Of a stretch of 64,000 nt of DNA, positions 1 to 64,000 are shown in pieces (within the stretch, counting starts at the first letter, position 1; every line of letters starts with the position of its first letter). Made by a program: the position numbers and the translations under genes. Below the pieces are notes generated by a model. It was not told the DNA's origin. It did not search any database and was given only the letters and a program-made list of their open reading frames with translations. The DNA is from Fuerstiella marisgermanici (lineage in GTDB: Bacteria > Planctomycetota > Planctomycetia > Planctomycetales > Planctomycetaceae). The DNA lies in the NCBI RefSeq assembly GCF_001983935.1, contig NZ_CP017641.1, positions 5,208,001 to 5,272,000 on the forward strand, given 5' to 3'.

Positions 1-2
1 TG

Positions 3-809
3 CATGTCTGGAAAGTGAATCACAACCCCGGCCACTACGCGCCGCCGGAATTCATCGAACGTATGAAGCAAACCGGGCGCACTCAGGTGGACGTGCACGG
101 CAACGTCACTGAATGGTTGAACCCGGCTCATCCGGTCAACTTCAAGCTGGAAGTCGACAGCATGCTGGAAGTCGTCCGAAACTATGACGTGGACGGTATT
201 CACTTCGATTACATTCGATACCCCAACGCAAGCCTCGACTACAGCGATTTCAGTCGCCGAAAATTTGAATCCGACACGGGGCATGAAATCATCGACTGGC
301 CCGCCGACTGTTACGATGGCCGACTGCACGATGAATACCGCGACTGGCGAGCGGATCAGATTACTCGTCTGGTAGAAACAGTAAGTCGAGAAGCTCGGAA
401 GCTGCGGCCGGACATCAAAATTTCCGCGGCCGTATTTTCGGCATATCCTCAGTGCCGTGAAGCCGTCGGTCAGGACTGGTCACTGTGGGCGAAGCGCGGC
501 TACGTCGATTTTCTATGCCCCATGAACTACAGCGATAACGATGACGAATTCGCTGCGTGGATTACCAACCAGCAGAAGCTGGCGTTTGGTGTTCCTGTCT
601 ACGCCGGCATCGGCGCGGCTGCCGGACGATCGACGTTAACGGCCGATCGCGTGGTGGGGCAGATCGAAATCACACGGCAACACAAGACAGGCGGCTTCAC
701 AATTTTCGCGCTCAATCAGGGCACCGCGGCGAGCATCCTGCCGGGGTTGAAAGCTGGCGCCTCCCGCAACACAGCAACCACGCCTCATCGTTCCACCAAA
801 CAACCTTGA
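3..809 (+). CDS. GHL10/DUF187-type glycoside hydrolase-like protein, C-terminal part
   Basis: The open frame runs in from the left edge of the window, so the N-terminus is missing; a GTG at 15 is not needed as a start. The motif VDGIHFDYIRYP (about residues 60-71 of the visible part) is the signature of the GHL10 (DUF187) family of TIM-barrel glycosidase-like proteins, and the later FLCPMNYSD and GIGAAAGRST segments fit late barrel strands. These proteins are usually secreted and act on polysaccharides, but the substrate is unknown. About 270 residues are visible, roughly the second half of a typical member. The end has low-complexity Thr/Ser/Arg residues and a TGA stop. Family assignment is good; function is inferred only from the family. 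Confidence 0.8.
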   Translation, partial: HVWKVNHNPGHYAPPEFIERMKQTGRTQVDVHGNVTEWLNPAHPVNFKLEVDSMLEVVRNYDVDGIHFDYIRYPNASLDYSDFSRRKFESDTGHEIIDWPADCYDGRLHDEYRDWRADQITRLVETVSREARKLRPDIKISAAVFSAYPQCREAVGQDWSLWAKRGYVDFLCPMNYSDNDDEFAAWITNQQKLAFGVPVYAGIGAAAGRSTLTADRVVGQIEITRQHKTGGFTIFALNQGTAASILPGLKAGASRNTATTPHRSTKQP

Positions 810-1310
810 AGCAGGTTTCCGAGCCCAGGAGTGAAGGTGCTTGAATTTCTTCAACGCTCATCACCCACACGAGTTATGGCACATAACGGAAGGATCGCTA
901 AGGAAACCACGGATTTATTGCACCTTGGGTGACGATAACGTCTATACTACATCGCAACGGACATCGCGATCCGTTGCCTCATGACGCAAAAGCGGGGCTT
1001 TCCCGCTCGTCTTATCCTGAAGTACAGTCGCTCAGTTCGAATACTTCAAAGGTCTTCGAAGCAAATCTGTTTACGCCATGCCACTGCCGGCATGGCACAA
1101 AGCAAACCTTCGCAACACGAAACGACCTCAAACCGTTTCTTTGGTGTTGCACCATGGGTTCCGGCCGATCAGCACGCTTGCTTGATTCGGATTCGATTCT
1201 ACGGTTTACGAAGTTCGCCGCCGCAACAAGTTCGGCGTGATTTTTGTCGTAAGCCGTCTGTTATTTTCTGTGGCACCGCCACTCATCGCCCAACGGGCTG
1301 AACGATTTTT
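810..1310 (+). promoter_or_regulatory. Hairpin-rich 500-bp leader region upstream of the RRM gene
   Basis: No credible gene is seen here. At least four short perfect hairpins can be read: 956-975 (AACGGA/TCCGTT), 992-1006 (GCGGG/CCCGC), 1075-1096 (GCCATGCC/GGCATGGC with a 6-nt loop) and 1142-1154 (TGGTG/CACCA). The region leads straight into the RRM protein gene at 1311. Genes for small RRM and cold-shock proteins often carry long structured 5' leaders, so a regulatory RNA is plausible. This is inference; the first hairpins could equally belong to the 3' end of the preceding gene. Confidence 0.35.
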
Positions 1311-1616
1311 ATGACATCAATTTTTGTCGGCAACCTGTCGTTTAACACGACGGAAGCTGAACTCGAATATGCGTTTGCACGCCATGGTCGCGTCTCTTCT
1401 GTCCGCATGATCACTGATCGAGGCTCCGGATCTCCGAAAGGTTTCGCCTTTGTACAGATGCCAGGAATGGACGATGCCGAAGAAGCCATTGCCAGGATGA
1501 ACGGGCAGAGTATCGGCGGACGTTCGATCCGCGTGAATGCGGCCGAATCCCGCAACGATTCCGGGCCCGGGCGTCCGACACCAGGGGCGCGATCTGCACT
1601 GCTCGATTCACTATAG
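1311..1616 (+). CDS. RNA-binding protein with a single RRM domain
   Basis: A 101-residue protein almost entirely made of one RNA recognition motif. RNP-2 is IFVGNL (residues 4-9) and RNP-1 is KGFAFVQM (about residues 43-50), in the usual beta1 and beta3 positions. Such small bacterial RRM proteins, known from cyanobacteria and planctomycetes, bind single-stranded RNA and are often cold-induced. The usual Gly/Arg-rich tail is replaced by a short tail (SGPGRPTPGARSALLDSL), and the stop codon lies just before a REP-like sequence at about 1615-1710, so the C-terminus may have been altered. The ATG at 1311 starts directly at the domain and fits family starts. Domain call is firm; the RNA target is unknown. 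Confidence 0.9.
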   Translation: MTSIFVGNLSFNTTEAELEYAFARHGRVSSVRMITDRGSGSPKGFAFVQMPGMDDAEEAIARMNGQSIGGRSIRVNAAESRNDSGPGRPTPGARSALLDSL

Positions 1617-1682
1617 CAGCACGTTCCGCCACTTAGGTAAGTGCGTTCCAACCGCAATCAAACGCCGAAGTGCTGCGTGGGC

Positions 1683-1707
1683 TTCCGACTTCTCCACGAA
1701 GTCGGAA
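1683..1707. repeat. REP-like hairpin (10-bp stem, 5-nt loop)
   Basis: TTCCGACTTC and GAAGTCGGAA form a perfect 10-bp stem around TCCAC. The flanks repeat the wording (cacgttccgcc, ggaacgtacc). There is no T-tract, so it looks more like a REP-type intergenic palindrome than a Rho-independent terminator, although it may help end the RRM transcript. Confidence 0.5.
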
Positions 1708-1924
1708 CGTACCATTTCAAGACTTCGAGATATCTAAATTAGTTTCGCCGTGTACAATCATGGCACGTGCATTTAATCACACATGCACCACAGGTCTTCG
1801 GAATTGGTGAATCTGCACCAACAGACCAGATCATGTTGACCGGCTCACGGGAAACTCATGGACATTCAGTTTTACTTCAATAGCACGCTGCGGGCACGAC
1901 CCCGAGTCAGGTTGCGTGCCATAC

Positions 1925-2248
1925 ATGTCCAGTAGAAAACCGGTCCCACTCTTCGATCGCCAACCTCGCCCTCTGTGCCCGGTCTGCGGCGAAACAAGCT
2001 ATTCACCCGCTGGAATTCATCCGCAATGCGCCGTCCGCCGCCTGGACGATGAACGCATGAAGAAGATGAAACTGCGAGTTGCTCAGGGGCAGCAGGAAAA
2101 GTTTCAACCGCCGGGAGATACCAGCCCGTGGAAGCGCGCCTGTCCGGTGTGTCGCGCGACCCAGCACGTGCGCTGCAAGTCGTGCCAGTGCGGCCATGTG
2201 TTCGCAATGCGACCAGGCGTTTCGCCTGAACAAGGTGAAGCTTTATGA
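1925..2248 (+). CDS. Small zinc-ribbon protein with paired CxxC motifs
   Basis: A 107-residue hypothetical protein. CPVCGE near residue 20 and a second cysteine cluster (CPVC, then CKSCQCG, about residues 73-90) point to one or two zinc ribbons; the rest is basic and hydrophilic with no membrane segment. An in-frame GTG at 1916 is possible, but ATG at 1925 is preferred. Its TGA overlaps the ATG of floA (ATGA at 2245-2248), implying translational coupling. It is the first gene of a tight run zinc-ribbon, floA, GT4, toroid protein. I do not recognise a named family; a scaffold or nucleic-acid-binding role would be a guess. Confidence 0.65.
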   Translation: MSSRKPVPLFDRQPRPLCPVCGETSYSPAGIHPQCAVRRLDDERMKKMKLRVAQGQQEKFQPPGDTSPWKRACPVCRATQHVRCKSCQCGHVFAMRPGVSPEQGEAL

Positions 2249-3294
2249 CCGAATTTCTGATGTGGGCAGTGGTAACCGCCATCGCGGGCGGGCTGTTCTA
2301 TGTCGTCAGTCGCTACTTTTCATTGTGGCTACAGGCCTGGTCGACCGGAACACACATTGGCCTGCTTTCGTTGGTCTCAATGTCTTTACGCAAGATCGAT
2401 CCGCAGACGATTGTGCGCTGCAAAATCATGGCCGTGCAGGCGGGCCTGGCGGACTTCTCCACAGGATTGCTGGAATCACAGTACCTCGCTGGCGGCGACG
2501 TGATACGAGTAACGCGAGCTCTGGTGGTTGCTCACCGAGCACGAATCGAACTGGATTGGAACACTGCGGCGGCTGTGGATCTCGCCGGTCGAGATATTCT
2601 GGAAGCTGTGCAGTTGAGCGTCAATCCGATGGTCATCCTGTGTCCGGATCCGGAACTCGGGCAGGGCGATACGTTAGATGGAGTATCTCGCGATGGCATT
2701 CAACTGAAAGTCCGTGTGCGAGTCACCGTTCGAACGAATCTGACACAGCTGATTGGCGGTGCCACGGAGACCACAGTGATCGCTCGCGTTGGGCAGGGCA
2801 TTGTTTCCGCCATCGGAACGTGTGAAAGTTACCGCGACGCTCTGGCCGATCCGATGGTGATCACTCGCCAGGTGCTGGCAAAAGGATTGGATTCCCAAAC
2901 GGCCTTTGAAATCGTTTCGATTGATATCGCGGATATCGATGTGGGCGAGAATATCGGCGCCAAACTTCAGACTGACCAGGCAAACGCTGACGTGCGAATC
3001 GCTGTGGCTCACGCCGAAGAACGTCGCGCGATGGCGGTGGCTCGTGAACAGGAAATGGTCGCGCTGACTCGCGAAAACGAAGCAGCCATTGTTCATGCCG
3101 AAGCCGAAATTCCGGCGGCGATCGCGGCGGCCTTCGTTAGAGGCCAGCTTCGAGCCGCCCATCGTCCGCGGCGAATCCAGTCCATGGATCGGTTTGCTCA
3201 AGCTGAGTTCCGCACAATCAACGATCACCAGTTCCCACTAGCGTCACCGGCGATCGGCCACGTGGGAACAACAAAATCAGAAGGTCGGGCATAA
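2245..3294 (+). CDS. floA: Flotillin-like protein FloA
   Basis: A 349-residue membrane-anchored protein of the FloA (YqfA/UPF0365) family, which organises functional membrane microdomains and affects fluidity, secretion and signalling complexes. One N-terminal membrane segment (about residues 5-25) is followed by a PHB/SPFH-like domain. Diagnostic stretches include RVRVTVRTNLTQLIGGA, VLAKGLDSQTAFEIVSIDIA and DVGENIGAKLQTDQANAD, then the coiled-coil heptads EERRAMAVAREQEM. Length is close to the usual 330. The start overlaps the stop of the zinc-ribbon gene, and its stop is 3 bp before the next gene. Co-transcription with glycosyltransferases suggests that the sugar-transfer step is membrane-organised; that link is inference. 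Confidence 0.93.
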   Translation: MTEFLMWAVVTAIAGGLFYVVSRYFSLWLQAWSTGTHIGLLSLVSMSLRKIDPQTIVRCKIMAVQAGLADFSTGLLESQYLAGGDVIRVTRALVVAHRARIELDWNTAAAVDLAGRDILEAVQLSVNPMVILCPDPELGQGDTLDGVSRDGIQLKVRVRVTVRTNLTQLIGGATETTVIARVGQGIVSAIGTCESYRDALADPMVITRQVLAKGLDSQTAFEIVSIDIADIDVGENIGAKLQTDQANADVRIAVAHAEERRAMAVAREQEMVALTRENEAAIVHAEAEIPAAIAAAFVRGQLRAAHRPRRIQSMDRFAQAEFRTINDHQFPLASPAIGHVGTTKSEGRA

Positions 3295-3297
3295 CGA

Positions 3298-4533
3298 ATG
3301 AGCCACACCGCCAGACCGCTGTTTATCTCAACCTATCCGCCCGAAGAATGCGGACTGGCGACATTCACGAAGGATTCGGCAGACGCCGTTGACCTGGCAG
3401 CCGGGCAGCCCGTGTCGACAATCGCCGCCATTCAGAAGCTGCATCAGCATTCCGGCCAGAATTCACGGATCGTCCACGTCATCGATAATAATCGCGAGGA
3501 CGCATACGTCACTGCCGCAGAAGTGGCGAATAATGGACCGTGTGATGTGGTAAGCCTGCAGCATGAATTCGGTCTCTACGCCGGCGACTGGGGCGACAGT
3601 ATCATCGAATTTATGGAACGCTGCCGAAAACCGGTGGTCACCACCTTCCATACTTTGCTAACGGAGCCAAAACCTAAGCCGAAACAACTGATTCGTGACG
3701 TCGCGGCAAGCAGCGACGGTATCGTCGTGATGACGGACATCGCCGCAAAGTTGCTTCGGGAAGTTTACGGAGTCGCCGATTCGCGAGTGGAAATCATTCC
3801 GCACGGCGTGCCCGTTGTGCCGTTCGCCAGGGATCGAAGTCACCGTGAGGAACTTGGGCTAACGGGCCGGCAGGTGATCTGCACATTCGGGCTGATCAAT
3901 CCGGGCAAAGGCCTGGAATTCATGATTCGCGCGATGCCGGAGATTGTCAAGACGTGCCCGGACGCGCTGTACCTGATCGTGGGAGCAACTCATCCTCAGG
4001 TCAAACGCAAACACGGTGAAAGCTATCGCGAAGGACTGATTGAGCTCGCCGATTCACTTGGCGTTGGCGGCAATGTTCGATTTGTCAATCAGTATCTAAG
4101 CCTGCCGGAACTGCTGACCCACCTGCAATCGTGCGACGTCTTTGTCACGCCTTATCCGGGTAAAGATCAGATCGCCAGCGGCACGATGGCTTATGCGATG
4201 GCCGCCGTCGGTGCCGTCGTCAGCACGCCCTACCTCTACGCCAAAGAGGTCCTCGCTGACGATCGAGGCTTGCTTGTTCCATTCGGTGACAGTGATGCGA
4301 TGGCAGACGCGACGGTGCGATACCTGGCCGACCACGAATTGCTGTCGGAAACTCGTCGCCGCGCCTTCGAATACTCCAGGCCAATGTTCTGGCCAAACGT
4401 CGGGCGAAAGTACCTGGACCTGTTTACAAGCGTGATCGATCGAAATCACAACAACACATCAACACGTCGAAGCAAGGATACGTCAGACCTGGGCGACACT
4501 CATCGCCTGCCATTTTCACAAAAAGGAATTTGA
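3298..4533 (+). CDS. GT4-family glycosyltransferase (mannosyltransferase-like)
   Basis: A 411-residue GT-B fold protein. The N-terminal half has [16 protein letters not shown] and [14 protein letters not shown], typical of retaining GT4 enzymes that cluster with GH130 genes. The C-terminal nucleotide-sugar half has [23 protein letters not shown] and [17 protein letters not shown]. The canonical EX7E pair is not obvious; the QIASGT segment takes its place, as I recall for this subfamily. In many genomes this domain is fused to the alpha/alpha-toroid domain encoded next; here they are separate genes overlapping by ATGA (4530-4533). No signal peptide, so it should act in the cytoplasm. Donor and acceptor are unknown; mannose is inferred from the GH130 partners. 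Confidence 0.85.
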
Positions 4534-5645
4534 TGCACGCTTCAAGCTGTCTGCCACTCAATCACATCGATCGAATGACGGACTCAGCCGGACTGATTCA
4601 GCACGCCATCTACGACATTCCTCGACGATCCAGCGGATACACAACCGACGACAATGCACGAGCCCTCCGCCTGTGCGCTCGGCTGTGTTCGGGCGATACA
4701 GATGATCGCATGATCGAACGAGTCGCCTGTTATCTTAGCTTCATGGAACACGCGCAACGCCCGACCGGCGGGTTCCATAACTTCATGAGCTACCAGCGCG
4801 ACTGGCTCGATACCAACGGTTGCGGTGACAGCCAGGGACAGGCCGTCCTGGCGTTAGCTGAGGTTCGCGCCGGCAACTTACCTCAGGGCTTTCGGGATCT
4901 TTCCAAAGAACTGATGAACAACGCCGCACATGTACTCACGGAACTCACCAGCCTTCGCGCACACGCCTACGTGATTCAGGCATGGGCCATTCTGCAGCGA
5001 GCCAGCGTTCCTGACATCGGCGAGTTGGAATCGATCGCCCGCCGCGCTGTCGATCATCTGGTGCACGCCTGGAAGTCTTCCCGCCAACAAAGCTGGGACT
5101 GGTTTGAACCGCAGATGACTTATGCAAACGCCGTCCTTCCGCACGCCATGTTCGACGCGGCGGAAATGTGGGACGACGAGGTGCTACTTTCTATCGCCGA
5201 ATCGTCGTTTCGCTTTCTGGACAAAGCCACGACTTCAGGCGACGTGTTCTGCCCGATTGGAAACCACGGGTGGTACGCCCGGAACGCTCAAAAAGCGATA
5301 TATGACCAGCAGCCGGTCGAAGCTTCCACCATGGCCGCAGCAGCATTAGCAGGTCTCGACCTGCAACATGATCAGGAATATGTGAACGCCTTCCAGAAAG
5401 CTCGCGGATGGTTTCACGGCCAAAACACTCAGCATTCCCAAATGGCAAACATTGAATCCGGCGGATGCCACGACGGGCTGCAACCCACAGGCATTAACTG
5501 GAACTGCGGAGCAGAATCGACTCTGGCCTATCTGTGGACGGAAGTGCTCGCAGGCGAAGCACACCATGTCACCACAGACACGCATTCAGTAGCGACCGCC
5601 ATGAAGAATACGCTCAAACTTCACGACGCAACCAGCATCCGCTGA
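4530..5645 (+). CDS. Six-hairpin (alpha/alpha toroid) protein, partner of the preceding GT4
   Basis: A 371-residue soluble protein. [18 protein letters not shown] and [11 protein letters not shown] near the N-terminus are hallmarks of the alpha/alpha-toroid domain usually found C-terminal to GT4 in fused proteins of this type; regular helical-hairpin segments follow, with [24 protein letters not shown] and [21 protein letters not shown]. The genes overlap by 4 bp, so the two halves probably form one functional unit made in equal amounts. The toroid fold is shared by glycosidases and epimerases, but no catalytic acid pair can be assigned with certainty. Alternatives are a carbohydrate-binding or glycosidase role. 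It is the last gene of the first half of the glycan locus. Confidence 0.75.
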
Positions 5646-5702
5646 TCAAAGTTTGGCGGCAACGAATCACAAGTCCTGTTCTGTAACTGAGGAGAATTCG
5701 TA

Positions 5703-5828
5703 ATGGGTGACAAAGGCAGCAAAGACAAAGGCAAACGTGAGCAGCAGAAGAAAGCTCTGCTAACGCCGAAGGAAAAACGAAAAGCCAAAAACGAAAAGAA
5801 GAACAACTCAGGGGTGATTGGAACTTAA
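5703..5828 (+). CDS. 41-residue lysine-rich small protein
   Basis: A short gene with an ATG at 5703 and a good ribosome-binding site (GAGGAG, 7-8 bases upstream). The product starts MGDKGSKDKGKREQQKKAL and continues with TPKEKRKAKNEKKNN; about 40 percent is Lys plus Arg, it has no cysteine and no membrane segment, and it is probably disordered and nucleic-acid or ribosome associated. It resembles small MGDKG-type proteins that I recall from planctomycetes and related phyla, with no known function. It sits alone between the two blocks of the glycan locus, and its stop codon is followed after 2 bp by a 99-bp repeat element. Confidence 0.7.
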   Translation: MGDKGSKDKGKREQQKKALLTPKEKRKAKNEKKNNSGVIGT

Positions 5829-5830
5829 AC

Positions 5831-5929
5831 CAGTTTACCTTTTGGCGTGGACGGTTCGGGCTTGTGGCAAACAGCATTCATAGTACGAAACGCTTGTTCC
5901 GCGGCCACAAGTCAGCGTAACACGCTGTA
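5831..5929. repeat. 99-bp dispersed hairpin element, copy 1
   Basis: First of three copies in the window (others at 47494-47592 and 47616-47714), equal in length and differing at about 5-7 positions. Internal structure: CTTGTGGC (5861-5868) pairs with GCCACAAG (5904-5911), and CAGCGT pairs with ACGCTG around a 3-nt loop (5913-5927). It begins 2 bases after the stop codon of the 41-aa gene. Confidence 0.85.
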
Positions 5930-6026
5930 GCCAATCAGGTTGAGTAAATCATCAGCGGCCTGACCCCGTCGAGAATCAGTTTCAGGGAAGTGGTTTCTGG
6001 ACGCCGCGACAGGGAAGACAAGAACA

Positions 6027-6067
6027 GGGAATTGAGGAATGCAGGATCCAGGCCTTCCTCAATTCCC
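6027..6067 (+). terminator. Strong hairpin upstream of the first GH130 gene
   Basis: GGGAATTGAGGAA (6027-6039) pairs perfectly with TTCCTCAATTCCC (6055-6067), a 13-bp stem with a 15-nt loop followed by the T/C-rich gctttcctcacttt. It could terminate transcripts from the first half of the locus, or be a leader structure of the GH130 gene that starts 62 bp later. Confidence 0.5.
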
Positions 6068-6129
6068 GCTTTCCTCACTTTACGTTGAAACCCGTTACCC
6101 ACCACATTGTCAAATCCGAACAGACCTTA

Positions 6130-7611
6130 ATGCCCACAACTGCGATTCGCCTGCAACGCACTGACACTATTCTGCAGCCTGACCAGACGCGAGTTCTGTT
6201 GCGGCCGTTCAGCCCGGGCGACGCCCAACGTTGCGGACGAGTGATCAGTCGCATCCTGGCGTTACCGGAAGATCAGGTTGGCCCGCTTCTGGACGAAGTG
6301 TCCGCTGAATTCTCTGAACGCCATCCGGAAATCCAGCGAATGTTCCTGGAACGATTCGAACAGGTTCGCGCGCAGCACGTTCCCGAGGAAGGCGTGTCCG
6401 ATGCGTGCAGGTCGTTGATCGGAGCGTACTTCCTTGCCGAGTACTCTCTGGAATCGGCTGCGCTGTTCAATCCGTCGATTGTGCCCCACGTCGATCAAAG
6501 CAATCTTCCACCTGGAGCGCTTCGTTTCGTCCTTAGCCTGCGAGCCACTGGTGAAGGCCACATTTCTTCCATCACTTTTCGTACGGGGATCGTCCACGCA
6601 GACAATCGCATCGAAGTATTGAAGCCTGGTCATTTACTGACGGAACCTCGGCAGATTCCGAATTCCGCCTACGAAAAAGGGCTGTTTTCACGCAAGTTGA
6701 TTGAACTCGGCCTGGACGGTGACTTCACCGATCGTGTCCTGCAAAGACTCGTCGATCCCTTTTCAACCAGTGAGCTGCGAAGAAGTATTGATGAAGAAAT
6801 GGAACTGGAACGCAATTCGGACGGAGTCCTGCAGCAAGATCAGGGCACGGCTCACGGAATCTGGATGCTGGCAAGGTCCAACTATGAGGTTCAATTTCAG
6901 CCGCAACAAAAGCTGTCCGAACGGATTCTATTCCCTGCCACGCCCACACAGATCAACGGCATCGAAGACGCCCGTTTCGTAAGGTTCCGCAACGATGACG
7001 GCAGCTACATCTATTACGCGACGTTCACGGCTTACGATGGCAACGTGATCATGCCGGAACTGGTGCAAACCGATGACTTCCTGAAGTTTCGGTTCATCAC
7101 GCTGAATGGCCCTGCCGCGAAGAACAAGGGCATGGCCATGTTCCCGCGAAAGATCAATGGGCGTTACGCGATGCTTTCGCGACAGGACAACGAATGCATC
7201 TCGATCATGTTTTCGGACAACATTCATTTTTGGAACCAACGTCAGGTCCTGCTGAAACCAAAGTTCCCCTGGGAACTGGTGCAACTTGGCAACTGCGGTT
7301 CACCGATTGAAACCGACGCTGGCTGGCTGGTGCTTAGTCATGGCGTCGGCGCGATGCGGAAATACTGCATCGGCGCCTTCCTTTTGGATCTGGAAGATCC
7401 CGGCATGGTCATCGGTCGGCTGCGTGAACCGCTGTTGAGTCCCAACGCAGTCGAACGCGAAGGATATGTGCCGAACGTCGTCTACACCTGCGGCGCATAT
7501 CTTCACGGCAGCGAACTGATCATTCCCTATGCGATGGCCGACCACGCGACCGGATTCGCCACCGTGCCGGTTGCTGATGTTTTGGCCGCTATGGAACCGG
7601 AGTCCGAATGA
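6130..7611 (+). CDS. GH130-family glycoside phosphorylase-like protein, long form
   Basis: About 493 residues. The C-terminal half is a five-bladed GH130 beta-propeller: the GxEDxR signature appears as NGIEDARFVRF, followed by YYATFTAYDG, AMFPRKINGRYAML, the SDNIHFW blade, LGNCGSPIETDAGWLVLSHG and GYVPNVVYTCG. GH130 enzymes phosphorolyse or hydrolyse beta-mannosides such as mannosyl-glucose or mannosyl-GlcNAc. The N-terminal ~240 residues form an alpha-helical extension absent from short GH130s. ATG at 6130 is preferred over an upstream TTG at 6085. The stop overlaps the next start (ATGA, 7608-7611). No signal peptide, consistent with intracellular phosphorolysis. Whether it is a phosphorylase or a hydrolase cannot be decided here. 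Confidence 0.88.
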   Translation: MPTTAIRLQRTDTILQPDQTRVLLRPFSPGDAQRCGRVISRILALPEDQVGPLLDEVSAEFSERHPEIQRMFLERFEQVRAQHVPEEGVSDACRSLIGAYFLAEYSLESAALFNPSIVPHVDQSNLPPGALRFVLSLRATGEGHISSITFRTGIVHADNRIEVLKPGHLLTEPRQIPNSAYEKGLFSRKLIELGLDGDFTDRVLQRLVDPFSTSELRRSIDEEMELERNSDGVLQQDQGTAHGIWMLARSNYEVQFQPQQKLSERILFPATPTQINGIEDARFVRFRNDDGSYIYYATFTAYDGNVIMPELVQTDDFLKFRFITLNGPAAKNKGMAMFPRKINGRYAMLSRQDNECISIMFSDNIHFWNQRQVLLKPKFPWELVQLGNCGSPIETDAGWLVLSHGVGAMRKYCIGAFLLDLEDPGMVIGRLREPLLSPNAVEREGYVPNVVYTCGAYLHGSELIIPYAMADHATGFATVPVADVLAAMEPESE

Positions 7612-8654
7612 CAGCGACCGCCGCGAAGAACCGCATCGCCATGCTTTCTCCCGTCGCCTGGCGCACGCCGCCTCGACAGTATGGCGCATGGGAAACCGTC
7701 GCCAGCAATATCACGGAAGGACTCGTCGCTCGCGGATGGGATGTGACTCTTTTTGCTACCGGCGATTCGCAAACCACAGCTCGCCTGCATTCAGTCGTCG
7801 ACAAAGGCTACGAAGAGGACGCCTCAATTGATCCTAAAGTGGCTGAGTACCTGCACATCTCGGAAGCCTTCGAGCGGGCGGCTGAATTCGACCTGATTCA
7901 TAGTCACTATGATTTCATGGCGCTGACGTATTCGCGGCTCGTGACGACTCCCATGGTGACCACAATCCATGGTTTCTCCTCATCGCAGATCATTCCGGTG
8001 TACCAGAAGTACCGTGACAGCAACTTCGTCTCGATCAGCGAATCCGACCGATCGCCCGGCCTGAATTATCTGGGCACGGTCTACAACGGAATCGATCTGT
8101 CCTTGTACCCGCTGCAACCGACCGCAGGCGACGCTCTCGTTTTTCTCGGACGAATCCATCCCGACAAAGGCGTTCACCTCGCAATCGAGGTCGCTCAGAA
8201 AAGTGGTCTTCCGTTGCTCATCGCAGGAATTATTCAGGACAAGACTTACTTTCGCGAACAGGTCGAACCGCACATCGGTCGCGATCAGATTCAATACCTC
8301 GGGGCCGTGGACAACGCGGGGAAGAACGAACTCTTCGCCCGCGCGAAGGCACTGCTGCACCTGAACACGATTCCGGAACGCTTTGGATTGGTTCTGGCTG
8401 AAGCCAACGCGGCCGGTGTACCAGTGGTGGCGATGGATCTCGGATCATGTCGCGAAGTGATCAAAGATGGCCGCACCGGGTTTCTTGTGAACAATGTTGA
8501 CGAAGCAGTCGCGTGCTTACACCGGCTTTCGAAAATCGATCGCACAGAGTGTCGTCGCAACGTCGAACAGCGGTTTTCCGTCGACACGATGGTCGAAGGA
8601 TATGAACGGGTCTATCGAAAAATATTCCAGCAGCAAGCGGACCAGAATTCATGA
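7608..8654 (+). CDS. GT4-family glycosyltransferase
   Basis: A 348-residue GT-B glycosyltransferase. Visible features are the acceptor-side Gly/Tyr-rich motif PPRQYGAWETVASNIT, DLIHSHYDFMAL, VTTIHGFSS, the hinge segment VYNGIDLSLYP, FLGRIHPDKGVHLAIEVA, and a canonical EX7E motif ERFGLVLAEANAAGVPVVA. It therefore looks catalytically complete, unlike the first GT4 of the locus. It is held between two GH130 genes by ATGA overlaps at both ends (7608-7611 and 8651-8654), so the three products are almost certainly co-translated. The pairing of a synthetic GT with breakdown-type GH130s suggests turnover of a beta-mannoside or a related storage or solute glycan; the substrate is inferred. Confidence 0.9.
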   Translation: MTATAAKNRIAMLSPVAWRTPPRQYGAWETVASNITEGLVARGWDVTLFATGDSQTTARLHSVVDKGYEEDASIDPKVAEYLHISEAFERAAEFDLIHSHYDFMALTYSRLVTTPMVTTIHGFSSSQIIPVYQKYRDSNFVSISESDRSPGLNYLGTVYNGIDLSLYPLQPTAGDALVFLGRIHPDKGVHLAIEVAQKSGLPLLIAGIIQDKTYFREQVEPHIGRDQIQYLGAVDNAGKNELFARAKALLHLNTIPERFGLVLAEANAAGVPVVAMDLGSCREVIKDGRTGFLVNNVDEAVACLHRLSKIDRTECRRNVEQRFSVDTMVEGYERVYRKIFQQQADQNS

Positions 8655-9586
8655 CTCACGAACTCATCAAGCGGTACTCTGGCAACCCGATTCTTACAAA
8701 GGTAGACATTCCATACCCCGTGGAAACAGTCCACAACGCTGCTGTTGTGAAACACAACGATGAATACATCATGTTGTTCCGCTCGCATCTTCGAACCGGT
8801 CGATCGATCATCGGCCTGGCTCGCAGCAAGGATGGTTTCAAATTCACGGCCGACCGCGAACCGTTCCTGACACCGGCAAAAGACAGCCCCTTTGCGGAGT
8901 ACGAAGAATTCGGCGTTGAAGATCCTCGCATGACGAAAATCGACGACGGCTATCTGATCACGTACAGCGCGTATTCTCGCAACGGAGTCCGCATCGCACT
9001 GGCCCGCACGACAGACTTTGTGTCGCTGGAAAGAGTTTCATTGATCACTCAGGCCGACTACCGCAACACGGTGATCTTTCCGGAAAAATTCAGCGGCCTC
9101 TACGCTCGCCTGGACCGCCCTCATTCAGAGATATCGCCATGGTCGATCTGGATCACCTATTCACCGGACCTTGTCTTCTGGGGAGAATCGCAACTGGTGA
9201 TGAAGCCGGAACAGTACCACTGGGACGAAATGAAAATCGGCCCCGGAGCACCGCCGATCAAAACAGCCGAGGGATGGCTGTCCATTTACCACGGCGTTTT
9301 CGAAACCATGGACGGATCGGTCTACCGTCTGGGAGTTGCCCTTCATGACCTGCATGATCCAGCCAAGATCATCGGCGTTGGCGATTCGTGGATTCTGCAG
9401 CCCGAGGCTCCGTGGGAAGTCACTGGCTATGTGCACAACGTCGTGTTCACCTGCGGGGCAGTGCCCGAACCCGACGGCACGGTCAAAATCTACTGGGGCG
9501 GAGCCGACACTGTCATGTGCGTCGGCGAAGCGAACCTCGACGATCTCGTGCAACTGTGCCTGCAGCAGGGAAGACCGGCAAAGTAA
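8651..9586 (+). CDS. GH130-family glycoside phosphorylase-like protein, short form
   Basis: A 311-residue single-domain GH130 protein of normal length for the short subfamily. The signature GVEDPRMTKIDDGYLITY is present, with flanking blades NPILTKVDIPYPVETVHNAAVV, MLFRSHLRTGRSIIGLARS, KIGPGAPPIKTAEGWLSIYHG and GYVHNVVFTCGAVP. The family acts on beta-1,2 or beta-1,4 mannosides. It ends the block GH130-GT4-GH130 and no other plus-strand gene follows. Having a long and a short GH130 in one operon suggests two linkages or two chain lengths of the same polymer. Exact specificity would need residues compared with characterised subfamily members. Confidence 0.92.
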   Translation: MTHELIKRYSGNPILTKVDIPYPVETVHNAAVVKHNDEYIMLFRSHLRTGRSIIGLARSKDGFKFTADREPFLTPAKDSPFAEYEEFGVEDPRMTKIDDGYLITYSAYSRNGVRIALARTTDFVSLERVSLITQADYRNTVIFPEKFSGLYARLDRPHSEISPWSIWITYSPDLVFWGESQLVMKPEQYHWDEMKIGPGAPPIKTAEGWLSIYHGVFETMDGSVYRLGVALHDLHDPAKIIGVGDSWILQPEAPWEVTGYVHNVVFTCGAVPEPDGTVKIYWGGADTVMCVGEANLDDLVQLCLQQGRPAK

Positions 9587-9792
9587 GGTCGCCCAGCCTC
9601 GCCGCAGCAACAGACACAATTACTGCCGCCGAAGTGACTGCCGATGGCCGCAATTTGAAGGCGCCGCGAGTTGCCAACTGCAAACGGGTGGAGCAGGGCG
9701 ATTGTGGAACGGCTGGATGATGCAAAAGCCGCTGAATCGCGCGGCCCGTTTCGGGATCTGCTGGAACCACGACGTTCGCCGGTCGATCGGTT

Positions 9793-11241
9793 TTAAACCA
9801 GAATCTCCTTGACCACGTTTCCTTCCACGTCGGTCAGGCGATAGTCTCGCCCCTGAAATCGGAACGTCAGTTTCTTGTGGTCGATGCCCATGCAGCGCAG
9901 GATTGTGGCGTTCAGGTCGTGGACATGCACCGGGTTGCTGGCGACGTTGTAGCAAAGGTCGTCCGTCTCGCCGTAGCTGACACCGGGCTTGATTCCTCCG
10001 CCCGCCATCCACATCGTAAAGCAACGTCCGTGGTGGTCACGGCCATAATCGGTGGACGATAATTTCCCCTGGCTGTAGGCCGTGCGTCCGAATTCGCCGC
10101 CCCACACAATCAACGTGTCCTTCAATAGTCCTCGCTGTTTAAGATCCGTCAGCAAAGCGCCCGTGGGCTGGTCGATGTCGCCACATTGCAGGCGAATATC
10201 ACTCGGCAAGTTGTAGTGCTGATCCCAGCCGCGATGATAAAGCTGTATGAATCGCACGTCGCGTTCCGCCAGTCGTCGAGCCAGCAAACAATTGGCCGCG
10301 TAAGTTCCCGGGGTTGTCACATCACTGCCGTACATCCTGAGTGTGTCAGCGGATTCATTCGACAGATCGGTCAGTTCCGGAACCGACGTTTGCATGCGAT
10401 ACGCCATCTCGTATTGCTCAATGCGAGTCAGGATCTCCGGATCGCCTTCGCTTTCGAAACGCTGGCGGTTGAGGCTGGCTAACCCGTCCAACATCAAACG
10501 GCGCGAACTGGAATCAATGCCTTTGGCATCGGACAAATATAATACCGGGTCGCCGCTCTTGCGAAAGTTGACTCCCTGATGGTTCGACGGCAAGAACCCG
10601 GTCCCCCACAGCCGAGCGTAAAGGGGATCAGTGGGGCGAGAAGCTGACCCGTCCGAAATCAGCACAACAAACGCAGGCAGGTTCGCATTCTCACTGCCCA
10701 GCCCGTAACTGGACCACGCACCAAGACTGGGGCGGCCAGGTTGCTGGTGCCCGGTTTGCAGGTACGTGACTGCCGGGTCGTGATTGATCGCTTCCGTGTG
10801 CATCGATTTGATGAAACAGATGTCGTCCGCTCGCTGAGCCAGATGGGGCATTAAATCGCTAACCCACGCGCCGCTTTCTCCATGCTGCCGAAACGTAAAC
10901 TGCTGAGGCGACGCGATCGGCAACGAATCCTGCTTCGACGTCATCCCCGTCAATCGTTGCTGACCACGCACGGAATCGGGAATTTCGACACCGTGCATTT
11001 TCCGCAGAGCCGGTTTGTAATCGAACATCTCCATCTGCGAAGGGCCGCCATGCATGAACAGGTAGATCACGCGTTTCGCTTTGGCTCGGAAATGCGCTGG
11101 CGGCAGAATGCCGGAACGATCGTTCGTGTGACCGGCCGCCGCAGTGGCATCAGCGTTCGCAAGCGATCCCAGCGCAGCAGCACCGATGCCGCAAGCACCG
11201 CGTGAAAACAGTTGCCTTCGTGTCAGGGTGTTGAATGTGTT
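9793..11241 (-). CDS. DUF1501 protein with Tat leader
   Basis: A 482-residue secreted protein of the DUF1501 family (sulfatase/alkaline-phosphatase-like fold), very common in planctomycetes. The start at 11241 gives a twin-arginine leader, [20 protein letters not shown], followed by an Ala-rich cleavage region; an upstream in-frame start at 11301 would bury the leader. Later motifs [50 protein letters not shown] and [14 protein letters not shown] match the family's metal-binding core. It lies 2 bp downstream of the PSD1 gene, the usual pairing. The family is thought to work with PSD1 partners in polysaccharide handling, but no reaction is established. Confidence 0.93.
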
Positions 11242-11243
11242 CA

Positions 11244-14402
<3,159 letters not shown>

Positions 14403-14872
14403 GCGTACTTCAATCAACTGGAAAGAACATAACCCGCGAAAACTGCCCAAGGTAAGTTTAAGCCCGTTGGTGCTGGCATGCTAATCCACCTTCAGCCACC
14501 ATGCCGGAAATCGACAGGTCGCGTGTGTGATGACATTCCCGACCGTTTCATGGCGAACCCGGTGAGACATGCATTCCGGCAGGGACGTTAAATTTTCAGT
14601 GGCCAAAGCTCGCGAGGTTCACTGCAGCACCAGCGGACAGACAAAAGGCGTTTACTGCTTCGTGTTCAGTACACTTGATGAAGACGGCTGCGTTATCCTA
14701 ATCGGCGGATTGGTGAGCAGGGCGATTCGTCAATAGGTGGCTGCGAGGAGAATTTCACGCGCCGGACATGACTGCACTCAGCCAAGTCGACCGTGGACTT
14801 CGTCATTAAATTCGTCGCCTCGTCATAAACGCGGTCGAATTTCCATTTCACAAACATCAACGGAAAAGAACG
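14403..14872. other. Divergent intergenic region, nothing recognised
   Basis: This region separates the divergent PSD1 and pectate lyase genes and should hold both promoters. I see no convincing gene, repeat or strong hairpin; only short frames without family features are present. Confidence 0.5.
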
Positions 14873-16097
14873 ATGAACAGTGCCTATTGCAAAACGGTGT
14901 GCCTGATCGCTGTGTTGTTATGTCCCGCTATTTGTTTCGCCCAAACCCCGTTGGCGTTTCCCACTGCGGAAGGATACGGCAAACACACAGTTGGCGGTCG
15001 CGGTGGGAAGGTGTTCGAAGTCACGAACCTGAATGATTCCGGCGAAGGCAGCTTGCGGGCCGCAGTTGATGCGGAAGGCCCGCGAACGGTCGTGTTTCGA
15101 GTTTCGGGTACGATCAATCTGAACAGCGACCTCAGCATTAAGAAGCCAAACATCACCATCGCCGGTCAAACGGCCCCCGGAGATGGCATTTGCCTGAGAG
15201 GGTATCCGCTCACAATTGGTGCCGATGAAGTGATCATTCGGTACATTCGAGTCCGGTTCGGCGATGAATCCGGCAAAGATGCTGACGCTATCTCATCCAG
15301 ATACGTGAAGAACCTGATCCTGGATCATGTGGCGGCCAGTTGGAACGTCGACGAGGTGATGTCCATTTACCACTGCGAAAACGTCACCGTGCAGTGGTGC
15401 ATGATTACCGAAAGCATGTTCAATTCGAATCACACGAAAAGCCAACATGGCTTCGGAGGCATCTGGGGCTCTAACAACAGCACCTACCACCACAACCTCA
15501 TCGCCCATCACTCGGGCCGCAACCCACGTTTCGCCTCCGGTTGCGGCCACACGGACTATCGAAACAACGTGCTCTACAACTGGGGTTATGTAAGTTGTTA
15601 TGGCGGGGAAGCTCAACAAAAAGGAAGCGACAAGTTCAATTTCTCCACCATCAACATGGTTGCCAATTACTACAAACCGGGCCCCGCAACTGATCCGGGC
15701 AAAGTCGCCATCCTTGCAGAACCGTCGGCCCGCGGAGCGGATGACAAAGGTAGCTGGTATGTTGCCGGGAATGTCATTGAGGGGAGTCCTTCCGTCACAG
15801 CCGACAATTGGAGTGGCGTGCGCGGCGACAGCTTCATCAAGCTGGATAAACCCTGGGATGCTATGCCGATCAACCACCAAACAGCGGAAGAAGCATATCA
15901 GTCGGTCCTCGCCAATGCCGGAGCAACTTTACCCAAACGAGATGCCGTCGATACACGCATCGTCGAAGAAGTTCGCAGCGGCACAGCCACCCATGAAGGA
16001 GTCTATAAAACAAGGAAGCGAGTTGCCGACCAGTCAAAGATCACCGGCATCATCGATTCGCAGCAAGATGTTGGTGGCTGGCCGGAACTGAACAGCA

Positions 16098-16107
16098 CCC
16101 CCGCCCC
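16098..16107. repeat. Target-site duplication, left copy
   Basis: CCCCCGCCCC at the left edge of the IS recurs exactly at 17398-17407 on the right. Because the last C can also be read as the first base of the left inverted repeat, the duplication is 9 or 10 bp; ISAs1-family elements give 8-10 bp. Confidence 0.9.
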
Positions 16108-16123
16108 AGGGCCAGCGCGCACT
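16107..16123. repeat. IS terminal inverted repeat, left
   Basis: Reads CAGGGCCAGCGCGCACT; 15 of 17 positions match the complement of the right end, the first 12 without a mismatch. Confidence 0.9.
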
Positions 16124-16209
16124 TTGGGCAATTTAGGCTGGCGCGACAAGTGAGTATTGGTTAGTCTTTTCGTGTCGTAACATCGGACTTCACGAGGAGA
16201 GGACAAGAG

Positions 16210-17382
16210 ATGTCGACAGTTGAACTGGCGGTCACCCAGGAGCTGACAGGAAACATTGTTCATTACTTTGATCAATTGAAAGACCCGCGTTCCAACATCA
16301 ATCGTCTGCATCTGCTTGGTGATGTGATTGTGATCGCCATTTGCGGAGTGCTGGCCAACGCCGACGGCCCCAGTGCGATTGCGGAATGGGCGCGACTGAA
16401 TGCCGATGGCCTGCAGAAACACCTGGCACTTCCGCATGGCATTCCGAAAAAAGATACGTACCGGCGCGTCCTTTCTCTCCTGAAGCCGAACGACTTTCAA
16501 GCGTGCTTCGTGCAATGGATTGAATCGCTGGAAGGACTTTCCGACGAACAGAAAGAAGGCTACAGAAAACAGATTGCGATTGATGGCAAAGCACTCCGTC
16601 GATCACATGACAAAAAGAATGGGCTGGGTGCGTTGTTCATCGTGAGTGCGTGGGCTTCTGATCAGGGGATTTCTCTGGGACAGGTGGCGACGGAAGAGAA
16701 GTCGAACGAGATCACCGCGATCCCGAAATTACTGAACGAAATCAATATCGATGAGGCGATCATTACGATTGACGCAGCGGGTTGTCAAAAAAACATTGCG
16801 CAGCAGATCGTGTCTGGCAATGCAGACTATGTGTTAGCCCTGAAAGGCAACCAACCGAAACTCTATGAGGTCGTGCAGAAGTTTTTTCTCGATCACCTGG
16901 AGGATGACTTCGCTCGCTGTCCCGTCAGTCGCTATGAAGAAACAGAGAAGGGACACGGTCGGCAGGAACAGAGAATCTACTATCAGGCGACCGTGCCTGT
17001 CGATTTTGACGTGGGCCACAAATGGGCCGGACTCAAGACCATCGGAACGGCGATCCGAATGTACGAGCAGGACGGCATTCATCATTCTGACGTTCGCTAC
17101 TACATCAGCAGTCTGCGTCGCAAAGGCGAGCTGTTCGCAACAACGGTTCGTGGTCACTGGGCCATAGAAAACACGCTGCACTGGAGTCTCGACATGACCT
17201 ACCGCGAGGATGAGAGTCGAGTCCGAAACCGAATCTTCGCGAACAATTTGTCATGGCTCAGACGAATCACACTCAGCCTCATCAAGAAACATCCTGGCAA
17301 ACAAAGCAACGTCATGAAAAGAAGAATGGCCGGATGGAACATTGACTATTTGATGCAAATCCTTACCGGCAAAACAACTTAG
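16210..17382 (+). CDS. ISAs1-family DDE transposase
   Basis: A 390-residue transposase. The N-terminal helical region has FDQLKDPRSNINRLH and GDVIVIAICGVLANADG, the usual ISAs1 opening; QIAIDGKALRRSHDK carries the first catalytic Asp, IITIDAAGCQKNIAQQIV the second, and the RGHWAIENTLHWSLDMTYREDES segment the Glu region with the family's IENxLHW-type motif. Length matches complete members and there is no frameshift, so the enzyme is probably active. The ATG at 16210 is preceded by GAGGAGAGGAC, a strong ribosome-binding site. The stop codon lies inside the right inverted repeat, a common economy in small IS elements. Confidence 0.96.
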   Translation: MSTVELAVTQELTGNIVHYFDQLKDPRSNINRLHLLGDVIVIAICGVLANADGPSAIAEWARLNADGLQKHLALPHGIPKKDTYRRVLSLLKPNDFQACFVQWIESLEGLSDEQKEGYRKQIAIDGKALRRSHDKKNGLGALFIVSAWASDQGISLGQVATEEKSNEITAIPKLLNEINIDEAIITIDAAGCQKNIAQQIVSGNADYVLALKGNQPKLYEVVQKFFLDHLEDDFARCPVSRYEETEKGHGRQEQRIYYQATVPVDFDVGHKWAGLKTIGTAIRMYEQDGIHHSDVRYYISSLRRKGELFATTVRGHWAIENTLHWSLDMTYREDESRVRNRIFANNLSWLRRITLSLIKKHPGKQSNVMKRRMAGWNIDYLMQILTGKTT

Positions 17383-17397
17383 TATGCGCTGGCCCTG
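17381..17397. repeat. IS terminal inverted repeat, right
   Basis: The complement reads CAGGGCCAGCGCATACT, matching the left end; the transposase stop codon (17380-17382) overlaps its inner edge. Confidence 0.9.
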
Positions 17398-17407
17398 CCC
17401 CCGCCCC
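17398..17407. repeat. Target-site duplication, right copy
   Basis: CCCCCGCCCC directly after the right inverted repeat, identical to 16098-16107. Confidence 0.9.
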
Positions 17408-17555
17408 GACTGACACTGACCATGACGGAATGCCCGATGAATGGGAAAAAACGCACGGCCTTGACGCAAACAATTCGGAGGACCGAAACAAATTTGGCAA
17501 GGACGGTTACACAATGCTGGAACAGTACTTAAACGGCATCAAACAAGGCATCTAG
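17408..17555 (+). pseudogene. Severed C-terminal tail of the PL1 pectate lyase
   Basis: Joining the lyase frame at 16107 to 17408, that is, removing the IS and one target copy, keeps the frame and gives NSTPAP followed by TDTDHDGMPDEWEKTHGLD and a further ~30 residues ending LEQYLNGIKQGI and TAG. DTDHDGMPDEWE is the calcium-binding, thrombospondin type 3-like tail usual at the end of these lyases. There is no start codon or ribosome-binding site of its own in the right place, so the tail is presumably not made. Confidence 0.92.
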
Positions 17556-17902
17556 AATTCTGAACGCGGAGTTTGGCTGATTGGTCATCGACATACCGCT
17601 CGCAAGTTTCAGCTGAACAGGTGTGAAGGATCCTCGGGAATGACGTTCGGGGCAGCGACACGCCGCGTCTACGCTGAGTGTGGAATACAGACCGGTCTTC
17701 GATCCGGAAGCTGACCTCTGTGGACTGCAGAATCAGTGTGATGAAGTATCAGTCACCCGCGTGCAGTGCGAACTGACATCGTGCCTGCAAGAATGGTCAA
17801 AGGCTATCGAGATATCTTCGGCGCGATTGAGTACATTCATGCGCTCTTTGTTTTTTCGCTGGATCGTACTTCAACGCAAATCCAACCACAGGAAACAAAT
17901 TC
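17556..17902. other. Intergenic region upstream of the sulfatase, nothing recognised
   Basis: About 350 bp between the severed lyase tail and the sulfatase gene. Short frames exist but none has family features or a credible ribosome-binding site. The sulfatase promoter should lie here. Confidence 0.5.
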
Positions 17903-19219
17903 ATGCGTGTCACGTGTGTTCTCATTCTGACAGCTCTGGTCGGCACGATGTGCCCTGCTCAGGATTCACCGCCGCCGCCGAACGTTGTCTTCCTGTTGGC
18001 AGACGACTTAGGTTGGGCTGACGTTGGTTTTCACGAATCTGACACGGTCACGCCCAACATCGATCAACTTGCGGCCGGAGGCGTTCGGCTATCACAACAC
18101 TATGTGTGGCCGACGTGTTCGCCCACACGCGTCGCCCTGCTGACGGGACGTGAGCCCAGTCGATTCGGCGTGTTGACTCCGTTGGCGGACGACGGACGGC
18201 TTCCGCCCGATACCGTCACGCTTCCTTTAGCCCTGCGTGACCGCGGCTATACAACTCACATCGCTGGAAAGTGGCACATCGGCAGTCCACCCAAATATCG
18301 TCCGCTGCTTTTCGGATTCGACACGTCGTACGGATACTTTCGCGGACAGATCGATCCGTACACGCATCTGTACAAATTTGGCAATCGCACGTGGCACCGC
18401 AATGACAAGTTGATCGACGAAGAAGGACACGCCACCGACCTGATTGCGAACGAAGCCATACGCGTCATTCGCTCGCCACACGACAAGCCCTACTTTCTAT
18501 ACGTGGCGTTCAGCGTGCCGCACTACCCGTTATCCGAACCCGATGAGTGGACGGCCTCGTACGACGGCAAGATCGATGATCCCTGGCGTAAGCTGAATGC
18601 CGCCAGCATCACTCATATGGACGCAGCCATCGGACGGATTGTCGCCGCGATTGATGAATCCGGACAACGTTCCAACACGTTAATCGTGTTCACATCTGAC
18701 AACGGCGGCCAACGAGCCTGGAGTGCTCCCGCCAATCAATACGAAGGCCGCTATGAAGCTCACACAACGCTGGGTAACAACCTGCCGTTGCGTGGCTGGA
18801 AAACCGAACTGTACGAAGGTGGCATCCGTGTACCCTGCTGCGTGAACTGGCCCGGCGAGATACCAGCTGGCAAGACAAGCGACGCCCCGGTGTGTATCAC
18901 CGACTGGTTTCCGACCTTCTGCCAGTTGACCGGCAAACCGGCCGACGAAAAGTGGAAGACGTCCGGCAAGGATCTGTGGCCGATGCTACTCGGGAAGTCC
19001 ACACCGGAGCCGCGCACTCTGTATTGGAAGATACGTGAACGTTCGGCGCTGCGTCATGGATCATGGAAACTCATTGCCGACAACGACGGTCCGTCGCGCG
19101 AGTTGTTCGATCTGGAGAACGATCCCAACGAAACCACAAATCTGGCGGCCACGCAGCCGAAGCGAGTCGCAGAACTCACCCGCCTTCTGCAGGAACAGCA
19201 ACAGCGCGATCGCCCGTAA
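17903..19219 (+). CDS. Secreted formylglycine-dependent sulfatase
   Basis: A 438-residue arylsulfatase-family enzyme. A Sec leader (VLILTALVGTMCPAQ) precedes the N-terminal metal site PNVVFLLADDLGWADVG; the catalytic sulfatase signature is CSPTRVALLTGREPSRFG, whose Cys (about residue 72) is converted to formylglycine by an activating enzyme not seen in this window. GYTTHIAGKWHIG is the second signature, and IVFTSDNGGQ supplies further metal ligands. It hydrolyses sulfate esters, most likely of sulfated polysaccharides, fitting the neighbouring lyases; planctomycetes carry many such genes. No adjacent gene on the same strand, so it is probably monocistronic. The substrate cannot be read from the sequence. 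Confidence 0.95.
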   Translation: MRVTCVLILTALVGTMCPAQDSPPPPNVVFLLADDLGWADVGFHESDTVTPNIDQLAAGGVRLSQHYVWPTCSPTRVALLTGREPSRFGVLTPLADDGRLPPDTVTLPLALRDRGYTTHIAGKWHIGSPPKYRPLLFGFDTSYGYFRGQIDPYTHLYKFGNRTWHRNDKLIDEEGHATDLIANEAIRVIRSPHDKPYFLYVAFSVPHYPLSEPDEWTASYDGKIDDPWRKLNAASITHMDAAIGRIVAAIDESGQRSNTLIVFTSDNGGQRAWSAPANQYEGRYEAHTTLGNNLPLRGWKTELYEGGIRVPCCVNWPGEIPAGKTSDAPVCITDWFPTFCQLTGKPADEKWKTSGKDLWPMLLGKSTPEPRTLYWKIRERSALRHGSWKLIADNDGPSRELFDLENDPNETTNLAATQPKRVAELTRLLQEQQQRDRP

Positions 19220-19238
19220 CTGCGGTGCTTAAATGAAA

Positions 19239-19278
19239 CGACGCCAGCGAGTCCGTTTACCGGGTCTCACTGGCGTCG
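19239..19278. terminator. Possible bidirectional hairpin between sulfatase and hpf
   Basis: CGACGCCAGCGAG (19239-19251) pairs with CTCACTGGCGTCG (19266-19278) with a single mismatch, between two convergent genes. There is no clear T-tract, so the terminator call is moderate. Confidence 0.5.
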
Positions 19279-19340
19279 GCTTCCGACTGATGGCTTCCCG
19301 CAGGAACAGCCATCAACTTATTCAATCCCGAACTTCTCGT

Positions 19341-19712
19341 TCAGGCGGTGCTTTCAGCTTCCGACAACTCCATTTCCGGTATCACGGCGTCGCGCCGTTC
19401 CGCTCGCATTGCCAGCGGTCGTTTGAGTTTTGTCAGCACAATTCTTCGAGCGCGTTCGGTTGCTTTTGCGACGGCCCCCCAAACGTTTTCGTGACGAGCC
19501 GACGTTGTCAGGACATCAAAGCCGGGCATCACAACGTTGACTCGACATTCCTTGTCAACGCCGCCACGAGGACCATTGGTATCGGAGAGAGTCACGCTCA
19601 CTTCGGAAATTCGATTTTCAAACCGGGCTAATGCCTGTGCTAATCGATCTGCGACGGATTCTCGAAACGTACTCCGAGTTCGGCGGGGAGTGGTCACTGA
19701 AATTTCCATCAT
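19341..19712 (-). CDS. hpf: Ribosome hibernation factor (HPF/RaiA family)
   Basis: A protein of about 123 residues matching the S30AE/HPF-RaiA fold: MMEISVTTPRRT, then a helix RESVADRLAQALARFENRISEVSVTLSDTNG and CRVNVVMPG. These proteins sit in the ribosomal A/P-site region and stop translation or protect ribosomes in stasis. The frame is open upstream to 19826, but that extension overlaps rnk and lacks family similarity; ATG at 19712 (or 19709) follows a GGAAAG site. The gene is 67 bp downstream of rnk on the same strand, giving a small stress and stasis operon. The C-terminal tail (IPEMELSEAESTA) is acidic and short, so this is a short form without the long-HPF dimerisation domain. Confidence 0.85.
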   Translation of the reverse strand: MMEISVTTPRRTRSTFRESVADRLAQALARFENRISEVSVTLSDTNGPRGGVDKECRVNVVMPGFDVLTTSARHENVWGAVAKATERARRIVLTKLKRPLAMRAERRDAVIPEMELSEAESTA

Positions 19713-19779
19713 GCTTTCCAATCTGAAACGAAGAAAAGGAAACTGTCCGGAAGACTGGTCGCCCACCGGACCTATCTCG

Positions 19780-20193
19780 TCATACCAGCATACCATCGCA
19801 TTCTGGTTGGTACAAAAGTTCTTCAATACGAACGCGGATGGTTCCGCTGGGAACTTCCCATTTTACCGAATCCCCGACGCGATTCCCTAAAATTGCGGTC
19901 CCGATTGGCGCTAAAACAGACAGTCGACGTGCCGAAATATCAGCATCGTTCGGGTAAACCAGCGTATAGACGTCTTCTTCGCGATCTTTCATGTGCCGGA
20001 GCCGGACGGTCGAATTCATCGTGACGACACTTGGCGGCACCTTGTCCGAAGCAACTACGCTGGCCTTGTCGAGTTCACCACGCAGCGCTCGCAGATACGG
20101 CTTTTCACTAATCCCAGACGTAACGTCGGTGTTGAGCACATACTGCAGATGTTGCAGATCGTCTCTGGTGATGACAATTTTTCGTCGAGCCAT
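19780..20193 (-). CDS. rnk: Rnk-type nucleoside diphosphate kinase regulator (GreA/GreB fold)
   Basis: A 137-residue protein starting MARRKIVITRDDLQHLQYVL, the usual beginning of Rnk proteins, which carry a short N-terminal coiled-coil and a GreA/GreB C-terminal domain (VRLRHMKDREEDVYTLVYP, ISVLAPIG-like SVLAPIGTAILGNRVGD, and WEVPSGTIRVRIEELLYQPE). Rnk binds RNA polymerase near the secondary channel without cleaving transcripts; in Pseudomonas it was named for its effect on nucleoside diphosphate kinase. The start at 20193 is preceded by GAGGAG. It lies between a small membrane protein gene and hpf, suggesting joint control in stasis. Family call is strong; regulatory role here is inferred. 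Confidence 0.9.
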   Translation of the reverse strand: MARRKIVITRDDLQHLQYVLNTDVTSGISEKPYLRALRGELDKASVVASDKVPPSVVTMNSTVRLRHMKDREEDVYTLVYPNDADISARRLSVLAPIGTAILGNRVGDSVKWEVPSGTIRVRIEELLYQPECDGMLV

Positions 20194-20231
20194 GGTGACT
20201 CCTCATTCGAAAACTTGTTAGCGGCGAATGA

Positions 20232-20489
20232 TTAACGACTGAGGTAATACAGCGCCAGAAATGTGATGAGCGGAACCATTCCCAAGAGCGCGGTCGCGAC
20301 GACAGACCTGGCGACGAATGCCATTTCTTCGTCACCGCTGACTTCAATCATCGAACCGGATAGGAATCCGATATCGTGCGCGCGATGCTTCTGGAGACGT
20401 TTGCGTTCATTCGAAACGCGTCCGCGACGAGGCTGATGGCCGTCGCTATACTTCTGACTCCGACGTGGCAGGGCAGGGCTGGCTGGCAT
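20232..20489 (-). CDS. Small basic protein with C-terminal membrane anchor
   Basis: An 85-residue hypothetical protein. The N-terminal 45 residues are very basic (SKNM-like start, RRGRVSNERKRLQKHRAHD), and the C-terminus is one hydrophobic helix, VVATALLGMVPLITFLALYYLSR, which would make it a tail-anchored membrane protein with a charged cytoplasmic head. A clear ribosome-binding site (GAGAGGAAG) precedes the ATG. It is 38 bp upstream of rnk and in the same direction, so the three genes (this one, rnk, hpf) probably form one operon. I do not recognise a family; nucleic-acid or ribosome tethering is a possible but unproven role. Confidence 0.65.
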   Translation of the reverse strand: MPASPALPRRSQKYSDGHQPRRGRVSNERKRLQKHRAHDIGFLSGSMIEVSGDEEMAFVARSVVATALLGMVPLITFLALYYLSR

Positions 20490-20857
20490 GATGTTCTTCC
20501 TCTCAAAAACGCATGTCGTCCCTGTTGTGTTTCATCCTTTGCTTCTGTTGAATGCGTAATGCAAGTGGTGGGCCAAAGCCGCAACGGTAAGACAACGCCC
20601 GCTCAAACGCTGAGGTAAACGCGTCTGAAAGCCAGGCGATCGCCTATGCAGGGGCCGTCACAACAAGGCCAGAAGACTCGCGGGGGAATGGAATCGCCAC
20701 AGCGTCAAAGATGGAACGCAGCGGTTTAGCGCAAACGGCAGGCGACACCTGTCTACCGTAGCTGACACTGCCAACACGTCACCGAGCGTTCGTTGCCCAT
20801 GGTTTGGCAAGGCCAGCCACGGTTCGGCCGCGTCTGAGAGAAGGCGATATTGCTAGA
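20490..20857. other. Intergenic region, nothing recognised
   Basis: This stretch separates two minus-strand genes and must contain the promoter of the small-membrane-protein/rnk/hpf cluster and the 3' end of the response-regulator transcript. No gene or strong hairpin was found. Confidence 0.45.
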
Positions 20858-22240
20858 TCAGTTACGGAACTCAGATGCTGCAATTCCGTGCTTATTCAAC
20901 AGCTTGTGCATTCCCTGACGAGATAAACCGGCCTTCTGAGCGGCTTGGGAAATGTTGCCACCGTGCTTGTTTAGCAACGCCGTGAGATAGCTATGATCGG
21001 CGGCGTCCAACGCTTCTTCGCGTGAAATTTCGGTCAATGCCACGTCAGTCTTCGAATACGACGCCGGCAGTTCACGGATACCCTTCGGCAAATCGCCCAA
21101 TTCAATCGTTTGTGACCGAGCCAGCGCCACGGCGCGTTCTACTACGTTTCGCAGTTCGCGAATGTTACCCGGCCAACCATACTGTCGAAACAGTTCAAGC
21201 ACGTCGCCAGAAAACCCGACCACGCGAAAGTCGCCGGGCTGCAACATCTCAAGAAAGTGTCGAGCCAGCAGCAGAATATCGTCACCGCGTTCGCGCAGCG
21301 GCGGCAGTTCTACATGGATGACACCCAAACGATAGAACAGGTCGCGGCGAAAACGCCCCGCGTTGACTTCGACGGCCAGGTCCCGGTTCGTTGCACAAAT
21401 GTACCGCGTATCGACCTGGATCGGCTGACTCTTCCCGACCGGCGTGAAGGTCTGTTCCTGCACAGCTCGCAACAGTTTGGCCTGAGACGCCATGGGCAGT
21501 TCTCCCAGTTCGTCAAAGAACGCCGTGCCGCGATCACACTGCAGCAGCAAGCCGTCCTGATCCTTGACCGCTCCGGTGAACGAGCCTTTTGCATGACCGA
21601 AGACCATCGATTCGAACAAGGACTCCGGTATCGCTGTGCAGTCGATAATCTGAAACTTGTGGTCTCGCCGACGACTGTGTTGGTGAATGGCTTTCGCAAC
21701 AACCTCTTTGCCTGTGCCGCTTTCGCCGGTTAGCAACACGTTCGTATCTGTTCGAGCGACCCGGTCAACGATTTCCAGCACTTCCAGCATCGGTTCGCTG
21801 CGGCCGATGATTTCCGGGAACTCCGCGCACAACGATTCCCGATCGGATTGTGACGCCGCCTCGTCTGCGTGTGTGTCGTCTGGCTGCGCCAGGACTCGGC
21901 GAACACTCGTCAGCAGGTCCTCAAACTTTACTGGCTTCAACAGGTAGTCTGCGATGCCCAGGCGAACGGCTTCAATTGCCGTCGGCAACGAGGGCACGCC
22001 CGTGATGACAATCAGAGGAATGTGTGGCCACTGCGAACGTCCTTTTTGTAGAAGTTCCAGCTTCAGATTGCCCGGCATGTTGAGGTCGGACAAAATCAAA
22101 TCGAAGGGCTTCTGCTGCAGCAGATCCAAAGCCGAATCGGCGTCAGGAACGCATTCGCATTCGTAGCCTGCCTTTCGAAGCAGTTGCCCGGTCGTCCGCA
22201 GATACAGCGGTTCATCGTCCGCGATCAAAATTCGTTTCAT
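20858..22240 (-). CDS. NtrC-family sigma-54 response regulator
   Basis: A 460-residue three-domain regulator. Receiver domain, residues 1-120, with the DD pair (IADDE), phospho-acceptor Asp in ILSDLNMPG and Lys in [11 protein letters not shown]+ domain, about 145-380, with Walker A GESGTGKE, the sigma-54 loop as GSFTGA (the usual second residue Ala is Ser), Walker [10 protein letters not shown] and the [11 protein letters not shown] motif. C-terminal Fis-type helix-turn-helix, [19 protein letters not shown]. It activates RpoN-dependent promoters after phosphorylation by its kinase, encoded 7 bp upstream. The target genes are not known; a sigma-54-like site occurs upstream of the glutamine synthetase gene in this window, but no direct link can be shown. 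Confidence 0.95.
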
Positions 22241-22247
22241 AGCGAAA

Positions 22248-23465
22248 TCATACCTGCTTTAACCGGCGCGGCAGTGTGACTTTAAAACAGGCCCCGTTTG
22301 TAAACTTGTGATCGACATCAATCGCGCCGTTCATTGCTTCGGCCAAACTACGCGATACAGACAGGCCCAGCCCCATGCCCTGGCGAGTCGTGTCGCTTTT
22401 TGTCGTGAAGAAAGGCTCGAACAACCGCTTGGCCACATCAGCCGTGACTCCTGCGCCCTGGTCTGTGACGGAGATCGTGGCCTGGAGGTTCGACAAAGTA
22501 AACTCGATTTTGACAACGCCCGACCGCGGCGATGCCTGAATGGCGTTGCGAACGATATTAAACAGGATCTGTTTAACTTCGCCTTCGCGTAGTTCCACTT
22601 GAGTGGCTTCCAGCTGTTCCGCAGGCTGGCACTGCCCGGTGATCACGTCGATTTGCACTTTGGATTTTGTTGCCTGCGGCTGCAACAACGCGACAACGCC
22701 TGCGATCGTGCGTTCCAAATCGAACGTCGTGGCCTGCTGCTGGCTGGGGCGATAAAGCTGGTACATCTGATGCGTGATGGCGCTGATGCGATCGATTTCA
22801 CTGTCGATCAGTTCCAGCAATTCGTAGTTCTCATCGTCTTCAGGCAGGCTGCTCTTGAACAACGCGAACGCATTTCGAATACCGGCCAGCGGGTTGTTGA
22901 CCTCATGAGCGACTCCGGCCGCCATCTGCCCCAGCGCGGCTAACTTTTCCATTCGAAGGCGGTGCTCTTCCAGTTGAGCGATCTTGGCCGTGCGTTCCTG
23001 AACAAGCTGCTCCAGGTGCTGATTGTGCATGCGAAGTTCTTCGCGCAGCTGGTGGCGTTCCGTCACATCTCGCACACTGGCGCGAAACCCCAGATGCCGG
23101 TGTGAAAGATCCGACATGGGTTGCCAGGAAACCGCCATCCAACGTTCACTACCATCGCGATGCTGCCCGCGAAATTCGACATCGTTGCCACTGCCCCCCT
23201 CTTTGGCATCGGCCATGACGGCCGCCACTTTTTCGCGATCTTCAACCGCCACCAGCGGCAGCGGGTAGTCCGGCATTTTCAGGCACTCAGCCGGCGAGCA
23301 GCCCGTCATTCGTTCGACCGCTGCGTTGACCCACACCAGTTTTCCATCCGGCGCGTGCCAGCTTTCCCAGTCGTAGGTGCAGTCCGCGATCGCTCGAAAC
23401 ACATCGTGGTCAATGTGTCCGGCAGAAATCAGATTACCGAAGTCCTGTTCCTGTTCGTTTGTCAT
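22248..23465 (-). CDS. PAS-domain sensor histidine kinase
   Basis: About 405 residues. A PAS/PAC domain occupies roughly 20-140 ([35 protein letters not shown]), followed by a coiled-coil linker and HisKA with the phosphorylated His near residue 187 ([15 protein letters not shown]). The HATPase_c domain has the N box [12 protein letters not shown]1 VTDQGAGV, F box LFEPFFTTK and G2 GMGLGLSVS. No membrane segments, so it senses a cytoplasmic signal, possibly through a PAS-bound cofactor. The frame is open to 23672, but ATG at 23465 fits the domain start. It precedes and is co-transcribed with the NtrC-type regulator. Confidence 0.94.
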
Positions 23466-23794
23466 GCTAAACATTCTAACCGGGGCGATGGCGAACACCA
23501 TGCGAGCCATCGTCGGAAAACGCTCCCGCCAGTGGCAGCCGAAACCAGACTGGATCGGCAAAGGCCCATCGTCCGCAGAAAGTCTAACAGGGTGCTGTGA
23601 GCCGTCGGCCTGCCATCTCTGATGGCTGCACACTGAATGCCGGTTTTGAGACCAACATCGCCGCGATTCCACATCGCTGGAACGTCGAAGAGCACGATCA
23701 CGCCCGGTTCGGTAGATAGCTAAACTGCCACTTCATTTGAAAGGATTGCGCAAAACGATGCGTCCATCCTGAAAAAACAAAAAGCGATTGGGTG
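23466..23794. other. Divergent promoter region between the kinase and the MFS gene
   Basis: About 330 bp between divergent genes. Frames present here are upstream extensions of the kinase without family features. No repeat or strong hairpin was noticed. Confidence 0.45.
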
Positions 23795-25006
23795 ATGGAA
23801 ACTTCGACTACTGCGACTAGCACTCTCACGGAAAGCCAGGCACGATCAGAGAAGTTTCTTCTGATCGCGGGGATTCTGTTGGTGGCCGTTAACCTGCGCC
23901 CAGCTCTGGCCAGCGTGGGACCGCTAATCGGCGACATACGGCAGGCGACAGGGCTATCCAATTCGATGCTGGGCCTGCTGACCACCATTCCGCTGCTGGC
24001 GTTCGGCGTGATCTCCACGCTGACTCCTTTGTTCACGCGACGCTTTGGAATTGGCGGCACGTTACTTGGCGCAATGGCATTGCTGGCGGCAGGAGCTGGA
24101 TTAAGGTCCGTGTCAGCGATTGCGGCCCTGTATCTGGGAACGGTGTTCGTGGGCATCGCGATTGCGTTTGGAAACGTCCTGCTACCGAGCCTGGTGAAGC
24201 GAAATTTTTCGGAGAACTCCGGATTTGTCACCAGCCTCTATTCCAGCGGCATGGGGTTGGGCGCTTCAATGGCAGCGGGGATCAGTGTGCCATTGGCGGC
24301 ACAATTCGGCCTCGGCTGGCGAGGTTCATTGGGCGTCTGGGCGATTCCAGCCGTGCTGGCATTTTTCGTTTGGTGGCCTCAATTGCAACGCCTTCCGAAG
24401 TCGGAAAACAAGCGCAGCTACAAAGAAACGATGAAGGATCTGGGCACTTCTACACTCGCCTGGCAAGTGGCCCTGTTCATGGGGTTGCAGTCGTTCACGT
24501 TCTACGTCGTATTGGCCTGGCTGCCCGCAATTTTGGTAGACCGAGGCTACAACTCGACCTATTCCGGCTGGATGCTCTCACTGTCGCAGGCGATGGGCAT
24601 TGTGGGATCGCTGATCATTCCTGTTGTTGCCGGCCGAAAAAAAGATCAACGCGGAGTCGTGACATTTCTCCTGATCCTGGAAACGGCTGGGTTGGCCGGA
24701 CTGTTGTTTGTCGAATCTGCCTGGCTAATTCTGTGGGTGCTGGTGATCGGCTTCGTGCTGGGCGGATCCTTCGGACTGGCCCTGCTGTTCATCGTGCTGC
24801 GATCTCACGACGCCGACAGTGCCACTGAACTTTCCGGAATGTCTCAGTCGATCGGCTATTTGGTCGCGGCCACAGGCCCCACGCTGTTTGGCAGCCTGTA
24901 CGACTTCACCGCAGGCTGGACGTACCCCATCCTCCTCCTGCTTGTGGTTGTCGTGCTGAAATTCGCGATGGGCCTGGGAGCCGGTCGAGCCGTGATGCTA
25001 AGCTAA
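23795..25006 (+). CDS. MFS permease, CynX/NimT type
   Basis: A 403-residue, 12-helix major facilitator. The opening helix region LLIAGILLVAVNLRPALASVGPL and the following LSNSMLGLLTTIPLLAFGV are characteristic of the CynX/NimT (cyanate or 2-nitroimidazole) group; the RRFG loop between helices 2 and 3 and the central polar loop SENKRSYKETMKDLG are also visible. Substrates of most members are unknown small anions or drugs; no cyanase gene lies nearby. ATG at 23795 directly follows a GTG, and the ATG is preferred. The gene stands alone on the plus strand, convergent with the aminotransferase. Confidence 0.88.
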   Translation: METSTTATSTLTESQARSEKFLLIAGILLVAVNLRPALASVGPLIGDIRQATGLSNSMLGLLTTIPLLAFGVISTLTPLFTRRFGIGGTLLGAMALLAAGAGLRSVSAIAALYLGTVFVGIAIAFGNVLLPSLVKRNFSENSGFVTSLYSSGMGLGASMAAGISVPLAAQFGLGWRGSLGVWAIPAVLAFFVWWPQLQRLPKSENKRSYKETMKDLGTSTLAWQVALFMGLQSFTFYVVLAWLPAILVDRGYNSTYSGWMLSLSQAMGIVGSLIIPVVAGRKKDQRGVVTFLLILETAGLAGLLFVESAWLILWVLVIGFVLGGSFGLALLFIVLRSHDADSATELSGMSQSIGYLVAATGPTLFGSLYDFTAGWTYPILLLLVVVVLKFAMGLGAGRAVMLS

Positions 25007-25105
25007 GCGACCACCGAATCGGAGGCGCGGCCTTGCATAGCACGGCCCCTCGCTCTGCTTGAAAAACGGTGGGCGGTGCGTCTGCTGGACGGAAGCTCGC
25101 TGGCG

Positions 25106-26338
25106 TTAAGCTGGGGCTTCGACTTTGGTCAGGCACTTATCAATTTGCCGTACGGCCTGTCGCAGGCGTTGACTGTTTTCGACGATGGCCAGACGCAGGC
25201 AGCCTTCGCCGTCGTCGCCGAAACCGCGACCAGGGCTGACGGCCACTCCGCCTTCGTTTAACAGCTTCATGGCAAATTCGATGGAGCCCATGTGCTTCCA
25301 GGCTTCAGGCATATCGGCCCAGACAAACATGCCAGCTTTGGGTGGAGTGATATTCCAGCCCAGCCGCGTCAGCCCTTCGCACAAAACATCGCGACGACTT
25401 TGGTACTCCGTCGTAATGCTTTCTACAGCCGCATCGCAATGTCGCATGGCGACAATCGCGGCGATCTGAATCGGCTGAAAAATGCCGTAGTCGTAGTACC
25501 CCTTGATCGTGGCGAGGGCTCGCACCATTTCACTGTTGCCGCAGCAGAAACCAATACGCCAACCGGCCATGCTGTAGCTCTTGCTCATAGACGTCATTTC
25601 CACGCCCACGTCGATGGCACCCGGTGTTGCCAGAAAGCTGGGAGCTTCGTAGCCGTCGTAACAGATGTCGGCGTACGCGAAATCGCTGATCACGAGGAAG
25701 CCATGCTTCTTGGCGAGTTTCACCAGGTCGACGTAGAAATCTGATTCAATCACCGTGGCCGTGGGATTGTGCGGAAAGTTGACCACGACCACTTTGGGCT
25801 TCGGCACGAGGTTCTCGCACGTGTACGCGATGTTCTGCAGAAACTTTTCAGGCTCGCGAGTATCTAACGTAATCACGTTTCCAGACGCCAGCATGACAGC
25901 GTACACATGCACGGGAAAGTAGGGCGACGGGACGATCGCGGTGTCGCCGGGGCCCATTAGAGCAAGGCACATGTGGCTGAAGCCTTCCTTCGAACCAATG
26001 CATGCCAGCACCTCGTCATTGTGGTCCAGCCGCACGCCGTATCGCTTCCAGTAGCGTGACGACACTTCTTTGCGAAGGTTGCCGATTCCGTTGCTAACGG
26101 AATACCGATGGTTGCGGGAATCTGCGAGTGCTTCTTCGATCTTCTGGACGATCAGCGGGTCCGGCGGGTCGGTCGGATTTCCCATGCCCAGGTCGATCAC
26201 ATCCACGCCGTCGACGCGCAACTGGTACTTTCGTTTGTTGATGGCGCCAAACATGTACGGCGGCAACCGAGTGACTCGTTCCGCAACCGGGATTTTGAAC
26301 GGGGTATCGTCGAATAGAACTTCAGATTCGCTGCGCAT
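25106..26338 (-). CDS. PLP-dependent aminotransferase, class I (AlaC-like)
   Basis: A 410-residue fold-type I aminotransferase. The N-terminus [21 protein letters not shown] is typical of the AlaC/YfdZ-like alanine-forming or aspartate-type group; [14 protein letters not shown] and NFPHNPTA are substrate/PLP motifs, and the Schiff-base Lys is in [16 protein letters not shown]. The terminal Arg for the carboxylate is in CLRLAIVE. These enzymes transfer amino groups between pyruvate or oxo-acids and glutamate. It is the last gene of a minus-strand group with GT2, ATP-grasp-like and ROK genes (gaps 126, 72 and 21 bp). Precise substrate is uncertain; LL-diaminopimelate aminotransferase-like activity is an alternative. 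Confidence 0.88.
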
Positions 26339-26464
26339 GGGACTTTCCGGAAAAGTGAGTCATCGAGGGCACATTCTACACACGCCTCATGAGTGCGGCG
26401 ATGCCAGAGGGGTTCGCTTTTGTTACGGAATGCTCAGAAAAGCGACTTCCGCGAGTTCGATCCG

Positions 26465-27298
26465 TCAATCCGCCACGCCAAACCGGACGATGCACCACAG
26501 CGCGGTGAAGCCGTCTTTCCAGCCGATGTGCTTGCCTTCTGCATACGTGCGTCCGGAATAGCTGACCGACATTTCGTAAACTCGGTAGCGGCGGCGAGCG
26601 ATTCGAGCCGTAATTTCCGGTTCGAAACCGAAGCGATTCTGAACCAGCCGGGGTGTCAATTCGTCGACCACGCTGCGGCGGAAGACCTTGTAGCAGGTTT
26701 CCATGTCCGTCAGATTCAGGTTGGTAAAGCAGTTCGAAAGCACTGTGAGAAATTTGTTGCCCAGGTAGTGCCAGTAGTAGAGAACTCGGTGAGCCTGGTC
26801 GCCCAGAAAACGGCTGCCGTAGACCACATCTGCTTTGTCTTCGACAATCGGGCGCAGCAAACGCGGATATTCGCTGGGATCGTATTCCATGTCCGCATCC
26901 TGAATGATCACGATGTCACCCTCGACATGGCCAAACCCGGTGCGCAAAGCAGCGCCTTTGCCCTGGTTAACTTCGTGGTGAAAGGCACGAATTCGGTTGA
27001 AGTCGTCGTCGCCCCCTTCTTCGACCAATTGCTGCATGATCTCACGCGAACCATCGCGACTGCAGTCGTTAACCAAAATCAGCTCTTTGCGAATTGGCAC
27101 TTCGCGCACACGGTCCACCAGTTCTCGGAGCGTCTTTTCTTCGTTGTAAACAGGGATGACAACTGAAAGACGCATGTCGTCCGGGATCGCGTAGAACCCC
27201 AGTTGTCGACACACCGATTCACCGATCATCTGCTTGCGTGCTTCAAACCATTCGACTGACCACGGCCGTAAACTGTGGGATTGAATTGAATCCGTCAT
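26465..27298 (-). CDS. GT2-family glycosyltransferase, DPM1/polyprenyl-phosphate type
   Basis: A 277-residue inverting GT-A enzyme. Motifs: [61 protein letters not shown] (metal-binding DAD) and YGSRFLG. The C-terminal [10 protein letters not shown] and [29 protein letters not shown] resemble dolichol- or undecaprenyl-phosphate mannose synthases. No transmembrane helices, so it is the soluble class. It probably charges a polyprenyl phosphate with a sugar for glycosylation or envelope glycan assembly. An N-terminal 40-residue extension before the GT fold has the mild motif [10 protein letters not shown]. Substrate is inferred from subfamily resemblance. Confidence 0.9.
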
Positions 27299-27370
27299 GA
27301 AGTATTCCCGGTGGGCAGCGATGTCGTATTGCGGTTTGATGTTTCAGTATTCGGCAGAGTCTGCAGGAGA

Positions 27371-28582
27371 TCATTTAGTCTTTCGGGGCGCCTGAAGCGT
27401 TTCTGCCAGTTTCAATAACGCACCTTTATTTGTTCCTGCAAAAAGTACGGTGCTCGTGGCGACCGACGCATTTCCAATCACTTGCGGACTGGTCACTTCT
27501 GCTTCTACGTCAGGGAACCCCCATTGTTGAAGCCATTCCGGCAGCGTCTCCGGAAATCCGGAAAACCGGCCGGTCGCGACCTGACACCACAATCCCGTCT
27601 GGCCGGGCGGCAGCTTTTTCCGCAACTGCAACGCCAGTCGCCCCATCGTATAGCGTCCGTTGATGTCGTTGCACAATCGAGTGGCAATCGCACCACCTGA
27701 GTCGCGGAATTGAAACGCATCGATCCCGATCGGGCCGAAATAACCGGCAGCCGCAGCCTCACGACAAACCCTGTGGCCGTAGTCGACTGCCGTTTGCCAC
27801 TTCAGCTCCTGAATTCCGCCGGCTTGAATCAGGCTGCCGAAATAACGTCCCACATGATCGGTCAGAAGCTGAGTCACGCCGACGCAGCCAATGTTTACAC
27901 CGCCTGCCTCGTCCCGAATGACCTCAAACTGCAGACCAGCCTGCTCAAGCGGCTGCACCCATGGTTCCAGATAAACGCCACGCGGATCCCGCAGTTGCTT
28001 GTTCAGCCAGCCGAGTTGCGCCGGATTTAAGCTTGTCCCCTGGGCGAGCAGTCGGTTTCGGCCAGCGTGACTAAATTGCGGCTTCGCTGCCCAGCGGTCG
28101 TAGCCGAACGCGGCCAGCTTTTTGACGGCCGATTGCCATTCGTCGAGCGTGAAACATTCCGTGCCGAACGATGCGGTGCCAAACGGCAGATGTTGCCGGT
28201 TGCCGTCAGCGACCTCGTCAAAACGAGCGTTGAATTCACGACTGTTGATGAGTCTTACAGCATCCAGCGACGGAATTTGCTGCGATGGCATTCCGCAGGC
28301 GATCGCCGATTCAACCGTTTCCCGGGTCCACCCCCAAGGCAAAACGCGGCAAGGGTCCGCACCGCAGGTGGGTTGTTCGACGGAGAATTTCGCGTGGTTT
28401 AGCGACGGCGGAAACTGAGTTCGATCAACGGCCTGCGGGCATTGAACCACGTCGCCATTGTCAGCCAGCAACGCCATTAGCGGAGCCAGTTCAGCTAATG
28501 CTCGATGAGTCTGCGGAGTCGGTTTCGTTGCGCGTTGCAGAAGCTGATCTTCGAAATTGAAGTTCGGTATGAGCAGCTTCAT
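27371..28582 (-). CDS. ATP-grasp-like protein
   Basis: A 403-residue soluble protein. The C-terminal half has GPIGIDAFQFRD and RLCNDINGRYTMGRLALQL, matching the metal-binding NxNxR/TMGR end of ATP-grasp ligases of the pre-ATP-grasp (PGM1-like) kind; the middle has YDRWAAKPQFSHAGRNRL with a candidate ATP-binding Lys. The N-terminal half (MKLLIPNFNFEDQLL, ADPCRVLPWGWTRETVESAI) looks like a pre-ATP-grasp domain. Such enzymes join a carboxylate to an amine through an acyl-phosphate. No substrate is evident; the neighbouring aminotransferase would be a plausible source of an amino acid. Family call is by motif resemblance only. Confidence 0.6.
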   Translation of the reverse strand: MKLLIPNFNFEDQLLQRATKPTPQTHRALAELAPLMALLADNGDVVQCPQAVDRTQFPPSLNHAKFSVEQPTCGADPCRVLPWGWTRETVESAIACGMPSQQIPSLDAVRLINSREFNARFDEVADGNRQHLPFGTASFGTECFTLDEWQSAVKKLAAFGYDRWAAKPQFSHAGRNRLLAQGTSLNPAQLGWLNKQLRDPRGVYLEPWVQPLEQAGLQFEVIRDEAGGVNIGCVGVTQLLTDHVGRYFGSLIQAGGIQELKWQTAVDYGHRVCREAAAAGYFGPIGIDAFQFRDSGGAIATRLCNDINGRYTMGRLALQLRKKLPPGQTGLWCQVATGRFSGFPETLPEWLQQWGFPDVEAEVTSPQVIGNASVATSTVLFAGTNKGALLKLAETLQAPRKTK

Positions 28583-28603
28583 GAGCGTGGTTGCATCGAT
28601 GCG

Positions 28604-29770
28604 TCAGTCGGAAACTCGAGGTCCGGCTGCACACGTCAGGTGATGCACAATTGCGGCGATGGCGGCCAGCTGCTTGGTGGTGGCAGCCGTCTTGATTTCG
28701 CACCGTTCAAATGATGGCGCGAGGGCTCGGCGTTGAGTCATCCGAATAACCTGAGGCAGAATAGATTCGCTGATCGATGGAAAACCACCATGAATCAACA
28801 GGTTGGACGGATTGAACAGGTTGATGACTGAGGCCATCGCGATCGCGAGATATTCGCACACGCGGTTCACTTCCTGCGGAGCCTGCAATTCGCCGTTGTG
28901 GAGTCGTTCGATCACAACTTCCGCTGAAAGCCGTTCGCCCAGGCGATCGGAAATCATGGCAGCAAGAGCCGTGTCTGTTGCGAGCGTTTCCAGGCAGCCA
29001 TGATTGCCGCAGCCACAAAGTTTTCCGGTCGGATCCACTGTGATATGACCCAGTTCACCAGCGAATCCGTTGTGCCCGGACAGCAACTCACCACCGCTAA
29101 AGACGCCGAGCCCCAGACCAGTTGAAACATCCAGCATCGCGAAATCGTGAAGCCCACGCGCATTCCCGTACAGGCGTTCGGCCATGCACAGCGCTCGAGC
29201 ATCCTGCATCGCGATGGCGGTCACTCCCGTCGCGGCAAACAGATCGGCCGCAGGATTCTGCTGGTTGATCGCGTGCAGGTTCGGTGAAAACAGATTGCGT
29301 TGAGCGTTCTCATCCGTCAGACCAGGCATGCTGATGCCAATTCCCAGCGTGGTGGCCGTGGACGACGCGATCATATCGCAGACGGCGTCCGACATCAGTT
29401 GCCGCAGATTGTCATACCGGCTGGGCGTTGCAAACGTGGTGGTCATTTCCTGATGGATGGCTCCGTCCAGCGACGCTGCCACAACGTCACAGGTTCCGGC
29501 GTCGAGCACAACGCCCAGCACCTGGGCTCGATCCTGAGCCAGTTGCAGTCGCTTGCCAGGACGCCCGAGAACGTTGTCCGGGGCAGCCCCTTCTTCCAGC
29601 AGGCCGGAATCCAGCAAGTCAGCCACTGCCTTCGAGACCGTAGGCGCGCTGATGCCGGTTTCCCGAGTCAGGTCAGCTCGTGAAAGCGGTCCGAGTTGTT
29701 GAAGACATTCCAGTACGCGACGCACGGTCATTTTGCGAAGCAGGCCGGGCTGGATATCAGATGAAGCCAT
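28604..29770 (-). CDS. ROK-family transcriptional regulator (NagC/Mlc-like)
   Basis: A 388-residue protein with an N-terminal MarR-like winged helix (VLECLQQLGPLSRADLTRETGISAPTVSKAVADLLDSGLL) and a ROK sugar-kinase-like domain. The ROK zinc site is complete: GHITVDPTGKLCGCGNHGCLETLA. The sugar-binding segment NGFAGELGHI is present, but the phosphate loop near LGVVLDAGTCDVVAASLDG is degenerate relative to kinases, so it is a regulator. It should respond to a sugar or sugar phosphate, probably repressing carbohydrate genes. It starts the minus-strand group with the ATP-grasp-like and GT2 genes, 21 bp upstream. Confidence 0.92.
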   Translation of the reverse strand: MASSDIQPGLLRKMTVRRVLECLQQLGPLSRADLTRETGISAPTVSKAVADLLDSGLLEEGAAPDNVLGRPGKRLQLAQDRAQVLGVVLDAGTCDVVAASLDGAIHQEMTTTFATPSRYDNLRQLMSDAVCDMIASSTATTLGIGISMPGLTDENAQRNLFSPNLHAINQQNPAADLFAATGVTAIAMQDARALCMAERLYGNARGLHDFAMLDVSTGLGLGVFSGGELLSGHNGFAGELGHITVDPTGKLCGCGNHGCLETLATDTALAAMISDRLGERLSAEVVIERLHNGELQAPQEVNRVCEYLAIAMASVINLFNPSNLLIHGGFPSISESILPQVIRMTQRRALAPSFERCEIKTAATTKQLAAIAAIVHHLTCAAGPRVSD

Positions 29771-30097
29771 GAGGGATTTGTGCAGCCAGAGAAGCAGGAT
29801 ACAGGAGGGAGTGAGCGAGGATTATACTCGGTATCAAACGTGTTGTCGCGGGTCGAGGTCGTCAGAATGGCCACGCTGCGAGTGCATCAGCATCGTAAGT
29901 GAAAATTCAGCCGCGCCAAACTTGCGAGCCCGGCGGTCACCTCGGCCCGCTGTGTAGTTTAGCTCGTGCACTCGTCCAATTGCGGTAATTGTTGTCCCGC
30001 AGAAGCCGAAGTCCGCCATTTTCAGCCTCATTGTGATCGAAACCGCTTCAGGCCCCATAGGTGAGAGCAGTCGCTGCGGCTGAGTATTGACGTCCGA
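29771..30097. other. Divergent promoter region between the ROK regulator and the antiporter
   Basis: About 330 bp with no credible gene. It should hold both divergent promoters and possibly a ROK operator, which I could not identify by eye. Confidence 0.45.
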
Positions 30098-31807
30098 ATG
30101 GCCTCAGATTGTGGTATCGTTGCCGCGCAAACCATCATTCATGAAAGCGGAGCGGACCTTTTGGACCTTTGGATTATTCTTCGTGACATCGTCGTCTTGC
30201 TGTCAGCGTCGCTGATCATCGGCGGCGTGTTTTCCCGGCTCGGCCAGAGCCCAATCGTGGGTTATTTGCTGGCGGGAATGATGCTGGGCGGACCGGGCAG
30301 CATCAACGCCGTGCAGGCTGGGGGCGAAATCGAGGCAATTGCGGAACTCGGCGTGGCCTTATTGCTGTTCAGCCTCGGACTGGAATTCTCCATCCCCCGA
30401 CTAAAGAAACTCGGCGCAAAACCACTGCTCGGCGGCGCGGCTCAGATTTCACTGACCATCGTGCTGGCATTTTCCGGTGCCATGCTGCTGGGCCTGAGCA
30501 TTCGCGAAGCCATTGCCTTCGGTGCGATGGTCTCGCTTAGCAGCACCGCCGTTGTGCTGCGAATTCTGATGGAACGCGGTGAGATGGAAATGCCGCACGG
30601 TCGCAACAGCCTGGGCGTGTTGCTGACGCAGGATATGGCCGTCGTACCGCTGGCACTACTGATGACGATTCTCGGCGGCGAAGGCAGTGCGACCGAAGTT
30701 GCATGGAACATTGGCCGACTGCTGTTGATGGCCGCCGGACTAGTGACCGGCCTGCTTTTGCTGACAAAGATTGCCGTCATGTCATTGGGCACTCTAACGC
30801 TGCACCGCAACCGTGAATTGACCATGATCTTCGCAGTCGCGACCGGCTTGGGAGCGGCCTGGGCTTCTCATTCGGCGGGAATCTCGCCCGCACTGGGCGC
30901 GTTCGTGGCAGGCATGCTGCTTGGCAGTTCGCCGTTTGCGACGCAAATTCGAGCCGACGTGTCTCCGCTGCAGGTCGTGCTGCTGACCCTGTTTTTCAGT
31001 TCGGCCGGAATGGTGGCAGATCCGCTGTGGATCATTTCACACGCCCACTGGGTCGCCGGAGCCGCATTCGCATTGACGGTCGGGAAAGGCCTGATTGTCG
31101 CCGCCGTCTTTCTGGTGTTCGGTCAATCGTTGCGAGTCGCCGCCGCAACTGGTCTCGCCCTTGGACAGGTGGGCGAATTCGCGTTTGTGCTGGGCGCAAT
31201 TGGCCGAGTGTCAGGAGTCGTGCCGGATGACGTGTACGCGCTGGTGGTGTCGGTCACTATTGTCTCATTCTTCATGAGTGCCTACATCGTTCCCAAAGCA
31301 CCGCAATGGGGTGACCGACTGGCGCGGCTGTTGGGAGAAGCGGCAAACGGCGACGACGAATCCGGCGGCCAGCCCCATTCGTCAGATGTGGTCGTGATCG
31401 GATTCGGACCGACGGCACAACTGGCCACGACTCCACTGATGAACTCCAAACTCAGGGTGACAGTCATAGAACTCAACCACGAAGGCGTCAGCAAAGCAAA
31501 GGAATTCGGGTTCGACGGCCACCTTGGAGATGCCACATCGTCAGACGTGCTGCAGCATGCGTCGATCGGTGACGCTCAGCTGGTCATCGTTACGCTTCCG
31601 CATTTCCGATCGACACTGTCCATTGTCGAACTTGTCCGCGCGATGAACCCGTCGGCGACGGTCCTGGTGCGTTCACGGTACCACATTCACACCGACGCTT
31701 TGTCAGCCGCTGGAGCGATTGTCAGGGGCGATGAAGAGCAGGTCGGCGGCGCGATTCGTGCCAGTGTCACAGAGTGGCTGGCCGATCACCGCCCGGACCA
31801 TTCTTAA
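30098..31807 (+). CDS. Kef-type CPA2 cation:proton antiporter with TrkA-N domain
   Basis: A 569-residue membrane protein with about 12 hydrophobic helices (residues 25-400), including SPIVGYLLAGMMLGGPGSI, VALLLFSLGLEFSIPRLKKLG, LSSTAVVLRILMERGE and the QDMAVVPLALL motif of CPA2 transporters. The cytoplasmic C-terminus is a Rossmann RCK/TrkA-N domain (about 425-540) with SDVVVIGFGPTAQLATTPL and GHLGDATSSDVLQHA. Such transporters exchange potassium or sodium for protons under nucleotide or glutathione control. The next gene, a Ric/ScdA-N-like protein, starts 10 bp downstream, suggesting a link with redox or nitrosative stress. Confidence 0.92.
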   Translation: MASDCGIVAAQTIIHESGADLLDLWIILRDIVVLLSASLIIGGVFSRLGQSPIVGYLLAGMMLGGPGSINAVQAGGEIEAIAELGVALLLFSLGLEFSIPRLKKLGAKPLLGGAAQISLTIVLAFSGAMLLGLSIREAIAFGAMVSLSSTAVVLRILMERGEMEMPHGRNSLGVLLTQDMAVVPLALLMTILGGEGSATEVAWNIGRLLLMAAGLVTGLLLLTKIAVMSLGTLTLHRNRELTMIFAVATGLGAAWASHSAGISPALGAFVAGMLLGSSPFATQIRADVSPLQVVLLTLFFSSAGMVADPLWIISHAHWVAGAAFALTVGKGLIVAAVFLVFGQSLRVAAATGLALGQVGEFAFVLGAIGRVSGVVPDDVYALVVSVTIVSFFMSAYIVPKAPQWGDRLARLLGEAANGDDESGGQPHSSDVVVIGFGPTAQLATTPLMNSKLRVTVIELNHEGVSKAKEFGFDGHLGDATSSDVLQHASIGDAQLVIVTLPHFRSTLSIVELVRAMNPSATVLVRSRYHIHTDALSAAGAIVRGDEEQVGGAIRASVTEWLADHRPDHS

Positions 31808-31817
31808 GGGGAAATCC

Positions 31818-32018
31818 ATGAACTGCGATCTTCACGACAGCATTCCGGACTGGATTGTCGAACACCCGGAAACGGCCGCTGTATTCGCCGAACTCAACCT
31901 GGACATCAGCTGCGGCGGCAAGTCGCTCGAATACGTTTGCCTGCAGGCGGCCCGAAACGTGGACGATGTGCTGCAGCGACTGCGAGAAACCATCGAAAAG
32001 CAACGTCCACCATCGTAG
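31818..32018 (+). CDS. Stand-alone ScdA-N (DUF542-like) small protein
   Basis: A 66-residue protein, IPDWIVEHPETAAVFAEL then LDISCGGKSLEYVC, matching the N-terminal domain (ScdA_N/DUF542) of Ric/YtfE di-iron repair proteins and related DUF1858-type domains. The usual CCGG reads SCGG, so only one of the paired Cys is kept. There is no hemerythrin domain. ATG at 31818 follows AAGGGGAAA, a strong ribosome-binding site; a longer frame from 31719 overlaps the antiporter gene. Role is probably redox or Fe-S sensing as a partner of another protein; this is inference. Confidence 0.75.
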   Translation: MNCDLHDSIPDWIVEHPETAAVFAELNLDISCGGKSLEYVCLQAARNVDDVLQRLRETIEKQRPPS

Positions 32019-32065
32019 ACGCTCAAAAGCGGACAGATCGTGCTGCCACCAACATGCGTTTGAAC

Positions 32066-32121
32066 AAAAAAACGTCCTCGCAAATTCCGGCAATGCCAGT
32101 CTCTACGAGGACGTAAATTTT
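32066..32121. terminator. Bidirectional Rho-independent terminator
   Basis: ACGTCCTCG (32072-32080) pairs with CGAGGACGT (32105-32113). The minus-strand transcript, from the tRNA gene, continues into a run of six or seven T; the plus strand continues into AAATTTTT. It would end both the antiporter operon and the tRNA-Ser transcript. Confidence 0.85.
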
Positions 32122-32125
32122 TGAA

Positions 32126-32215
32126 GCGGAGAGAGCGGGATTCGAACCCGCGGTCCAGTTTGACCCGGACACATCATTAGCAATGATGCGCATTCGGCCA
32201 CTCTGCCATCTCTCC
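32126..32215 (-). tRNA. tRNA-Ser (anticodon GCU)
   Basis: A 90-nt class II tRNA. The acceptor stem is GGAGAGA/TCTCTCC with G discriminator; the anticodon arm CATCA-TTGCTAA-TGATG presents GCT; the T arm has GGTTCGAATCC; a long variable arm is present, as expected for serine. CCA is not encoded. Confidence 0.95.
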
Positions 32216-32437
32216 GTCGCGACGCACCTTCGACAGGCCGCCCCGAGGTCGACACAATATACTCGGTTCATGTTCGGAAGCAAGTTCAGGAATCTCTTCT
32301 GTTTTTAATTGGAATGAGATCTCCTGGACAGCAGTTCCAGTCATATTGAGTCCGGCATCGGAGCGACTAACGGGAGCGTTTCCGTGCAGTAGCTCGATTC
32401 GGGTCGAGGCTCAGCCTCATCATAAAAAGTGTCAGGT

Positions 32438-33340
32438 ATGGAAATCGAAACGGATATTCAGCGGATTTGGGCCGATTTGGAATGGCTCGCCAACAAACCT
32501 CGCCCTGCGGAATCTGATCGACTGGAGGAATGTCGGCAGTACTGCGAACAAATCCTGAACTCGGCCGGTTGGCAGGTCGAACGCCGCAACTTCGAAGCGG
32601 CCGACAGCGCGGGAACCTCACGGAAAGGCATAAACCTCGTCACCACCAGCGCCAACCAGGCGGAAGGCGGAGCGAAGTTTATCCTGGGAGCTCACCTTGA
32701 TTCCCGCCCGGAAACGCCAGGCGCGGACGACAACGCGTCGGCCGTCGCTGTGCTGCTGGAAGTCGCCCGCCTTCTGGGTCCGGAACTCACGGCAGACGCT
32801 GCGGTCTCAACGCCCGTGCAGCTTGAGCTGGCTGTGTTTGATCTGGAAGAAAATGGCATGCTGGGCGGAGCCTATCACGCTGCGTCGTGCCGAGCTGCCG
32901 GAGAAAGCGTGTGCGGCATGGTGTCTCTGGAAATGCTGGGTTATTGCAGCGAAAAGCCGGGCAGTCAGACATTCCCGCCGGAACTTGCGGATCGGTTTCC
33001 GGATACGGGTAACTTTATCGGCATCGTTGGCAATCAGGTTTCGGATCCGCTGATCAGGCACTTCAGCCGAGCGTTCAACAGCGTTCCCAATCTGCCGTGC
33101 GAATCGCTGCAGGTCCCCGACAACGGCCTGACGTTTCCGCCCACGCGGCTAAGCGACCATAGCCCCTTTTGGGACGAAGGGTTCGCTGCGTTGATGATTA
33201 CCGACACCAGTTTCATGCGGAATCCGCACTACCACCTTCCGTCGGATACTCCCGAAACGCTGGATCGCGGTTTCCTGCACAACGTGGCCGAAGGCGTTCT
33301 GCGAGCGACCAGGAAAATCGTCACTGACGGGCTGCGCTAG
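32438..33340 (+). CDS. M28-family zinc aminopeptidase-like hydrolase
   Basis: About 300 residues, cytoplasmic by lack of a leader. The M28 di-zinc motifs are AHLDSRPETPGADDNASAVA (His and bridging Asp), FDLEENGMLGG (general base Glu and Glu ligand) and the late His ligand in NPHYHLPSDTPETLD; LSDHSPFWDEGF is also typical. Members release N-terminal amino acids, or act as glutaminyl cyclases or carboxypeptidases. The GTG at 32429 is in frame, but ATG at 32438 is preferred. It is 222 bp downstream of the tRNA gene, alone on the plus strand, convergent with the small membrane protein. Confidence 0.9.
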   Translation: MEIETDIQRIWADLEWLANKPRPAESDRLEECRQYCEQILNSAGWQVERRNFEAADSAGTSRKGINLVTTSANQAEGGAKFILGAHLDSRPETPGADDNASAVAVLLEVARLLGPELTADAAVSTPVQLELAVFDLEENGMLGGAYHAASCRAAGESVCGMVSLEMLGYCSEKPGSQTFPPELADRFPDTGNFIGIVGNQVSDPLIRHFSRAFNSVPNLPCESLQVPDNGLTFPPTRLSDHSPFWDEGFAALMITDTSFMRNPHYHLPSDTPETLDRGFLHNVAEGVLRATRKIVTDGLR

Positions 33341-33343
33341 GAT

Positions 33344-33745
33344 TTAATGCATCTGCGGACCAGCTGGTTCACGAGCGATCTCTGTGGACGTGGGCGCGAG
33401 ATTCTTATTCATGACCGTTAAATGGTCAAGAATATCGAACGCGTCGCGATCGGGGTCGTCGCTGTGGTCTGTTGCCTGGATCTCAGAAATCACCTTGTCA
33501 GCACCGCCGGTGCGGACTCGCAATTCCACGTTTTCAAGCAGCTTCACCACTTCGCCACGAACCTGTTGCCGCGTGATCGCTCGCGACAAAAACGCGCCTG
33601 CTCCAGCGGCGAGGATGACTGAGGTCACCACAAAGGTTGGAGCACACCACTGGCGCAGCCATTTGATGTTCTTCGATTCTCCGACGGACCAGCCCCACAG
33701 CATCCAGGCGGCGAACAGCATCAGGAATATAGGAACTAAAATCAT
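33344..33745 (-). CDS. Hypothetical protein with two N-terminal membrane helices
   Basis: A 133-residue protein. Two hydrophobic segments (MILVPIFLMLFAAWMLWGW and WCAPTFVVTSVILAAGAGAFL) precede a hydrophilic part with RQQVRGEVVKLLENVEL and DPDRDAFDILDHLTVMN. Its stop is 3 bp from the M28 stop, so the genes are convergent and tightly packed. I recognise no family. The helix pair plus a soluble tail suggests a small membrane-anchored accessory protein; nothing more can be claimed. Confidence 0.6.
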   Translation of the reverse strand: MILVPIFLMLFAAWMLWGWSVGESKNIKWLRQWCAPTFVVTSVILAAGAGAFLSRAITRQQVRGEVVKLLENVELRVRTGGADKVISEIQATDHSDDPDRDAFDILDHLTVMNKNLAPTSTEIAREPAGPQMH

Positions 33746-34205
33746 AGCGGCAGGCGGTTGCAGACTTGAAGAAGCGGGTAACCTGGGCGAACGACGCGTT
33801 CTACACTCTTAAATCGTCCATCGCCGCAACGACGGCCAGCCAGCGTGCGACGAACAGTGCCAGCCGTAGAATGGCTAAACTCAAAACTGCCGGTGCCTGT
33901 ACAGGTGTTCGTCACTGTAGAAACGACAAATACGGCGGCCGGTTTGTAACATCTGCAAAATTTGCCAGACGCATTCGGTTCACCGTGTTTCGGCCGTCTC
34001 ACCGAAAACGCCACAACCTGTTTATTCACAATACATTGCGTCACGGAGGCGAAAAACTGCCTGCTTCGCCCATGGACTGGTTCGGCATTTGCTGCTGGTA
34101 GGACTGACTTCGACGAATGGATTTGCCGAAGGCGGCGTATGCGAGACTTCACTGAATCGCAGGTGCCGGGAAAAACACTGAATCACATACACGCACGGGC
34201 CGAGC
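33746..34205. other. Divergent intergenic region, nothing recognised
   Basis: About 460 bp between a minus- and a plus-strand gene. A minus-strand frame (33742-34152) overlaps the next gene by ATGA but has no recognisable composition or motif. No repeats or strong hairpins were seen. Confidence 0.45.
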
Positions 34206-35591
34206 ATGGACGCTTCGATTCTGCGATTTAGCCTCGTTACGCTGTCGTTGTTTATTTCGACAGGAGCGGGCTTCCAAACGCCAAACTTCACCGTAACGGC
34301 ACCCACCGCTGAGATTGCTCAGAAGGTTGGCGAAGCCGCTGAAGTGTACCGACGCGACCTTGCCGTCTTCTGGCTCGACCAGCCGCTGCCCAATTGGTCT
34401 CGCCCCTGCAAGCTGCGAGTTCGGCCGGGGTCGATGGGGGCTGGCGGCGAAACTCGTTTTCAGTTTGTTGGCAACGAAGTCCTGAACTGGGACATGTACG
34501 TTCAGGGATCGCTGGAACGGATTCTCGACTCCGTATTGCCCCACGAAGTAAATCACACAATCTTCGCATGCCACTTCCGCCGCCCGTTGCCTCGCTGGGC
34601 CGATGAAGGTGCGGCTACGTTGTTTGAGCATCGCTCGGAACAAGTCAAGCAGCTCAGTTTGCTGAATCAGGTGATCAACAGCGATCGCGAATTCATCAAC
34701 CTGGACAAGCTGCTCACCATGAAGGAATACCCCAAGGGCTATCGCCCCATGCTGATCATGTATTCCGAAGGCTACGCTCTTGCCGATTTTCTTGTGCAGC
34801 AGGGCGGTCGCAAAAAGTATCTGCAGTTCCTGGAAGATGGCAACCGGCTTGGCTGGACGAAGGCCATCAAGAAAAACTACCACCACGGCGGCGTCGAATC
34901 TTTGGAAACCAACTGGAAAGGTTGGGTGCTGGCCGGCATGCCGAAGCTGAACACACCGACAGGCGATATGCTGGCCTCAGCAGCCGTCGTTCGCGGTCAG
35001 GATGCCGCTCGCCCAGCGATTCTTGACGAATACGCCTCGAATGCCACAGTGCGTTCGCAAAGTCCGGATAGCGAAACGCAGACTGACATAGATCGAGCGG
35101 CGACACCAACTGGTGAATTCAACGCCCCACAAAACCAGACACAGCAGCGCACGGTCGCCATGCATTCCGACGCCGCCTCAAGTGCAACCGGTCTTTTCCG
35201 AGAACTGCCACAGCAGGATCTGGCGGCGACTCCTCAGCAGCGGACGGTCAACGAATCATCGAATTCTGCGTCACGCAGCGAACAGCCATATCGATCGTCC
35301 ACATTCCAGGCTCCCGCGCCGACTGCGGTCGACAAGACGGTACTGCCACAACGGCCTCCCGTCGATCGAAGGCGTGTTCCGACGAATCGACAAGCCCAGC
35401 CGCCATCGGCCCCCTACTTTTCGCCTTCAGGCTTGCCTCGCCGTACAGGCTTCGAAGCCACCGGAACAGGGCCGGTGAAGGAGTCCAATTTACAGCGAAA
35501 TCAACGAAAGCATCTCCCTCAGGAACGCGAAGCGGTCACCGGTTCTACCCCGCAGTGGGCCGGTTTCCCACGACAAAAGGAATTGTTCTGA
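34206..35591 (+). CDS. Secreted gluzincin-like metalloprotease with disordered tail
   Basis: A 461-residue protein. An N-terminal leader (ILRFSLVTLSLFISTGAG) is followed by a peptidase MA-like domain: HEVNH (about residue 117) is the HExxH zinc helix and WADEGAATLFEH supplies the downstream Glu (gluzincin order). GYALADFLVQQGGRKKYLQFL continues the domain to about residue 240. The last 200 residues are Gln/Pro/Ser/Arg-rich and disordered. Planctomycetes carry many such secreted proteins of unknown target. It is followed by a strong terminator, so it is probably monocistronic. Confidence 0.8.
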   Translation: MDASILRFSLVTLSLFISTGAGFQTPNFTVTAPTAEIAQKVGEAAEVYRRDLAVFWLDQPLPNWSRPCKLRVRPGSMGAGGETRFQFVGNEVLNWDMYVQGSLERILDSVLPHEVNHTIFACHFRRPLPRWADEGAATLFEHRSEQVKQLSLLNQVINSDREFINLDKLLTMKEYPKGYRPMLIMYSEGYALADFLVQQGGRKKYLQFLEDGNRLGWTKAIKKNYHHGGVESLETNWKGWVLAGMPKLNTPTGDMLASAAVVRGQDAARPAILDEYASNATVRSQSPDSETQTDIDRAATPTGEFNAPQNQTQQRTVAMHSDAASSATGLFRELPQQDLAATPQQRTVNESSNSASRSEQPYRSSTFQAPAPTAVDKTVLPQRPPVDRRRVPTNRQAQPPSAPYFSPSGLPRRTGFEATGTGPVKESNLQRNQRKHLPQEREAVTGSTPQWAGFPRQKELF

Positions 35592-35700
35592 TTCCGTCAC
35601 AGGTTTTTAACGAGTCAATCCCATGACCCGCAGTTAGTGAAGCAGCAACGGCTTTCTCCTCCTTGGCCTAAGTTGCTTTCCTGTGATTGTCGGCGTTTCT

Positions 35701-35747
35701 ATCGGGCGAGTCATCATCCCGCAGGATGACTCGCCCGATCTTCTTTT
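35701..35747 (+). terminator. Rho-independent terminator
   Basis: A perfect 15-bp stem (35701-35715 with 35725-35739, arms starting ATCGGGCGAG and ending CTCGCCCGAT), a 9-nt loop and a following CTTCTTTT. It ends the metalloprotease transcript about 110 bp after its stop codon. Confidence 0.92.
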
Positions 35748-36002
35748 GAGGCGCCAAATCCGACCGCCAGCAGGTTTGAGCTCACGCTTAGGAAAAAATG
35801 CGTCGCTCCCATCGGTAGCCAAATCCGAGAACCGACCGGAGTCTCGATTCTCTCGTCACGTCGCTGAAAGCCCTTTGCACAACGAAGTTGCAAATAAGAA
35901 CGCGTCGCTGCTCGAAAGTGAACGAAACTCGATCTAGTCTGCCTTGGCCGCAGATTGATGTGGCCTCGTCCGATTCACTCCCCCTGTCGGTGTCGACCTG
36001 GT

Positions 36003-37079
36003 ATGCGGTTTCTGGTTCTGTTGTTGGTGTCGCTTTCTTTGTTCGCCTTGTTCTGCGGCGGGAACCAAACGGCGCGCGCCCAGGATACCAGTGGCGACGA
36101 GACTGCTGCGATTTCACCGAACGAAACGGTTCGACTGCCCGCTCCTCCAGCCCCGAACACCGACGCGGCTCCGTCGTCCTGGTCGATCACCATTCTGGCC
36201 ATCTATTGCGCATTGATCGTGGTGGCGTCGTTGCTGGGAGGCGCTCTGCCATTCGTGATGGAGCTAACCCATACCCGCATGCAAACCATTATCAGCTTTG
36301 TGGGCGGATTGATGCTGGGCATCGGCGTGCTCCATCTGATGCCGCATGCTGTTCATGAATTACATCAGGCCAACATCGCCGCCAACTGGATGATGGTCGG
36401 GATCGTGATGATGTTCGTCCTGCTGAGACTGTTTCATTTTCACAACCATGAACCCGTCAGAATGCTGCACAAGGACGGTTCTACCGATTGCGGTCACGAC
36501 CATGACCACGATCATGATGCAGTCTCAGTCGACCTGGTCACGACGGGCGAAGGCCATAGCGCGGCCGAATGTCATTCGCATGGACACACGCATGGACTAA
36601 GCTGGTTTGGAATCGCATTGGGGCTAAGCCTTCATACGCTGATCGATGGACTCGCCCTTGCCGCCAGCGTTCACGCTCAGGCTCAGCAAATCAGCGGTTC
36701 GCAATGGTTGGGCCTGGCCACGTTTCTGGCGGTCCTGCTGCACAAGCCGTTAGACGCCGTTTCGATTACATCTCTGATGGCCGCCAGCGGCTGGACGCGA
36801 CGATCGATGATGCTGGTGAACGCCGGGTTCTCCATGATGTGCCCTCTGGGAGCAGCCCTGTTCCTGTTGGGCGTTCGCCAGTTCGCCGGCTATCAGCAGG
36901 AACTACTGGGAACGGCCCTCGCATTTTCAGCCGGCGTCTTTATCTGCATCTCACTCAGCGACTTACTGCCGGAGATGGAATTTCACGCTCATAACAAAGT
37001 TCAGCTTACGGTGGCATTGGGGCTGGGTATCATATTATCCTGGTCACTCACATTTCTGGAATACGCGCATTTGCATTAG
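36003..37079 (+). CDS. ZIP-family divalent metal transporter
   Basis: About 358 residues with a leader-like first helix (FLVLLLVSLSLFALFCGG) and seven further helices. ZIP signatures: MLGIGVLHLMPHAVHEL in the first half, and GIALGLSLHTLIDGLALAAS with the metal-binding HTLIDG in helix 4, followed by FLAVLLHKPLDAVSI in helix 5. Between helices 3 and 4 lies a His-rich loop (CGHDHDHDHD and HSHGHTHG) that binds zinc or iron. Imports or moves Zn, Fe or Mn across the inner membrane. Start at 36003 is chosen because it begins the first helix; the frame is open to 35955. Confidence 0.92.
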   Translation: MRFLVLLLVSLSLFALFCGGNQTARAQDTSGDETAAISPNETVRLPAPPAPNTDAAPSSWSITILAIYCALIVVASLLGGALPFVMELTHTRMQTIISFVGGLMLGIGVLHLMPHAVHELHQANIAANWMMVGIVMMFVLLRLFHFHNHEPVRMLHKDGSTDCGHDHDHDHDAVSVDLVTTGEGHSAAECHSHGHTHGLSWFGIALGLSLHTLIDGLALAASVHAQAQQISGSQWLGLATFLAVLLHKPLDAVSITSLMAASGWTRRSMMLVNAGFSMMCPLGAALFLLGVRQFAGYQQELLGTALAFSAGVFICISLSDLLPEMEFHAHNKVQLTVALGLGIILSWSLTFLEYAHLH

Positions 37080-37118
37080 GCGTACATTCTACGGCCCATC
37101 CTTTTGGAAAGTCCCAAC

Positions 37119-38207
37119 ATGGCTGCTGACTCAAAGAAACGATCACGTCGCGACTTTTTGACCACAAGCGCCGCCGGAGCCGCGTTTTTGACGGCAGCCC
37201 CAATGGGATTTACTGCCAGCCGCACCAGTCAGGAAGTGATTGTTGGCGAAGGCGACTACAAATATCGCGTGCAGCACGACTGGCCAAAGCTGCCCGACAA
37301 GTATTCCTGGCAGACGACTCATAATGTCGCGGTCGACAAAGCGGGCAACCTGTACGTGATTCACGAAGGTCGCAAAGATCAGACCGACCATCCTTCGATC
37401 TTTGTTTTTGACGCCGATCGCAATTTCATCCGCGCGTTTGGGCAGCAGTTCCAGGGAGGCGGCCATGGCATCGAAGTGCGGCAGGAAGGCAATGAAGAGT
37501 TTCTCTACGTGGCCGCTTACCAGCATGTCAAATGCTTCGAGAAGATGACGCTGACCGGTGAAACCGTTTGGCATAAACGAGCCCCCATGGAATCCGGCGT
37601 CTACGCCAAAGGGGAAGACACCAACAAAACGGCCACCTGGACTCGCCAGGGTTTTCTCCCGACCAACTTCGCCTTTCTGGACGACGGTGGCTTCCTGCTC
37701 GCAGACGGCTACGGCTCGTTTCACATTCACCGCTACGACAAAGACGCGAATTGGGTCAACAGCTTCGGCGGCGCGGGCGATGGCGAAGGCACATTCAAGA
37801 CCGCCCACGGTTTATGGATTGACAAACGGCCCGGGCGCAAGCCGACCATTGTTGTGACCGATCGAGCTCACAACACGCTGCAGATCTTCGACATGGATGG
37901 CAAGTATCAGGAAACACTAACCGGCTACGGCCTGCCGGCAAACGTCGACACGTGGAAGAACCTGATGCTCGTGCCGGAACTGAAGGCTCGCGTAACGCTG
38001 CTGGACGAGAACAACAAAGTGGTCGCTCAGTTGGGCACCGCGATAGACCGACTTGGCGAGGTGAAGAACCTGCGTGGCCAGCCAGACAAATGGCGAGCCG
38101 GTGAATTCGTCCACCCTCACGACGCCTGCTTCGCCGCCAACGGAGACATCTTCGTGGCCGAATGGGTCGGCACAGGTCGCGTCACCAAACTACAACGTAT
38201 CACCTAG
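37119..38207 (+). CDS. NHL-repeat beta-propeller protein with Tat leader
   Basis: About 362 residues. The N-terminus KKRSRRDFLTTSAAGAAFLTAAP is a twin-arginine leader, and the rest is a six-bladed NHL-type propeller with blades such as HNVAVDKAGNLYVIHEG, LPTNFAFLDDGGFLLADGYG, TAHGLWIDKR, VTDRAHNTLQIFDMDG and HDACFAANGDIFVAEWVGTGRVTKL. Such secreted proteins are frequent in planctomycetes next to sulfatases and dehydrogenases; most are of unknown binding function, some act as lyases. It starts 40 bp after the ZIP gene and may be co-transcribed. The gene ends exactly at a tandem intergenic repeat. Confidence 0.88.
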   Translation: MAADSKKRSRRDFLTTSAAGAAFLTAAPMGFTASRTSQEVIVGEGDYKYRVQHDWPKLPDKYSWQTTHNVAVDKAGNLYVIHEGRKDQTDHPSIFVFDADRNFIRAFGQQFQGGGHGIEVRQEGNEEFLYVAAYQHVKCFEKMTLTGETVWHKRAPMESGVYAKGEDTNKTATWTRQGFLPTNFAFLDDGGFLLADGYGSFHIHRYDKDANWVNSFGGAGDGEGTFKTAHGLWIDKRPGRKPTIVVTDRAHNTLQIFDMDGKYQETLTGYGLPANVDTWKNLMLVPELKARVTLLDENNKVVAQLGTAIDRLGEVKNLRGQPDKWRAGEFVHPHDACFAANGDIFVAEWVGTGRVTKLQRIT

Positions 38208-38400
38208 GCCGGTCTGCACCGGCGGGCGATTGGCGTGGCGGGCGGGTGAGCGAGATGGGACTGAAGCGCCGGCGGTGCTCCCGGTGGTCGCGGAAGGTGT
38301 CGTTTGCCGGTAGGCACCGGCGGGCGATTGGCGTGGCGGACGGGTGAGCGGGATGGAAGCTGAAGCGCCGGCGGGGCTTGCGGGAGTGGTGTCACTTTCC
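38208..38400. repeat. Tandem repeat, two copies of about 98 bp
   Basis: Copies start at 38208 and 38306. The shared core is CGATTGGCGTGGCG, then GGGTGAGCG, then CTGAAGCGCCGGCGG. A third, diverged copy overlaps the end of the polysaccharide deacetylase gene (41627-41700). The first copy begins directly after the stop codon of the NHL gene. Confidence 0.75.
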
Positions 38401-38834
38401 GAGTGACGAGCTTCGTTGTTGGCGGCTTCGTCAAAATGGTGCGGTTTTTGGATTTTCACGTTGAGCGTACGCATACACCTCTCCCAGCGCAGCGTCGGGG
38501 GAGGTCGGACGGAGCGAAGCAACGTCCGGGTGGGGGCCGAGCATGTCATCGCGCTGCGTCGCCATTTCCCACGATCTCCCTCGGGAGGTGCGGCCTTGCT
38601 TTGGGCTCGGCGGTGTAATTCGTCAGCGCATAAAAGTGGCCGCCCGACAAATGCCGGACGGCCGGGGAGGAGTTGACGATCAAGCAAGCTCAACCGCCAG
38701 CAGTGACTCCCGGAATACCCATTCACACACAAAAAAGTTGCTTCCTTACGTCAGAAGCTGACGGCCTCCAGAATCGCCTGAATTCGGGAAGCAGCGCAGG
38801 TCCAGCATGCGTAGTACCGGCCCGCGTTTGTGGG
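38401..38834. other. Intergenic region, REP-like element, no gene
   Basis: Apart from the 69-bp element at 38474-38542, this stretch shows only short frames without family features. It separates the NHL gene from the convergent glutamine synthetase. Confidence 0.45.
38474..38542. repeat. 69-bp dispersed intergenic element, copy 1
   Basis: Pattern: TACACCTCTCCC, then GCG-AGC, then GGGGGAGGTCGGAC, then GCGAAGCAACGTCCGGG and GGGGGCCG. A second copy of equal length lies at 57930-57998, and related fragments at 51675-51741 and about 55717-55781. The CCTCTCCC/GGGGGAGG pair makes a hairpin. Confidence 0.8.
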
Positions 38835-39848
38835 TTAGCTGGCGCCTTTAACAGTCCGAATAATTTCCGCGGCAACTCGATAAGGATCCGCGTTGGAAGC
38901 CGGACGACGGTCTTCGAGCCAGCCCTTCCAGCCGGATTCCACAGTCGCTACAGGAATTCGAATCGAAGCCCCTCGGTCAGAAATACCGTAGCTGAATTTG
39001 TCGATCGACTGAGTTTCGTGCAGACCAGTCAGACGCTTGTCGTTGTCATGGCCGTACACGCCGATGTGCTCTTTAATCCGTGGAGCAAACGCTTCGCAGA
39101 TTTTTTCGTACACGGCCTTGTCACCACAGGTTCGCAGAACTGAGTTCGAGAAGTTGGCGTGCATACCGGAACCGTTCCAGTCGGTCGGTCCGAGTGGTTT
39201 AGGGTGCCAATTGATTGAAACACCGAAGTCTTCTGCTGTACGTTCCAGCAGGAAGCGTCCGAGCCACATTTCGTCGCCAGCTTTAGCAGCACCTTTGGCG
39301 AAGCCCTGGAATTCCCATTGGCCGGCCGCAACTTCTCCGTTGATGCCTTCCATGTTGAGCCCCGCTTCGAGGCACATGTGCAGGTGCTTTTCGACAATCT
39401 GGCGTCCGTAAGCGTGAGTCGCTCCAACCGAACAGTAGTACGGCCCTTGTGGAGCAGGGTAGCCGCCGGGTGGGAAGCCAAGCGGAAGATTGTGTTCTGG
39501 ATCCCACAGAAAATATTCCTGTTCGAAGCCGAACCAGAAATCGTCGTCATCGTCATCAATGGTAGCTCGCCCGTTTGATTCGTGAGCTGAGCCGTCGGCA
39601 TTCAACACTTCCGTCATCACCAGCCAGCTATCGCCCAGACGATCAGGGTCCGGTACGCAGCAAACGGGTTTCAGCAGGCAGTCAGATGAACCACCTTCAG
39701 CCTGTTGCGTAGAACTACCGTCAAACGACCACATTGGGCAGTCTTCCAGCTTGCCACTGAAATCGTTAACGATCTTCGTCTTGCAACGCAGGCCTTGTGT
39801 CGGCTTATAGCCATCAAGCCAGATGTACTCCAATTTCGACTTCGCCAT
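38835..39848 (-). CDS. glnA: Glutamine synthetase, type II (GSII)
   Basis: A 337-residue eukaryotic-type (GSII) glutamine synthetase, making glutamine from glutamate, ammonia and ATP. N-terminal beta-grasp: EYIWLDGYKPTQGLRCKTK and WSFDGSSTQQAEG; catalytic domain: FGFEQEYFLWDP, EGINGEVAAGQWEFQ, HPKPLGPTDWNGSGMHANFS, RGASIRIPVATVESGWKGWLEDRRPASNADPYRV. It acts in the cytoplasm as an octamer or decamer, not regulated by adenylylation like GSI. Start follows GAGGAG. A sigma-54-like promoter is seen about 290 bp upstream. The leader between them is unusually long. Confidence 0.96.
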   Translation of the reverse strand: MAKSKLEYIWLDGYKPTQGLRCKTKIVNDFSGKLEDCPMWSFDGSSTQQAEGGSSDCLLKPVCCVPDPDRLGDSWLVMTEVLNADGSAHESNGRATIDDDDDDFWFGFEQEYFLWDPEHNLPLGFPPGGYPAPQGPYYCSVGATHAYGRQIVEKHLHMCLEAGLNMEGINGEVAAGQWEFQGFAKGAAKAGDEMWLGRFLLERTAEDFGVSINWHPKPLGPTDWNGSGMHANFSNSVLRTCGDKAVYEKICEAFAPRIKEHIGVYGHDNDKRLTGLHETQSIDKFSYGISDRGASIRIPVATVESGWKGWLEDRRPASNADPYRVAAEIIRTVKGAS

Positions 39849-40134
39849 GTTTTATTAGCTCCTCAACTGTCGCGTTTGCGTCCGCAGAACCTACGCGTAA
39901 GTCGCGCACGTGCCTTTGCCGTCTGCGGTGGCGGCAATAATCCTGATGGAAGACATCTGAGTGGCACCTGACATCGGCACCAAAAGAAAACGTTGATAGA
40001 AACGACTCAGCGGCCTCCGTGTAGCTGTCCGCCGCAGAAAACCGGCGAACCTGCCTACAACTCAAGCACTCCTGCTGATTCCTTCAGCAGACTAAGAGAG
40101 AAAACCCTCTGTAGCTCCGTATTTAACCGTATAT

Positions 40135-40150
40135 AGCATGGTCCATGCCA
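40135..40150 (-). promoter_or_regulatory. Candidate sigma-54 promoter of the glutamine synthetase gene
   Basis: Reads TGGCATGGACCATGCT on the minus strand: GG and GC dinucleotides have the required 10-nt spacing, and it matches TGGCACG-N4-TTGCW at about 10 of 12 informative positions. It implies a start near 40124 and a leader of about 276 nt. Caveat: the core GCATGG-T-CCATGC is itself palindromic, so an operator is an alternative. NtrC-type control of glutamine synthetase is well known in other bacteria. Confidence 0.6.
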
Positions 40151-40657
40151 ATCCTAGCGGCGGTGGCGGATTTGCTTGCAAATTTGACTCGCAGCGAACT
40201 GAAGCCAGCCTCGCGCAGTCAACGCGGCAAACACTTGCCGGTTGCCTCGTTTTTCATCGAAAGCACCTGATGCGGTACCAGAGGCATACGCCAGTACAGC
40301 CCAAGGCGGTTCACGGCCACAATCGGAAATACCGAGGCAAAATCATCGGGGGCTGGAGGGCTCAATGAGCAAGTTGGGTCGCGTTTTCCGGCAACTTCGG
40401 TGAGGCGGAATTCTTCGATCACGCAATGATTCCAGAGATTCGCAGCCGCCACAGATGATCATCGACGGGCGAAAGGCGGTTACCCACAGCGCATTGTCCG
40501 CATATCCCGCATTCGTCTGATCCTATCTCTAAGGCAGATGGGCAAAATCACCAACGCGGGTTAATTCCACTGGCACACTTACCAAGGTGCCACCGCCACC
40601 ACTGTGAGACTTCCGTGTTTGTCCGCTGCCCAGTCGCGTCAATGACCGCTGCGGCAG
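40151..40657. other. Intergenic region, nothing recognised
   Basis: About 500 bp between the sigma-54-like site and the deacetylase gene. The only frames are short, basic and without features. It should hold the deacetylase promoter. Confidence 0.45.
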
Positions 40658-41662
40658 ATGGTATTGTTGGGCGAAGATGAAAAGCACAAAGTGGGCGCGG
40701 CGGCTTCCATGGGAGTTCGCCACATGATGATTCCGAATGACAAACCTTCCAGCTTCGGCGTGCCGTTGGATCTGCAGGAGCAAAGTCCGTGGACTCGCCG
40801 CATTCATCAATGGAAGGAAGCAGCCGCCATACGTTCGCGCGTGCCGCTCAGTTGGTTTCTCACTCCGCCGATGGCCGCCCGTCCCGGCATCCTCACCTAC
40901 CATCGAATCGTTCCCATCCGGCGCGGATGCCAACCTTCCTGGAACGTCACGCCGGACCGCTTTCGGTCGCAAATGCAGGGTCTGCTGCGGCGAGGTTACC
41001 GCCCCTGGCCACTGACTCAACTGGTCGACATGGTCGCGGCAGGAAGGCCCATCGACGACAACGTGTTTGTGGTCACGTTCGACTGCGGCTACGCCAACAA
41101 CTACCTTCACGCGCTGCCAATTCTTGACCAGCTTGGAATTCCGGCCACTGTTTTTCTGGCGACGGGCTACCTGAATTCAGGCGAACCGTTTCCGTTTGAC
41201 GACTGGCCATTAAAGGGCAGCTGGAAGGTCAATTCCGATACGTGGCGGCCTCTTGCGCTGACAGAATGCCACACGCTTCTGCGCAGTGGGGTGATCGAAT
41301 TTGGTACTCAAACACATACGCACGAAGACTTCCGCAACCGAGCTGCTGCGTTTCGAGGCAACCTGCGCACCAGCGTCGATTTTCTGTACCACCACTTTGG
41401 CATTGTCCGCCCGCCAATGGCGCTACCGTACGGAATCATCAGCCGCCGCTTCGCCGGGCCTCAGTACTACCTGACCGCGTATGAAGAAGGCACCTGCTGC
41501 TGCCTTACGGCGGAGGAAGAGTTGGTTGTGCCGGGCACGACTCCGTTTGGCTGGGGCCGATTCATCGCCGAACAGCACGACACCGCCGACACCCTGGCCG
41601 TAAAACTCGGCGGCTGGCGAGCCAGGACGTCCCGGCAGACGATTGGCGTAGCTCGCGGGTGA
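40658..41662 (+). CDS. Polysaccharide deacetylase (CE4/NodB-like) with an altered metal motif
   Basis: A protein of 334 residues or fewer (starts at 40709 and 40727 are also possible). A NodB-like domain begins at GILTYHRIVPIRR. The CE4 motif 1, normally TFDDGY, reads TFDCGY: the metal-binding second Asp is Cys (codon TGC at 41084-41086). Motif 2 is TQTHTHEDF (metal-binding His pair) and LPYGIISRRF resembles the RxPYG motif. These enzymes remove N-acetyl groups from chitin, peptidoglycan or other polymers. With Cys instead of Asp the enzyme may bind metal differently or be inactive. The C-terminus ends in a dispersed repeat. Confidence 0.82.
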   Translation: MVLLGEDEKHKVGAAASMGVRHMMIPNDKPSSFGVPLDLQEQSPWTRRIHQWKEAAAIRSRVPLSWFLTPPMAARPGILTYHRIVPIRRGCQPSWNVTPDRFRSQMQGLLRRGYRPWPLTQLVDMVAAGRPIDDNVFVVTFDCGYANNYLHALPILDQLGIPATVFLATGYLNSGEPFPFDDWPLKGSWKVNSDTWRPLALTECHTLLRSGVIEFGTQTHTHEDFRNRAAAFRGNLRTSVDFLYHHFGIVRPPMALPYGIISRRFAGPQYYLTAYEEGTCCCLTAEEELVVPGTTPFGWGRFIAEQHDTADTLAVKLGGWRARTSRQTIGVARG

Positions 41663-41700
41663 CTGCTTCACAGCTGAATCGCCGGCGGTGGTCTCCTGGC
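41627..41700. repeat. Diverged copy of the 38-kb tandem repeat
   Basis: Shares CGATTGGCGT, GCGGGTGA and CTGAATCGCCGGCGG with the copies at 38208-38400. The deacetylase stop codon (TGA at 41660-41662) lies within the GCGGGTGA of the repeat, so the last residues of the protein (RQTIGVARG) come from the repeat. Confidence 0.6.
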
Positions 41701-41784
41701 GTTGTTTTCCTGGCGGCGATACCAAACGGCGAACCGAATAACGCGGCATAGCGCATCGCTGCCGGCAGCATGGCGACCTGGCTG

Positions 41785-42648
41785 TTAAGCGACGCCGCCG
41801 TGCCATGTGCCGACGAAACTGACGGTTGCGGGGCCGGTCAAGAGGACGTGGCCTTCCGGCTTCCAGCAAATTTCAAGTCGCCCGCCGGGCAGTGAGATTC
41901 CGATCGGTTCACCGCGGCGACAAACTCCGCGCAGAACTGCCGCCACGCCGACCGCGCACGCACCTGAGCCGCACGCAAGCGTCTCACCACTACCGCGTTC
42001 CCAAACACGAACCTGCAACTCCGTCGGTGACACAATATTCACCCACTCAACATTTGTGCCGTTGGGAAACGTCGAGTGTCGTTCGATCGCCGCCCCCAAC
42101 AGCTTGACGTTTCGGTCGCTGAGTTCCTGATTGAAAATCACGGCGTGAGGGTTCCCCATCGACACTCGCGTGAATTCGATTTGTGGTGGCGACTCCGACT
42201 GGCCGGGCAGACTGATGTCTGTGAGACACTCTGTGGTGCCGTCGGCCGATTCGATGACCGGTGCTCCCATGTCGACGCTGACGGTGCCGGAGTTCGAATC
42301 CGCAGACAGCGGCGAGACGGTGGCCGTCACCAGGCGAGACTTCGTGCGCACGCGGCACAATTCAGAAATTCGCCGTTGCCGTGCCATCCACAACGCGACG
42401 CAGCGAACACCATTGCCGCACATGTCGCCTTCCGAGCCGTCTGCGTTGAACATCCGCATTTCGACGTCGGCGGTGTCGTCCGCCACGGGCACCAGCAGGA
42501 TTAAGCCGTCTGAGCCAACTCCAAAATTGCGGTTGGCCACCTTAATCGCCAGCTTCGCAGGATGGCGGGGAAGGTCCGTTTCGAAGCCGTCGACAAACAC
42601 GTAATCGTTGCCGCAGCCGTGCATTTTAATAAACGGCAGGTTGTGCAT
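41785..42648 (-). CDS. dapF: Diaminopimelate epimerase
   Basis: A 287-residue cytoplasmic enzyme interconverting LL- and meso-diaminopimelate for lysine and peptidoglycan-type precursor synthesis. Both catalytic cysteines are present: MCGNGVRC in the N-terminal half and ACGSGACA in the C-terminal half, with FIKMHGCGNDYVFVD at the start, NFGVGSDGLI, MGNPHAVIF and VWERGSGETLACGSGA. Length is normal for the family. Many planctomycetes have little classical peptidoglycan but retain dapF for lysine. It stands alone and is divergent from the small CxxC protein gene. Confidence 0.97.
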   Translation of the reverse strand: MHNLPFIKMHGCGNDYVFVDGFETDLPRHPAKLAIKVANRNFGVGSDGLILLVPVADDTADVEMRMFNADGSEGDMCGNGVRCVALWMARQRRISELCRVRTKSRLVTATVSPLSADSNSGTVSVDMGAPVIESADGTTECLTDISLPGQSESPPQIEFTRVSMGNPHAVIFNQELSDRNVKLLGAAIERHSTFPNGTNVEWVNIVSPTELQVRVWERGSGETLACGSGACAVGVAAVLRGVCRRGEPIGISLPGGRLEICWKPEGHVLLTGPATVSFVGTWHGGVA

Positions 42649-42825
42649 AGGGGTGATATTCGTTGGAGAAAGCGTCTGTTAAAGGCACGGCGAAGCAGCA
42701 ATATTCGTGGTTTTCGCATCCGGGAATTGCCGTTCAGGCAGCACGAAATGCTGTCCGAAAGCCGATAAACCGCCTATCATTGCGATGTTCAGCGAATTTC
42801 TATGTCCTGAAAGTTGGGTCTTTCC

Positions 42826-43137
42826 ATGCTACGCAATCTCCCTCATCGAACACAGTTCCTGCGAAGCCTTCGACGGTTCACATTGCTGACGGTGCTTGTC
42901 GGTGCGTGCATGACCGGGACCGAAGTGATGGCGTGTCCCAACTGCAAGTTCGCCAACGAGACAGAAGATAGTCGGCCTCGCGCCTACATGTACAGCATTC
43001 TGTTCATGATCGGCATGCCAGCGACCATCTTCACCGGATTCGGAATTAGTTTTTACCGGATGTCGAAGAAAGCTCAAATCGCTGCAGAGCTGGAAGCCAG
43101 CGAGCAGACGGATACGGATCAGCCTAACCTGACGTAG
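42826..43137 (+). CDS. Small membrane protein with a CPNC motif
   Basis: About 103 residues. An N-terminal leader-like helix (RRFTLLTVLVGACMTG) is followed by MACPNCKFANE, a CxxC-type motif that would lie outside the membrane, and a second helix (YMYSILFMIGMPATIFTGFGIS) with a basic cytoplasmic end and an acidic tail (EQTDTDQPNLT). ATG at 42826 gives the leader; the frame is open from a TTG at 42814. I do not recognise a family. The CxxC suggests a redox, metal or cytochrome-oxidase-assembly role, but this is guesswork. Confidence 0.65.
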   Translation: MLRNLPHRTQFLRSLRRFTLLTVLVGACMTGTEVMACPNCKFANETEDSRPRAYMYSILFMIGMPATIFTGFGISFYRMSKKAQIAAELEASEQTDTDQPNLT

Positions 43138-43189
43138 GCAGTGATTCCGAAACAGGACGGCAGGTCGGCTGTGCGTCCCGCGAGTGGAA

Positions 43190-44626
43190 TTACGCCATTC
43201 GCCCTGCGGCCTGCGTTGCGACCTCAGCCGACGCCGCCACGATCAGTCGTCCTTCCGCGTGCAACTGTCGCAGTTGGTCGATGGTCTGGCCGAGTGCCTC
43301 GAATCGCTTGCGAGACATATGCACTGTGCGTGTATTCGTGGCCAGTTCGATAACATCGACCAGCTTTTTGCGTTGGGCTTTCACATTCGACGCGCCGTGG
43401 AATTCCACCTCACCTTCGCCGCTTGCGGCGTTGCCGATCAGCTGCCGACGCCAGTCGGTGGGATCGCTCGATTCCGTCAAATGCCGGCAAAGTTCGCGAG
43501 CCAGAATGCTGGCGGACAGTCCGAATTCAGCCGACTTCACTTTATGGCCAGTGGCTAAATCGTGAGCGGACTTCATGTCGCGAATGGGCATGGCCGGATG
43601 GGTGGCAGAATGAGTGGCCGCCATCTTCCATATAACAAACATCAGCACCGCGATCGCCAACGACAGCAAAATATGACGGCGTAAATAGGGCGAACGAATT
43701 TTGTGGCGTCGGTCGGCCATGAACTGATTCGGAAGATTTTGGTCTTCCACTTCCTTCAACACCGTGTTGACCACCTTAACGTAAGTCTCCAAAGCCGGTT
43801 CCGGCAGGTTTTCGGGTAATGGTGGTGGATTGTTCGAATCGACCATCGGGCTGTTGCGAAAGCTTCCCAGCGGCACGCCGTCAGCGATGAACAGCATCTT
43901 GTTTTTGTTTCCGCTGCACAAAATGCGACTGACGTTGATCGCCAAAATTGCATTGTCGCCGTGCCACAACATACCGTTGGTGAACAGGCTGGGATCTGAC
44001 GCAACAATCAGCTGCCCCGTGTTGATGTTGGGCAAGCCAACGGTTGCCAGCAACGGTTGGTCTGAACTGTCACGCGGCAACGTGCGCTGCGGAAGTCTTG
44101 CAGCAACCTGCATGTCGGGAATGTACCAGCGCGGCGGAGCCAGCCAGCCTGTCCGATTGACCACCAGCGAATTCACGCCAGTCATCACCGGATGATCATG
44201 ATCGATGTCTGTGATGGTCAGGCAATCGGCATAATTCTGGTAGCGCTCCGCAGACTGCAAGGACGTGACCGGACCTTCTCGAAATTCACAGATCCGCCCG
44301 GCGGAATACCTTTCGTCCGTAGCAAGCAGCACCGCGCCGCCCTGTTCGCAAAACGATTCGAGAAATCGCGACGTCCTGAAATTGATATGCCCCAACATCA
44401 CAATGATCGATTCAGGCGGATGCCTCGTCACGGCGCTCATGTTGGCTACCGGCCGAACTCCATTTTGCTCCAACAGCATCTGAAACAGCTCATACCGAAA
44501 ATCCCAGGCGTCGTCGGAAGGTGTTGCTGTCGTCTGAGCAGCAACCGGGCGCGACGCGATCAAGACGCATGCCAGAGCGAGTCCCGCCGACAGAAGTCGA
44601 CAATTTTGTAACAGCCGACCTGTCAT
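43190..44626 (-). CDS. DUF4350-domain secreted/membrane protein
   Basis: A 478-residue protein. A Sec leader (LLSAGLALACVLIASRPVAAQ) precedes the DUF4350 region (SIIVMLGHINFRTSRFLESFCEQGGAVLLATDE, a GATase-like fold), then a single transmembrane helix (ILLSLAIAVLMFVIWKMA, around residue 330) and a cytoplasmic tail of about 140 residues. DUF4350 proteins usually sit in MoxR-DUF58-DUF4129 operons of unknown cell-envelope function. The stop of the preceding gene overlaps its start by ATGA (44623-44626), so the pair is coupled. No MoxR gene is in this window. Confidence 0.82.
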   Translation of the reverse strand: MTGRLLQNCRLLSAGLALACVLIASRPVAAQTTATPSDDAWDFRYELFQMLLEQNGVRPVANMSAVTRHPPESIIVMLGHINFRTSRFLESFCEQGGAVLLATDERYSAGRICEFREGPVTSLQSAERYQNYADCLTITDIDHDHPVMTGVNSLVVNRTGWLAPPRWYIPDMQVAARLPQRTLPRDSSDQPLLATVGLPNINTGQLIVASDPSLFTNGMLWHGDNAILAINVSRILCSGNKNKMLFIADGVPLGSFRNSPMVDSNNPPPLPENLPEPALETYVKVVNTVLKEVEDQNLPNQFMADRRHKIRSPYLRRHILLSLAIAVLMFVIWKMAATHSATHPAMPIRDMKSAHDLATGHKVKSAEFGLSASILARELCRHLTESSDPTDWRRQLIGNAASGEGEVEFHGASNVKAQRKKLVDVIELATNTRTVHMSRKRFEALGQTIDQLRQLHAEGRLIVAASAEVATQAAGRMA

Positions 44627-46542
44627 TGCTGATACCGTGCTAGCGCCTCACGAGCGGTCTGGATTTGTTGTGGAGTGAAATCGGCTTCGTCAGGAAGGTA
44701 CCTCGCCTGTTCATACAGTTCCCCCAGTTCCCTCGCGGGCGTGGAAGCCACTGGCGGCTGCGTGGTCAAATCGTCAACAACCTTCTGATGAGTCCACCAC
44801 GGTTCTGTTGTGCGTGGCGGCTGAAATGCCATTTGATGAAACGCCGCGATGACATCCGCCTTCGACCGAATCTCGGAGACAGAAACCTGTCGACCTGACT
44901 GATGCTGAGGAAGCTTCGATCGCAAAACGCCCATCGATATCCCGAACACCACGGCAAAAACCGCAAGGACAACCAGGATTAACCAAGTAGAACCACCCGC
45001 GACGGAACCTCCGGCGTTGCTTCCGCCGCCAGCAGGCGGCTGAGCGGCCGCAGTTGGCGGTGTCGCGGCAAGCCCGGAGATAAAGTTGCCAGCAGACTTC
45101 TTCAACTGTCCGATCGTAGACGTGCCGCTTCCGCTATCGTTGCTCTGGTTCTGACGGCCGGTTCGAGTCGTCCGGTCCTGGCCGCGTGATGATGGGGAAG
45201 GCTGTTTGAATTTTGCGTCTTTGGCAATCTCAACGATCTTCTCAGACATGCCGCTCAGACTTCGCAGAAGTGAATCACGCAGCCCAGCGTCGCCTGCCGC
45301 GTCACTCGCCCCGCCACCGGCCGCTTGTCGTTTGGATGCTTCTTTTGCCTTCGCTTGAGCTTCCCGGACGATGTTCTTCAATGTCTGCTGCAGCCCGTTG
45401 CGAGCCAGGTCGCGCTTCGCGTCCTGCAGACTTTTCTGCAGGTCTGCAGACTGAGCCTGATCGGACTCCCGAGGCGGCGCACCCGGCCGGTTTCCAGAAT
45501 CCGTTTGCGTGTCGGCTTCAGGCTGTGTGTCCGGTTGCAGCGTGGCGGGCGGAGGCAAATCGTCGGCAGCAACGTCTTTGAACTTCTTCAAAAAATCAGA
45601 CACCGATTCGATGTCGATTTCACCTGCGTCGGTGTGCGTGTCGTGCGGTTGCAACGTCGGGGAAGTGCCGGAATCCTTCGCCTCGGGATTCCAGCGTTCG
45701 AATTCGCGAAACTTGTTCTGGATTCTGTCGCGAAGTTCCTCCAATGACGGCATCTCAGGTTGCTGCGACCGATTGCTTTGGCCATTGGGCCGCATTCTGT
45801 TGGTGCTCGCGGGCATATCATCTGGCTGGAATTGGTCGAACGGCGGCATGGCCTGCGGAGCGTTGCCTTCGCCATTAGGAACTTGTGACCGACTGCGGCT
45901 TCGCGGCTGTCCGCTCGGTGCTGTCCCATTCTGTTGCGGCTGGTTCTCCTGCTGATCCGAACGCGGCTGGTCTGTATCTGTACGTGGCTGGTCCGTACGT
46001 GGCTGGCGAATCTGTGGCTGCGGCGCAGTCGAAGGCGGCAGGACACCGTTGCTGCCTGACGGGTTCCCCTGAGGAAGGCGGCGGTCGCGAGCGTACTGTT
46101 CCAGCATCTTTTGAATCTGCTGCCGGGCCTGAGGGTTCGACATCATTTCCGACATCAACTCAGGCGGAACATCTTTCGGATCCGGCATTAATCCCTCGGG
46201 AATCTTGCCGCCGAATTGCTGCATTAAATCATTCAGCCGTTTGAGTTGTTCAGGAGAAAACTTCGGCGGTGTGGCGTCACTGGCGGCGTCATCCTGTTTA
46301 CCAACAAGCGACTGAAGTTGCTGCAGCAGTTGCATTTGCCGCTGAATGTCGGACGTGCCGTTTTGAGGCAGTTCCAGGCGACGGTGCGAAGAATGTCGTG
46401 GCTGTGCGAATGCCATGGCTGGCAGGCTGGCGAGCAGCATCATTGCGACCAAACAAATCGGCCATCTGCGCCCCGCAACGACGATCCGACATGGTTCTGC
46501 ATTCGCCAGCATTCGGTTGGCACGTCGGATCCTGTATTTCAT
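44623..46542 (-). CDS. Large Gln/Pro-rich membrane protein with DUF4129-like C-terminus
   Basis: About 640 residues (start at 46542 chosen because it gives the leader WPICLVAMMLLASLPAMAFAQ; the frame is open to 46749). A long Gln/Pro/Asp/Arg-rich low-complexity region fills the middle, with helical bits such as SLEELRDRIQNKFREFERW and DLQKSLQDAKRDLARNGLQQTL. A membrane helix (TWLILVVLAVFAVVFGISMGV) lies near residue 520, and the C-terminal 100 residues (ELGELYEQARYLPDEADFTPQQIQTAREAL) match the DUF4129 domain. It belongs with the overlapping DUF4350 gene. The family works with MoxR/DUF58 proteins; function unknown. Confidence 0.75.
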   Translation of the reverse strand: MKYRIRRANRMLANAEPCRIVVAGRRWPICLVAMMLLASLPAMAFAQPRHSSHRRLELPQNGTSDIQRQMQLLQQLQSLVGKQDDAASDATPPKFSPEQLKRLNDLMQQFGGKIPEGLMPDPKDVPPELMSEMMSNPQARQQIQKMLEQYARDRRLPQGNPSGSNGVLPPSTAPQPQIRQPRTDQPRTDTDQPRSDQQENQPQQNGTAPSGQPRSRSRSQVPNGEGNAPQAMPPFDQFQPDDMPASTNRMRPNGQSNRSQQPEMPSLEELRDRIQNKFREFERWNPEAKDSGTSPTLQPHDTHTDAGEIDIESVSDFLKKFKDVAADDLPPPATLQPDTQPEADTQTDSGNRPGAPPRESDQAQSADLQKSLQDAKRDLARNGLQQTLKNIVREAQAKAKEASKRQAAGGGASDAAGDAGLRDSLLRSLSGMSEKIVEIAKDAKFKQPSPSSRGQDRTTRTGRQNQSNDSGSGTSTIGQLKKSAGNFISGLAATPPTAAAQPPAGGGSNAGGSVAGGSTWLILVVLAVFAVVFGISMGVLRSKLPQHQSGRQVSVSEIRSKADVIAAFHQMAFQPPRTTEPWWTHQKVVDDLTTQPPVASTPARELGELYEQARYLPDEADFTPQQIQTAREALARYQQ

Positions 46543-46693
46543 TCGTTCCGTTTCTGTAGCGAGAAGTCCTGGTAGTGCTGTTCCCATGGCTTCATGACGA
46601 TTTCCACAGGTGGTCGCTTTTCGCGTGCGCGGCGGCCAGGTATTGTAACTCATCACAGACACAGGAAACAGCGGTATTTGCAGAAGGAAATCT

Positions 46694-47491
46694 ATGGCCA
46701 ACGCACCATCGTTAGGGGCGCTTCCCGGAGTCAAACAATTCGATCTCACCGGTCAGGTGGCGATTATCACGGGCGGTTCGAAGGGGTTGGGAGCGGCAAT
46801 GGCCGCCGGGCTGGCGTCGGCGAACGCTTCTGTTGTACTGGTTAGCCGCCATCAATCAGAAGCCGACGCAACGGCTCAGGAAATCGCCGAGGCCTTCGAT
46901 GTGAAAGCCGTTGGACTACAGGCAGACGTGACGTCGGCCTCAGACGTCAACAACATGGCGGCGGCTGTACACGAAGAATTCGGACGCATTGACATACTGA
47001 TCAATTCGGCCGGAATCAATATTCGCGGCAGTATTGAGGAACTGAGTTACGAACAGTTTCAGCAGGTGCAAAAAACCAACGTCGACGGAACATGGCTCGC
47101 CTGCAAAGCCGTCACTCCTATCATGAAGGCGGCGGGCTACGGCCGCATCGTCAACCTTGCCAGCACGCTGGGACTTGTGGGACTGGCCAACCGGACACCT
47201 TACACATCCAGTAAAGGAGCCGTCGTGCAGTTGACTCGTGCGCTGGGCCTGGAACTGGCCACGTTTGGAATCGCCTGCAACGCCATCTGCCCGGGTCCGT
47301 TTCTCACGCCCATGAATGTGCCGATCGCAGATTCCGAAGAAGCCAAAAAATTCATCATCGGCGCAGTGGCTCAGGAACGCTGGGGCGAACTCAACGAAAT
47401 CCAGGGCGCCGCAATTTTACTCAGCAGTCCTGCCGCCAGCTTCATGAACGGCAGCATGGTCACGGTTGATGGAGGCTGGACGGCTCGATAG
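46694..47491 (+). CDS. Short-chain dehydrogenase/reductase (KduD/gluconate-dehydrogenase-like)
   Basis: A 265-residue classical SDR. Cofactor motif TGGSKGLGAAMAAGLA (GxxxGxG), then NSAGINIRG, the catalytic Ser in VNLASTLG and the YxxxK pair in YTSSKGAV; PGPFLTPMNVP and GSMVTVDGGW complete the family. The N-terminus LPGVKQFDLTGQVAIITGG resembles KduD and gluconate 5-dehydrogenase-type enzymes of uronate and hexonate breakdown. A pectate lyase gene follows 238 bp downstream, separated by two copies of a 99-bp repeat, so a role in pectin-derived sugar breakdown is plausible but not proven. Confidence 0.9.
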   Translation: MANAPSLGALPGVKQFDLTGQVAIITGGSKGLGAAMAAGLASANASVVLVSRHQSEADATAQEIAEAFDVKAVGLQADVTSASDVNNMAAAVHEEFGRIDILINSAGINIRGSIEELSYEQFQQVQKTNVDGTWLACKAVTPIMKAAGYGRIVNLASTLGLVGLANRTPYTSSKGAVVQLTRALGLELATFGIACNAICPGPFLTPMNVPIADSEEAKKFIIGAVAQERWGELNEIQGAAILLSSPAASFMNGSMVTVDGGWTAR

Positions 47492-47493
47492 AG

Positions 47494-47592
47494 CAGTTTA
47501 CCGTTTGCCGTGGACGGTTCGGGCTCGTGGCAAACAGCATTCATAGTACGAAACGCTTGGTCCGCGGCCACAAGTCAGCGTAAGACGCTGTA
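47494..47592. repeat. 99-bp dispersed hairpin element, copy 2
   Basis: About 94 of 99 positions match copy 1 (5831-5929). Starts 2 bases after the SDR stop codon (TAG, 47489-47491), exactly as copy 1 starts 2 bases after a stop. The terminal hairpin CAGCGT-AAG-ACGCTG is intact. Confidence 0.9.
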
Positions 47593-47615
47593 ACGGCGGA
47601 GAGATTTTTCTAGAG

Positions 47616-47714
47616 CAGTTTACCTTTTGTCGTGGACCGTTCGGGCTCGTGGCAAACAGCATTGATAGTACGAAGCGATTGTTCCGCGGCCACAAGTCAG
47701 CGTAAGACGCTGTA
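47616..47714. repeat. 99-bp dispersed hairpin element, copy 3
   Basis: About 92 of 99 positions match copy 1. In tandem with copy 2 after a 23-bp spacer. It is also preceded by TAGAG, as copy 2 is, and ends 15 bp before the start of the lyase gene at 47730, forming its 5' leader. Confidence 0.9.
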
Positions 47715-47729
47715 ACAGGAGCCCACTCG

Positions 47730-49157
47730 ATGCGAAACCGAGCACTGATTCTTCTCATCGCCCCGTCCCTTTTTGTCTTGCCCTTTTTTGCTGACCAAGG
47801 ACACGCCGCTGATCTGCGGGAGGACGCTGTTACCGCGATTCGAGTGGTAACAAATTACTTCGCTAACGACGTCGCCGTAAACGGCGGCTACGTTTATTTC
47901 TACTCTCCCGATCTGCAAAAACGTTTTGGGGAAGGCGTCGCTTCGGGCAGTCAGATCTGGGTGCAGCCACCGGGCACGCCGACAGTGGGACTCGCCTTTC
48001 TGGAAGCATGGCAAGCCACCGGCGACGCGGCTCATTTAACTGCCGCGACCGCTGCCGCAGAAGCGTTGGTCTATGGCCAGTTGAAATCCGGCGCGTGGAC
48101 GAATTCGATCGACTTCGACACCAATGGTCAGACAAGTCTATACCGAAACGGCAAAGGGCGCGGACGCAATTTTTCTACGCTGGACGACGGCACGTCGCAA
48201 GCCGCCATGCAGTTGCTGATGCAGGTCGATAAAGCTCACGAATTCAGCCATCGTAAGATTCACGAAGCGGCGCAGGTGGCTTTGGACGCACTACTGGCCG
48301 CTCAGTTTTCCAATGGAGCGTTCCCGCAGGGCTGGGACGAGACACCGGTTGACGTCAAACAGCCGATCGTGGCGGCTAAGTATCCGGACTACGAATGGCG
48401 CACGGAAGGACGCGTCAAAGAATACTGGGATATGTACACGCTTAACGATGGAGCCGCTGGAACCATCGCGTCGACCTTGTTGATGGCTCACGATGTTTAT
48501 GGAGCCGACCGCTACGACAAAGCACTTCGGAAGCTTGGCGATTTCCTGATTCTCGCGCAGATGCCTGCCCCACAACCTGCGTGGGCTCAACAATACAGCT
48601 ATACCATGCACCCCATTTGGGCTCGCAAGTTCGAGCCACCCGCCGTCGCGGGCCGCGAATCGCAGGATGCCATCGCTACGCTGATGCGGATTTACATCGC
48701 GACTGGTCATGACAAATACCTAAAGCCAGTGGGTGCCGCTTTGCAGTATCTAAAGTCATCAGCACTGCCAGACGGCCGGCTGTCACGATACTACGAACTG
48801 CAGACCAATCGCCCGTTGTACATGCAACGAAGCGGGAAGGTGTATTCACTGACGTACGACGATTCTCGCCTGCCCAAACACTACGGTTGGAAGGTCGAGA
48901 ATCAAACTGATGAATTGCAGGCTGAATATCAGCGGCTGAAAAAAGCTGGCGCTGTGCGCGAGCCTGAGTCTAAAGTGTCAGACGCCGACGTGCAGCGGAT
49001 CGTTCGCACGCTCGATAAGTCGGGGCGTTGGATGAGTCGCTTTGACGGCCAACGCCTGGTCGGACAGCCGAAGTTTCGCATGGACGAAGAATATCTTTCG
49101 AGCGAAGTCTTCAGTCGTAACATCACCGCTCTCAGCCAATGGCTCAAGCAACGTTAG
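47730..49157 (+). CDS. PL10-like pectate lyase
   Basis: A 475-residue secreted protein. Sec leader LLIAPSLFVLPFFADQGHA. The toroid-type pectic acid lyase pattern is visible: LDDGTSQAAMQLLMQVD, FPQGWDE, YTLNDGAAGTIASTLLMAHDVYG, PAWAQQYSYTMHPIWARKFEPPAV and RYYELQTNRPLYM, matching family PL10-type and related planctomycete pectate lyases. It cleaves polygalacturonate by beta-elimination. An SDR gene lies upstream, and the PL1 lyase in this window is broken by an IS, so this may be the working pectate lyase of the locus. Catalytic residues cannot be certified by eye. Confidence 0.85.
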   Translation: MRNRALILLIAPSLFVLPFFADQGHAADLREDAVTAIRVVTNYFANDVAVNGGYVYFYSPDLQKRFGEGVASGSQIWVQPPGTPTVGLAFLEAWQATGDAAHLTAATAAAEALVYGQLKSGAWTNSIDFDTNGQTSLYRNGKGRGRNFSTLDDGTSQAAMQLLMQVDKAHEFSHRKIHEAAQVALDALLAAQFSNGAFPQGWDETPVDVKQPIVAAKYPDYEWRTEGRVKEYWDMYTLNDGAAGTIASTLLMAHDVYGADRYDKALRKLGDFLILAQMPAPQPAWAQQYSYTMHPIWARKFEPPAVAGRESQDAIATLMRIYIATGHDKYLKPVGAALQYLKSSALPDGRLSRYYELQTNRPLYMQRSGKVYSLTYDDSRLPKHYGWKVENQTDELQAEYQRLKKAGAVREPESKVSDADVQRIVRTLDKSGRWMSRFDGQRLVGQPKFRMDEEYLSSEVFSRNITALSQWLKQR

Positions 49158-49452
49158 AGCCGCGTTCCGAAACCGACACCGCGTGCTACATTCACATCGT
49201 GCCACGCGCACCGCAACGTCGCTTCATTGACGGCGGGACCCGGCTATCGTAGAGTCGCTGACCAGACTGCAGGCGTGCGGTTCGTTAGGTTTTCGCGACG
49301 ACAAACATCATGAAAGCCGTCTGGACTTCCGCCGATAGGCCGATGCCGTGCCGCCGCTCACGCAGTAAGAATCCCTCCTGCCGATTCGCAGTTTCAGGCT
49401 TCCCGCCCATCAGCAACGGCAATTATCCCTGCCGCCATAAAAGGACCCTCCT

Positions 49453-51594
49453 ATGAAATTTGCTGTCTTCGTGTGCCGCGCCACACTTGTTTGTTTGCTG
49501 GGCCTCGCGCCACTAAATCACGCTAAGGCTGAATTGCAGGCGGGCGCCGCAATAGTCGACGTCACGCCTTCGAAATTTCCGGTGCTCGTCAACGGAGGCA
49601 TGACCAGCCGTTCAGCGACGGAAGTCGTGACCAAAATCAATGCCCGAGCCATCGTATTGGCAGACGGCGAAGAACGCATCGGCATCGTCGTCGTCGATAG
49701 CTGCATGATGCCGCGGCCGTTGCTGGACGAAGCCAAAAAACTGGCGGCTCAACAAACAAAGATCAAGCCGGACCACATTCTGATTTCGGCAACTCATACC
49801 CACACCGCGCCGTCATCAATGGGGGCGCTTGGAACAGATGCAGACACCGATTACCTGCCTGTGCTGCGAGCTGGCATCGCCGAAGCGCTGGTCAAAGCCG
49901 AACAGAATCTGGAACCCGCGAAGGTTGGTTGGTCAGTGAAAAATGCGGCCGACTTCACGGCTCTTCGCCGCTGGATTCGTCGGCCAGATCGATTGGCAGA
50001 AGATCCGTTCGGCAACATGACTGTGCGAGCCAACATGCATTCGGGCGCCGACTGGGACGCGGTCACCGGCGAATCCGGACCGGAAGACCCGGACCTGTCG
50101 TTGATTTCATTTCGAGCGAAAGACGGTCGTCCGATTGCAGTGCTTGCCAACTTTTCGATGCACTACTATTCCGGACAGAAACCTCTGGCAGCCGATTACT
50201 TCGGCCTGTTCAGCGACGCGATGCAGGAAAAGCTGGGACACAAACAAGAAGATCACCCGCCGTTTGTGGGAATCATGTCTCACGGCTGCAGCGGCGACAT
50301 CTGGCGACGCGACTATACGAAACCGAAAGACGAATGGGATCCGTGGAGCAACATCGATGAATTCACTGAAGGCCTGCTAAAGGTCGCATTGGACGCCTAC
50401 AGGAATGCGGAATACCAGGACAATGCAGACCTCGCGATGCATGAAGCTCGCATGACTTTGGATTATCGAGTTCCCGATCTTCAGCGGTTGCAGTGGGCTC
50501 AGAAAATTGTGGCGGAAACAGGTGATCGTCTGCCGAAAACCACAGCAGAAGTTTATGCGCGTGAGCAAGTCATTCTACACGAACTTCAGTCGACAGAGAT
50601 TGTTGTTCAGGGGTTGCGAATCGGCGACATCGGCATCGCAACAACGCCGAACGAAACCTATGCCCTCACGGGTTTGAAGGTGAAGCTGCAGAGTCCTTTG
50701 CCGAAGACCATGGTCATCGAACTGGCTAACGGTGGCGACGGCTACATTCCGCCGCCTGAGCAGCACTTACTCGGCGGCTACAACACCTGGGCCGCTCGAT
50801 CGGCCGGTCTGGAAGTGCAGGCGGAACCCAAAATCGCCGAAGCGGCTCTGACGCTGCTGGAAAAGTCGGCGCAGAAGCCACGACACAAATGGCAACAGTC
50901 ACGCGGGCCTGCAGCGGAGGCAATCGCGGCGGCGAAGCCGTTGGCATGGTGGCGAATGGATGAATTTGCAGGTCCTTGGAGCGTCGATTCTTCGGGCCAT
51001 CACTCCGATGCAACGTACGAACCCGCCGTCGCTTACTTCCTGGAAGGTCCGAACTCAAAAGCGTTTTGCGTTGACGGCGAAAAGAACCGCTGCGTGCATT
51101 TCGCCGGCGATCGCATGAGTGCCCGCCTACCGCTGCTCAAGGACAAATATTCGGTCTCAATGTGGATCTGGAACGGCATGCCCAATGACGCGCGGGACGT
51201 CGCCGGTTGGCTGTACTCACGCGGCCACAACAACGGTCTCGCGGCAGCAACGGAACACCTCGGCGTCGGCGGCACGGCAACGTCACCAGGACGTTTGATC
51301 TATCAGTCCGGAGCATCCCCCGACAACGTTGCTGTCGGCAAAACAGAAATCCCACGCTGGACATGGAGTCACGTCGTGTTTGTCAAAGACGGTGGCAAGG
51401 TGCGAGCCTACCTGAACGGCGCATCGGAACCAGAATTTGAAACAACCGTCGACAACAATGCCTCTTTGCCCGCCAGTTGCTTCTTCGGTGGCCGCTGTGA
51501 CAACGATTCCAACTGGGAAGGGCGTCTGGATGAAGTCGCCGTGTTTGATCGAGTTCTGACGACGTCTGAGATTGCGTCGCTGGGCAAACCGTAG
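49453..51594 (+). CDS. Neutral-ceramidase-like hydrolase with C-terminal LamG domain
   Basis: A 713-residue secreted protein. Leader VCLLGLAPLNHAKA. Residues about 25-470 match the neutral/alkaline ceramidase N-terminal domain: AGAAIVDVTPSKFPVLVNGG, ISATHTHTAPSSMG (zinc-binding His pair), NFSMHYYSG, MSHGCSGDIWRRDY and a late ELANGGDGYIPP. A LamG/concanavalin-like domain (about 490-700; LAWWRMDEFAG, YSVSMWIWNG, RWTWSHVVFVKDGG, LDEVAVFDRVLT) follows. Substrate may be a sphingolipid or another amide; planctomycete versions are not characterised to my knowledge. Ribosome-binding site AAGGACCCTCCT precedes the ATG. Confidence 0.9.
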   Translation: MKFAVFVCRATLVCLLGLAPLNHAKAELQAGAAIVDVTPSKFPVLVNGGMTSRSATEVVTKINARAIVLADGEERIGIVVVDSCMMPRPLLDEAKKLAAQQTKIKPDHILISATHTHTAPSSMGALGTDADTDYLPVLRAGIAEALVKAEQNLEPAKVGWSVKNAADFTALRRWIRRPDRLAEDPFGNMTVRANMHSGADWDAVTGESGPEDPDLSLISFRAKDGRPIAVLANFSMHYYSGQKPLAADYFGLFSDAMQEKLGHKQEDHPPFVGIMSHGCSGDIWRRDYTKPKDEWDPWSNIDEFTEGLLKVALDAYRNAEYQDNADLAMHEARMTLDYRVPDLQRLQWAQKIVAETGDRLPKTTAEVYAREQVILHELQSTEIVVQGLRIGDIGIATTPNETYALTGLKVKLQSPLPKTMVIELANGGDGYIPPPEQHLLGGYNTWAARSAGLEVQAEPKIAEAALTLLEKSAQKPRHKWQQSRGPAAEAIAAAKPLAWWRMDEFAGPWSVDSSGHHSDATYEPAVAYFLEGPNSKAFCVDGEKNRCVHFAGDRMSARLPLLKDKYSVSMWIWNGMPNDARDVAGWLYSRGHNNGLAAATEHLGVGGTATSPGRLIYQSGASPDNVAVGKTEIPRWTWSHVVFVKDGGKVRAYLNGASEPEFETTVDNNASLPASCFFGGRCDNDSNWEGRLDEVAVFDRVLTTSEIASLGKP

Positions 51595-52206
51595 CCGTCA
51601 CTGCACGAACGAGTCACGGCGAGCCCCCGGCATAAGAGTCTGCGGGGCATCATGCGGAAAACTACGTTCAGCAACCCCTCTCGCAATTTATTGCGGGAGG
51701 GGTCGAACGAGCGAGGCAAGTTCGGGGGAGGGCCCCATACGCAAACGGCTTTTCCCGCGTCAGACGATTGCTCTGCGGCGACCGCTGCGACAACGATTCC
51801 GACGGGCAGGGGTGGCCGTGGTTGGAGCGAGAATCCACGGAACGAACGACCAGAAGTGTGGCGAACTCAGACGGCAACGTACCCGGGGTCTCCTTCGCTT
51901 CGCTCAGTCCAACGCTGGCCAGCGTCGAGTAAGCACTTGGAATTTTATTCCTCCCGCCAGGCTGGCAAATGGCAAAGCGAAGGATGGGCACTGCCCATCA
52001 ACACATCGACATGCAACTGGTGGGCAGTCCCGCACCCTACTTCACCGCGTCGGATATAGTCCTAAATTTATAAACTGACGTCCCTCGCCGCGCGGAAATC
52101 GCTCTGAATGCGTGTGTGGTTCGGTTCGTTTTGTCGACAGGTGGTGGGATTGCCCGGTAGACTGCAGGCAGTCCGCTCGCCCACCGTGTTTTAGAACGGG
52201 ATCTTC
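51595..52206. other. Intergenic region with repeat fragments, no gene
   Basis: Contains a 12-bp hairpin at 51675-51702 (CCCCTC-CGCAA/TTGCG-GAGGGG with one mismatch), followed by gaacgagcgag and a G-rich run, which is the 69-bp element family. Around 51770-51795 a short stretch (accgctgcgacaacgattcc) resembles the ceramidase gene at 51493-51512, perhaps a local copy. At 51985-52035 GGGCACTGCCCATC and TGGTGGGCAGT form a REP-like pair. No frame has family features. Confidence 0.5.
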
Positions 52207-55200
52207 ATGAGTTCCGAATTAGAGTTCGTCGTTGAACCCGTTGAGGATCACCAGTGGGAATCCGTGCTGGAACGTGCGAATGCAGAATTCTGGTCGGCCT
52301 TTGTGGTGACAAACAACTCAGACGCGGCCGAACTGTTGGCGAGCCATCTGTCGGCTAATCGCGTGCTTGTGGGGGACATGCCTGGCAAATTCATCAGCCA
52401 GCTCCCGCGGGAACTCGTTGCGCTTGCCTTGCACGGGCAGTCGTTGCACTCGCTGCCCGCTGACTTCGGGGACCTCCAACAACTCGAACGCCTCGACCTC
52501 ATTGGCATTCAGCTAAGCGCGCTGCCCCCTGACTTCGGCAACCTCCAAAAACTCAAACATCTCGACCTCGACGGCAATCAGCTAAGCTCGCTGCCCGCTG
52601 GCTTCGGCAAGCTCCAACAACTCGAAGATCTCGACCTCGGCGGCAATGACCTAAGCTCGCTGCCCCCTGACTTCGGCAACCTCCAACAACTCCAAGCTCT
52701 CCTCCTCAACGGCAATCAGCTAAGCTCGCTCCCCCCTGGCTTCGGCGACCTCCAAAAACTCCAAACTCTGTTCCTCAACGGCAATCAGCTAAGCTCGCTC
52801 CCCCCTGACTTCGGCAAGCTCCAAAAACTCGAAGATCTCGACCTCGACGGCAATCAGCTAAGCTCGCTGCCCGCTGGCTTCGGCAACCTCCAAAAACTCA
52901 AACATCTCGACCTCGACGGCAATCAGCTAAGCTCGCTCCCCCCTGACTTCGGCAACCTCCAAGAACTCCAAAATCTCAACCTCAACGGCAATCAGCTAAG
53001 CGCGCTGCCCACTGACTTCGGCAACCTCCAAAAACTCGAACTTCTCGGCCTCAAAGGCAATCAGCTAAGCGCGCTGCCCACTGACTTCGGCAACCTCCAA
53101 CAACTCCAAACTCTCTACCTCGACGGCAATCGGCTAAGCGCGCTCCCCCCTGACTTCGGCAACCTCCAAAAACTCGAACTTCTCGGCCTCAAAGGCAATC
53201 AGCTACCTGATTCGTGGACGGAGGCGTACGAACAGGGACTTAAACCGTTCTTCGCCTTTTTGGGCAGTCTGAGCCCCGACGGCACAGCCAATCGACTGTT
53301 CGAGACCAAGCTGATGATGGTCGGCGAAGGGCGTGTGGGCAAATCGTGCCTTGTTGAAGCGCTGGACAAAGGCAAGGCTTCGCACAAGCAGACAACACAC
53401 GGTATTCAGGTCACAAGATTGTCCGTGCCCCATCCAGGTGCGGGGCAGGACGATATTCCGCCAGAGCAGGACATTACTGTGAACTTCTGGGATTTCGGCG
53501 GGCAGGATGTCTATCGCGTCACGCATCAGTTTTTCTTCAGCGATCGATCTCTGTATATCGTTGTGTGGAACCCACTGCTGGGAGTGGAGTATGCCAACGT
53601 GGCGTACTGGATCGAACTGATTCAACGACGTGTAGGGAACGATGTCCGTGTACTGGTTGTGGCCTCACATTCCGAAGCGGGACGCGTGCCGCGAATTGAC
53701 GAACTGGGGCTGCAGAAAAAGTTCCCGGACGTGATTGCCGGATTCTTCGAAGTTGACAGTATCTGTGGGGCCGGCATCGATGATCTACGAGCCGCCATCA
53801 GCCGGGAAGCCGCCGATCTTTCGCACATGGGCGATCCGTTTCCGCCATCGTGGAGCAAGGTTCGGGATGATCTGTACTCGTCCGCTAACAAAGACACACC
53901 TTTCATCAACTGGTCGCAATTTCAGGAGCGGTGTCGCCATCACGAAGTTCCGCTGAACGCAGACAAACCGCTGGCCGTTTTATTGGACCGGCTGGGGCAT
54001 ATCATTTACTTCGCCGATGACGCCGGATTGAAAGATCTGGTTGTCTTGAACGCGGAGTATCTTTCTAAGGCTATCGGACTCGTCCTGGAACACCCCGGCA
54101 CGAACGAACGAAGCGGCATTCTGCATCACGAAGATTTGCCGCACATCTGGAATGATCCTGCCCGCGTTGAACGGGACCGCTACGAAGATGAGAGGCTTTA
54201 TCCGTACTTTCTGCGGCTGATGGAAAAGTTTGATGTCACTTATCGCATCAATGACGACACGGGCCAGTACAGCCTGGTCGGGCAGCTTGTGCCCGTGGAC
54301 CGGCCTGCTGTTGGCGAAGGGCCGGACGATCACCCGGATTCGGCCCGTAGTTTGCCGTGGGACCACGACGACGATGAACGCGCGAGCTGCAAACGCGTTC
54401 AACTGGTCATCCGGTTGGACGACGATCCGCCAGGGCTGATGCCGTGGTTAATCGTTCGCCATCATCGTTATAACGAACGTCGAATTCACTGGCAAAAAGG
54501 CATCTTCCTGCATTCGTCCGACTACGGAGATGCACTGCTGGAAATGCAGGATCGCGATGTCGTCATCACGGTTCAGGCTCAGTACCCGCCGACTTTGCGG
54601 TCAATTGTGCGAGCCTCCGTGGAGGAACTCCTCAAGAGTTGGGATGGATTGAAAGGCCGTTGGACAGTTCGTGTGCCCTGCCAGACGGTTCTAGAAGGCG
54701 GCAACCGATGTCCGGGAACGCTGCCGTTGACTCGGCTGCAGGAACGAATGGCCCGAGGAGAATTCGCGTATCCCTGCGAAAAGTGTGACTGTGATCAGAA
54801 TATCTCACAGCTTATCAACGGCTTCCCCAGCCCGGACCCTGGAGTTCGCGTCGCGGTGGCGTCTCAAAAACTGGACGAAATGCAGGAACAGATTACAGCG
54901 GGTTTCTCAGCGGCAAAGATTGATCGGCATGCCATCGCTAAGGAAACGCTGCATGAATTGAGGTCCGTTGTTGCCGAATCAACACGGTTGGTGTTGAAGG
55001 CATTCGAGAACAAGCAAGTTCCCTGCCCGCGACTGTTCACACTGTTGCCTGCGGAGCTTGAACGCCGGGAGAAGGTTAACCCGATAAAATTGTTCAAGAG
55101 CGGTACGTCGGATCGGTATCGGCTGACACTTTGGTGCGAAATGCCGGGTGAAGAGCACGCCTGCTCTCCCGTTGGGGCCGCAGGTGCAAAGTCCGATCCG

Positions 55201-55668
55201 TCCAAAGGCGAGTATCTGTTTGATGTCCCGTTAAAATGGGTAGCAGGTGTCGCTGGGTATGTGTCACTGATTGGCAAGACGATTGGCGTGGTTGCACCAA
55301 TCGCTAAAAATGTCTCTAACCTGGCTGCAGGGTCCGATGAGGATCTAAAGCGGCTGCTTAAACAGATTGACGTCATGAAGTCGTTGGCAGATATGTGCAA
55401 GAACGTAACAGTGGACAGCCTGAGGTTGGTGCGGGGAAACGGGTCAAACGACTTTCGGGAGATCGTTGAGAGCGAACAACACCGCCAATTCTACCATTTG
55501 CTGCAGGACTTAGATCCGACAGAAATTTATGGCGGCCTCAATTGGACGCTGAACAAGGCGACGGGCGATTGGCTCTGGCTGTGTTCCCGTCACCAAAAGG
55601 TATTCAACCCTGACCTGCCCGTGATCCCCAAACGCAAGCTTAAGCGGATTAGAACTCGCAAGGAGTAA
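52207..55668 (+). CDS. Roco-type LRR-Roc-COR GTPase with zinc ribbon and hydrophobic C-terminus
   Basis: An 1153-residue protein. Residues 83-335 are 11 leucine-rich repeats of 23 residues each (LPxxFGxLQxLxxLxLxGNxLS). Roc GTPase: Walker A GEGRVGKS near 370, TTHGIQV, and WDFGGQD near 428; the G4 position reads ASHSEAG instead of NKxD. A COR-like region spans roughly 540-760. A Cys4 zinc-ribbon-like unit (CQTVLEGGNRCPG and CEKCDCD, about 825-862) follows, then helices and a hydrophobic stretch at about 1013-1040 (VAGVAGYVSLIGKTIGVVAPIA) and a basic tail (KRKLKRIRTRKE). Roco proteins are multidomain GTPases; function of bacterial ones is largely unknown. Confidence 0.93.
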   Translation: MSSELEFVVEPVEDHQWESVLERANAEFWSAFVVTNNSDAAELLASHLSANRVLVGDMPGKFISQLPRELVALALHGQSLHSLPADFGDLQQLERLDLIGIQLSALPPDFGNLQKLKHLDLDGNQLSSLPAGFGKLQQLEDLDLGGNDLSSLPPDFGNLQQLQALLLNGNQLSSLPPGFGDLQKLQTLFLNGNQLSSLPPDFGKLQKLEDLDLDGNQLSSLPAGFGNLQKLKHLDLDGNQLSSLPPDFGNLQELQNLNLNGNQLSALPTDFGNLQKLELLGLKGNQLSALPTDFGNLQQLQTLYLDGNRLSALPPDFGNLQKLELLGLKGNQLPDSWTEAYEQGLKPFFAFLGSLSPDGTANRLFETKLMMVGEGRVGKSCLVEALDKGKASHKQTTHGIQVTRLSVPHPGAGQDDIPPEQDITVNFWDFGGQDVYRVTHQFFFSDRSLYIVVWNPLLGVEYANVAYWIELIQRRVGNDVRVLVVASHSEAGRVPRIDELGLQKKFPDVIAGFFEVDSICGAGIDDLRAAISREAADLSHMGDPFPPSWSKVRDDLYSSANKDTPFINWSQFQERCRHHEVPLNADKPLAVLLDRLGHIIYFADDAGLKDLVVLNAEYLSKAIGLVLEHPGTNERSGILHHEDLPHIWNDPARVERDRYEDERLYPYFLRLMEKFDVTYRINDDTGQYSLVGQLVPVDRPAVGEGPDDHPDSARSLPWDHDDDERASCKRVQLVIRLDDDPPGLMPWLIVRHHRYNERRIHWQKGIFLHSSDYGDALLEMQDRDVVITVQAQYPPTLRSIVRASVEELLKSWDGLKGRWTVRVPCQTVLEGGNRCPGTLPLTRLQERMARGEFAYPCEKCDCDQNISQLINGFPSPDPGVRVAVASQKLDEMQEQITAGFSAAKIDRHAIAKETLHELRSVVAESTRLVLKAFENKQVPCPRLFTLLPAELERREKVNPIKLFKSGTSDRYRLTLWCEMPGEEHACSPVGAAGAKSDPSKGEYLFDVPLKWVAGVAGYVSLIGKTIGVVAPIAKNVSNLAAGSDEDLKRLLKQIDVMKSLADMCKNVTVDSLRLVRGNGSNDFREIVESEQHRQFYHLLQDLDPTEIYGGLNWTLNKATGDWLWLCSRHQKVFNPDLPVIPKRKLKRIRTRKE
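52453..53211 (+). repeat. Eleven tandem 69-bp units encoding the LRRs
   Basis: Consecutive 69-bp units, each beginning with a ctgccc/ctcccc codon pair for Leu-Pro, keep nearly the same DNA (for example ttcggcaacctccaaaaact and ggcaatcagctaagc), not only the same protein. Units 2 and 7 share the KLKHLDLDGNQLSS wording and units 9 and 11 share KLELLGLKGNQL, as expected from recent block duplication. Confidence 0.95.
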
Positions 55669-56193
55669 CTGATACCAGGAATGGTGGTTCAGGTTAATGC
55701 AGCGCTGACTGATGCGTGCCCCCTTCCCGCAATTTCATTGCGACAGGCGCCGATCGAGCGCAGGAAGATCGGACGGGGTGCGTTGTTGATAGCGGGCTGA
55801 TGATTGCGAGTTTTCCTCCCGCGACCAACGAGAGCAACGTCGGCGATTCCGCCTTCGCGCCGTGAACCAGCTCCCACGCCAACCCTCCGCCGGTGCGTAC
55901 CGGCCCCCTTGCGCTGCGCGTGGGGGACGTGGAATCTGTTCGATTAAGGCAAGGTAGTTTCCAAGCGGTAGATGCGTAACCTACGAATTTTGGTTGCGAG
56001 CAACCATGACGCCCGTCTCGCCAGAATGGACATTCCAACCCGACCGCCAATACGTCACGTTGACTTTGACAGTCACGAAGGCGAGGAAGAATACAGTGAC
56101 TGTACGGGTGACAGTCGTGACCGGCTGATGGAACGTCGCGACTGCGCATGCGAACGCGGCGGCTGTTACTTCAGACAATCGCAGGGGGCGGAC
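55669..56193. other. Intergenic region, no gene recognised
   Basis: Contains a diverged fragment of the 69-bp element (about 55717-55781), and from about 56130 the first, isolated copy of the GGAACGTCG repeat core. A minus-strand frame (55981-56385) is open because of the repeat period and is not considered a gene. Confidence 0.45.
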
Positions 56194-56319
56194 TGAACGT
56201 CGTTTGTGCCAGGCGAGCCGTTGCGACTGCTGATTGGAACGTCGTGATTGCCACTCAGTCCACGGCCGCGGCCAGGTGGAACATCGCGAGTGCCAGACAG
56301 GGCAAGCCTGCAGTCCCGT
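56194..56319. repeat. 42-bp degenerate tandem repeat, three units
   Basis: Units begin near 56194, 56236 and 56278, each starting T/GGAACGTCG or GGAACATCG followed by a T/A-GTGCCA-type word. The spacing between the cores (56195, 56237, 56279) is exactly 42 bp. A further core lies 64 bp upstream (56131) and two more on the other side of the next gene (about 57258 and 57301). Confidence 0.7.
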
Positions 56320-56487
56320 TATGATTGTTCGAACCATAACCCGACACATGGGCAAGAACCGCACCTTGAACGTTGGCGATGCCAAAATCTGCCAGTTGAC
56401 GTCACGGTGGTGACGATGCGATAGTTGAGCGACCTGCTACGGATTCGCTCGGGGCAATTATCTTCTTCGATTCGAAAGGCTGGCAAG

Positions 56488-57159
56488 ATGGCTTCACACA
56501 AACTCGTTCCTCGACGAGAAGGCGACTTTAACGGGTGGAGCAACCATTACAGCCAAACACTGATCGACAACGCCGAACAGTACTTTCTAACCGACGCCGA
56601 AGTGAAAGAACTCAAAAAGCTGCAAGCCGATTGGGACCGCGATTACGCCGCCGCCATCACCGCGGCCGATGTCGCTCGTGCCGCCACCGAAGCCAAGCAT
56701 GAAGCTCGCGCAGCTTTAGAACACGCGGTCCGAAACACGGCCAAACGCATCATGGCCGACAGCCGAATTTCTAACACACTTCGCAAAGACGCTGGGCTGC
56801 CGGTCCACAAGACAACTCGCACGCCCGTCGCCGTGCCCACCACTTCGCCGCTTGGCCAAGTGGTTTCCACCAACCGCCTGGAACACACGATTCTGGTCAC
56901 CGATGCCAACACGCCCACCAAACGCCGCAAGCCGCCGGGCGTCATCGGCTGCGAAGCGATGCTGCTGGTCGGCGACGTTTCAACGCTGGATCCTGCCGAC
57001 TACAGACTGATTGGCCTGTGGACTCGCTTCCCCGAAGTCGTCACTTTCAACCCCGACGACGCGGGCAAGACGGCTCACTACATGTTCCGCTGGTTGAACA
57101 CCAAAGGCGAAAAAGGGCCTTTCAGCGCCCCCACCTCCGCCACAATCCCCGCCGTTTAA
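56488..57159 (+). CDS. Conserved hypothetical protein (planctomycete-type)
   Basis: About 223 residues; ATG at 56488 gives MASHKLVPRREGDFNGWSNHY, while the frame is open from 56425. An N-terminal helical region (QTLIDNAEQYFLTDAEVKELKKLQADW, then Ala/Arg-rich helices to residue 110) is followed by a Pro/Thr linker and a beta-rich C-terminal half (HTILVTDANTP, ALLVGD-like MLLVGDVSTLDPADYRLIG, HYMFRWLNTKGEKGPFS) resembling a fibronectin-type fold. I recall similar proteins of unknown function in planctomycetes and Bacteroidetes, often in repeat-rich surroundings. No leader or membrane helix. It is flanked on both sides by the 42-bp repeat family. Confidence 0.75.
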   Translation: MASHKLVPRREGDFNGWSNHYSQTLIDNAEQYFLTDAEVKELKKLQADWDRDYAAAITAADVARAATEAKHEARAALEHAVRNTAKRIMADSRISNTLRKDAGLPVHKTTRTPVAVPTTSPLGQVVSTNRLEHTILVTDANTPTKRRKPPGVIGCEAMLLVGDVSTLDPADYRLIGLWTRFPEVVTFNPDDAGKTAHYMFRWLNTKGEKGPFSAPTSATIPAV

Positions 57160-57402
57160 GGCGAAGAACGCGATAAGGGGGCATTGTGCTTTTCCAAATA
57201 AGTACAACGTCCCCTTTCGCTCTGCTCCCCCTTTCGCTCTGCTCCGCTGGTATCTGGAACGTCGATCTGTCGGCTTGCCGATTCGCTGGCCGCCGGGATT
57301 GGAACATGATGACCAGTTCGCAACCGATCTGTAGTCGACCCCCACAATGATCCATCTTGTGCCTGCAGCACCCAACCGCCATGAACGGCGGTCGGGCCAC
57401 CC

Positions 57403-57805
57403 TGCGAACACAGAGCACCAGAACACAGATCGCTTCCCACGCACGATCAGCCCTTGCCCGATCGTTTAACCCGCAGCCGAAGGCGCAGGCGCTGCTCACG
57501 CGGTCCCGTGCGTGGCAAGGCTTCTTGAGAACGTCAGAGTTAGCAGTATCGTTGTCGTGACCGGAATCCACCAAACAACCGTCAGAGCGTCGCCTGCGCC
57601 TTCGGCTGCGGGTTAAACTCGAAACCGTTCACACACTGGCAAAGCCAGTGGCACCCGCCGACGCATTCGCAGTGGTGCGGTCACGCTCGAATTGAAACGC
57701 AGAGGTCGCGGAGTCGCAGAGGGGCGCAGAGTTGGCCAGGGGCAGCATTTCTCTCTGCGGTACTCTGCGGCTCTGCGCACTCTGCGTTAAACCGTTCTTA
57801 GCCGC
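57403..57805. repeat. 403-bp direct repeat, copy A
   Basis: Near-identical to 57996-58399. Internal 28-bp perfect inverted repeats lie at 57464-57491 and 57591-57618 (arms start GTTTAACCCGCAGCC and end GGCTGCGGGTTAAAC), 99 nt apart. Further hairpins are CACTGGC/GCCAGTG and a long imperfect pair made of the CGCAGAG words near the right end. Confidence 0.93.
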
Positions 57806-57929
57806 GTTCCGTCGACGTTCCCGCCACGCTGCCTAATCGCTTCAGCTTGCTATCGAAGACGAATGGCCCAAACGACACGAGCGTCGGATCGTCGCTTCGC
57901 CTGATCTGGCCTACTCAATCGCCGAAGTT

Positions 57930-57998
57930 TACACCTCTCCCCAGCGAAGCTGAGGGGGAGGTCGGACAAGCGAAGCAACGTCCGGGAGGGGGCCGTGC
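57930..57998. repeat. 69-bp dispersed intergenic element, copy 2
   Basis: Same length and word order as 38474-38542. It abuts, and overlaps by a few bases, the left edge of repeat copy B. Confidence 0.8.
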
Positions 57999-58399
57999 GA
58001 ACGCAGAGCACCAGTAACACAGCTCGCTTCCCACGCACGATCAGCCCTTGCCCGATCGTTTAACCCGCAGCCGAAGGCGCAGGCGCTGCTCACGCGGTCC
58101 CGTGTGTGGCAAGGCTTCTTGAGAACGTCAGAGGTTGCAGTATCGTTGTCGTGACCGGAATCCAACAAACAACCGTCAGTGCGCCGCCTGCGCCTTCGGC
58201 TGCGGGTTAAACTCGAAACCGTTCACACACTGGCAAAGCCAGTGGCACCCGCCGACGCATTCGCAGTGGTGCGGTCACGCTCGAATTGAAACGCAGAGGT
58301 CGCGGAGTCGCAGAGGGGCGCAGAGTTGGCCAGGGGCAGCATTTCTCTCTGCGGTACTCTGCGGCTCTGCGCACTCTGCGTTAAACCGTTCTTAGCCGC
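57996..58399. repeat. 403-bp direct repeat, copy B
   Basis: Matches copy A over its whole length with only about ten differences by eye. Same internal inverted repeats and CGCAGAG-rich end. Confidence 0.93.
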
Positions 58400-58564
58400 T
58401 GGGTGGCCCGACCGACTTGTTCGGTCGGATAGCGTAGCGACAGGATGCCTGTTTGTGAGCTTTCCATCGAACATGGAGTCCCATTCAGATTGGACGCCGG
58501 ATGATGAGACATCTTGTGCCTGCGGCACCCAGCCGACCGGCCGCGCCACCCCGCGTATGATCGA

Positions 58565-59149
58565 CTACGGCAGCGGGACGCCCTTGAATACCAGTTCGCG
58601 GCGCTCGCCTTCATGGCCAAATGAAAAACGGAAGGTGACAGTATCAGACTCTCGAAACTTACCCGACAAGGTAAAGAGGTAAACCTTAGACTTCGGCGAA
58701 GAGCCTTTCGACGGTTCCGTTGGGAACACGGCAGCGCGAAGACATTGATAATCAAGATCCATTTCAGCAACTCCGCGGGCCCGGGTTGTGATGATGTGAC
58801 CATTCGTTTCAATGCTGATTGTGCCCGGTAGCTCCGTACCGTCAGCGGTTTCGGCTTTGAAGCCCAAAGGCTCGTCTTTATCGGTGAGCTTCTCGATCAC
58901 GGTTGCCACACGCATCCATGGAACTGCGTTGTCGCCGGGAGGATGGCCACCGCCGGAAATCAGTTCTTGAGAATCAAGAAAGGCAATCCCTTTCGTGACG
59001 CCAAGCAGCGAAACCCGATAGTCGTCGTTTTGCTGCACGGATTCGAACTTGGCAATCTCTGATTCCCGCGGGTCTTCTTCGGCGTTCGATAATACAGCAA
59101 CCCCGCCTACGACAACCGTGATACCAATCAGGGCAACAAGCCTGTTCAT
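58565..59149 (-). CDS. Secreted hypothetical protein
   Basis: A 194-residue protein with a leader (LVALIGITVVVGGVAVLSNA) and a beta-rich body: ESVQQNDDYRVSLLGVTKGIAFLD, PWMRVATVIEKLTDKD, SKVYLFTLSGKFRESDTVTFRFSFGHEGE. The pattern suggests one or two immunoglobulin-like or DUF-type beta-sandwich domains. I do not recognise the family. There is no cysteine pair or catalytic motif to note. It follows the repeat island and is divergent from the DUF3604 gene. Confidence 0.65.
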   Translation of the reverse strand: MNRLVALIGITVVVGGVAVLSNAEEDPRESEIAKFESVQQNDDYRVSLLGVTKGIAFLDSQELISGGGHPPGDNAVPWMRVATVIEKLTDKDEPLGFKAETADGTELPGTISIETNGHIITTRARGVAEMDLDYQCLRAAVFPTEPSKGSSPKSKVYLFTLSGKFRESDTVTFRFSFGHEGERRELVFKGVPLP

Positions 59150-59319
59150 TCTGGATTTTCCTTACGATTAGCAATAGGCATGATTGAGCGGCATAAAGTT
59201 AGAGTTCACCGGATAGCCATGTGTGAGCGTGGATGGAAATTGGTCGTGGCCCGCAATACCGGTGCAACGGCGTGGTTGAACAGGACGGCTTTGCCGCTTC
59301 TATGGGGGTTGACCGCAGT

Positions 59320-59616
59320 TTACGGTGCTCGAGCGTGGACGACGCGTGGCTGATGCCTTGTGAAAACACGAGGCAACGGACGATAAACCAGTTGCGTCAC
59401 CACGTCGGTATTACACCGTGGACAACGCTGAGGGTCAAGGCTTTTGATCCCTGAGGCAGCCTGTTTCGACGCGGCACGGCCGTCTTCGGCAGACAACTGT
59501 TCGCACACACGCTTTCGCTGACCCGCATTGCAATTGGCATACAGGCCGCTGCGGCGAATCATCCGCTGACCCTTCGGCGGCACGTGTTCAAACCAGCGGT
59601 TCAGAAATTTATACGT
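59320..59616 (-). pseudogene. IS91-like (Y2) transposase remnant, C-terminal part
   Basis: The segment KFLNRWFEHVPPKGQRMIRRSGLYANC, a helical stretch, then DPQRCPRCNTDVVTQLVYRPLP resembles the C-terminal end of IS91/Y2-type transposases, which have the HVLPKG and CPRC motifs. About 99 codons remain, without the N-terminal catalytic tyrosines, and the frame runs into unrelated sequence overlapping the start of the DUF3604 gene. No ends of an IS were found. It is a decayed fragment. Confidence 0.6.
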
Positions 59617-59736
59617 CGCTTCGACGACCAACAGACTCGCAGAAGTTCGTTTGCAAAATGCTTCTGTCAACAGTTCAATGGGGAGGCTCATGCTGTCATC
59701 AAACTGGAAGAGTGTGTCAGGAAAGAATCTTTGCAA

Positions 59737-62238
59737 ATGATTAACGTTACAGGAACACAGAGTGTGTTGTGCGTGGTCCTGGCGCAATTGCTGTGGCTTG
59801 GCAGCATCCGGGGGGACGAGGGTTACGATTTCAAGGGCAAAAAGAATGCGTTCGCGTTTAACAAGGTGGATCGCCTGATCAATGGTCAACTGCTGGATAG
59901 CTCGGGTTACTACGAACCTTCGGTGACGACAGTCGGTAACTCTGTCCGCATCGCAATGCTGGAATTCGAACCCGGTGCCGGCGATCGCATTGTTACGGGG
60001 ACACTGACCTCCGAGGGCACCTTGACAAACAGACGTGTGTTGACACGTGCAGCAGGACAGTATCGCAATCCGATAATTTCAGTCGATGGAAAGGGAATCC
60101 AGTGGCTCACGTTTGAATCGCTGCAGCAGGACGTCTGGAGCGTATTCGTTTGCAAGGAGCTGGCCGGTGGCGGCTTCGCAGACGCGACAAGAATCAGCGG
60201 ACGTGGCGTATCGGCGATCAATCACGACGTGGCGGCATTGACGGATGGTGGAATCGCTGTCGTCTGGCAGGAAGACCAGGGCGGACAATGGGACGTCCGA
60301 TTCGCTCGAACGAATCAGTCACCGGAACTGGCCAACAGAACTTCCCTGTCTCCCTCGACCGATGCTCGCTCGACTCATACCGCCTCGACGCTCGCCACGG
60401 AAAGGAAACGGGGGCAGGGCATGACAAACCTCTCTGCGACAAACCAACGGGGAGACTGGCGACCGGTGATCGCGGCCGGGCCGGACGGACGACTGTGTGT
60501 CGCATGGGACGCTTATGACGGTGAGAGCTTTTCGGTCCGGCTCGTTCGTTTCGACGGCGACCAATGGGGAGAACCATTTTTTGCGGCCCATTCCCGAGCT
60601 TTCGAAGGCCGAGCGGATCTGACCTTTGATGCTGCCGGAAGACTGTTTGTTCTGTGGGAAGAAGGCGGCTGGAACTGGGGCAAGGAGTATCGAGACTTCG
60701 AAAGCGAAACAAATACGCAGGGGCCGCTGCATCGATTTCGCTACATTCACGTTGCCGAGATTCGTGACGACAACCAGGTCGTTGCGCTGGGCCTGCCGTT
60801 GCCGTCCGTTCGTGAGGCGCGCAGTCGCGAGGACGTGATTGCCGAGCGCAATGAACTCGGCCTGTACTACGAACGCGGTCGCTTCGCTCTTGATGGAAGC
60901 GGTCAGTTGTGGGTGTTCTACCGCCATTACTTCTATCCGCAACTCGGCGTTACTCGCCAACCCGTTCATCACATTGAAGCGGGCTGGCGTTTGTATGGAC
61001 GCTGCTTTCAGGATGGCAAGTGGTCCGGTCTGATTGGTCTGGAACCAAACCAGCGAGACGGAATGCAGCACCTTTCACTCACGCCAACCGAACACGGGCT
61101 GGCAGCTGTCTGGACCACAGGCCGAACTCACCGTGGCCGGGCGTCCGGGCCACAGGGAGTGGCAGTCGCGTTTCTGGACGACGAATCCAAAGACGCACTG
61201 GCACCGTTCGAACACGTTTCGGACCTGGCGGCGACCGATCATCCAGTCTCAATGGGTAACGGCCGGCGAGATAAGAAATTCGCACCGCAGTCCATCGACG
61301 GCAGGGACTATGAAGTCTATTTTGGAGATCTGCACCGTCACACGGATCTGTCGCTGTGCCGCGTTTATTTTGACGGCACATTGGATGACGCCTACCGCTA
61401 CGCCATCGAAGCGGCGGAACTTGATTTCCTCGGCGTCACGGACCACGCGCGCGACATCAGCAATGGTGACGTCGGCAGCCAGTTGTGGTGGCGCAGTATC
61501 AAAGAGGTTACTCGGCACAGGCTGGAAGACACGTTCTTTCCAATGTTCGCTTACGAACGCAGTCACGGTGAGACGGACCACAACGTGATTTCACTCCGCA
61601 GTGATATGCTGCGTCCGTACAATCCTTCACTGAAAACGTTCTGGAATGAGATCGACGACGATACGTTCACGATTCCGCACAACCCCATCAGGCCGCTAAA
61701 GGCGTTCGCCTTTCATGATGATGAGAAACGTCCGTTGCTGGAGATCTATCAGGCCTGCCGCGACAACGCTATGCATGGAGAAGCCCACATTGGCCTGGAT
61801 CAGGGATATCACATGGGCTTTATTGCCAGCAGCGATCACATGGCGACTCGAACAGCGTTCGCCTGCGTCTGGTCACCAAAGCGGAACCACGAAACAATAT
61901 TTCGATCTCTGCAGGCAAGGCGTACGTACGCTGCCACGGCGAAGATCCGGCTGGTGTTTCGCACGGGGGACCACTGGATGGGCGAAATTGTCACGGCGCT
62001 GGAGATGCCGGAGTTTTCATTCGACATCGAGGCCGCCGCGCCGATTGATCGTGTCGCTGTCGTTCAGGATGGACGGGTTGTGAAGACACTGACACCCAAC
62101 CGAAAAGACGCGATCGAATTCAGCGCGACATTTCGGCCGGAAGGCGATGTTAGAGAATCGCCGTACGTCTACATTCACGTGCTTCAGCAGAACGGTGATC
62201 AGGCCTGGTCGTCCCCAATCTGGCTGGAAACGCCGTGA
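59737..62238 (+). CDS. DUF3604 (PHP-like) secreted protein with propeller-like N-terminal part
   Basis: About 833 residues. Start at 59737 is chosen because it gives a leader (VLCVVLAQLLWLGSIRG); the frame is open to 59584. Residues about 40-520 contain repeated beta-rich units (PVIAAGPDGRLCVAWDAYDG, DLTFDAAGRLFVLWEEGGW, LDGSGQLWVFYRHYF) like a propeller. The DUF3604 domain starts near 529: YFGDLHRHTDLSLCRVYFDGT, DFLGVTDHARDIS, FAYERSH and HNVISLRSDM, a PHP-type metal-dependent phosphoesterase fold. Substrate is unknown. Possible role in degrading a phosphorylated or glycan compound. Confidence 0.88.
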   Translation: MINVTGTQSVLCVVLAQLLWLGSIRGDEGYDFKGKKNAFAFNKVDRLINGQLLDSSGYYEPSVTTVGNSVRIAMLEFEPGAGDRIVTGTLTSEGTLTNRRVLTRAAGQYRNPIISVDGKGIQWLTFESLQQDVWSVFVCKELAGGGFADATRISGRGVSAINHDVAALTDGGIAVVWQEDQGGQWDVRFARTNQSPELANRTSLSPSTDARSTHTASTLATERKRGQGMTNLSATNQRGDWRPVIAAGPDGRLCVAWDAYDGESFSVRLVRFDGDQWGEPFFAAHSRAFEGRADLTFDAAGRLFVLWEEGGWNWGKEYRDFESETNTQGPLHRFRYIHVAEIRDDNQVVALGLPLPSVREARSREDVIAERNELGLYYERGRFALDGSGQLWVFYRHYFYPQLGVTRQPVHHIEAGWRLYGRCFQDGKWSGLIGLEPNQRDGMQHLSLTPTEHGLAAVWTTGRTHRGRASGPQGVAVAFLDDESKDALAPFEHVSDLAATDHPVSMGNGRRDKKFAPQSIDGRDYEVYFGDLHRHTDLSLCRVYFDGTLDDAYRYAIEAAELDFLGVTDHARDISNGDVGSQLWWRSIKEVTRHRLEDTFFPMFAYERSHGETDHNVISLRSDMLRPYNPSLKTFWNEIDDDTFTIPHNPIRPLKAFAFHDDEKRPLLEIYQACRDNAMHGEAHIGLDQGYHMGFIASSDHMATRTAFACVWSPKRNHETIFRSLQARRTYAATAKIRLVFRTGDHWMGEIVTALEMPEFSFDIEAAAPIDRVAVVQDGRVVKTLTPNRKDAIEFSATFRPEGDVRESPYVYIHVLQQNGDQAWSSPIWLETP

Positions 62239-62475
62239 GCCGTCAGCTATTTTGGTTCGCACGACAGAGTGGCATCCTGACATCGAAAAACAATTGCATG
62301 AAATATCAGGTTCTTTGTGGGTGAGGCATTAATTCGTTAGTTTTCGTGGGATGAAGGGAACAGATTTTCACGAACTGATTTTGGGGCTGGCTACGCCGTC
62401 GTTGCTGCTGTCGATCTAAGCGACGTCAACACTAGAAGGGCTGCCGGCAGGTGCAGCCGTTCGCGCCGCTGGCTA
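62239..62475. other. Intergenic region, nothing recognised
   Basis: About 240 bp between the DUF3604 stop and the palindromic element; no gene or hairpin noticed. Confidence 0.4.
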
Positions 62476-62733
62476 AGAACCCCTAACAAAACCTGAGTGA
62501 GCCGCGACGTTTGTGGTTTCGTTTCAGGCAAGAAGTGAGAAGGAGGCGACAAATGTCGTCGACGGCGAACGACGCCGCCTGAGGCGGAACCACAAGCGGC
62601 CCGGAGGGTTGCGACGACAGTAGCCGATCTGCAGCGTCAGCGCTCCTCGACGACATCTGTCGCCTCGTCACTTTTCCTTGCATCCCGACCACTGTCGTCA
62701 CAACGCGGCCACACAGGTTTTGTTAGGGGTTCT
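62476..62733. repeat. MITE-like 258-bp palindromic element
   Basis: Perfect 20-bp terminal inverted repeats (AGAACCCCTAACAAAACCTG at 62476-62495 and its complement at 62714-62733). The interior continues the symmetry imperfectly, with GGCGACAAATGTCGTCG and CGACGACATCTGTCGCC facing each other, so the whole element could fold into one long hairpin. No transposase inside. No clear target duplication. Located between convergent genes. Confidence 0.8.
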
Positions 62734-62745
62734 AAATCAGCGTTC

Positions 62746-63954
62746 TTAGTCCCGTCGCCCCACCAGTGTTCCGATACTCACTCGGTCGCCGGGATACAGC
62801 ACAACGCTGTCGCCTTCGGTCAATCCGTTCAGCACTTCCGCAGCGTCATCATTGCGGTGGCCGAGTTCCAGGGGTTGCAGTTCGGTAATGTTGTCTGAGC
62901 TGATAACAAAGACAGACCACTGGCCTCCTTCGCGAAACAACGCACCGGTCGGCACAGTCAGCACATCATCGGCTTCCCACCGCACGATGTCCGCCTCCAC
63001 TCGAAAGCCGTCTCCCAGCACGGTACGAGTTTCCGGCGGATCGACAAAATCGATGATCACGTTGACTCGCTGCTCTTCAATTCCCAGAGCACTCACTTTC
63101 GTAAACGCGGAAGGCTCAACCAGACGCACCCGAGCTTCCAGAGATTTGTCGCCGCCCCATTCGTTCAGCATGACTCGAGCACCGGGCGGAATTTTCACGG
63201 CATCGGTGGATAGCACGTCGACCTCCACTTCCAGATCGGCGGGGTCGCCGAGTTCCATGATACGGTCGCCCGGTTTCACAATCGTGGCGCTCTCCTGGAA
63301 GACGCGGAGCACTCGACCGGAAATTGGCGACGTGATCGGAAAGCTCCACTCCGCAATTTCGGAGTTGTCGTCACTACTGTCCGTTCTCAGCAAAGCTGCT
63401 TTGGCCTGTGCGAGTTCGAATTCGGCTATCTCCACTTCAAAGCGAGCCGCGCTGTAATCGTTTTGAGCCTTGCGGAATGCAACCGTCTGGCGATTAAGTT
63501 CCTGTTCGGAAACGGCGTTTTTTTTCGCGAGCTGCTGCAGCCGCCCCATTTCCGCTTCTTCCAGATTTAGCGTTTCCAGCGCCGATGCGAGTCGCGGTCG
63601 GGCCTGGCTGACTCGCGCTTCAGCCGCCTTCACCCGTGCCTGAGCGAGCGCGATGGCGCGCGGATCCAGTAACGTGGGGTCTGTCGGTTCGATTGTGGTT
63701 AGATGCGTCTGTCTGGCAACAACTTCGTCGCCGGGATCGAGTCCAATTCGCACCAGCCGACCGCTAAGCGGAGCCGACACAACATAGCGTTCGCGAATGC
63801 GGGTGCGGCCATCGTCACTAATCGTCACCACCAGCGGCCCGCGTGCGATTGTGGCGACATCGACCAGCACTGGCTTGGGCTGCATGGCAAAGACCAACGC
63901 AGCAACGACGCCAGCGGCGATCAGAAAGACAAACATTCGTCGTAGCCAGATCAT
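62746..63954 (-). CDS. Periplasmic adaptor (HlyD/RND-type membrane-fusion protein)
   Basis: A 402-residue protein with an N-terminal membrane anchor (MFVFLIAAGVVAALVFAM), two biotinyl-lipoyl-like halves (VVSAPLSGRLVRIGLDPGDEV and FPITSPISGRVLRVFQESATIVKPGDRI) flanking an alpha-helical coiled-coil hairpin of about 110 residues (LAQARVKAAEARVSQARPRL..., DYSAARFEVEIAEFELAQAK), then beta-barrel and membrane-proximal domains ending with VLNGLTEGDSVVLYPGDRVS. It links an inner-membrane pump to an outer-membrane channel. The preceding frame (63958-64000) probably encodes the end of the partner transporter. Confidence 0.92.
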   Translation of the reverse strand: MIWLRRMFVFLIAAGVVAALVFAMQPKPVLVDVATIARGPLVVTISDDGRTRIRERYVVSAPLSGRLVRIGLDPGDEVVARQTHLTTIEPTDPTLLDPRAIALAQARVKAAEARVSQARPRLASALETLNLEEAEMGRLQQLAKKNAVSEQELNRQTVAFRKAQNDYSAARFEVEIAEFELAQAKAALLRTDSSDDNSEIAEWSFPITSPISGRVLRVFQESATIVKPGDRIMELGDPADLEVEVDVLSTDAVKIPPGARVMLNEWGGDKSLEARVRLVEPSAFTKVSALGIEEQRVNVIIDFVDPPETRTVLGDGFRVEADIVRWEADDVLTVPTGALFREGGQWSVFVISSDNITELQPLELGHRNDDAAEVLNGLTEGDSVVLYPGDRVSIGTLVGRRD

Positions 63955-63957
63955 GCT

Positions 63958-63999
63958 CTATTCTTTCCCCTTCAACACCGCAAACAAATCCAGGTGATA
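63958..63999 (-). CDS. C-terminal end of a probable transporter partner gene (partial)
   Basis: Fourteen codons including the stop run in from the right edge: YHLDLFAVLKGKE and TAG. Only 3 bp separate this stop from the ATG of the adaptor gene, as in an operon. The ending is compatible with an ABC permease or RND component, but too short to assign. Confidence 0.35.
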   Translation of the reverse strand, partial: YHLDLFAVLKGKE

Positions 64000-64000
64000 C

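What the first reader, a model, noticed from the sequence alone, without database searches (positions are those of the whole stretch)
52207..55668. Large Roco GTPase with zinc ribbon and a hydrophobic, possibly membrane-active C-terminal part
LRR-Roc-COR is followed by a Cys4 unit and a region with a GxxxG-like hydrophobic helix (VAGVAGYVSLIGKTIGVVAPIA) and a basic tail. The gene stands alone next to a repeat island. The layout (variable LRR sensor, GTPase switch, C-terminal effector-like part) resembles NLR or STAND-type immune sensors, and a defence or cell-death role is possible. The missing NKxD motif (ASHSEAG instead) suggests unusual nucleotide selectivity.
Basis: inference. Interest (0 to 1): 0.6.

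Follow-up and report, generated by a model that had tools for sequence, protein, structure and literature searches.

The report
Diversifying Roco GTPase with unknown tail
This planctomycete gene encodes an LRRK2-like molecular switch whose sensor repeats look tuned for recognising changing targets and whose tail is an undescribed domain, so it is probably a stand-alone immune-type receptor of a kind already predicted but, as far as I found, never tested in bacteria.

Summary
The ORF is real: 1153 aa at 52207-55668, with 11 leucine-rich repeats, Roc GTPase, COR-A, COR-B and a C-terminal part of about 280 aa. The Cys4 unit lies inside Pfam COR-B and recurs in other Rocos. The missing NKxD is the [S/T]H form also seen in LRRK1 (THLD), so it is no sign of odd nucleotide selectivity. 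The hydrophobic helix is borderline and not a conserved membrane span. The tail is a domain without Pfam, NCBIfam, PADLOC or PDB match. I found it in five other planctomycete Rocos forming one lineage with the window protein (support 91/97), plus one truncated remnant and one LRR-only gene. It has a conserved C-x6-H ... C-x2-H set that may bind metal. The strongest new evidence is the sensor: the 69-bp repeats differ almost only by amino-acid changes (pN/pS 3.25), and the three most variable columns are exactly the concave binding-face positions. Absence from seven congeners shows it is accessory. The window has no defence neighbours. A conflict role for bacterial LRR-Roc-COR proteins with variable tails was predicted in 2021 (PMC8195603). 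Verdict: immune-type role plausible (about 0.55), membrane-active reading unsupported; a new variant of a known kind.

The parts
52207..55668 (+). Roco protein gene, 1153 aa (LRR-Roc-COR-Cys4-coiled coil-unknown module)
   Evidence: ORF; Pfam; intact single copy in the genome
52444..53202 (+). 11 tandem 23-aa LRR units (69 bp each); columns 16, 18 and 20 (concave xLxLx) hypervariable with almost no synonymous change
   Evidence: TRF; codon analysis
53308..53670 (+). Roc GTPase domain (residues 368-488); P-loop GEGRVGKS 53323-53346, G3 DFGGQ 53491-53505
   Evidence: Pfam PF08477 E 4e-21; motif positions
53665..53676 (+). G4 position SHSE, aligned with THLD of LRRK1; [S/T]H in all module-carrying relatives
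53842..54291 (+). COR-A (residues 546-695)
   Evidence: PF16095 E 1.2e-27
54397..54822 (+). COR-B (residues 731-872)
   Evidence: PF25497 E 8.8e-21
54679..54786 (+). Cys4 knuckle C825-x9-C835-x21-C857-x2-C860, inside COR-B
   Evidence: all four Cys kept in L023, L029, L030, L043, L044
54823..55011 (+). predicted helical / coiled-coil linker (residues 873-935)
   Evidence: inference from AF2 secondary structure of low confidence and alignment
55012..55629 (+). undescribed C-terminal module (residues 936-1141), with C977-x6-H984 and C1126-x2-H1129
   Evidence: relatives; alignment; no family match
55240..55305 (+). hydrophobic helix VAGVAGYVSLIGKTIGVVAPIA (residues 1012-1033); probably a packed helix, not a membrane span
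   Evidence: hydropathy in eight relatives
55624..55665 (+). basic tail (IPKRKLKRIRTRKE), not conserved in the relatives

Best explanation
An NLR-like (by analogy) single-gene receptor built on a Roco switch. The LRR solenoid binds a ligand through its variable concave face. Binding changes the nucleotide and dimer state of Roc-COR, as in characterised bacterial Rocos. This exposes or rearranges the C-terminal module, which acts as effector or effector-recruiting adaptor against an invader or competitor. Shown: the architecture, the diversified LRR face, the single-lineage tail module, and the patchy distribution. Inferred: ligand, nucleotide-driven switching in this protein, effector action, and the defence role.
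For: Architecture. Repeats: pN/pS 3.25 over units 2-11; concave columns pN 0.51 against pS 0.009. The three concave columns are the single most variable triple of 1771, and third-position changes are below a neutral simulation, P = 0.003. The same focus of amino-acid change on xLxLx appears in most other planctomycete Roco arrays tested. Distribution: 4 of 170 family genomes and 0 of 7 congeners; no conserved synteny. Sister Rocos have TIR, cyclase, phosphatase or DUF4365 tails. Prior prediction of LRR-AP-GTPase-COR conflict proteins with at least 24 variable tails: PMC8195603. The same combination of internally conserved repeats and selected binding-face positions is described for fungal NLRs: PMC4986451.
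Against: The window neighbourhood holds pectate lyase, ceramidase and DUF3604 genes, with no PADLOC hit. No known effector domain or PADLOC match in the protein itself. The module stays with one Roco lineage and is not seen swapped freely. Exposed LRR positions vary in many non-immune LRR proteins. Repeat comparison within one gene is a weak selection test, because recombination can inflate pN/pS. No bacterial Roco was found to have experimental defence evidence.
Confidence: 0.55

Rival explanations
1. A non-defence Roco switch for development, cell-cell or surface signalling in a complex-lifestyle planctomycete: LRRs bind an endogenous or host partner and the tail is a protein-docking domain.
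For: No defence neighbours; no recognisable toxin domain; tail with possible metal site and no evident catalytic residues; Rocos outside defence are well known (PMC6337361).
Against: Patchy presence, 0 of 7 congeners; concave-face diversification; toxin-like tails in sister Rocos.
Confidence: 0.3
2. A membrane-active executioner: on activation the tail inserts its hydrophobic helix and permeabilises the membrane.
For: The window helix reaches Kyte-Doolittle 1.63 over 19 residues; basic tail.
Against: Relatives score 0.54-1.67; mid-helix charges recur; GxxxG is not conserved outside the closest relatives; the conserved features of the helix are W...APY/P positions typical of a packed domain.
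Confidence: 0.1
3. Decaying or neutral accessory gene with no selected role now; repeat variation only reflects recent slippage and recombination.
For: Patchy distribution; a 5'-truncated remnant in L024.
Against: Intact 1153-aa frame; motifs conserved at 56% identity in L023; amino-acid changes exceed the neutral expectation.
Confidence: 0.05

Closest known systems
Chlorobium tepidum Roco (CtRoco, PDB 6HLU / 8R4B)
   Same: LRR-Roc-COR order; matches across LRR, Roc and COR
   Different: Tail module 936-1141 has no PDB match; G4 is SHSE rather than NKID
Prokaryotic AP-GTPase (Roco) conflict proteins predicted by Kaur et al. 2021 (PMC8195603)
   Same: Fast-evolving LRRs + AP-GTPase + COR + variable C-terminal domain
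   Different: The tail matches none of the effectors named in the text read (GT4, TIR, DRHyd, caspase, trypsin, FGS); whether it is among their 24 could not be checked
Human LRRK1/LRRK2
   Same: Roc-COR core; TH-type G4 motif in LRRK1
   Different: No kinase; Cys4 and unknown tail instead
Fungal NLRs with internally conserved repeats (PMC4986451)
   Same: Near-identical repeats with variation at binding-face codons; switch plus sensor layout
   Different: Those are NACHT/NB-ARC with WD, ANK or TPR repeats; this one is a Ras-like GTPase with LRRs

Membership tests
Roco family | Roc and COR domains in tandem | tested here: met
   Roc, COR-A, COR-B all above Pfam cut-offs
Roco family | Intact P-loop and DxGGQ switch II | tested here: met
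   GEGRVGKS at 373, DFGGQD at 429
Roco family | Guanine-specificity motif G4 (NKxD or the THxD form) | tested here: inconclusive
   SHSE aligns with THLD of LRRK1; the final D is E here but D in L023 SHCD
Roco family | GTP binding and dimerisation through COR-B | not testable with these tools
   needs biochemistry
AP-GTPase conflict proteins (Kaur 2021) | N-terminal fast-evolving LRRs fused to AP-GTPase-COR | tested here: met
AP-GTPase conflict proteins (Kaur 2021) | Recognisable effector domain at the C-terminus | tested here: not met
   no Pfam, NCBIfam, PADLOC or PDB hit for the tail
NLR / STAND NTPases | NACHT or NB-ARC (AAA+-derived) NTPase | tested here: not met
   only Ras-like Roc matched; so NLR-like by analogy only
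Known anti-phage defence systems | PADLOC model match or defence-island context | tested here: not met
   no PADLOC match to the protein or to the six window neighbours tested
Pore-forming / membrane effectors | Conserved transmembrane or amphipathic insertion helix | tested here: inconclusive
   borderline hydropathy, not conserved; both AF2 models too poor, mean pLDDT 39.8 and 38.7
Diversity-generating retroelement target | Template repeat elsewhere in the genome, adenine-only changes | tested here: not met
   no second copy of the array; adenines of the CAA (column 12) and, in units 2-11, AAT (column 22) codons do not vary

The most novel reading that the evidence does not exclude
A bacterial Roco receptor whose LRR array is continually re-diversified by repeat turnover plus selection, coupled to a new C-terminal effector or adaptor domain with a C/H metal site: a GTPase-based counterpart of variable fungal and plant NLRs.
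Probability: 0.3. Interest if true: 0.7.

Novelty: new variant of a known kind. Interest (0 to 1): 0.42.

Why it matters
My literature search found no bacterial Roco with a defence experiment, although the class has been predicted to act in conflict. This gene gives a compact single-protein test case: a sensor with a mapped variable face, a switch core with solved relatives including LRRK2, and an undescribed tail domain found in related species. If active, it would show that LRRK2-type GTPases serve as immune switches in bacteria and would add a new effector or adaptor domain.

Tried and rejected
Structure: two AF2 jobs were too poor to use (mean pLDDT 39.8 and 38.7), so no fold search was run. 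The first job's alignment (A1) included row L027, which came from the genome search, a source not named in the tool's list; the tool accepted it. I kept the second job to the listed sources.

Distant homology: profile searches of the tail against the PDB gave nothing below E 0.08. Plasmids gave no match. Eukaryotic genomes could not be searched.

DGR idea: rejected, because there is no template copy and adenines elsewhere in the unit do not vary.

Defence island: rejected for the window. L024 and L035 have TIR-TPR genes nearby, but two cases prove nothing.

Freely swapped module: rejected in favour of one Roco lineage.

XopAE, XopAC and internalin hits in NCBIfam are LRR cross-matches far under their cut-offs. 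L033 and L034 did not hold up.

Full report
OBSERVATION. The ORF 52207-55668 is open and intact, 1153 aa. Pfam places LRRs over residues about 80-335, Roc at 368-488, COR-A at 546-695 and COR-B at 731-872, all above curated cut-offs. The protein matches C. tepidum Roco structures across LRR, Roc and COR. The Cys4, helix and ASHSEAG are present as described, as is the basic tail. The genome is a complete 8.92 Mb contig. This is its only gene over the Pfam COR-B cut-off. A second Roc-like gene (WD40-Roc-COR-like-DUF4365) lies 3.2 Mb away.

CYS4 AND G4. The Cys4 unit lies inside Pfam COR-B. All four cysteines are kept in five related Rocos, and other planctomycete Rocos have similar C..C pairs at the same place. 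The G4 position SHSE aligns with THLD in LRRK1. All module-carrying relatives have [S/T]H there, while other Rocos have NK, NE or AR forms. So the missing NKxD marks a subfamily rather than an oddity of this gene; guanine selectivity was not tested.

THE TAIL MODULE. Residues 880-1153 match nothing in NCBIfam, Pfam or the PDB, and the whole protein matches nothing in PADLOC. Relatives came from the genome collections. L023 is Roc-COR-module at 56% identity. L024 is a 140-aa 5'-truncated remnant at 53%. L027 has LRRs followed by the module with no Roc-COR between them, across a frame break. L029, L030, L043 and L044 come from a second family of the class. The alignment shows P-R-L-F, WCE(H)P..HP, P..W...APY, G.L and WLCP.H motifs. 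C977 and H984 are always six residues apart when both are present; C1126 and H1129 are two apart. L044 alone lacks H984, C1126 and H1129 together, which fits one shared metal site (inference). No catalytic set is evident.

LINEAGE. A Roc-COR tree puts the six module carriers on one side of one branch (91/97; 86% of bootstrap trees), with the other tails outside. The module therefore mostly travels with one Roco line. Other Rocos in the phylum end in TIR (L006, L007, L013, L017, L019), guanylate cyclase (L018), metallophosphatase (L014), helix-turn-helix (L010) or DUF4365 (own genome).

HYDROPHOBIC HELIX. The best 19-residue hydropathy is 1.63 in the window and 0.54-1.67 in relatives, with one or two charges kept inside. 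The conserved W and APY/P positions look like a packed helix. Membrane action is not excluded, but nothing supports it.

THE SENSOR. Eleven 69-bp units average 85% identity. Units 2-11 have pN 0.150 against pS 0.046. The concave columns 16, 18 and 20 have pN 0.51 and pS 0.009. Their codons read NNT, NNC and mostly NNC, with the third base nearly fixed. Those three columns are the most variable triple of all 1771 possible. The share of differences at third positions, 0.19, is below a simple neutral simulation (mean 0.34, P = 0.003). A cruder count of distinct states gives 25 to 2, P = 0.03. Most other Roco arrays in the phylum also focus amino-acid change on xLxLx (all but L012, and only marginally L046), but their synonymous divergence is usually higher. 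This is the same pattern as internally conserved, binding-face-selected repeats of fungal NLRs (PMC4986451). Caveats: the units are paralogous, recombination violates the test, and the simulation had no mutation bias.

CONTEXT AND DISTRIBUTION. The tail occurs in 4 of 170 family genomes and in none of seven congeners. It was found in 1 of 392 genomes in a less sensitive phylum sample, namely this genome itself. The upstream ceramidase gene is kept in all congeners but without the window's other genes beside it, so no conserved synteny was found. Six window neighbours have no PADLOC hit. Elsewhere, the L024 remnant follows an alpha/beta-hydrolase gene and a TIR-TPR-SEC-C gene, and L035 has a TIR-TPR gene about 5 kb away. 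That is suggestive but too few cases.

MECHANISM. Established Roco biology gives nucleotide-linked monomer-dimer cycling (PMC6337361). I infer ligand binding on the variable LRR face, a change in Roc-COR state, and activation of the tail as effector or docking module. A conflict role rests on three legs: the 2021 prediction for this architecture (PMC8195603), the diversified sensor, and patchy presence with toxin-like tails in sisters. I give it 0.55; a non-defence signalling role gets 0.3.

NOVELTY. Bacterial LRR-Roc-COR conflict proteins are a predicted known kind. What is new here is the undescribed tail module with its lineage and possible metal site, and the quantified repeat diversification. 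A search for Roco with anti-phage found no relevant experiment.

Noticed in passing
L024:5170-8414: The truncated module gene directly follows an alpha/beta-hydrolase gene and a TIR-TPR-SEC-C gene; possibly a conflict-gene turnover site.
   Followed up: partly
L009, L012 and L021: Rocos with 24-aa LRR arrays (EGAQAIAQLQNLTSL or EGARALASLTNLTSL type); those of L009 and L021 are very uniform, with few synonymous differences. Long stretches at the end of L012 and L021 look transmembrane.
   Followed up: partly
L027:942-1950: LRRs followed directly by the tail module without Roc-COR, across a frame break; fused gene, sequencing error or decay cannot be told apart.
   Followed up: partly
L038:3252-7655: The genome's other Roc-like protein: WD40 repeats, Roc, COR-like part with a Cys knuckle, and a DUF4365 tail.
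   Followed up: partly
window 57211-58535: Repeat island with two at least 300-nt copies 98% identical (594 bp apart) and several inverted arms of 36-41 nt; no clear gene.
   Followed up: no
L018 and L014: WD40-Roc proteins ending in a guanylate cyclase and in a calcineurin-like phosphoesterase.
   Followed up: no
window 16210-17382: Intact-looking transposase gene of the ISAs1 type (by eye only).
   Followed up: no
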